Source: Dehalococcoidia bacterium (GTDB lineage: Bacteria; Chloroflexota; Dehalococcoidia; GIF9; AB-539-J10). Taken from it: a DNA stretch of 36,121 nt. A program made the position numbers and the translations under genes. The stretch spans positions 1 through 36,121 of the forward strand of contig PWRA01000126.1 in assembly GCA_003556385.1 (NCBI GenBank), in the 5' to 3' direction. Shown here in pieces: positions 1 through 36,121 of the stretch. Every line of letters starts with the position of its first letter. Position 1 is the stretch's first letter. The notes beneath the pieces were generated by a model. The model did no database searches. It saw only the letters and a list, made by a program, of their open reading frames with translations, and was not told the origin of the DNA.

Positions 1-1
1 A

Positions 2-121
2 AGACTCCCTCCGTCCAAGGTGGAGAAGAACGTCCTGGCCTTCAGGGAAGCCCTGCAAGCAGCCGAGGGGTTAAGGGATAGCCTCGCAGCTGTGGAGACC
101 AAGGACGAGTTCGAGATCTAG
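2..121 (+). CDS. C-terminal fragment of a CDS entering from upstream, possibly 2-oxoacid:ferredoxin oxidoreductase gamma-type subunit (partial)
   Basis: Open frame from window edge: RLPPSKVEKNVLAFREALQAAEGLRDSLAAVETKDEFEI*, directly upstream of an acyl-CoA synthetase. Confidence 0.45.
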   Translation, partial: RLPPSKVEKNVLAFREALQAAEGLRDSLAAVETKDEFEI

Positions 122-376
122 GTTCGGCTGACAGATACCGACAGCATCGCTACCCCGGGATAGACACCACAGACGACAAAGAGCTATTCGGCACGTCCGC
201 CTGGCCCGGCTGCCGGCGCTTCCAACGACCTCTCGTGGCCGGCGTTGACAAACCCGCCGGGACGAATTACCATACAGCCCGGGAGTTATTTCCTGCGGGG
301 CGCGACCACAGAGATATGTCAGTTCCTTGACACGTGCCCGACAACTCTCAGTTCTCATTACACCCGGAGGCCTACA

Positions 377-1834
377 TTGAAAGCCGAACAGATACGACAA
401 CTCGACCACGTCTTCTACCCCAGTACCGTAGCCGTCATAGGAGCTTCCGACGATGACGGCTTCTCCCAGGCCTTGCTGAGCACCAAGCTGAGCGACAGCG
501 TATTCCTGGTGAACCCCAGGCGCAGCGAGCTTCACGGCAGGCGCTGCTACACCACAATCCTCGATATCGAAGAGGAGATCGACTATGTCGTCATCGCAGT
601 GCCGGCTCTGAACGTGCCCGGTGTGCTGGCCGAGTGTATCGCCAAGGGTGTCAAGACGGCCCACGTCTTCTCCGCCGGTTTCAGTGAGACCGGACTGGAG
701 GACAGAAAGGCTCTCGAGGACGAGGTCAAGGAGACGGCCAGGGGCAGAATCGACCTGATCGGTCCCAACTGCATGGGAATACAATGCCCTGGATCCGGCC
801 TGGCCTTCATCCCCGATGCCTCAAGCGAAGAAGGACCCGTGGGGGTGATCTCGCAAAGCGGCACCTTTGCGGAGCAATTCCTCTCCACCGGCAAGCTAAG
901 GAACATACGATTCAGCAAGGTTGTCAGCTATGGCAATGCCGTAGACCTCGACTGTCCCGACTTCCTGGAATACCTGGCGCATGACTCCAGGACCGGGGTC
1001 ATAGCTCTCTATATGGAGGGAACGAGGAACGGCGAGCGACTCAAGGCGGCGATGAGCGAGGCATCCCGCCTGAAGCCGGTAGTAGCCCTCAAGGGAGGGA
1101 TCACCGAGCACGGCCGGAGGGCAGCCTCTTCTCACACGGGCTCACTGGCGGGCGCGCCCGAGATCTGGAGTTCGCTCTTCCGACAGACTGGGGTCGTACA
1201 GGTGGAAAGCTTCGACGAGCTGCGGGATGCCGCGCTGGCCCTGTCCTGCGCGCCGCTCCCAGAAGGCGATGGCGCCGCCATCATCACCAACTCCGGCGGT
1301 TTCAGCGTGCTCGAGACCGACCTGTGCGTCAAAGCAGGACTGGAGGTCCCTCAGTTCACAGAGGCGACGAAGGCCGAGTTGAGCAAGATGATCCCCCTGG
1401 CTGGCACAAGCATAAGCAATCCCCTGGACGCCTGGCCGATATACTACAACCTGCCGGGAACGCCGGGAACGCTCGCCGATGCTATCGGTGTCCTGGCCCA
1501 CGACGCGAACATCCACTCGATAGTGCTCCACTTCGACGAGGTCAGCTACCTGCGCCGCGTCCTGGGAGAGGCAGTCGAAGGTCTCCTGAGGGAACTGATC
1601 AAGGTCATGGTGCAGGGGTGCAAGTACGCACGCGATGAAGTCGGCAAGACTGTAATGGTCTGCGTCGCACTCGATGCCTATTCAGAAGACGAAGAAGACC
1701 GAAGATATCACCTGATGGCTAAGAAGGCGTTCGAAGACGAGGGTTTCCCTGTCTATCCCGCTCTCAACGATGCGATCAAGGCCGTGTTCAACCTGTACAG
1801 GTACAGTATCGCACGCCGAACGCGGCTGGTTTGA
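377..1834 (+). CDS. Acyl-CoA synthetase (ADP/NDP-forming), CoA-binding domain protein
   Basis: LDHVFYPSTVAVIGASDDDG CoA-binding motif, IGPNCMGI, GVISQSGTFAEQ. TTG start at 377 preceded by GGAGG (366-370); the ORF track extends to 245. Confidence 0.85.
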   Translation: MKAEQIRQLDHVFYPSTVAVIGASDDDGFSQALLSTKLSDSVFLVNPRRSELHGRRCYTTILDIEEEIDYVVIAVPALNVPGVLAECIAKGVKTAHVFSAGFSETGLEDRKALEDEVKETARGRIDLIGPNCMGIQCPGSGLAFIPDASSEEGPVGVISQSGTFAEQFLSTGKLRNIRFSKVVSYGNAVDLDCPDFLEYLAHDSRTGVIALYMEGTRNGERLKAAMSEASRLKPVVALKGGITEHGRRAASSHTGSLAGAPEIWSSLFRQTGVVQVESFDELRDAALALSCAPLPEGDGAAIITNSGGFSVLETDLCVKAGLEVPQFTEATKAELSKMIPLAGTSISNPLDAWPIYYNLPGTPGTLADAIGVLAHDANIHSIVLHFDEVSYLRRVLGEAVEGLLRELIKVMVQGCKYARDEVGKTVMVCVALDAYSEDEEDRRYHLMAKKAFEDEGFPVYPALNDAIKAVFNLYRYSIARRTRLV

Positions 1835-1885
1835 CATCAGGTAGCTGGGGGTGCTAGACTTTCCCGTTCCGTACGGAGGTGGCAG

Positions 1886-2221
1886 ATTTACGCGATCATT
1901 GAAGTAGGTGGCAAGCAGTACAAGGTAGCGCCCGAGCAAACGATCGAAGTCGAGCGCATGGATGTCCGTGAAGGGGACACGGTTGCGCTGGACAAGGTGT
2001 TGTTCATCGGCGGAGACGACCGCAGGCAGGTCGGCAATCCGACCATCGAGGGAGCACGGGTGAAGGCAACCTGTCTGGGCGAGGCAAAGGGGGACAAGGT
2101 TATCGTCTTCAAGTACAAACCCAAGACGCGCTACCGCAGCAAGAGGGGACATCGTCAGATGCATACGAGAATAGTGATTAACGAGATCATCAAGGGCAAG
2201 GAGAGCAAGCATGGCGCATAA
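1886..2221 (+). CDS. rplU: 50S ribosomal protein L21 (start extended upstream to a probable ATT codon)
   Basis: (M)[42 protein letters not shown]...[15 protein letters not shown]; followed by rpmA. The ORF-track start at 1958 removes the conserved N-terminus. Confidence 0.93.
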
Positions 2222-2462
2222 GAAAGGCGGCGGCAGCACAAGATGCGGCAGGGATAGCCAGTCCAAGCGATTGGGCGTAAAGAGATACGGAGGAGAGCAG
2301 GTACGCGCGGGCACGATCCTGGTCCGCCAGCGCGGCACGCGCATACTGCCGGGAACCAACGTCGGCCTCGGCAGGGACTTCACCCTGTTCGCCCTGATAG
2401 ACGGCCACGTGACATATGAGCCGGCAAACAGATACAAGAAGAAGGTCAGCATATACGAATGA
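2211..2462 (+). CDS. rpmA: 50S ribosomal protein L27
   Basis: [52 protein letters not shown]. Confidence 0.97.
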
Positions 2463-2662
2463 AAGACAAGATTCATCCCAAGTACAATGAGGATGCCAAA
2501 GTAACCTGCCTCTGCGGCAATAGCTTCGTCACCGGTTCGGTCAGACCTCAGATCAGAATAGAGGTGTGCAGCAAGTGCCACCCCTTCTATACAGGTGAGC
2601 AGAGGATAGTCGACTCCATGGGGCGGGTCGAGCGCTTCAAGCAGAAGTATAAGATGAAATGA
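2459..2662 (+). CDS. rpmE: 50S ribosomal protein L31, Cys-containing (zinc-binding) form
   Basis: [28 protein letters not shown]...[30 protein letters not shown] overlap with rpmA. Confidence 0.96.
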
Positions 2663-2847
2663 AGCCGACTGCCCGACCTCGGGCAGTATCCGAAGTTGCG
2701 CCTGCATAGATCAACTCATGCCCAATGACCATCCCCCGCGAGCTACCTTTGCCTTTTCTGCGCTTTCTGTCATAATTGGCGTACGGGGAAGCATGTTCCA
2801 GATTCAGACAGGATCGGTCACTTCACAACAGGAGCATTGAGGCGCTG

Positions 2848-3795
2848 ATGTCGAAACCTTTCCACTACGGCGGGCAGGCAGTCATCGAGGGCGTGATGAT
2901 GCGCGGCAGGGACAGGGTGGCTATATCTGTACGTCAGCCGGACGGCAAACTGAGTATCATTACCCAGCCTCTGGCCGGCGTATCCAGAGGGCGCCTCAGG
3001 GAAACGCCTGTGGCAAGGGGACTCATAACGCTGGGCGAAACCCTGATCCTGGGCACGCGGGCACTGCTGCACTCCGCCCAGATCGCAGCAGCCGAGGAGG
3101 GGGAGAAGATATCGCCCTTTGTGCTGGGAGGCACCGTAGCCGTAAGCCTGGGTTTTGCCGTGGCGCTCTTCTTTGTGGTTCCTCTTGTCGCCACCCGCTA
3201 CCTCATCGAACCTTACATCAACTCCTCCTTGCTGAGCGTAGTCCTTGAGGGATTCATCCGTATCGGGATTTTCATCGCCTACCTAAGGTTGATAGCATTC
3301 ATGCCGGACATCCGGCGGGTGTTTGCCTATCACGGAGCCGAGCACAAGACCGTGAATGCCTACGAAGCAGGCATGCCACTGGAGGTGGAATCGGTCAGGA
3401 ACTACCCCACCGCGCACGTCCGCTGCGGCACCTCCTTCCTGGTTATCGTGCTAGTAATAGCCATCTTCCTCTTCGCGCTTATGGATGTCTTGCTGGGCCG
3501 GCCACCCCTCTGGCTGCGCACGTTGTCCCGCATAGCCCTCATCCCGGTCATCGGTGCCGTCAGCTATGAGATCATGAAGTTCGGAGCCGTCCACGCCAAG
3601 AACACCGCAGTCCGCATCCTGCTTGCTCCGGGCCTGCTGCTACAGTCGATGACCACGAGGGAACCCGATGACAGCCAGATCGAGGCGGCCATATCGGCGC
3701 TGAACGGCGTCATCGATGTCGAGGAAGCAGCCGATCCCCACACCGACACACCACCGGCGGACGACGAGGAACTGGCGCCTCTAGCACCATCCTGA
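2848..3795 (+). CDS. DUF1385 (YqhQ-like) membrane protein
   Basis: MSKPFHYGGQAVIEGVMMRGRDRVAISVR; FAYHGAEHKTVNAYEAG; RCGTSFL; commonly next to rpmE in Gram-positive and Chloroflexota genomes. Confidence 0.9.
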   Translation: MSKPFHYGGQAVIEGVMMRGRDRVAISVRQPDGKLSIITQPLAGVSRGRLRETPVARGLITLGETLILGTRALLHSAQIAAAEEGEKISPFVLGGTVAVSLGFAVALFFVVPLVATRYLIEPYINSSLLSVVLEGFIRIGIFIAYLRLIAFMPDIRRVFAYHGAEHKTVNAYEAGMPLEVESVRNYPTAHVRCGTSFLVIVLVIAIFLFALMDVLLGRPPLWLRTLSRIALIPVIGAVSYEIMKFGAVHAKNTAVRILLAPGLLLQSMTTREPDDSQIEAAISALNGVIDVEEAADPHTDTPPADDEELAPLAPS

Positions 3796-3919
3796 AAGCC
3801 GGCACATGGGCGGCCGGTCTGTAGCATAGACATGCGCCCTTGAAGACATCCGGGCGGTGCGTGTTATAGTATGACGCTGCACTGAGCAGGTCTCAGCTGC
3901 AAGAGAAAGGAAGAGGCTT

Positions 3920-4594
3920 ATGGATGTCATCGAAGCTGTCCAGCAGCGCACGAGTATCAGGGGTTTCAGACCCGACCCCGTCCCCAGGGAGGTCATGGAG
4001 CGGATACTGGAGCTGGCCACCCGTGCCCCTTCGGCCATGAACACTCAACCGTGGGAGTTCATTGTGATCACCGGCGATGTCCTCAAGAAGATCAGACGGG
4101 ATAACGTTGAGCGCATCAGATCAGGAGCATCGCCCAATCCGCAGCACGTGGTCGTGGACTGGCCCCGGGAGAGCATCTATCGCCAGCGCCAGGTAGACCT
4201 GGCAAAGCAGCTTTTCCAGGCGATGGGCATAGAGAGAGAGGACAAAGAGAAGAGGGCCCAGTGGATGGAGCGGGGATTTCGCTACTTCGATGCGCCGGCG
4301 GCGATCATCATCTGTACCGACCGCGCCCTGAGCGAGAGCGGGCCGCTTCTCGACATCGGCGCCGCTATACAGACTATCTGCCTCGCCGCGCTCCCGTTCG
4401 GGCTCGGCACCTGCATCGAAGACCAGGGGGTCATGTACCCCGACGTCCTGAGACAGTACGCCGACATACCCGACTCGAAGCGCATTATCATGGCCGTCGC
4501 CATAGGCTATCCCGACCCCGGGTTTCCCGCCAACAGGGTCAGGGCTGACAGAGCACCCGTGGAAAGTGTCACTACCTGGCTCGGCTTCGAATGA
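3920..4594 (+). CDS. Nitroreductase family protein
   Basis: RTSIRGFRPDPVPREVMERILELATRAPSAMNTQPWEFIVITG; GTCIEDQ; IAIGYPDP. Confidence 0.92.
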   Translation: MDVIEAVQQRTSIRGFRPDPVPREVMERILELATRAPSAMNTQPWEFIVITGDVLKKIRRDNVERIRSGASPNPQHVVVDWPRESIYRQRQVDLAKQLFQAMGIEREDKEKRAQWMERGFRYFDAPAAIIICTDRALSESGPLLDIGAAIQTICLAALPFGLGTCIEDQGVMYPDVLRQYADIPDSKRIIMAVAIGYPDPGFPANRVRADRAPVESVTTWLGFE

Positions 4595-4891
4595 GACGAC
4601 CCATCGCGCCACCGGTCCGCACCTTCTGTGCGGCTCATCAACCCTTGCCCTGTCAACTGAGCGGCTCCCTCCCCCGTCGGCATATCGGCCAGCGTCAGCC
4701 TGACAGTCTCTGACCTACCCCGACAGCAAGATTCCACGCCTGGTCGGCTCGGCCGCAGGCTTTCCGGGAGTCTCTGACCACGGCTCCGCAGGAGTTCTGC
4801 CTACCCGAACCGCGCCCCGGGTTTGGAGAAACCGGCCTGTTGCTAGTACACTTATTTATCGGAGCAGACTCGATTCTTCATATGGGCGGAC

Positions 4892-5455
4892 ATGGACCTA
4901 CACAGAGAAAGGGAACTGGTCACGCGAGCACGGAAGGACCCCGCTGCCTTTGCTCAGCTTTACGACCACTATTATCCCAGGATATTCGGCTATGTGCTCA
5001 GGCGGACCGCAGACGTTGAAGCCGCCCAGGATATAACTGCGGAGACCTTCTCCTGCGCCTTGGGAAAGTTCTGGCAATTTCGCTGGCGCAGCATCTCCTT
5101 TTCTTCCTGGCTCTACAAGATCGCCGGCAACGAGACCAACCGCTACTTCAGAGCAGCACAGTACCGCAAGTCGGTATCCCTGGAGGAACTACAGGCAGAA
5201 GGATATGATCCCATAGCGCCCTGCGACCTGGAGGGCGAGCTGATCGAGGCACAGGAAAGGCTGGAACGGCACAGGGAGTACCTGGAGATTCAGAAGAAGA
5301 TCGCCCGGCTGCCCGCCCAGTACCAGGAGGTCATAGCCCTCAGGTTCTTTGAGCACAAGCAACTCAAGGAAATCGCCCAGATCCTGGGCAAAAAAGAGGG
5401 AACCGTAAAGTCCCTCCTCCACCGGGCCATCGAGAGGCTCAGACAAGCCGAATAA
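4892..5455 (+). CDS. ECF-type RNA polymerase sigma factor
   Basis: Region 2 (FAQLYDHYYPRIFGYVLRRTADVEAAQDITAETF) and region 4 (LPAQYQEVIALRFFEHKQLKEIAQILGKKEGTVKSLLHRAIERLR). Confidence 0.95.
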   Translation: MDLHRERELVTRARKDPAAFAQLYDHYYPRIFGYVLRRTADVEAAQDITAETFSCALGKFWQFRWRSISFSSWLYKIAGNETNRYFRAAQYRKSVSLEELQAEGYDPIAPCDLEGELIEAQERLERHREYLEIQKKIARLPAQYQEVIALRFFEHKQLKEIAQILGKKEGTVKSLLHRAIERLRQAE

Positions 5456-5457
5456 TC

Positions 5458-5564
5458 AAAATAGGGACACGTCCATTTTCTCACCGCACGTCGTCACTCT
5501 CTCTGGATGACAGGGGATCGACCTAGAAGTGTCCCTGCCAGAAAAATGGACGTGTCCCTATTTT
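5458..5564. repeat. 107-bp element with about 23-bp near-perfect terminal inverted repeats (REP/MITE-like)
   Basis: Left AAAATAGGGACACGTCCATTTTC (5458-5480); right GAAAAATGGACGTGTCCCTATTTT (5541-5564). Confidence 0.75.
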
Positions 5565-5572
5565 CCAGAAGA

Positions 5573-5610
5573 AATGCAACCTTTTTCGAACTTGTGCATT
5601 ATATATATAG
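5573..5610 (+). promoter_or_regulatory. Putative ECF-sigma promoter, copy A
   Basis: aatgcaacctttttcgaacttgtgcattatatatatag; 36/38 identical to copy B at 7312-7349; precedes lipoprotein gene. Confidence 0.7.
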
Positions 5611-5672
5611 GGGGCCGGTGAGAATCCGTGGTAGCAGGTTTGGATGACCGAGGAATCTGGAAGGAGGCGTTA

Positions 5673-6062
5673 ATGAGAAAGGCAGGAAAAGTATTCTTAC
5701 TGGCATTGGCTTTGCTTCTTGTAAGCCTGTCAGTGGGTGGATGCATGGAGCCTTATACTCCTTCTCCGGATCTGGTGTATATCGAGATCATCCGCCCGAC
5801 GGATGTGGGGAATCCGCATCAGGCCGAAGTCACGGTAGGTGGTCCGGCGAGCCTCGTTATTGATTGGGGCTCGGTTGACCAGGATGGGAGCATCTTGTCC
5901 GCCGACGCAGGGGTCAGAGAGATGATACTGACAAAACCGGACGTACTGGTTAGCTACTCCGAGGTTTATGACCTGGGAGTCCTTCAACCCGGCGAGTACA
6001 CGTTTGAGTTCTACGCCGAGGGCGAATTCATGGCCAGCACTGACTTCAGCGTGGAAGAATAG
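5673..6062 (+). CDS. Small secreted lipoprotein
   Basis: MRKAGKVFLLALALLLVSLSVGGCMEP lipobox (VGGC); AAGGAGG upstream of ATG 5673. Confidence 0.8.
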   Translation: MRKAGKVFLLALALLLVSLSVGGCMEPYTPSPDLVYIEIIRPTDVGNPHQAEVTVGGPASLVIDWGSVDQDGSILSADAGVREMILTKPDVLVSYSEVYDLGVLQPGEYTFEFYAEGEFMASTDFSVEE

Positions 6063-6206
6063 CGGTTGCGCATTACAAGCAAGAGATGAGCGCCGGACTA
6101 ACGAAAAAAGCTTTGGAGAAACCATGCGACAGCGAGTATTTGAGGTAAGAGCAGAGACGATCACGAGAAGAAAGCCTCTGGCTTCCGTGGTCTTGAGGAG
6201 GATGAC

Positions 6207-7271
6207 ATGAAGAAGAAGGTCTTACTTACCACCGTAATCCTGAGCTTGTCGGCACTGGCATTTGTCATCATAGGATTCGGAGGGGGAGGCGTGAGGCTTG
6301 AGACAGCCGATATCGAGTTCAGCAGGGCCGGGGTGGCACAGTTTCAGCAGGACAGTCTCGCTGGAGGAGCACGCAGAGACACGTGCGGCACGGCGGGCCT
6401 GCCGCCCGGGGCCCTGCTCATGGACCTCTCCCTTCGATACAGCCTCAAGGGAATCGTCGACCCTGACCTGGGAGCAATTCTAGAGAGCATTGGACCCATT
6501 TCAGTGGAGGCCACCATCCCCTCACTGGGCGACGAACCAGTCTTCCAGATCACTTTAGAGTCGCTCTCTGGAAGCTGGCGGTCGGTAACAGGCCAGACTG
6601 CCCGGATGGACCTTTCGGCCAGTATTCACAACCGGAATCCCTACCAGTTCGCGCTGCACACTATAGAGTACAGGGTTGACGTTGGCGGCGTGCCCCTGGC
6701 CCGGGGAACATCCGATAGGACTCACACCTTTCGGCCGGATTCCAGGCATGGAGTCAGCACAGAAGCCGTGGTCGACACGGTCTCGGCAGACGACTTATCC
6801 CGGGCTTACGTACGGCAATTCCTGAGATCCACCTTCAGCATCGACATCGCAGTGGCCCTGGAGCTGCCCGAAGAAATAGCAGACGACCTACATCAAGAGA
6901 TGCTAACTGTGCTGATCAGGGAAGGGAGCGAGGATTCCGCGGTTGAGGTCATCGCCCGCACCCAAGCAGACGGCCGCGAGAATGACAACCTCGGGCACGA
7001 CCAGTGGGCATACTCTGATGTCTACCGCACAGGGACTCCGAACCTTGACCTCGTGAGGGAGTTTCACGAGGAGTTCCACGTCTGCGATCTTGACTATGCG
7101 TCCGGCGACGAACGTCTCATTGTTTTTGCCGGCGTCAGAATCGACGGCTACTATTGGCTGATGATAAGGGAGGAGAACTGGGACGTTATATATGAGACGG
7201 TCGAACAGCTACAAGAAGCTATGGGTGAGGATTTCCCGGTTGCGATAAGCGTGGGTAGCCTCGAACGGTGA
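6207..7271 (+). CDS. Membrane-anchored protein with LEA14/WHy-like domain
   Basis: N-terminal TM segment; SASIHNRNPYQFALHTIEYRVDVGGVPLARG resembles LEA type 2/WHy NPY region. Confidence 0.6.
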   Translation: MKKKVLLTTVILSLSALAFVIIGFGGGGVRLETADIEFSRAGVAQFQQDSLAGGARRDTCGTAGLPPGALLMDLSLRYSLKGIVDPDLGAILESIGPISVEATIPSLGDEPVFQITLESLSGSWRSVTGQTARMDLSASIHNRNPYQFALHTIEYRVDVGGVPLARGTSDRTHTFRPDSRHGVSTEAVVDTVSADDLSRAYVRQFLRSTFSIDIAVALELPEEIADDLHQEMLTVLIREGSEDSAVEVIARTQADGRENDNLGHDQWAYSDVYRTGTPNLDLVREFHEEFHVCDLDYASGDERLIVFAGVRIDGYYWLMIREENWDVIYETVEQLQEAMGEDFPVAISVGSLER

Positions 7272-7311
7272 CACTGCCAGCGCGGCACCCAGGCATTGAG
7301 GAAGACGGAAT

Positions 7312-7349
7312 AATGCAACCTTTTTCGACCTTGTGCATTATATCTATAG
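7312..7349 (+). promoter_or_regulatory. Putative ECF-sigma promoter, copy B
   Basis: aatgcaacctttttcgaccttgtgcattatatctatag; 36/38 identical to copy A. Confidence 0.7.
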
Positions 7350-7364
7350 AGGGAGATTGAAGAG

Positions 7365-8099
7365 ATGGAGCAAGAAGACCTGATCAAGAAACTGGAAAAC
7401 CTGGAGACTCCGGAGATTGAGCTTCGGGGCCATCGACAGGCATTGAAAGCAGCCCTGCTCAACTCCGGGCGCTTTCGTGAGAGGCCCGGCATCGGCTGGG
7501 TCAGGATAGTGGCGCCCGTGGCCGCCGCAGTCGTGCTGATCGTGGTGGTCGGGTTCCTTCACCTGGTGCAGCCCGGGCTGCATATGGCGCAGGCGAGGGA
7601 AATCGCGCGAAACGACCCCCACGTGCAGGCGCTGATGGAGGAACACAACCTTCATATTGCCGACGTCAAGTTACAGGACGGCGAGGCATTCGTAGTGCTT
7701 ACCCGTTGCCATCTCGCGCTCTATGGTGGGACTTCTGAGGGGATTCCTGAAGGACTTCCCAAGAGGATCATCCCTGATGCGCTTGAACCTACTTGTGCCC
7801 CGGGTAGACCCATTGAGGTGCTGTTCCGGGTTATCACCTCAGGGCTCTTCACCACTACTGATGACGCAGCATTCCCGCCTCCCCCATCTGCTCCCGATGA
7901 AACCGACCTGTCTCCCATGGACGAACTGCTTCGCGGGTACGTCCTCCAGGTCGATCTCCGCCAGAAGACGGTAAGCGGGATCGGGGAGGTAGAGAGGGTG
8001 GCACCCCTCGCGCAGATAAACCTGGAGGCCATAGAATTCGTGGGGCCGGATCAGGCCGGGGACACCGCTCCCCACGATTCCAGCGAGGACCAGGAATAG
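7365..8099 (+). CDS. Single-pass membrane protein, putative anti-sigma factor of the ECF module
   Basis: Cytoplasmic N-terminus MEQEDLIKKLENLETPEIELRGHRQALKAALLNSGRF, TM IVAPVAAAVVLIVVVGFLHLV, then extracytoplasmic domain; position downstream of ECF sigma. Confidence 0.6.
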   Translation: MEQEDLIKKLENLETPEIELRGHRQALKAALLNSGRFRERPGIGWVRIVAPVAAAVVLIVVVGFLHLVQPGLHMAQAREIARNDPHVQALMEEHNLHIADVKLQDGEAFVVLTRCHLALYGGTSEGIPEGLPKRIIPDALEPTCAPGRPIEVLFRVITSGLFTTTDDAAFPPPPSAPDETDLSPMDELLRGYVLQVDLRQKTVSGIGEVERVAPLAQINLEAIEFVGPDQAGDTAPHDSSEDQE

Positions 8100-8164
8100 G
8101 AGGGCGGTGCCTTTTCGAGGCTAACAGGACCGGAAATGCATAAGTCTAAAGGAGGAACAAGAAG

Positions 8165-10126
8165 ATGAGAAGGACGATTCTTGCAGTAACCATTTCCGTG
8201 GCGTTGCTCGCGACTATGGCAACAGCGGTGCACCTCGCATTCACCACGAGGGGCTCGCTGGGAGACAGCCAGATCGGCAGGTTCGCTTCCTACGACGAGC
8301 TCCAGCAGTTTGTGGAGGCCAACACGCAAGATACACGTCCCTGGACGGCCTCCGCCGTATTCCGCCTTGCTTCCGGCTGGGGCCCGGCGCCAACGGCGGT
8401 CCCTGACGCAGTCGAACTATTCACCGACACAGCCTCTACACACGACTACTCCGCGACCAATATCCAGGTCGACGGGGTGGACGAGGCCGATATCGTCAAG
8501 ACCGACGGCGAGTACATCTACCTCGTATCAGCGAACCGGGTCATCATTGTGAAGGCCTACCCGCCTGACGAAGCCGGAGTCCTCTCCGAGATCGAGTTCG
8601 AGCGCACACCGGTGGGGATATTCATCGACGGAGACAGGCTGGTCGTACTCGGCACGGAGATACCCGATTACGAGCTTGCCGTTGCCGGCGAGCGTCGTAT
8701 CTCCTATATGGTGCCTTACACGCCGCTCCGGACCTTCATCAGGGTATACGATGTCTCACACCGGGATAACCCCTCGCTGCAGCGGGAGTTCTCTGTCGAA
8801 GGCTACTACACGAGTTCACGGATGATCGGCGATTACGTCTACGCGGTCGTTAATAGCCCTGTGTATGACGAAGAAGGCGAGGTGAGGCTGCCGGTGGTTT
8901 ACTCCGGCGACGAGGAAAAGGAAATAGCGGCCGAAGACATCTACTACTGCGACGTCTCGGACTACTCCTACATGTACACCAGCATCATAGCCATGAACAC
9001 GCAGGACGATGGCATTGCGCCGACCGTGCAGACGATCATGCTCGGCGCCACCAGCAACCTGTACGTCTCCCCGGAGAACATCTACCTGACCGTCCCGGTT
9101 TGGGGAAGATCTGTCGGGGATTTCCAGAAGACCTCTATTCACCGGATACACATACAGGACGGCGACATAGAATATGAAGCCAGCGGCGAGGTTCCCGGCC
9201 GGGTGCTCAACCAGTTCTCCATGGACGAGCATGAGGGTTACTTCAGGATAGCAACCACAACCGGCCGGCAGGGAATCTTCGGCTGGCGGGCGTTGGTGAC
9301 CGAGATGTCGGCCCGCATCGCAGGGGCCGATCCGGCCACCGCTCAACCATCCCTTAACCACGTGTACGTTCTGGATGTGGAAGACCTCGAGATCGTCGGT
9401 TCGGTGGAAGACCTCGCCCCCACCGAAAGGATCTTCTCGGCCCGCTTCATGGGTGACAGGGCCTACCTGGTGACCTTTGAGATAATCGACCCCCTGTTCG
9501 TCATAGACCTGAGCGATCCTGAGAATCCAGTCGTTCTCGGCGAGTTGAAGATAACCGGCTACTCGGACTACCTCCACCCCTATGACGAGGACCACCTCAT
9601 AGGTATCGGCAAGGAGGTGATAGAGGCCGACAGCGGAGACTTCTCATGGTTCCAGGGGGTGAAGATATCGCTCTTCGATGTAAGCGATGTCGAAAACCCG
9701 GAAGAGGTACACAAGTACGAGATTGGCCACAGAGGGACCGAGTCGCCGGTCCTGCGGGACCACAGGGCGTTTCTGTTCGACAGCTCGCGGAACATGATGG
9801 TGATACCCGTCCTGGTTGCGGAGATCGACGAGACCGAGTATCACGGCCGGGTTCCCGCCCATGCCTGGGGTAAGCCGGTCTGGCAGGGCGCCTACGTGTT
9901 CCATGTTTCGCCAGAAGGCATAGTGCTTGACGGAAGCGTCACCCATGTTGATAGCCCCGACGAGCTGGAGCAGAGCCGCTACTTCTTCTCTTCTCCTTAC
10001 TCGGTAAAGAGGTCCCTCTACATAGGCGATGTCCTCTACACCATCTCAGACGCCAGGGTGATGATGAACAGCCTGGGAGAGGACGACTACCTGGAACTCA
10101 TCAATGAGGTGGAGCTTCCATACTGA
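8165..10126 (+). CDS. Secreted beta-propeller domain protein (PF09826-type)
   Basis: Signal peptide/TM then ATNIQVDGVDEADIVKTDGEYIYLVSANRVIIVKAYP; RMIGDYVYAVVN; ARFMGDRAYLVTF. Confidence 0.9.
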   Translation: MRRTILAVTISVALLATMATAVHLAFTTRGSLGDSQIGRFASYDELQQFVEANTQDTRPWTASAVFRLASGWGPAPTAVPDAVELFTDTASTHDYSATNIQVDGVDEADIVKTDGEYIYLVSANRVIIVKAYPPDEAGVLSEIEFERTPVGIFIDGDRLVVLGTEIPDYELAVAGERRISYMVPYTPLRTFIRVYDVSHRDNPSLQREFSVEGYYTSSRMIGDYVYAVVNSPVYDEEGEVRLPVVYSGDEEKEIAAEDIYYCDVSDYSYMYTSIIAMNTQDDGIAPTVQTIMLGATSNLYVSPENIYLTVPVWGRSVGDFQKTSIHRIHIQDGDIEYEASGEVPGRVLNQFSMDEHEGYFRIATTTGRQGIFGWRALVTEMSARIAGADPATAQPSLNHVYVLDVEDLEIVGSVEDLAPTERIFSARFMGDRAYLVTFEIIDPLFVIDLSDPENPVVLGELKITGYSDYLHPYDEDHLIGIGKEVIEADSGDFSWFQGVKISLFDVSDVENPEEVHKYEIGHRGTESPVLRDHRAFLFDSSRNMMVIPVLVAEIDETEYHGRVPAHAWGKPVWQGAYVFHVSPEGIVLDGSVTHVDSPDELEQSRYFFSSPYSVKRSLYIGDVLYTISDARVMMNSLGEDDYLELINEVELPY

Positions 10127-10144
10127 ACCTGGACACGGTCAGGT

Positions 10145-10190
10145 TGTCACCCTGAGTCGCCTCCGGCGACGAAGGGTCTCTGAGTTGCTC
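10145..10190. repeat. Dispersed palindromic repeat of the CCTGAG...GAAGGRTCTC type, copy 1
   Basis: gtcaccctgagtcgcctccggcgacgaagggtctctgagttgctc; related to 26654-26690. Confidence 0.55.
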
Positions 10191-10252
10191 GGTCCGGGCA
10201 AGTGAGGCAATAGCGAGCTGTGAAGACCAAGGCAAAATTGGAGGTGAGCTAA

Positions 10253-11563
10253 ATGAGGAGAAAAAGCATATCGATACTGGTTATGGTGGCGGCGGTAGCG
10301 CTCGCGATCGTGCTAATGGTGACACTGCTGCCCGAACGGGTGCAGCCGGCGGTAGCCGAGACCATTGGGTCGGACAAGCCGCGCATAACGGCACCGGACA
10401 TGGATCCGGCCGAGAAAGCGCTGCTGATCGAAGGAAACAGCGCCTTCGCCTTCGACCTGTATCAGCAGCTCCGGGAGGAAGAGGGCAACCTGTTCTACTC
10501 GCCCCATAGCATCTCGCTGGCGCTGGCCATGACCTATGCCGGAGCCAGAGACGAAACGGCAGCGCAGATGGCCGATACCCTCAACTTCCTGCTCGAGCAG
10601 GACGAACTGCACCCGGCTTTCAACTCGCTGGACATGGAACTGGCCGCGAGAGGGGAAGGTGACGAAGGATTCAGGCTCAACATCGTTAACGCCACATGGG
10701 GCCAGAAGGACTACGACTTCCTCGAATCGTTCCTCGATGTCCTGGCAGAGAACTATGGGGCCGGGCTCAGAATACTGGACTTCATGGAGGAGACGGAGGA
10801 GTCACGTCTGGCCATCAACCGGTGGGTCAGCGACCAGACGGAAGAGCGTATTCAAGACCTTATCCCGCAAGGTGCGATCGATGAACTGACCCGCCTCGTT
10901 CTCACCAACGCCATCTACTTCAATGCAGACTGGCAGCATCCGTTCGAGAAGCGGCGTACGTCGGACGGCCCGTTCTACCTGCTGGATGGCAACCAGGTTA
11001 GTGTGCCGATGATGACGCAGACGAGATCGCTCGGCTATGCCCGTGGGCAAGGATATCAAGCGGTGGAGCTATTATACGACGGCGGTGAATTATCAATGGT
11101 AATACTGCTGCCCGACTCCGGCGAATTCTCTACGTTCGAGGAACACATTGATGCACTGCGGGTAGCTGCTGTTATGGATGATCTACAGAGCCGGCGCGTG
11201 GCCCTGACCATGCCCAAATTCGAGTTCGAGTCGGACTTCGACCTCAGGCACACCCTTCAGACCATGGGCATGACCGACCCCTTCACGCCACCCTGCCCAT
11301 TCACCGGCGAAGGCGCTGATTTCACGGGCATGACGGACAACCGCGAGCTGTTTATCACAGACATCGTTCACAAGGCATTCGTGGCCGTGGACGAGGAGGG
11401 GACGGAGGCGGCGGCCGCCACCGGGGTGATCGTAGCTCCAACAGCGATGCCCCCACCGCCAGACGTGGAAGTCACCATAGACCGCCCGTTCATCTTCCTC
11501 ATCCGCGACATCGAGACCTGCGCCATACTCTTCGTCGGTCGTGTGCTCAACCCTGCGGGGTGA
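10253..11563 (+). CDS. Serpin (serine protease inhibitor family), exported
   Basis: NSAFAFDLYQQLREEEGNLFYSPHSISLALAMTYAGA; hinge EEGTEAAAATGVIV; DRPFIFLIRDIETCAILFVGRVLNP; N-terminal signal/TM. Confidence 0.96.
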   Translation: MRRKSISILVMVAAVALAIVLMVTLLPERVQPAVAETIGSDKPRITAPDMDPAEKALLIEGNSAFAFDLYQQLREEEGNLFYSPHSISLALAMTYAGARDETAAQMADTLNFLLEQDELHPAFNSLDMELAARGEGDEGFRLNIVNATWGQKDYDFLESFLDVLAENYGAGLRILDFMEETEESRLAINRWVSDQTEERIQDLIPQGAIDELTRLVLTNAIYFNADWQHPFEKRRTSDGPFYLLDGNQVSVPMMTQTRSLGYARGQGYQAVELLYDGGELSMVILLPDSGEFSTFEEHIDALRVAAVMDDLQSRRVALTMPKFEFESDFDLRHTLQTMGMTDPFTPPCPFTGEGADFTGMTDNRELFITDIVHKAFVAVDEEGTEAAAATGVIVAPTAMPPPPDVEVTIDRPFIFLIRDIETCAILFVGRVLNPAG

Positions 11564-11735
11564 TTAAGGGCTGGCCCGGTTCGCCATCAAGGCGGCTTGC
11601 CCAATTGCGAGTGCGACAGGGGCGCAGCAGCTGAGGAATCGGGCAGACCCCTTGGACCGGCAGATCACCACCGCCCCGCCGCGGACCGGGCAGCCGGGTT
11701 GACGCCCGCGCTTGCCGTGGGGTAGATTGAACCCC

Positions 11736-12821
11736 ATGAAGGCGGTCATCCTGGCGGGTGGGGAGGCAACCAGGCTGCGTCCGCTCACCTGTAACACCCC
11801 GAAGATAATGGTCCCCGTCCTGAACCGCCCTTTCCTGGAACACGTCATCGGGTACCTCAAGCAACACGGGATTGGAGAGGTGATCCTCGCCGTGGGAGGA
11901 GTACCTGCACAGGTAGAGAGCTATTTCGGCGAAGGGAGCGAGCTGGGCGTGCACATAGCGTACTCGACAGAGGATTCGCCCCTCGGAACGGCGGGAGCGG
12001 TGAAGAATGCCGAAGCATTGCTCGACGATTCGTTCCTCGTCTTCAACGGAGACATCTTCACCGACTTAGACCTTACAGCGATGATGAGACAGCACCGCCA
12101 GAGCAAGGTCATGGCCACCCTGGCTCTCACCCCTGTGGACGACCCCACCGTCTATGGCGTGGTGGAAACTGATAGCCGGGGCATGGTCACCCGCTTCGTC
12201 GAGAAGCCGAGTCCGGACAAGGTGACTACCAACATGATCAACGCCGGTATCTATATCCTGCAGCCCGATATATTACACCATATCCCTCCCGACGCATTTT
12301 GCATGTTCGAGCGCGATGTCTTCCCCACGCTCCTGGAGAGCGGGACGACGATATTCAGCTATCCTGCGCACGGATACTGGATTGACATAGGCACCCCGGA
12401 GAAGTACCTGAGATTACAGCACGATCTTCTCCGCAACCCGAGGGAAAGGGATGTTGAGTTTGAAGGTGAGGGCTATGTTCACGCGTCGGCTCGCATCGAG
12501 GGGCCGGTCGTGATCGGTAAGGGCTGCTCCATCGGCAGGGGCTGCACGATACAGGGACCGGCGGTGCTCGGGGCAGGGTGCCGGATCGAAGAAGACGCCC
12601 TTATAGAAGGGGCCGTATTGTGGCAGGACTGCAGAATCCGCAAAGAAACGCGCCTGAAAAACTGCCTCGTGGCATCGCGCTGCGACATCGGTGACGCGAG
12701 CGAGGTGCTGGACGGCTGCATTCTGGGAGACGATGTACTGATCGGAAACAACAATAAGCTGTGCAAAGGAATCAGGATCTGGCCCGGCAAGGCAATCGAG
12801 CCCGGTGCCATATCGTTCTGA
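11736..12821 (+). CDS. NDP-sugar / sugar-1-phosphate nucleotidyltransferase with left-handed beta-helix C-terminus
   Basis: MKAVILAGGEATRLRPLTCNTPKIMVPVLNRPFLEHVI; hexapeptide-like GPVVIGKGCSIGRGCTIQGPAVLGAGCRI. Confidence 0.92.
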   Translation: MKAVILAGGEATRLRPLTCNTPKIMVPVLNRPFLEHVIGYLKQHGIGEVILAVGGVPAQVESYFGEGSELGVHIAYSTEDSPLGTAGAVKNAEALLDDSFLVFNGDIFTDLDLTAMMRQHRQSKVMATLALTPVDDPTVYGVVETDSRGMVTRFVEKPSPDKVTTNMINAGIYILQPDILHHIPPDAFCMFERDVFPTLLESGTTIFSYPAHGYWIDIGTPEKYLRLQHDLLRNPRERDVEFEGEGYVHASARIEGPVVIGKGCSIGRGCTIQGPAVLGAGCRIEEDALIEGAVLWQDCRIRKETRLKNCLVASRCDIGDASEVLDGCILGDDVLIGNNNKLCKGIRIWPGKAIEPGAISF

Positions 12822-12912
12822 ATGGATCCGGGACAACCAGAATATGACAGATTGATCCGGCATGGGTGCACCGACACACCGGCGCAGCCGCTGACGAAGA
12901 GAGAAAAGAGAA

Positions 12913-14280
12913 ATGTGTGACACTATAGTGGCCCTCGGCCCGGCCACCCTGGACGGCGCCACGCTGTTCGGCAAGAACAGCGACCGTGAGCCAGACGAGG
13001 CACAGAATATCAGGATACGCCCGCGCCGGCAGCACAAGGCGGGCGACACCGTGCAGTGCACCTACATCAGTATCCCCCAGGTCTCCGAAACCGCCGGCGT
13101 CATGCTTTGCCAGCCCTTCTGGATGTTCGGGGCCGAAATGGGCGCCAACGAACATGGCGTGGTGATCGGCAATGAGGCCTTGTTCACCAGGGAGAAGCCG
13201 GACGCCACCGGCCTCACCGGCATGGATATACTACGGCTGGCGCTGGAGAGAAGCAAGACCGCCCGACAAGCCCTCCAGACCATCATCGGCCTCCTGGAGG
13301 AACACGGGCAGGGTGGAAACTCGGGCTATCGCATCAACGTTCTCTATATGAACGGCTTCATAATCGCCGACCACAGAGAAGCGTACGTGCTGGAGACAGT
13401 CAGGTCCTGGTGGGCATGGAAGCGAGTCACCGATCTGTGGAGCATATCGAACATCATCTCTCTGGAGGACGATTACGATGAATGCTCACCCGGTCTGATC
13501 GAGAACGCTATCAAGAGAGGCTACTGCAAGAGCGAGGCCGATTTCAGCTTCAAGAGGTGCTATTCAGACAGGGTGATGACGTGGGGCGCCAAGGGAAGGG
13601 CGCGCCAGGCGCGTTCGCGGCAGCTCCTTTCCACAAAGAAGGGTGCTCTGACCACAGCGGACTTCACAGGCATACTCCGCGACCACGGCGGTGACCCTGA
13701 CTGGACTCCGGTCAAGTCCGACGCACCCGTCGCCAAGCACGTTATCGACATGGTGCTTCGCCCGCGGACTCCGGGTAAGTCCGGCGGAACCATCTGTATG
13801 CATGCAGCCGATAAGCTAGTTCGCCGCAGCCAGTCGGTATGCTCGATGGTGGCCAGGATCGACCGGGACAGGCAGTTCGTTTACACCACAGGAGCCTCCA
13901 ACCCCTGCCTCACCCCGTACTGGCCCATCTTCCTCCCGGGAACCGCCATCCCTGCCGGATATGAAGAGGCAGGCGCCCGGTATGATGCCGGGGCATTCTG
14001 GTGGGAGTGTGAGAGGCTACATCGCGAGGCCTTGTGGCACTTCGTCGCCGCGCGGGACGCCATTAAGCCGGTGGTGGCAGACTACGAAAAGGAGATGATG
14101 TCCTCTATAGAAGGCGGCATGGCGCCGATGAACCAGACGACGGTCGACAGGTACTTCTCTGCTGCCAAGACTATCACCGGGGAATGGGGAGCAACTCTGG
14201 ACAGGCTGCCTATCACACGGTACGGCCGGTCCTTCCGCCGCTACTGGCAGAAATACAACGAACTCAACGGCATAAGCTAG
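12913..14280 (+). CDS. C69-family (secernin-like) Ntn-hydrolase / dipeptidase
   Basis: MCDTIVALGPATLDGATLFGKNSDREPDEAQ with Cys2 candidate nucleophile. Confidence 0.85.
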   Translation: MCDTIVALGPATLDGATLFGKNSDREPDEAQNIRIRPRRQHKAGDTVQCTYISIPQVSETAGVMLCQPFWMFGAEMGANEHGVVIGNEALFTREKPDATGLTGMDILRLALERSKTARQALQTIIGLLEEHGQGGNSGYRINVLYMNGFIIADHREAYVLETVRSWWAWKRVTDLWSISNIISLEDDYDECSPGLIENAIKRGYCKSEADFSFKRCYSDRVMTWGAKGRARQARSRQLLSTKKGALTTADFTGILRDHGGDPDWTPVKSDAPVAKHVIDMVLRPRTPGKSGGTICMHAADKLVRRSQSVCSMVARIDRDRQFVYTTGASNPCLTPYWPIFLPGTAIPAGYEEAGARYDAGAFWWECERLHREALWHFVAARDAIKPVVADYEKEMMSSIEGGMAPMNQTTVDRYFSAAKTITGEWGATLDRLPITRYGRSFRRYWQKYNELNGIS

Positions 14281-14330
14281 CGGGAACACGGAGCACAGCC
14301 CGGTCCTCGTTCGCCAGATGTCGTCAGCGA

Positions 14331-15425
14331 CTACACGTTGAACAGGAACGTCACTATGTCTCCATCCTGGACTATATAGCTCTTGCCTTCGGTCCTCAGA
14401 AGACCTCTCTTTCGTGCCTCAGCGAGGCTTCCTGAGCTCTCCAGGTCGCGGTAGCTCACAACCTCCGCCCTGATGAACCCCCGTTCCATGTCCGAATGCA
14501 CCTTGCCGGCAGCCTTCGGTGCAGGAGTACCACGGGGGACCGTCCAGGCCTTCAGTTCGGCCGAAACCGTAGTGAAGAACGAGATGAGCCCCAAGAGCTC
14601 ATACGAACGACCGATAACGCGGTCCAGCGCGGAGGTGGGTAGCCCCATTGCTTCGCGGAACTCGGCTGCCTCCACATCGCTGAGTTGAGTGAACTCCATC
14701 TCCAGTTTGCCGCACAGGGCCACCACAGCAAACTGCGGGTGCAGCGACCCTACCTCATGTTCCAGTTGCAGCGCGTGCGGTGTTTGCTCCTCTCCTATAT
14801 TCAGCACTACCAGGATAGGTTTGGCAGTCAAGAACTGATAGCCGGACAGCATCTTAAGCTCCTCTGCGGTCAGGCCTTGGCGCCTGATCGGGACATCGCT
14901 CTCCAGCCCGGACTTGATCTTCTGAAGCAGAAGCTGTTCCTTCGCGTATGACTCGCGCTCGACCGCGGCGGCCCCTTTCCACCCTGTCTCCAGCTTCCCG
15001 ATCCTTCGCTCGATGATCGCCAGATCCGACACAGCAAGCTGCAGATCCAGCGACTCCATGTCCCGTCCGGGGTCTAGGCTACCCTCGGAGTGCGGGACCC
15101 CGTCCTCTGCAAAGGCCCGCACTACCTGGAGCAGGGCATCAGCCGTGGTCAGGTAACCCAGGAGTTCGGCCCCCGGGCCCTCCTTGCCGAAGCCCTTGAG
15201 CGAGCCGGGAATATCTATGTAACTGACCTCGGCCGGAACGGTCTTCCCGGGCCGGAAGATGTCCTCTAACACCTGCAGCCGTGAATCGGGTACCTTCGCA
15301 ACACCGATGTCGGGAGCCAGGCTGGCCGAATAGGCGGCAGAACTGGCCCTGCCTCCGGTCAGGGAGTTGAAGATGGTCGTTTTGCCGCTCTGCGGCGCTC
15401 CCACAATGGCCAGCTTCACGACCAT
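14331..15425 (-). CDS. ychF: YchF-type P-loop ATPase/GTPase with TGS-like C-terminus
   Basis: MVVKLAIVGAPQSGKTTIFNSLTGG; IDIPGSLKGFGKEGPGAELLGYL; G4-position NIGE; C-term GDIVTFLFNV. Confidence 0.87.
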   Translation of the reverse strand: MVVKLAIVGAPQSGKTTIFNSLTGGRASSAAYSASLAPDIGVAKVPDSRLQVLEDIFRPGKTVPAEVSYIDIPGSLKGFGKEGPGAELLGYLTTADALLQVVRAFAEDGVPHSEGSLDPGRDMESLDLQLAVSDLAIIERRIGKLETGWKGAAAVERESYAKEQLLLQKIKSGLESDVPIRRQGLTAEELKMLSGYQFLTAKPILVVLNIGEEQTPHALQLEHEVGSLHPQFAVVALCGKLEMEFTQLSDVEAAEFREAMGLPTSALDRVIGRSYELLGLISFFTTVSAELKAWTVPRGTPAPKAAGKVHSDMERGFIRAEVVSYRDLESSGSLAEARKRGLLRTEGKSYIVQDGDIVTFLFNV

Positions 15426-15515
15426 ATCCTACCATATTTCACTGTGCACCCCACCTCCGGACTCTCCCGTCCCTGCACACGCGCCAGAGCCCTGCCGTGA
15501 TAGAATACAGGGTGC

Positions 15516-16550
15516 ATGGTGCACATCTTCTACGGCAGGGATAGCTTTTCGCTCAATCAGGCTGTGGACCAGGTCAAGGCCGGCCTTGGCGACCAGGAGA
15601 CGGTCGGGGCCAACACCACTACCCTCACAGGCCAGGGTCTTACGCTTCGCGACCTCAGGAACAACTGTGACGCGTTCCCCTTTCTGTCCACCCACCGACT
15701 GGTGATAGTCGACGGTCTGCTGGGACGCTTTGAGCATAAACAAGGGAGACCACGCTCGGCCAAGCGCAGTGCCGGACCCGGTGCCGGGCTCGGCGAATGG
15801 GAAAACCTCGCTTCCTATTTCGACCAGATGCCGGAGACCACCGTGCTGCTCCTGGTCGATGGCGATATCAAGGCTCAGAATCCTCTCCTGAAGAAGCTAT
15901 CGCCCCTGGCGGACGCAAGGAGCTTTCCTCTACTGCGGGGCAAGGAGTTGAAGGCCTGGATACAGCGACGGGTAAGCGAAGAGGGCCGGGACATCACACC
16001 CCAGGCGGTCAACCTGCTCGCCGATCTCATAGGCGGAGACCTCTGGGCGATGAACGGTGAGATCGAGAAGCTACTGCTCTATACCCGGGAGCGCCCCATC
16101 AGCGAGGAAGATGTCAGGCAGTTGACCAGCCACCTCCAGGAAGCCAACATCTTCGCCCTGGTGGACGCAGTCGCCGAGGGACGGACCGAGTCGGCCCAGC
16201 GCATATTGCACCGCCTATACCACGATGGCGTGCCGCCGATACACATCCTGGTGATGATCACGAGGCAGTTTCGCCTCATAGCTCAGGCCGTGGATTTGAA
16301 GCGGGGGCTATCCCGCACAGACATCCAGAACAGGCTTGGCCTGAAATCGAGCTATGCTCTGGACAAGACTCTCGCCCAGGCCAGGACCTATGATCTCGAC
16401 GGCGTGAAGGGGGCCTACGATAAGCTCCTGGAAACCGACCTGGCCATCAAGACGGGCAGATACACCGACAAGCTGGCGCTGGAGCTCCTGGTCACCGAAC
16501 TGGCCTGCACCCCGGCGGCCCGGGAGGCTGCTCCAACACGCGCGCGCTAA
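15516..16550 (+). CDS. holA: DNA polymerase III delta subunit
   Basis: MVHIFYGRDSFSLNQAVDQVKAGL; LLRGKELKAWIQRRVSEEGRDITPQAVNLLADLIGGDLWAMNGEIEKLLLY. Confidence 0.92.
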   Translation: MVHIFYGRDSFSLNQAVDQVKAGLGDQETVGANTTTLTGQGLTLRDLRNNCDAFPFLSTHRLVIVDGLLGRFEHKQGRPRSAKRSAGPGAGLGEWENLASYFDQMPETTVLLLVDGDIKAQNPLLKKLSPLADARSFPLLRGKELKAWIQRRVSEEGRDITPQAVNLLADLIGGDLWAMNGEIEKLLLYTRERPISEEDVRQLTSHLQEANIFALVDAVAEGRTESAQRILHRLYHDGVPPIHILVMITRQFRLIAQAVDLKRGLSRTDIQNRLGLKSSYALDKTLAQARTYDLDGVKGAYDKLLETDLAIKTGRYTDKLALELLVTELACTPAAREAAPTRAR

Positions 16551-16617
16551 CCACAGCAGCTACGCAGTTCCCGTCGGGGCCCTCTATTCTCAGGCCTCTC
16601 AGACGAGGCAGAAGGCG

Positions 16618-17475
16618 CTATCGGGGCCCGGCTTTTCTGACCATAGACTGCAGTTTATCGTGTTCCCCCTCGAGCATCCGGTAGCAGTGCTTCTCCTCGG
16701 GGAACTTCCCGCCCCGCACCTCTTCACCGAACTCACGGCAGGCCTTCTCAATAATTGCACCCAGTTCAGCATATTTCTTGACGAACTTGGGAGTAAACGC
16801 CTCGAAATAGCCCAGCATATCGCCGACTATCAGTAACTGCCCATCCATTTCCATGCCGGCGCCAATACCCAGCACCGGGATGCGAAGCATATTTGTGATT
16901 ATCCGGCCCACCTCGGGAGGTACGGCCTCGACCAGCAGGGCAAACCCACCCCCCTTTTCGATGGCCAGGGCGTCTTCGATCAACTCCATGGCCGCGTCGG
17001 CGGTGCGCCCCTGAGCCTTGAAGCCACCGAGCTGACCGGAGCTCTGCGGAGTAAGGCCGATGTGTCCCATCACCGGCATGCCGCCCTCCACGATTCCTTC
17101 GATCTGCTTGATAACCCGCCGGCCACCCTCCAACTTGATGGCATCGACGCCGGCCTCTTTGAAGAACCGGCCGGCGTTCTCGATGGCGTCTTCTCTGGAG
17201 ACCTGGTAGGAGAGGAACGGCATATCACCGATGACGAAGGTATCGGGTGCGCCTCTCCTGACCGCCTGCGAATGCTGGATCATCTGGTCCATGGTCATCG
17301 GCATCGTACCGGGCAGGCCGTGCACCACCATGGCGGCGCTGTCACCAACCAGGACCATGTCGATGCCTGCCTTTTCGCAAAAACTGGCTATGGGAAAATC
17401 GTAGGCCGTGAGGAAGGTGATCTTGTCACCTTTCTTCTTCATCTCATTGAAGTCGAGTACGGTTTTCTTCGCCAT
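16618..17475 (-). CDS. 3-methyl-2-oxobutanoate hydroxymethyltransferase (PanB) family paralog
   Basis: [79 protein letters not shown]. Second PanB of the window. Confidence 0.88.
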   Translation of the reverse strand: MAKKTVLDFNEMKKKGDKITFLTAYDFPIASFCEKAGIDMVLVGDSAAMVVHGLPGTMPMTMDQMIQHSQAVRRGAPDTFVIGDMPFLSYQVSREDAIENAGRFFKEAGVDAIKLEGGRRVIKQIEGIVEGGMPVMGHIGLTPQSSGQLGGFKAQGRTADAAMELIEDALAIEKGGGFALLVEAVPPEVGRIITNMLRIPVLGIGAGMEMDGQLLIVGDMLGYFEAFTPKFVKKYAELGAIIEKACREFGEEVRGGKFPEEKHCYRMLEGEHDKLQSMVRKAGPR

Positions 17476-17495
17476 CTGATTCTCAACCTCCTTAC

Positions 17496-18431
17496 TTACT
17501 TCGGCAGCGGCACCATCAGGTCTTCGGCTGCCTGCTCAGATACCTTAAGCTCGGGATGGACCTCGCCGATTAGCTCGATTATGTTCTTGACCGACCTGAT
17601 CTTATCTCTGGCCAGTTCCGCCAGCCCATCTTCAGACGTACCCCACGGCATGTACATCGCCAGGCCCGGCCCCGGCTCCATCTTGAAGTAGCATGGCGAG
17701 GCCACCCGGGCTATCTCAGGCGTCTCGTAAATGCGGTTATAGCCGCCCATAGAGGCCCATAGCTGGATGTGAATGTCCAGGGGCAGACTCACCACCGTGC
17801 GCATAGAGGCAAGCTCGGGGAGGGTCAGGTCGGCCACCGGATTACAACTACCGGCACCAAGCGATTCCACCAGCTTCACCCCGGCAGCATTGGCGTGGCC
17901 GGCAAACACAGAGACCTTGAAGATCACATCCAGGGGCAGATCCCCGTTCTGCTTCATGCTGTTAAGCAGAGAAAGCACCCCTTCGTCCCAGACCAGGAAA
18001 CCCCGAAAACCGAGCTCGATGCACCTGTCCACCTCCATCAGGTAATGCCGCACCATGTCCATTCCCCGGAGCCTTAAGCCCGAGATGGCCCCCTCCGGTG
18101 TGGCGATCTGTCTACCAACATACCAGGTGGGCCTTGGCCCGGGCGTCATGATCACCTCTACATGGTTGTCATGGGCGATCTTCGCGAAGTCCCTCAACTG
18201 CTGTCTGGTCAGCATCGAAGCCCCACGCACCACCGAAATGGAGCGGTGAAACGGCACGCCCTGCTTCCTGGCCTCGTCGATGGTGGCTTCCAGCACCCTG
18301 GGCGTCTCTACCCCCGAGATCTCCACCCGGTAGTGAGCGCCGTCGGGGAACGTCTTCGTAGAGGCGGGCAGGTCATAGCCATCGGTGCTGGGAAAGCCGG
18401 CCCTTTCCATGGCCTGTGCGATCTTGTCCAT
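17496..18431 (-). CDS. Peptidase U32-like / TIM-barrel protein, co-directional with the PanB paralog
   Basis: VETPRVLEATIDEARKQGVPFHRSISVVRGASML...IMTPGPRPTWYVGRQIATPEG; 20-bp gap to PanB paralog; family call tentative. Confidence 0.55.
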   Translation of the reverse strand: MDKIAQAMERAGFPSTDGYDLPASTKTFPDGAHYRVEISGVETPRVLEATIDEARKQGVPFHRSISVVRGASMLTRQQLRDFAKIAHDNHVEVIMTPGPRPTWYVGRQIATPEGAISGLRLRGMDMVRHYLMEVDRCIELGFRGFLVWDEGVLSLLNSMKQNGDLPLDVIFKVSVFAGHANAAGVKLVESLGAGSCNPVADLTLPELASMRTVVSLPLDIHIQLWASMGGYNRIYETPEIARVASPCYFKMEPGPGLAMYMPWGTSEDGLAELARDKIRSVKNIIELIGEVHPELKVSEQAAEDLMVPLPK

Positions 18432-18541
18432 AGTTCTACCTCCCTGAATTTGAAGCGCCGAACGACGTCCGGCACAGCTTTGGCTTATTCCCAGCCTATA
18501 CTATCTCACGCCCCCAGCACTGTCAAGGGTTGTTGGGCTGT

Positions 18542-18592
18542 AACTGGAACATCGTCGACGGTGCGACCTATCCCCTTCTGCGCTGGGAGTAG
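18542..18592 (+). pseudogene. C-terminal remnant of a GLUG-repeat-type surface protein
   Basis: NWNIVDGATYPLLRWE* resembles the WNIVDG-YP-L-W end common to GLUG-motif repeat proteins; no intact frame upstream. Confidence 0.45.
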
Positions 18593-19028
18593 CCGCGTGT
18601 GTTGCCCTTATCCTGCTGGGCCTGCTTACCACCAGTACCGGTGTATTCTCATGGTTGTCGGCCCTGGGCTTGAAAGCTGTTTTCGCCATTCTGACTGCCT
18701 GTCGTGTGACAAGGGTAGTAACGGAAACGAGGGACGTAGAACGGCTACCATCGACTAGTCCGGCAAATCGCGTATTCGCCGCAGTCTTACCAAACGTTTC
18801 GGACTTTGTTAAGCTAGAGCTAGTCGCAGGAGAGGTATTGACAGCTTACTCTGATTCGCTTATGGTGTGAAGACCACGGGGCAGTTCACGGAAATCGGAG
18901 GGAAATGCTAGGAAAGACATTCGGCGCGGCCAAGCCAGTTGAGCTTGCCATAGTAGACAGTCTGGCCAGATCTCGGAAGTATCTAACGGCAAAGGGCTTC
19001 GCATAACACTTCTAGGAGGAAGGATTAG

Positions 19029-19462
19029 ATGTGTCGGGTTCTAGACACTTACATCGATATCAATGCGCCGCCTCAGCGCGTGTGGGAAGTGTTCCTCGAT
19101 TTCCCTGCGTGGAAGGAGTGGAACCCGTTCATCCCGTCCGTAACCGGGAAACTGGAGGTGGGGCTCGCCTGTATATTACCGTGTGTCCGCCTGGTATGAA
19201 GTCCATGGAACTCAAGCCCAAGGTCTTCGCTGTGCGGCCCGGCGAGGAGATCATCTGGGGCGGCAGCTTGCTGCTTCTTCTTTATCGTGGTGACCACGCG
19301 ATCTTACTTGAGCCACAGCCCGGAGGGCGAACACGCTTCCGGCAACGCGAGCGGTTTCGCGGGCCTATGGTACTCCTTATGGGTGGTATGTTCAGACCGA
19401 CGGAGCAAGTATACCATCAGATGAACCAGGCGCTGAAACGACGCGTCGAGGGCAAACCCTAG
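19029..19462 (+). pseudogene. SRPBCC (polyketide cyclase/START-like) family gene with an apparent -1 frameshift near 19160-19163
   Basis: Frame 1 MCRVLDTYIDINAPPQRVWEVFLDFPAWKEWNPFIPSVTGKLEVG, then frame 3 ARLYITVCPPGMKSMELKPKVFAVRPGEEIIWGGS...RFRGPMVLLMGGMF. Confidence 0.8.
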
Positions 19463-19683
19463 AAGCTGAATAGCCACCGGCTACCTTTGTCTCGAAACAA
19501 GGACCTCAATCGTCCGGCTGGCTACTGCCGATATGGGTTGGCATTCAGATGGTTCTGCTCTGTTTACTCGAACACCCTGGTTCATGTATAATCACGAACG
19601 ACATCAACCGTAGTATCTTGCTCCTGCCAAATCCATGAGAAAGTCTGCGAAGAGCACGGCTCGATGCAGGTCAAAGAGTGAAG

Positions 19684-20490
19684 ATGAACAAGAGAGGGGA
19701 CCGAGGGGGTCAGCTGGCTGAATCCCACGCCGAGGGCCGAGTTAGCACAACGGGAACGGGATCCGGCCGTTCATCAGGAGATGGCACCGCGGTCTTTGCC
19801 CAGGACCTATTCAATGGGATTGCTGAGTCGTACGACACCTGGGCGCAAGTTTTGACCTTCTTCCAGTATCTTCGTTGGCGCAGGTTCTTAGTCTCGCAAA
19901 TGACTCTTCGGCCTCAGAACCTTGTGCTCGACGTATGTACGGGGACAGCCGGTGTCGCCCTGGAGATTGCCGGTCGGCATGATGGGCGAATCGTGGGACT
20001 CGATATTACCCACTCAATGCTTGCAGCCGGGCTGAGCGCCATCGAGAGGAGAGGCCTGGACGGGAGAATCCAGCTTGTCCAGGGCCGCGCTGAGCGTTTG
20101 CCGTTTCCTGATGAGACCTTCGATACGGTTGTTTTCACCTACCTGTTGCGTTACGTCCAGGAGCCTGATGCAACAATACGAGAGTTGTCCCGCGTACTGA
20201 AACCAGGCGGGGAATTGTTATCGCTTGAGTTCGGCGTTCCGGAAAAGACCTGGATACAACTGCTGTGGCGGATCTACAACAAGGTCGTCATGCCCGTCAT
20301 GACAGTCCCCGTTTCACGAGGTTGGCATCGAGTTGGCTGTTTCCTAGGTCCGAGTATCTGGAGCTTCGGTCAGCGGTGTCCTGTTGATCGCATCGCCGCA
20401 ATGTGGCGTGAAAACGGAATCCCCCTGGTAGAAACGAAACGCCTGTTCGAAGGTATAGCGATTGTGATGTGGGGAACGAAACAAATATAG
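19684..20490 (+). CDS. Class I SAM-dependent methyltransferase (UbiE/COQ5-like)
   Basis: FNGIAESYDTWAQVLTFFQYLRWRRFL; LVLDVCTGTAGVALEIA; RAERLPFPDETFDTVVFTYLLRYV; LKPGGELLSLEFG. Confidence 0.92.
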   Translation: MNKRGDRGGQLAESHAEGRVSTTGTGSGRSSGDGTAVFAQDLFNGIAESYDTWAQVLTFFQYLRWRRFLVSQMTLRPQNLVLDVCTGTAGVALEIAGRHDGRIVGLDITHSMLAAGLSAIERRGLDGRIQLVQGRAERLPFPDETFDTVVFTYLLRYVQEPDATIRELSRVLKPGGELLSLEFGVPEKTWIQLLWRIYNKVVMPVMTVPVSRGWHRVGCFLGPSIWSFGQRCPVDRIAAMWRENGIPLVETKRLFEGIAIVMWGTKQI

Positions 20491-20670
20491 AGGCTGATGC
20501 AGATTCCGGGGACACCATCCCTGTTGGCCGTACTCTGGCTCCCACCCCATCTGTGCCCCGGGGTTGACGGGCAAACCACCTCGCCGCCACAGCCTCTCGG
20601 CCGCTATCCTTGAGGCCAGACGACACGCCTGTTTGCAGACCGGTTCATTTCGGTGTATGATTGAGCTACT

Positions 20671-20777
20671 AGTCTAGTTTCAGGTTGTTACAAGCTTCTT
20701 ATAATCTCCCCAGATTCATACCAAGTATTGGATGGCCAAGACTCTAGCTACGATTTGAAGAGAGGAGGTCATCTAAT
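20671..20777 (+). promoter_or_regulatory. Conserved structured 5' leader of zinc-ribbon gene, copy 1 (11-bp stem 20727-20737 / 20767-20777)
   Basis: attggatggcc pairs with ggtcatctaat (two G-U); homologous to leader at 26369-26476 (minus strand). Confidence 0.65.
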
Positions 20778-20991
20778 GATTCTAGAGGATAAGTCGATCC
20801 AGTGTTCCGTCTGTGGAACTACCTTCACCTTTACTGCCGGGGAACGAAGATTCTATGCGTCCAAAGGCCTGACCAATGACCCCGGGCGTTGCCCTAAGTG
20901 CCGCAAAGACAGGAAACAACAGAATCGCGGCCTGTGCGGTAGCTGGGCTAGTTACGCCAGCAGGGCAAAGCTCAGCAGAGAATTCCAGTAA
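20776..20991 (+). CDS. Small zinc-ribbon domain protein, paralog 1
   Basis: MILEDKSIQCSVCGTTFTFTAGERRFYASKGLTNDPGRCPKCRKDRK: two CxxC motifs, zf-trcl-like. Confidence 0.85.
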   Translation: MILEDKSIQCSVCGTTFTFTAGERRFYASKGLTNDPGRCPKCRKDRKQQNRGLCGSWASYASRAKLSREFQ

Positions 20992-21199
20992 GAGTGCTCG
21001 CGGCGGTCAACCCGCCATACGTGTTTCGCTTGCCCCACTGCCAAACACTAAGACCCCTGGAATCTCCCCTTCCATCGTGTACAGAAGAGTTCGCTATGTC
21101 GAGGCCACAATCTGTGACTTCAAGTTATCGTCCGCTTCCGGGGACACCCTACCAATCAGGCTTAGCGACTCGTCTACCCGGGAGTGAGCGATCGGCTCT

Positions 21200-21228
21200 T
21201 TGTGAAGCTACGTACATTGTGATATAAT
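21200..21228 (+). promoter_or_regulatory. Sigma70-type promoter for the RpoD-like sigma gene
   Basis: TTGTGA (21200-21205), 17-bp spacer, TATAAT (21223-21228). Confidence 0.6.
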
Positions 21229-21346
21229 GAGACCTAATGGGAGGCGGTCAGGTAAGGAAAGGGCCGAACCTCCACCAGCTAATCAGCACAACCCCGAGTC
21301 TCTGGCGACCGCTTTAGCAGGTCTTCTTCAACGAAGGCGAATACCT

Positions 21347-22819
21347 ATGGCTAGAGGACGAAGCATCAACATGGATAGCGACGGGATATTGGTTGAAGGC
21401 CTGCTCAGCGATGAAGCCGGAAGTGAATATGCCGGCCATCTGGTCGGGGCAGTTGAAGAGAAGGAAGAGGTCGAAGAATTCCCACCCGATGATGCTGAAG
21501 AGAACAAGCCTCAGCCAACGCCGGGGGACTATGAGGTAATCGACGACTCAACTCGTATGTACCTTCAGGAACTGGGTAGGGTGCCGTTGCTTACAGCTCA
21601 AGAGGAGAAGGCACTATCACGGAAGATAGAGCTGGGTAGACACGTAGAAAAGCTCAAGGATAACCACTTCAGGCAGTACCACAAGTGTCCTTCTGCGGTT
21701 GACATTGTTATTGAAGTGATCTCCCCTTTGTCCGACGCATACCCGGTCGTTCAGATTATCGAAGAGCGCGTTGGCATTGATCCTTCCAGCAATGTGGTAG
21801 AGACGATCAGTAGTCCTGAGTTTCGCTCTGCCATCGACATTGTTATAGCCCCCTCGTTAATAGCTGCAAGCGCTAGTGGGATAGATAGAGGCACCACTGC
21901 GGCCGAAGAATCGCTGGTAGCTCTCTCAATAAACAGCCAGCTTCTGCCCCCACGATTGCTAGAGCTCCTGGCTGGAGATAGAACTTCATGGGTAGAACTA
22001 AGGGCTCTCCTTGCTAACAACATGTTCCTATCTCGACTCGATTCTCACAGCAGTGAGTTCAGTGCTTACTTTGAAGAGGTGAGAACCGAAGCGGAAGCGG
22101 CAGAAAAGCACCTCACCGAGGCAAACCTCCGTCTGGTGGTTAGCATAGCTAAGAAGCATATCGCGCGTGGTACTCCCTTCCTTGATCTTATCCAAGAAGG
22201 GAATATCGGCCTCATGCGGGCTATAGATAAGTTCCAGTATAGAAGAGGCTACAAGTTCAGTACCTACGCCACCTGGTGGATCAGACAAGGCATAAGTCGA
22301 TCTATAGCTGACCAATCGCGCACCATTCGTATTCCGGTACACATGGTAGAAACAATGAACAAGCTATCACGCACAACGCGGCAGTTGGTTCAGGAACTCG
22401 GACGCGAACCAACTTACGAAGAAATCGGTGGCCGCCTAGATATGTCCCCGGAGAAGGTAGGAGAGTGCATGGCTTTGTTTTCTCATCAGCCACTGTCGCT
22501 AGACACTCCCATCGGCGAAGATTCCAATAGGCGTCTAGGCGACTTTGTCGAAGATCGCTCCAGTTTAGCACCAACTGAAGCCACCTCACGGGAGCTGCTC
22601 AAAGAACAAATAGACAAAGTGCTCAATGAACTCACCGAGCGCGAGAAGAAGGTACTGCAGCTTAGATTCGGACTTAGAGACGGATGTCCTCGAACTCTGG
22701 AAGAGGTGGGCAGAGAGTTCAATGTGACTCGAGAAAGAATACGACAGATTGAAGGCAAGGCTCTGCGCAAGTTACGTCATCCCTCCCGCAGTCGAAAACT
22801 TAAGGGCTATCTAGAGTGA
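21347..22819 (+). CDS. RpoD-like sigma-70 family sigma factor (likely start downstream of ORF-track start 21227)
   Basis: [31 protein letters not shown] (1.2); [74 protein letters not shown] (2); region 4 [36 protein letters not shown]. Confidence 0.95.
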
Positions 22820-23133
22820 TTCGCTAGATGGTATGTCAATCATAGTACCCACCTCTGCGGGCAGTTGGCCCTCTTGTCCAGAGTGAAAGACTGTGGAGAG
22901 CAAGAATGATCGATCCAGAAGCGGGGTGAGGTCAGAGAGACTAGTTGATCCTGGAGAGGGGATCTCACAACACTCCGAAACGTTCGAAAGAGCCATGGTA
23001 GGTTTTAAGAAACCTATGCTATGACCGCAGCGCATCGGGTCCAATCCCACAAAGGCTTGACGTTGTTGACACTCACCGCAGTAGCTGCTACCTTTGCCTG
23101 AGGGCGAGCGATTGGACGGCCTGGGAGTGTGAA

Positions 23134-23862
23134 ATGGACAGAATAGATCTACTCATTAGAGATCTGAAGGACGAGACCTGGGGGGTTCGGGAGAAGGCGA
23201 TAGAGACTCTTGTTCGGATAGGTAAACCAGCGGTAGAACCTCTCATTGCGGCTTTGAATGACGATGCTCCAGCGATTAGAACGGGGGCAGCAGGAGTTCT
23301 TGGGAAGATAAAGGATAGCAGGGCGACAGACCCCCTTATTCAGGCTTTGGAAAATGAGACCGGGAGAGTTCGAGAGAAGGCGGCAGAGGCTCTTGGGAAT
23401 ATAAAAGACAGCAGGGCGGTAGAACCCCTCATTCAGGCTTTGAAGGATAACACTTGGGTAATTCGAGAGACGGCGATAGAGGCACTTTCCAGAATAGGGA
23501 AGCCGGCAGTTGCCCCCCTCGTCGAGGCCCTGGAGCATGAAGATGTCGGAGTTCGGACCGAGACAGCACGAGCACTTCAGGAGCTTGGCTGGAGACCTAA
23601 GGACCCCTCACGGAAAGCCTCTTATTTGATCGCAAGGAAAGACTGGGATGAACTGGTAGGATTGGGAAGACCGGCCGTAGATCCCCTGATCAGGGCTCTG
23701 AAGGATAGAGATCCTCGAGTTCGAGAGAAGGCTGCACGAACGCTCGGAGAGATAGGGGATGTGGCTGCAGTAGAATCCCTCACTGAGTCCTTGCAGGATA
23801 CGGAGAGCGTCGTTCGGGAAGCTGCGCAAAAGGCGCTGGACAAGATTAAGAAGACGAGTTAG
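23134..23862 (+). CDS. HEAT-repeat (PBS-lyase type) protein
   Basis: Tandem about 31-aa repeats, e.g. VREKAIETLVRIGKPAVEPLIAAL / VREKAAEALGNIKDSRAVEPLIQAL. Confidence 0.92.
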   Translation: MDRIDLLIRDLKDETWGVREKAIETLVRIGKPAVEPLIAALNDDAPAIRTGAAGVLGKIKDSRATDPLIQALENETGRVREKAAEALGNIKDSRAVEPLIQALKDNTWVIRETAIEALSRIGKPAVAPLVEALEHEDVGVRTETARALQELGWRPKDPSRKASYLIARKDWDELVGLGRPAVDPLIRALKDRDPRVREKAARTLGEIGDVAAVESLTESLQDTESVVREAAQKALDKIKKTS

Positions 23863-23949
23863 CCACGAATAGACCCGGAGATAACAGTGACCTCCCAAAA
23901 CCGGGAAAGTCCAGCCCCTCTCAGTTGTGCGAGGCCGTCCAGTGGCAGC

Positions 23950-24081
23950 CTACTTGCCGATTCTGAATACCTTGGTGCCGCAGGTCGGGCAGACGCCCTG
24001 GGTGGCCGGTCTCTTGTTCTTCATGACAATACTCTTGGGATTCTTGATCTCTTTCTTGGCGCGGCACCTCGGCCAGCACAT
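23950..24081 (-). CDS. Short zinc-ribbon protein resembling DUF5679 (not in ORF track)
   Basis: MCWPRCRAKKEIKNPKSIVMKNKRPATQGVCPTCGTKVFRIGK*; first Cys pair appears as CxxxC. Confidence 0.55.
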   Translation of the reverse strand: MCWPRCRAKKEIKNPKSIVMKNKRPATQGVCPTCGTKVFRIGK

Positions 24082-24460
24082 CGCTAAATCTGACGTACCT
24101 TACCGGTTCGTCCACATCAAAGACGTGGTGGGTGCTGACCGTGTAGTCGCATCCAGGGTAGTACTCGATCCCTCTCACCTGCCCGCCTGGACCGATCCAG
24201 TCAAGTAACTTGCCACCCTGTCATCGCTCCGGCAATCTCCGAGACTCATGGTCATGGATCGCTTCTGTGTCGTGCCTGTCGATGAAGACGACTCTCTTGC
24301 ACCTGGGCCAGTTGAACGTGTTTGTCTTCCGGTTCAGCTCTCGGGGGTTGAAAATTCCTGACAATCGTACCATCACAGATACGCGGGTGACGGGCATTGA
24401 AAGTTCTCGCCAATTGTCATATCGTACTGATATCACGAAAGCTTCTGACAAGAGGAAGAG

Positions 24461-24802
24461 ATGAACAAGAAAAGGCTGATCGGAATCATCGCAGCGTGTG
24501 TCATAGTGGTGGCTGTCGTCGTGGTAGTGGCCACACGCCCGCCAACGGGTATATTCGCCGATGCGAATCTGGAGGCAGCAGTAAGGGAGGCTATCGAGGT
24601 ACCTAAGGGGCCCATCTGCCCAGCAGACCCGGAGGCTCTCACGATCCTTCATGCTAGTGGCATAATGGGGAGGAAGATCGTCGACCTGACCTGCCTAGAA
24701 GAGGAGGCCACTGTTCATCTGCAGAACAATCCGCCTAGCGAAGACTCCGTCAACATACACATACCGAATCTTGCGGCGAGGGGTGAGAGTATCTACGACT
24801 AG
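24461..24802 (+). CDS. Truncated/collapsed leucine-rich-repeat (internalin-like) membrane or secreted protein
   Basis: TM segment, then IFADANLEAAVREAIEVPKGPICPADPEALTILHASG LRR N-cap and terminal LQNNPPSEDSVNIHIPNLAARG; almost no central repeats. Confidence 0.6.
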   Translation: MNKKRLIGIIAACVIVVAVVVVVATRPPTGIFADANLEAAVREAIEVPKGPICPADPEALTILHASGIMGRKIVDLTCLEEEATVHLQNNPPSEDSVNIHIPNLAARGESIYD

Positions 24803-25051
24803 AAGTCCCGCAGTCGGGGAAAACCCATGGCATCTCTGTGGCCGAACTAGATTGACTGTCTGTCGTGGCAGGTGCATAGCAGTCTAGCCGCTTGTTACCC
24901 CACAATGCTCGGGATTGTTGCTTCCGATTAGTCTGAAGGCCCTCGTCACCTTGTCTCGCTCCGGCTTCCTCGCGTCTCCCATCTCCTGATATACTTCTGA
25001 CTCACAACCGGATCTGGTAATCTTGGTGATAGTGACCAACGAGGCAGAACT

Positions 25052-25975
25052 ATGATGTTTCCGGGTGCGCCTATCTCCAATAGGGATAGAGCTATAGACA
25101 CACTCGGGCAGGGGCTTGATCTGCTTGAACAGGGAGATGAGGCAGAGGCAGGACGTTACTTCTTCAAGAGTGTTGAGGTAGATCCGACCTACGCTGACGG
25201 GTACAACCACCTGGCGAACATTGTGTGGAGAAAAGGAGACTGGAAGCAGGCGGAGGGTCTCTATCGCAAAGCTCTGGAGTGTGCTGAACCTGAAGTAAAG
25301 GACATCCCTAAGGGCGTGTTCTGGGGTGTGCTGGGATCACGGCCCTATATGCGAGCTCTATGCGGTCTCGGGCTTACTCTCTGGAAACTAGGCAGACTCG
25401 AAGAGGCTGTAAGCATCTTCAAGCGCATGCTGAAACTCAATCCCAACGACAATCAGGGTATCCGCTACCTTATGGGACCCATTCACCATGAGATGCGAGA
25501 CTTCAGAGAAGCATGTAGGTGGTACGAGCGGAGCAAGGATGACCCCCATTGCCTGTACAACTATGGACTTTCCCTTGTCCAGCAAAACCGAATGGAGAAG
25601 GCAGCCAAGGTGTTGATATCAGCCGTGTTCGCCAATCCATACATAGCCCCCATGCTGCTGGGGGCTAAGTTGCCAAGAAGCGATTGGTGGCACGGAATCA
25701 ACTGGGCTGAGCCTGCATGTGCTGAGGACTATGTAGCTGACTATGCTAACCGGTGGAGGAGTGAGGACAGACCTTTGACTTTCCTTCGGGCAGTCTGGGA
25801 TTCTGAAGGCGTTCAAGGGAACCTGAAGGATTTCATCGCAACGAGAAGAGCTATGAAGAGAGCCAGGACCGGAGATGAAAGGGTCAACCTGCGAAGGGCT
25901 GGTGATGCGCTATGCACCCCCCAGAGAGTGGCGAGAATGGCCGCCGAGATCAGCAAACGATTTGCACAGGAGTAG
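25052..25975 (+). CDS. Tetratricopeptide repeat protein
   Basis: LGQGLDLLEQGDEAEAGRYFFKSVEVDPTYADGYNHLANIVWRKGDWKQAEGLYRKALE; GLGLTLWKLGRLEEAVSIFKRMLKLNPNDNQG. Confidence 0.9.
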   Translation: MMFPGAPISNRDRAIDTLGQGLDLLEQGDEAEAGRYFFKSVEVDPTYADGYNHLANIVWRKGDWKQAEGLYRKALECAEPEVKDIPKGVFWGVLGSRPYMRALCGLGLTLWKLGRLEEAVSIFKRMLKLNPNDNQGIRYLMGPIHHEMRDFREACRWYERSKDDPHCLYNYGLSLVQQNRMEKAAKVLISAVFANPYIAPMLLGAKLPRSDWWHGINWAEPACAEDYVADYANRWRSEDRPLTFLRAVWDSEGVQGNLKDFIATRRAMKRARTGDERVNLRRAGDALCTPQRVARMAAEISKRFAQE

Positions 25976-26085
25976 ATTGGACGCGCCGGAGTGTCGGCAC
26001 GTTGCACGATATAGCGGAGTGTAAAATGTACCAAGTCGCAGAGAAGAATGCTTTTCCCTTCAGATCCCTTCAGCCCAATAGCAAT

Positions 26086-26136
26086 CCTGGAGGGTAGACA
26101 ATACAAGGTAAACACTCATATTATCTACCCTCCAGG
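26086..26136. terminator. Strong hairpin between convergent genes (18-bp arms, one imperfect position, 15-nt loop); possible bidirectional terminator
   Basis: cctggagggtagacaata (26086-26103) vs tattatctaccctccagg (26119-26136). Confidence 0.5.
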
Positions 26137-26187
26137 GAGACCTCGTCCTATGTTCGACACCGAGCATAGGGCAGATACGCAGAAGGT

Positions 26188-26370
26188 TCAATACCGTGAT
26201 GCGTAACTGTCACTGTCGGAACGTCGTGCTTTGTTAGCTCGGCGGCAGGCAGGACAACGCTTAGGCTCATTAGTAAAGCCTTTAGTGTGAAAGAACTCTT
26301 GTTCGCCGGCGCTGAAAACGAAGCTCGTCCTGCAATCGGAACATTGGATTGACTTGTCTGAAAAACTCAT
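26188..26370 (-). CDS. Small zinc-ribbon domain protein, paralog 2
   Basis: MSFSDKSIQCSDCRTSFVFSAGEQEFFHTKGFTNEPKRCPACRRANKARRSDSDSYASRY; paralog of 20776-20991. Confidence 0.85.
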   Translation of the reverse strand: MSFSDKSIQCSDCRTSFVFSAGEQEFFHTKGFTNEPKRCPACRRANKARRSDSDSYASRY

Positions 26371-26476
26371 TGGATGACCTCCTCTGTTATAGAATTTAGT
26401 TAGAGTTCGGGTCATCCAATACTTGGTGTAAATCTAATGAGATTCTTTAAAGCTGGTATCAACCTAAACTTGAACT
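26369..26476 (-). promoter_or_regulatory. Conserved structured 5' leader of zinc-ribbon gene, copy 2 (perfect 11-bp stem 26410-26420 / 26369-26379)
   Basis: On minus strand attggatgacc ... ggtcatccaat, right arm overlapping start codon; homologous to copy 1. Confidence 0.65.
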
Positions 26477-26653
26477 ACACCACTATTATGCCTTAGAATG
26501 ACTCTCCTTGTCAAATCAACCAAATCTCTCTGAAACCTCGAGACCAATGCGTGAACTGTCAGAACACACACAGTTCTTTTGCTGATGCAGGTCTATACCT
26601 GACCCGGCTCCCGCATATCGGGAGGAGCCGTGATTGTAGCATCCTCTTGCATG

Positions 26654-26690
26654 TGTCATCCTGAGCGAAGCGAAGGATCTCAGCAACTCC
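26654..26690. repeat. Dispersed palindromic repeat (TCATCCTGAGCGAAGCGAAGGATCTCAG), copy 2
   Basis: tgtcatcctgagcgaagcgaaggatctcagcaactc; a sequence frequently dispersed in bacterial intergenic DNA. Confidence 0.65.
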
Positions 26691-26852
26691 ATATCGGAGA
26701 GCTGCCACCATGTACACGCCCGGGCTTGATCAGTAGCAGCCCTGCGGAACCGGGGGTTGTCACACCTTGCCGGCAAACACGATGAGTTTCCAATATCGGT
26801 ACACGCCCGCTTTCGAGAAAGTCCTTTTCCTGCTATAATGGGCCACCGCACA

Positions 26853-29800
26853 ATGGGTTACTATCTGGGCGTAGATATCGGCTCCGTCAACGCTAAGCTC
26901 ACACTGGTAGATGAGAACAGCGAGGTCGTGCGCCGTGACACGGAGAAGGTAAGCGCCGGCCCCAGAGCGGCGGTCAGTTCGCTGATCAACCGGCTGGGCG
27001 AGGGCGTGAGCCTTGAGGATATCATCGCCGCCGGCGTGTCCGGTTCCGGCAGAGGCGCCATCCCGGTAGAGTTGGGCTGGACGCAGTACAGCAGCTCGCT
27101 GGCGATCATCGCAGGGCTGCTTCATCGGCACCCGGACGCGAAGACCATCATACAGATAGGCGGCCAGAGCACCCTGGTAATCGAGCTTGAAGACGGCCTG
27201 AGAAAGCCCTGGCGGGTGGAGTCCAATCCCCTCTGTGCCGCGGGCACGGGGAGGTTCCTGGAACAACAGGCATACAGGCTCGGCATCAGCATGGAGGAGT
27301 TCGCCAGCCTGGCGCTGAAATGCCAGGGCACTCCACCCCGAATAGCCGCCCGCTGCAGCGTCTTCGCCAAGACCGACCTCATCCATCTACAGCAGAAGGG
27401 AGCTCCCCTGGACGCCATGCTCTATGCACTGTGCGAGAGCGTGGGGCGGATGGTAGCTTCTCTGAAGAAGGGAGCTTTCCAGGAACTGGTCTATTTCGTC
27501 GGTGGCGTGGCTGCTAACCCCGCGGTGACCAAGTCCCTCAATGACATGATCTCGGCCAGGAATGAGTATCCCGTTGAGGTCATAGTCCCCGAGGGCTACC
27601 TCCACATGGAGTCGCTGGGTGCGGCATTGCTCTCTATAGGGAAGACCTCGCGTAGCGTGATACTTCAGGACGCAGATGTCAGGCAGCGGTACTTCGAAAT
27701 GCCCAGGCTGGAGCCTGTGAGCGGCCGGGACGCCGAGGACGGCCACAGGATAGAAGAGGAAGTCACCGGCTACCTCGGGGTGGATGTGGGCTCCACCAGC
27801 ACCAAGGCCGTGATAATGGATGAATCGGGCACACGCTTGCTGGCCAAGAACTACCTGATGACCGCTGGCAGACCGGTCGAGGCCGTCAGGCAGTTGTTCA
27901 GGAACCTGCTTAATGATGGGGCAGACAGGGTCAACATAGCGGGCGTGGGCGTCACCGGCTCCGGCCGGTACCTTGTCGGCGCCTTCCTCGGTGCCGACTT
28001 GATTAAGAACGAGATAACAGCGCAAACCAGGGCTGCTGCCGAGTCGGATGCCGAGGCCGATATCATAGAGATCGGCGGGCAGGACTCCAAGCTGGTCATA
28101 AAGAGAAACGGGATAGTCGTGGACTATCACATGAACAAAGCCTGTGCCGCCGGAACGGGGAGCTTCATCGACGAACTGGCCGAGATGCTCGGCGTCTCCG
28201 TGACCAACGGCCAGTTTGCCGATCTGGCATTTGCCGCACCCCACACCATCGACCTGGGCACACGATGCGCCGCCTTTATGAGCCAGGCAGTAGCCTCGGC
28301 ACAGCAGGAAGGCGTGCCCCTGGAGATAATCACGGCCAGCCTGGCCAACTCCATAGCCAAGAACTACCTCTCCAAGGTGGTGGAGCACAGAAAGCTGGGC
28401 GAAAAGGTCATTCTGACCGGGGCGGTCTTCTACAACAAGGCCGTAGTCTCGGCATTCCATGATCAACTGGAAGGGAAGGCGCTGACCGTGGCCGAGCACA
28501 AGGAGGTCAGCGGCGCCATAGGGGCGGCCCTGCTGGCCAGAGAGGCCATGGTTCCCACAGAATCGGCTGAGTCAAAGTTCCACGGCTTCCAGGACGTCAT
28601 CGACAGGGAGTGCAAGCTTACGACGTTCGTCTGCAAAGGCTGCGACAACAATTGCACCATCACCCGCATGGAGATGCCCGGTTCGGAGTCCAGCTACTAT
28701 GGCAGCCGGTGCGACAGGTACGATGCCATGGCCAGCCATGCCCGGAGAGAGACCTTCTTTGACAGGCGAGAACAACTCCTCTTTCGGGAGTACAAAAAAG
28801 ACTCCGGCACAGGCCCAACGGTCGGGGTTCCCAGGGCTTTGCTGATGTATGATTATGCGCCCCTGATCATCGGCTTTCTGAACTCGCTCGATGCCAGAGT
28901 TGTCCTCTCCAGCCAGACCACCGGCGAGATCATGGAGCAGTCCATCGAGTTGAGCTACACCGACAGCTGCTTCCCTCTAAAGCTCCTTCACGGCCACGCC
29001 GCAATGCTCAAGGACGCCGATTACATGCTCTATCCCTGCGCCATTCGCCTCGGCAGCAAGAGTGATGATGCAAACCAGAAGTATTCATGTCCTCTGGTAC
29101 AGGCTTCCCCGTTCATAATCCGCCAGGCTGTCGACCTGGGAGAGCGCCTCCTGATACCGATACTCGATTTCAGCCGGGGCGACGGTGAGGTGGTGAAGAG
29201 TCTGGCCGACGTCGCCGTCAAGATGGGGTTCAGCAGGAAGAAAGCCAGGGCCGCAGCCCTGGCCGGCATTGAGTCTCAGCGCAGATTCGAGGCCGACCGG
29301 GCGGCACTGGGCAAGGAGCTACTGGACCAACTACACAGGAGCAACCAGCTGGGCGTGGTCCTTTTCTCCAGGTCCTACATGTTCCAGGATGCAGGAGCAA
29401 ACCTGGGTATTGCAGAGAAACTTGCTCAACTCGGCGTGGTGCCGATACCGCTGGACCTGTTGCCCCTGGAATCCGTGAACCCCGCCGACTACTCCGACCG
29501 CCCGTACTGGTTCTACGAGAGCAAATTCATAGCCGGTGCTGCCATAACCGCCTCCGATCCGCAACTCTACGGTCTGTGGCTGACAAACTTCGGATGCGGC
29601 CCGAACTCCTTCATCCTACACCTTGTCGAGGATATCATGGGCGGCAAGCCTCTGGGCCAGCTGGAAATAGACGAACACGCCGCCGAGGCAGGCATCGTTA
29701 CACGCCTTGAAGCCTTCGTCGACACTATCACAGGGTTCGGTGACGCCACCGGGGAGCGTAGAGTTTCACCTCAGGATATCTACCGCAGCGCATCCACCGT

Positions 29801-31010
29801 CATCGACACCGGGAAGACCTTCATCATACCCAGGATGACTCCACACGTTGAGCTTATCGCCGCACTCCTGGAAGGCAGCGGGGTGAAAGCGGTCGTGCTT
29901 CCCGAGCCGGACGAGCGTAATCTGTACTACGCCGACCAGCTCACGTCGGGCGTGGAGTGTCTGCCCTATCGGGTGACACTGGGGGACTTCCTAAAATTCG
30001 GCTACGAGACGGGCACCGACCTGAACAACGTCGAGGCAGTCATGGCTAGCGCGTACGGTCCCTGCCGCTTCGGCAAGTATGCTCTGGAACAACGACGGAT
30101 ACTGGGGCAAGTCGGCATCGACCTTCCCATACGAACGACGGTATCCAACAACGCGTATCGCGATACAGACATCAGCCCCGGTTATGCCCGACTCGCGTGG
30201 AGAGGATCCGTCGCCATCGATTACATGCAAAGGTTACTCTGGCGTACCCGTCCCTATGAAAAGCGCGCCGGCTCGGCGGATGTTATGTTCGACGAATATG
30301 TCGCGAGGGTCGTGGACCGCGTGCTCAGGAAAGAGGATTTCAAGGATGTACTCCGCCAGGCGACCCCCGAGTTCAAGTCCCTCATCGACCCTGAGCTGCC
30401 CCGCAAACCGCTGGTGGGCATAAACGGCGAGATATTTCTCCGCTCCAACACGTTCAGCAACCAGGACCTTGTGCGTGAGTGCGAAGAGGCCGGCCTGGAG
30501 GTCATGGTCTCTCCCATGGGAGAGTGGATGAAGTATATCTTCTACCGGCACGTCGAGGACGCCGTGGGATACCGCAAACTGCTCAAAGCGATGGTCAGCT
30601 ACATAATCAAGTTCATCTGGGAGCGGGACGATCACAGGATAGCCAGACATTTCAGCGACCTGGTCGACGGGAGAGAGCCATCAACCGAGGAGTTGCTGGC
30701 GCGTACAAGCCGGTGGCTATCGCCCAAATGCGGCAGCGAGGCGGTACTCAGCATCGGGGCCGGAATCGAATGGATGGAGAACCCCCGATTTGCCGGCGTG
30801 ATATCGGTGATGCCTCACGGATGCATGCCGGGCGGGATTGTGGCCGCAATGTCCGACAAGCTCAGTGCACAGTACCACAAGCCCTGGATCAACCTGACCT
30901 ATGACGGCTTCGCCGACAGTACAAACCTCGCCAGGATCCACAACTTCGCCGAGGTCATCCGCTTTTGCGGCCAGGAACAGCCTTCGTCTCAATCGAAGAT
31001 AGCACCCTGA
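26853..31010 (+). CDS. 2-hydroxyacyl-CoA dehydratase activase-type fused protein (two BcrAD/BadFG ATPase modules plus DUF2229-like region)
   Basis: MGYYLGVDIGSVNAKLTLVDE and GYLGVDVGSTSTKAVIMDE (two ASKHA modules); NPLCAAGTGRFLEQQAYRLG and NKACAAGTGSFIDELAEMLG; C-terminal GVPRALLMYDYAPLIIGFLNSL. Confidence 0.93.
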   Translation: MGYYLGVDIGSVNAKLTLVDENSEVVRRDTEKVSAGPRAAVSSLINRLGEGVSLEDIIAAGVSGSGRGAIPVELGWTQYSSSLAIIAGLLHRHPDAKTIIQIGGQSTLVIELEDGLRKPWRVESNPLCAAGTGRFLEQQAYRLGISMEEFASLALKCQGTPPRIAARCSVFAKTDLIHLQQKGAPLDAMLYALCESVGRMVASLKKGAFQELVYFVGGVAANPAVTKSLNDMISARNEYPVEVIVPEGYLHMESLGAALLSIGKTSRSVILQDADVRQRYFEMPRLEPVSGRDAEDGHRIEEEVTGYLGVDVGSTSTKAVIMDESGTRLLAKNYLMTAGRPVEAVRQLFRNLLNDGADRVNIAGVGVTGSGRYLVGAFLGADLIKNEITAQTRAAAESDAEADIIEIGGQDSKLVIKRNGIVVDYHMNKACAAGTGSFIDELAEMLGVSVTNGQFADLAFAAPHTIDLGTRCAAFMSQAVASAQQEGVPLEIITASLANSIAKNYLSKVVEHRKLGEKVILTGAVFYNKAVVSAFHDQLEGKALTVAEHKEVSGAIGAALLAREAMVPTESAESKFHGFQDVIDRECKLTTFVCKGCDNNCTITRMEMPGSESSYYGSRCDRYDAMASHARRETFFDRREQLLFREYKKDSGTGPTVGVPRALLMYDYAPLIIGFLNSLDARVVLSSQTTGEIMEQSIELSYTDSCFPLKLLHGHAAMLKDADYMLYPCAIRLGSKSDDANQKYSCPLVQASPFIIRQAVDLGERLLIPILDFSRGDGEVVKSLADVAVKMGFSRKKARAAALAGIESQRRFEADRAALGKELLDQLHRSNQLGVVLFSRSYMFQDAGANLGIAEKLAQLGVVPIPLDLLPLESVNPADYSDRPYWFYESKFIAGAAITASDPQLYGLWLTNFGCGPNSFILHLVEDIMGGKPLGQLEIDEHAAEAGIVTRLEAFVDTITGFGDATGERRVSPQDIYRSASTVIDTGKTFIIPRMTPHVELIAALLEGSGVKAVVLPEPDERNLYYADQLTSGVECLPYRVTLGDFLKFGYETGTDLNNVEAVMASAYGPCRFGKYALEQRRILGQVGIDLPIRTTVSNNAYRDTDISPGYARLAWRGSVAIDYMQRLLWRTRPYEKRAGSADVMFDEYVARVVDRVLRKEDFKDVLRQATPEFKSLIDPELPRKPLVGINGEIFLRSNTFSNQDLVRECEEAGLEVMVSPMGEWMKYIFYRHVEDAVGYRKLLKAMVSYIIKFIWERDDHRIARHFSDLVDGREPSTEELLARTSRWLSPKCGSEAVLSIGAGIEWMENPRFAGVISVMPHGCMPGGIVAAMSDKLSAQYHKPWINLTYDGFADSTNLARIHNFAEVIRFCGQEQPSSQSKIAP

Positions 31011-31064
31011 GGCGGGTCAACATCATGCCTGTCACTCCCCCCACCGTTGGCGGTGGCGATCATG

Positions 31065-31093
31065 TTGACAGTGCGGAAGACATATAGTAACAT
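31065..31093 (+). promoter_or_regulatory. Putative sigma70 promoter of P1-peptidase/pan operon
   Basis: TTGACA (31065-31070), 17 bp, TAACAT (31088-31093). Confidence 0.45.
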
Positions 31094-31099
31094 CTAATG

Positions 31100-31230
31100 T
31101 AGCCATCGACCCTCGGGCGGTGAGCGAGAGAACCAGGTAGTTAGTTGCTCCGCTTGGATCGGCAATGACCGAGACGGATGAAGAGAGTTCGCGTGATGAC
31201 CCTCTCGGTTAGGCCGGGAGGGTTTTCTAT
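31100..31230 (+). promoter_or_regulatory. Candidate attenuator/riboswitch-like leader of the pantothenate operon
   Basis: About 130-nt non-coding leader between promoter and first gene, ending in an intrinsic terminator; includes short ORF 31165-31212 and alternative pairing segment 31125-31130. Confidence 0.5.
31199..31228 (+). terminator. Intrinsic terminator 12 bp upstream of the P1-peptidase start (attenuator)
   Basis: accctctcgg-TTAGG-ccgggagggt (10-bp stem, one G-U) followed by TTTTCTAT. Confidence 0.75.
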
Positions 31231-31241
31231 TTGTGGTTAGT

Positions 31242-32204
31242 ATGAAGCAGGCATTAACGGACGTTCCGGGGATTAAGATCGGCCACTACACCAACCGGCA
31301 GGGAGTCACCGGCTGTACGGTGGTGATCTGCGAGCAAGGGGCGGTGGCCGGGGTTGATGTCAGCGGTTCATCGCCCGGAACCAGGGAGACAGACTTGCTC
31401 CGCCCGGGAAACCTGGTGGAGAGGGTCCAGGGGATACTGCTCAGCGGAGGAAGCGCCTTCGGCCTGGACGCTGCCAGCGGGGTCATGAGATACCTGGAGG
31501 AACGTGAGTTGGGCCATGAGACCAGCGGCGGCAGGGTGCCCATTGTGCCCGCTGCCATTATCTTCGATCTCAACATAGGTGATCGAACGGCCAGACCGGG
31601 AGCCACGGAAGGCTATCAGGCCTGTTTGGCCGCCACCGACGCCGGGGTGACCGAAGGATGTGTCGGTGCCGGCACAGGAGCGACCGTGGGCAAGGTCCTC
31701 GGCATCCAGCACGCAGTCAAGAGCGGCCTGGGGACCAGCAGTCAGGTGATATCCAGAGATGTCGTGGTGGCTGCCCTCATGGTCGTAAATGCGGTGGGAG
31801 ACGTGGTTGAACCGGGAACCGGAGAAATCCTGGCCGGGCCCCGCAGACCGGACGGAGGTGGATTCTACCGCACGTCCCAGCTGTGGAAAAGCGGGAGCAA
31901 TAAGGGTGTCCCGCCCTTCAACACCGTGATCGGTGCGGTGGCTACGGATGCCAGGGTCAGCAAAGCCATGCTGGGCAGACTGGCCCGTGTGGCTCAGGCG
32001 GGTATCGCCCGCACCATCGACCCATGCCATACGATGCACGACGGGGACGTCTTGTTTGCTCTTTCCTGCGGCGAGAAGGATGCCGACATCAACGCTCTGG
32101 CAATAACCGCTGCCGAAGTGGTGGCCGTAGCGATAGTCAGAGCGATCCGGGCGGCAGATGCCCTGGCCGGAGTGCCGGCAGCGAAGGATGTAGTCAAGTG
32201 CTGA
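31242..32204 (+). CDS. P1-family (DmpA/BapA-type) autoprocessing aminopeptidase
   Basis: TDVPGIKIGHYTNRQGVTGCTVVICEQGAVAGVDVSGSSPGTRETDLL; GILLSGGSAFGLDAASGVMRYLEE; cleavage-site-like PPFNTVIGAVATDA. Confidence 0.9.
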   Translation: MKQALTDVPGIKIGHYTNRQGVTGCTVVICEQGAVAGVDVSGSSPGTRETDLLRPGNLVERVQGILLSGGSAFGLDAASGVMRYLEERELGHETSGGRVPIVPAAIIFDLNIGDRTARPGATEGYQACLAATDAGVTEGCVGAGTGATVGKVLGIQHAVKSGLGTSSQVISRDVVVAALMVVNAVGDVVEPGTGEILAGPRRPDGGGFYRTSQLWKSGSNKGVPPFNTVIGAVATDARVSKAMLGRLARVAQAGIARTIDPCHTMHDGDVLFALSCGEKDADINALAITAAEVVAVAIVRAIRAADALAGVPAAKDVVKC

Positions 32205-33091
32205 AGACTGGATTCATTGGCGCTGGAACCACAGGCACTGCTCTAGCAGTAAGGCTGTCTCAGAAGAAATGGCCCGTGGTAGCAGTGTCGAGTCGCACCC
32301 CGGCCTCCGCACAGAGACTGGCCGCGATGGTACCGGGTTGTAGTGCCTGTCACACGTCTCAGGAAGTAGTCGATGCCGCTGAACTGGTCTTCATAACCAC
32401 CCCGGACGATGCCATCGCCCGGGTCTGCAGTGAAGTTCAGTGGCATGCCGGCCAGAGCGTGGTGCACTGCAGCGGCGCCCATTCTGTAGATATTCTGGAA
32501 TCAGCAGAGCAATACGGAGCGGGCGTCGGTTCGTTCCACCCTCTGCAGACCTTTGCCCACGTTGACCAGGCCATGGAGAACTTACCGGGCTCGACCTTCG
32601 CGCTGGAGGCCCAACAGCCGTTGCTGGCGACCCTGGAGCAGCTGGCTGTTCTCCTGAATGGCAGTTGGGTAGAGCTCAAGCCGGGGGATAAAGTGCTGTA
32701 CCACACAGCGGCCGTTTTTGCCTGCAACTATCTGGTCACGCTGGTCAAGCTCGCTCTGGACTTGTGGCAGGATTTCGGTGTGTCGTCAAAGGAAGCAACC
32801 AGGGCGCTGCTACCTTTGATCAGGGGAACGATAAACAATATCAGCACTGTCGGCCTGCCCAACTGTCTTACGGGTCCCGTCGCCCGCGGCGACCTGGGCA
32901 CAATCGAGAGGCACCTGAGCGCACTGGAGGCCAGTAACCCTTCGCTGCTCGCTGTCTATAAGGAACTGGCTCTTCAGACCATTCCCACCGCGCTGGCCAA
33001 AGGCAGGCTTGACGAACAGCAAGCAGAGGAGATGAAGATACTGCTGACCACACAAGGCGAGTCACAATGCGGAGAAGGAGACACGAGATGA
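32198..33091 (+). CDS. Rossmann-like / DUF2520 domain protein (ketopantoate reductase-like fold); GTG start overlapping upstream stop
   Basis: [86 protein letters not shown]. Confidence 0.85.
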
Positions 33092-33471
33092 GAACAATGC
33101 TCAAGAGCAAAATCCACCGGGCCTGCGTCACTGAGGTCGACCTGGACTACGAGGGGAGTATCAGCATCGACAGGGCCCTCATGGACGCGGCCGACATCCT
33201 ACCCTATGAAAAGGTAGAGGTACTGGACATCAACAACGGAGCCAGGTTCAGCACCTATGCCATCACGGGAGAGGCGAACTCGGGCACCATCGGCGTCAAC
33301 GGCGCTGCCGCCAGGCTGGTGGCAAAGGAAGACCTGGTTATTATCCTCACCTATCGCAGCGTCCCCGATGATGAGGCGACCAGCGTTACGCCGCTCATAA
33401 TCTGTGTCGACGGTCAGAACAGAATCATAGAGCAACCGTCCGCAGCCCACCCATCCGGATGCGACAGATGA
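33088..33471 (+). CDS. panD: Aspartate 1-decarboxylase
   Basis: [61 protein letters not shown] autoprocessing site (YEGSISID); ATGA overlap with DUF2520 gene. Confidence 0.96.
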
Positions 33472-33596
33472 GACCGAAGCCTGGAGTGCGGGAACCGAGA
33501 ATACAGACTCGCCGTCCCTGAGTTCTGCAAAACACTGTCCGTGTGCCCGGCGAACCCGGTGTCAGGAATACAGATTTAAGCTGAAGGAGGCAGACG

Positions 33597-34433
33597 ATGA
33601 GAGTAACGATCACCGAGATAAAAGATATGAAGCAGAGGAACGAGAAGATCCCCATGCTCACCGCCTACGACTATGTGACGGCCAGGATGGTTGACGAATC
33701 CGGCGTGCCGTTGATATTGGTGGGCGACAGCCTGGGCATGGTGATGCTGGGTTACGAGTCGACCATCCCGGTGACTATGGACGAAATGCTCCACCACACC
33801 ACGGCCGTGGTGAGGGGGGCCAGGAAGGCTCTGGTTGTCGGCGACATGCCATTCATGACCTACCATATCAGTGTCCCGGACGCGCTCTCGAATGCCACGC
33901 GCTTCATTCAAGAAGGGGGCGCGCAGGCCGTGAAGCTCGAAGGCGGAGAGGCCGTCGCGGAACAGGTGCGACGCCTTGTCGCCTGCGGCATTCCGGTCAT
34001 GGGCCACATCGGGCTGACGCCACAATCGATACATCAGCTGGGCGGCTTCAAGGCACAGGGCAGGGTGGTGGGGGACGCCAGAAGATTGCTCAACGATGCC
34101 CGCATCCTGGAGGAGGCCGGCGCGTTTGCCATAGTCCTTGAATGCACTCCGGCGCCTCTGTCCGAACTCATCACCGGGCGGCTGACTATCCCCACCATCG
34201 GAATCGGGGCCGGTCCCGGCTGCGACGGTCAGGTCCAGGTGATCAGCGATGTTCTCGGGCTCTACACCGACTTCGTACCCAAGCATGCCAGGCAATATGC
34301 CAGGCTAGCCGGAGAAATCAGAGACGCCGTCGCCTGCTATATCTCCGACGTCCGGTCCATTAGCTTCCCCACCACAGAACACAGCTACACCATGGATGAG
34401 GGCCTTATCGAACAGCTAGAGGCGGAAGCCTAG
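33597..34433 (+). CDS. panB: 3-methyl-2-oxobutanoate hydroxymethyltransferase (canonical copy)
   Basis: [86 protein letters not shown]; adjacent panC. Confidence 0.96.
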
Positions 34434-34437
34434 CAGG

Positions 34438-35271
34438 ATGCAGGTAGTAAGAACAATCGCCGAGATGAGGACACTGAGGCAGCAACTCGACGGCGCGATC
34501 GGCTTCGTCCCCACCATGGGCTACCTGCACCGCGGTCACCTGGCTCTGGTGGAGCGGGCCAGGAGCGAAGACCAGTTCGTCATCGTAAGCATTTATGTCA
34601 ACCCGCTTCAGTTCGCTGCCGGCGAGGACCTCACAGCGTATCCGCGCGATCCGAACCGTGACCGGGAGCTATTGCGGCAAGAGAATGCGGACATCGTCTT
34701 TATTCCATCGGACTCTGAGATGTACCCGACTGGATTCAGCACCTGGGTAGATGTCGAGCACATAACCGAACGCCTCGAGGGGGCGTCACGCCCCGGGCAC
34801 TTCCGGGGCGTAGCCACCGTCGTGGCCAAGCTCTTCAACATCGTCCGACCATGCAGGGCCTATTTCGGACAGAAAGATGCGCAACAGGTGCTGATCATCA
34901 AGCGTATGGTGGCGGACCTCAACATGGGGATCGAAATCGCCGTTGTGCCTACCGTGAGAGAGAGCGACGGCCTTGCTCTGAGCAGCCGCAATCTCTACCT
35001 GAGCCCTGAAGAACGGCGGGCAGCCGCTGTGTTGTTCAGGGCCCTCACTCTGGCCCGGGAGCTACGCGCGGACGGGAAACGCGATGCCGATACCATCCGC
35101 AATCAGATGAAGGCGCTCATCGACAAGGAACCTCTGGCCCGCGTTGACTATGTCAGCGTTGCCGACGCCCGGACCCTGGATGAACTGCGCACAATCGACC
35201 GCACGACGCTGGCTTCCCTGGCCGTCTGGATAGGCAAGACAAGGCTGATCGACAACATGTCCCTGGAATAA
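34438..35271 (+). CDS. panC: Pantoate--beta-alanine ligase
   Basis: IGFVPTMGYLHRGHLALVERAR; VSIYVNPLQFAAGEDLTAYPRD; YFGQKDAQQVLIIKRMV. Confidence 0.97.
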   Translation: MQVVRTIAEMRTLRQQLDGAIGFVPTMGYLHRGHLALVERARSEDQFVIVSIYVNPLQFAAGEDLTAYPRDPNRDRELLRQENADIVFIPSDSEMYPTGFSTWVDVEHITERLEGASRPGHFRGVATVVAKLFNIVRPCRAYFGQKDAQQVLIIKRMVADLNMGIEIAVVPTVRESDGLALSSRNLYLSPEERRAAAVLFRALTLARELRADGKRDADTIRNQMKALIDKEPLARVDYVSVADARTLDELRTIDRTTLASLAVWIGKTRLIDNMSLE

Positions 35272-35423
35272 GGTGGCGGACCCCGCACGAGAACAAGACC
35301 GGGAAAGCATCGCAGCACCCGGTAGATAGTGCATCCACACCAACCCGGCAACGGGCTTTTGGCGCCGCAGCACAAATCAACGAGATTTCGCCGGGAACCG
35401 GCTCCCCCCAGCTTCAGCTTCAT

Positions 35424-35452
35424 TTGACAGGAAACGGGCCCTGTTGTATAAT
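35424..35452 (+). promoter_or_regulatory. Consensus sigma70 promoter for 23S rRNA
   Basis: TTGACA (35424-35429), 17-bp spacer, TATAAT (35447-35452). Confidence 0.85.
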
Positions 35453-35521
35453 GCCCATACTCTTTCCGGAGAGTAAGTTTGCACGTTAACAATTGAATAG
35501 GTTTTGTGTTCTGCCTGGCGT

Positions 35522-36121
<600 letters not shown>

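Follow-up and report, generated by a model that had tools for sequence, protein, structure and literature searches.

Ketopantoate hydroxymethyltransferase (PanB; PF02548, TIGR00222, EC 2.1.2.11) is known for its place in pantothenate (vitamin B5) synthesis, and two other protein families bear on the locus described here. Aldolases of the DapA superfamily generally use pyruvate as the nucleophile, and the formaldehyde-activating enzyme (Fae; PF08714) captures formaldehyde on tetrahydromethanopterin. 4-Hydroxy-2-oxobutanoate (HOB), for its part, can be formed from homoserine by deamination or from a four-carbon sugar acid by dehydration. A search of the available literature returned nothing on point for a fusion of DapA with Fae or for a PanB paralogue with a second function.

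The window analyzed here is a stretch of 36,121 nucleotides from a Dehalococcoidia bacterium (contig PWRA01000126.1), and the named relatives nearest to the locus are Dehalococcoidia metagenome-assembled genomes (MAGs). The window contains a panD-panB-panC cluster (33067-35271, plus strand), made up of panD (aspartate 1-decarboxylase; 33067-33471; PF02261, TIGR00223), the canonical, operonic panB that serves as the comparison copy (33597-34433; PF02548, 384 bits) and panC (pantoate-beta-alanine ligase; 34438-35271; PF02569, TIGR00018). The preliminary description had placed a second PanB-family gene on the minus strand, away from panC and panD and 20 bp downstream of a gene for a 311-aa protein, and the coordinates confirm this arrangement. 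The upstream gene, an open reading frame termed T here, spans 17496-18431 (minus strand). It is followed after exactly 20 bp by PanB2 (16618-17475, minus strand; 285 aa), and the window genome carries exactly these two PanB genes. A good ribosome-binding site, read from the sequence, stands in front of both members of the pair: a Shine-Dalgarno-like AGGGAGGT precedes T (18438-18445, minus strand), and another, AAGGAGGT, lies right after the T stop codon and before PanB2 (17486-17493, minus strand). Elsewhere in the window, a putative serpin-like protease inhibitor gene was noticed by eye at 10253-11563.

PanB2 aligns with PF02548 over its full length (353.6 bits against a curated cut-off of 28.7) and scores 311 bits against the panB equivalog model TIGR00222, whose cut-off is 207.55. 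Catalytic and metal-binding residues equivalent to D45, D84, K112, E114, H136 and E181 of the E. coli enzyme are all present, as had been proposed for the aspartates and glutamates, and are invariant in the window protein and in 38 of 38 T-linked PanB rows. In an unrooted tree of 87 rows, a single branch with 99/97 support has all 38 T-linked PanBs on one side, from hosts in the Chloroflexota, Bacillota, Thermodesulfobacteriota, Campylobacterota, Actinomycetota, Armatimonadota and Lithacetigenota. Apart from them lie the panC/panD-linked PanBs, including the operonic panB of the window and none of which groups with PanB2, as well as the solved PanBs of E. coli, Neisseria and M. tuberculosis. 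When 15 further sequences were included, again without a root, a 98/95 branch still kept the ordinary PanBs, panC-linked copies included, on a common side. Nine of the added sequences have no T beside them and fall among or beside the T-linked PanBs, so the clade is not exclusively T-linked; they comprise seven from Chloroflexota, a second copy from Desulfosarcina widdelii and one on a very long branch that was disregarded. PanB2 is a member of an ancient, separate PanB branch that adjoins T in many phyla.

The positions that separate this clade are 179, 212 and 214 in E. coli numbering. Among the T-linked PanBs, valine is replaced by leucine at 179 (38/38), valine or isoleucine by leucine at 212 (33/38) and valine by isoleucine at 214 (37/38). 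E. coli PanB variants at I202, I212 and V214 have an altered nucleophile range (PMC7610986), and positions 212 and 214 therefore line the 2-oxo-acid pocket. The bulkier residues of the T-linked proteins suggest that the pocket may accommodate a smaller acid. The motifs GDSAAM and HGLPGTMPMT, which had been cited as distinguishing the second copy, are limited to close relatives of the window protein and were rejected as clade markers: distant T-linked PanBs read GDSVGM or GDSLGM and YGYAGTVPVTM, and M. tuberculosis PanB reads GDSAAN.

The same pocket shifts occur at 179, 212 and 214 in PanBs linked to a second partner, T2 (7/7, 6/7 and 7/7, respectively), and in the second D. widdelii copy. T2 is a protein of about 440 aa that matched no family, and it adjoins all seven of the added Chloroflexota copies (loci L180-L184, L186 and L198). 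A profile alignment of T2 with T covers 142 columns at 65% probability and brings the motifs FK-[IV]-S-VF-x-G and K-x-E-x-G into register, which suggests, but does not prove, a possible distant kinship between the two families. The second D. widdelii PanB (L187:1950-4754) lies, as judged by eye, next to RidA-like and D-threonine-aldolase/D-serine-dehydratase-like genes.

T itself belongs to a family with homologues in many bacterial and archaeal phyla. Profile scans of T found no Pfam or NCBIfam family above threshold, and an NCBIfam scan of 66 T proteins gave nothing useful. A structure model built from an alignment of the 66 homologues (pLDDT 92.6, pTM 0.90) has eight alternating strands and helices, and the fold is confidently modeled as a (beta/alpha)8 TIM barrel. 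This part of the earlier assignment as a TIM-barrel/U32-like protein stands; membership of U32 is rejected. PF01136 is the best Pfam match of T, at E = 0.08 and 12.6 bits against a curated cut-off of 22.4, and the best value among the 66 homologues (E = 0.016) is likewise below the cut-off. The T profile aligned with local U32-matching proteins at 60% over 47 columns, and the U32 protein Mk0906 (5d88) was one of many generic barrels retrieved by structure. That search, run against PDB and viral libraries, yielded only generic TIM barrels at TM of about 0.5 and pointed to no function, so the reaction of T cannot be read from its fold; sequence searches of T and T2 against solved structures found nothing significant. 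In the 66-homologue alignment, more than 40 positions hold a conserved charged or polar residue in at least 90% of the rows, and H62, E92, D149, E150, K172, S174, N197, D219, R233, K250 and E252 are invariant, as expected of an enzyme.

The association of T with PanB is conserved across phyla. Within its class, T occurs in 7 of 245 genomes, and each time a PanB gene lies directly downstream. Among 80 T loci drawn from the GTDB collection, mostly from MAGs and annotated by simple ORF calls with some neighbors named by sight, 37 carry PanB no more than 1.2 kb away; a rough calculation that assumes independent loci puts the expectation at about 0.3. T precedes PanB in Dehalococcoidia and Lithacetigenota, PanB precedes T in most loci of Bacillota, Thermodesulfobacteriota and Actinomycetota, and one locus is divergent. 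Retention of the neighbor while gene order changes argues for a functional tie between the two proteins. The suggestion that the pair forms a unit for a hydroxymethyl or aldol-type reaction of its own is supported in part: PanB2 does not branch with operonic PanB and the pairing is conserved, as the suggestion required; the motifs and the U32 kinship once offered for it fell away.

T-linked PanB was never found beside panC or panD in the loci examined. In twelve genomes it is the only PanB, and ten of these (G250-G259) have no PanC; since the ten come from several phyla, gaps in MAGs are an unlikely reason. Among the ten, eight (G252-G259) also have no homoserine dehydrogenase, and seven of the eight have no thrC match over the cut-off; they apparently make no threonine and are small, auxotrophic genomes that keep the T-PanB pair. 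The two remaining genomes, G246 and G247, have PanC together with T-linked PanB as their sole PanB, and the window genome has PanC as well. PanB2 probably swaps one-carbon (C1) units with a small keto acid instead of serving vitamin B5 synthesis.

In some hosts, a different enzyme takes the place beside T. DapA-Fae (PF00701 plus PF08714) is a protein of 470-520 aa that joins a DapA-type domain to a formaldehyde-activating-enzyme domain, the latter scoring over its cut-off. Of the 43 T loci that lack PanB, 7 have it next to T (L040:9072-12376, L046:8946-11837, L049:6782-9686, L065, L066, L075 and L077); of the 37 with PanB, none does. Its hosts are Bathyarchaeota, Baldrarchaeota, Asgard and Thermoproteota archaea and one member of the Chloroflexota, and closely related Chloroflexota T proteins have PanB as their neighbor in L039 and L050 and DapA-Fae in L040. 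All 30 DapA rows, which include some genes fetched twice, have T45, Y133 and K161, with T or S at position 44. R138 is found in 0 of the 30 and is replaced by C, V, L or T. K161 is the Schiff-base lysine, and true dihydrodipicolinate synthase (DHDPS) uses R138 to bind the carboxylate of aspartate semialdehyde; because Arg138 is not kept, the fused DapA was not filed as DHDPS. Single-copy fusions retain the active-site histidine of the Fae VAHID motif. The fusion often occurs as two tandem copies, and of these one has the histidine and the other does not. The simplest reading of the domain composition is that DapA-Fae would reversibly join pyruvate and formaldehyde to give HOB. With PanB as its equivalent using methylene-tetrahydrofolate (methylene-THF), the enzymes that neighbor T, though unrelated, would both transfer a C1 unit to or from a small 2-oxo acid.

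The retention of PanB2 without PanC, the pocket shift and the DapA-Fae replacement all support a hydroxymethyl chemistry other than pantothenate synthesis. Taking these together with the pairing, the separate clade and the intact catalytic residues, we infer the identity of the substrate, the direction of the reaction and the role of T as follows, and we tentatively favor the view that T and PanB2 form a conserved C1-exchange module outside pantothenate synthesis, working on a 2-oxo acid smaller than ketoisovalerate. PanB2 would exchange a hydroxymethyl group between 5,10-methylene-THF and this acid, the most likely pair being pyruvate and HOB. In most hosts it would more likely run as a retro-hydroxymethyl transfer, in which a 4-hydroxy-2-oxo acid, supplied by amino acid deamination or sugar acid dehydration, would be split into a 2-oxo acid and methylene-THF for the folate/Wood-Ljungdahl C1 pool. 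In users of tetrahydromethanopterin, the DapA-type pyruvate aldolase fused to Fae would fill the same role. T, the constant part, would be a barrel enzyme that handles the shared intermediate in the step immediately preceding or following the C1 exchange. The aminotransferases and amino-acid dehydrogenases among the neighbors of T agree with this proposal. Against this proposal count the conservative, hydrophobic nature of the pocket swaps, the 36 of 80 T loci that have neither PanB nor DapA-Fae nearby, and the finding that PanB and T from one locus do not always have the same relatives. The wider extension is a widespread natural pathway common to bacteria and archaea, in which T would work with a PanB paralogue on THF or with DapA-Fae on tetrahydromethanopterin to move C1 units to and from pyruvate via HOB. 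Such a pathway, which would connect C1 and C3 compounds alongside serine hydroxymethyltransferase and glycine cleavage, is conceivable, if doubtful.

The main rival to this catabolic direction is the synthetic one, in which PanB2 or DapA-Fae would add a C1 unit to pyruvate to make HOB, which an aminotransferase would then convert to homoserine for threonine and methionine. The neighborhoods of T offer it some footing. Class I aminotransferases stand beside T; 8 of 80 loci have homoserine dehydrogenase no more than 4.5 kb from T; and L071 and L064 combine T with homoserine dehydrogenase, DapA and a GHMP kinase (homoserine-kinase-like in L071), a context that fits synthesis as well as breakdown. 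In the window genome (G000), moreover, no match over cut-off turned up for homoserine dehydrogenase or threonine synthase. The same is seen in its congeners G112 and G134, and MAG gaps or real auxotrophy may account for all three. Most T carriers of the Dehalococcoidia class, however, have an ordinary homoserine dehydrogenase and threonine synthase, which weakens the idea that the pair generally exists to supply homoserine, and the genomes that apparently make no threonine keep the pair nonetheless. T also has Glu/Leu-type amino-acid dehydrogenases, aldehyde oxidoreductases and 2-oxo-acid:ferredoxin oxidoreductase-like genes as neighbors. Other contexts look catabolic: an IclR-type regulator precedes PanB2-T in several Thermodesulfobacteriota loci, in L083 and L085 PanB2-T is accompanied by a TRAP-type binding protein and a gene resembling ectoine hydrolase, and the operon in L086 includes an amidohydrolase, an IlvD dehydratase and a short-chain dehydrogenase/reductase (SDR). 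With the routes that lead to HOB from homoserine or sugar acids, which may supply the intermediate at T loci, these contexts favor catabolism, in which folate would receive the C1 units, and make synthesis of homoserine fairly unlikely. The ectoine-hydrolase (DoeA) paralogue in the IclR-PanB2-T operon of D. widdelii (L083:10189-11364) scores 504.7 bits, below the 613-bit equivalog cut-off.

It is also unlikely that PanB2 is a redundant ketopantoate hydroxymethyltransferase, an isozyme or acquired copy serving pantothenate synthesis with T merely traveling along. The complete set of catalytic residues and the passing of the panB equivalog cut-off would suit such a role, as would the presence of PanC with T-linked PanB only in G246 and G247. 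The separate clade, the altered pocket, the absence of panC and panD next to it in the examined loci, the persistence in ten PanC-less genomes and the substitution of DapA-Fae in archaea all speak against it. Very unlikely, finally, is an aldolase for longer 2-keto-3-deoxy acids, with an acceptor other than formaldehyde or THF and with T as an upstream isomerase or dehydratase of sugar-acid breakdown: E. coli PanB can indeed show metal-dependent aldolase activity toward several aldehydes (PMC7610986) and the amidohydrolase-IlvD-SDR operon would fit, but sugar-acid genes appear in that one locus only, and the Fae domain of the archaeal replacement points to formaldehyde as the C1 unit.

Since the genes of the clade exceed the panB equivalog cut-off, they would be annotated as panB, and this can wrongly credit PanC-less genomes with pantothenate synthesis. 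If the proposed exchange of C1 units is correct, anaerobic bacteria and archaea naturally move such units between folate or methanopterin and pyruvate-sized acids, a step for which synthetic formaldehyde pathways have turned to promiscuous aldolases. It would also give a testable function to T, an undescribed, highly conserved enzyme family of many phyla.

Compared with known systems, PanB2 shares with ketopantoate hydroxymethyltransferase a full-length family match and all metal-binding and catalytic residues, and differs in its separate clade, its shifted pocket, its partner gene and its occurrence without PanC. T has in common with peptidase family U32 (PF01136) the TIM barrel and a sub-threshold sequence resemblance; missing the family's cut-off, it stands as a distinct conserved family. 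The archaeal replacement keeps T44, T45, Y133 and K161 of the DapA-type class I pyruvate aldolases (PF00701) and departs from them in its fusion to Fae and the loss of the DHDPS arginine. With Fae it shares the domain and, in single-copy fusions, the VAHID histidine; here the domain is fused to a pyruvate aldolase beside T, not to hexulose-phosphate synthase. The pyruvate-formaldehyde aldolases of synthetic homoserine/HOB routes, such as E. coli YfaU, perform the same C-C step between a 2-oxo acid and formaldehyde (PMC10127515, PMC7610986). There it is a side activity or an engineered step, whereas for PanB2 and DapA-Fae it is proposed to be the natural role.
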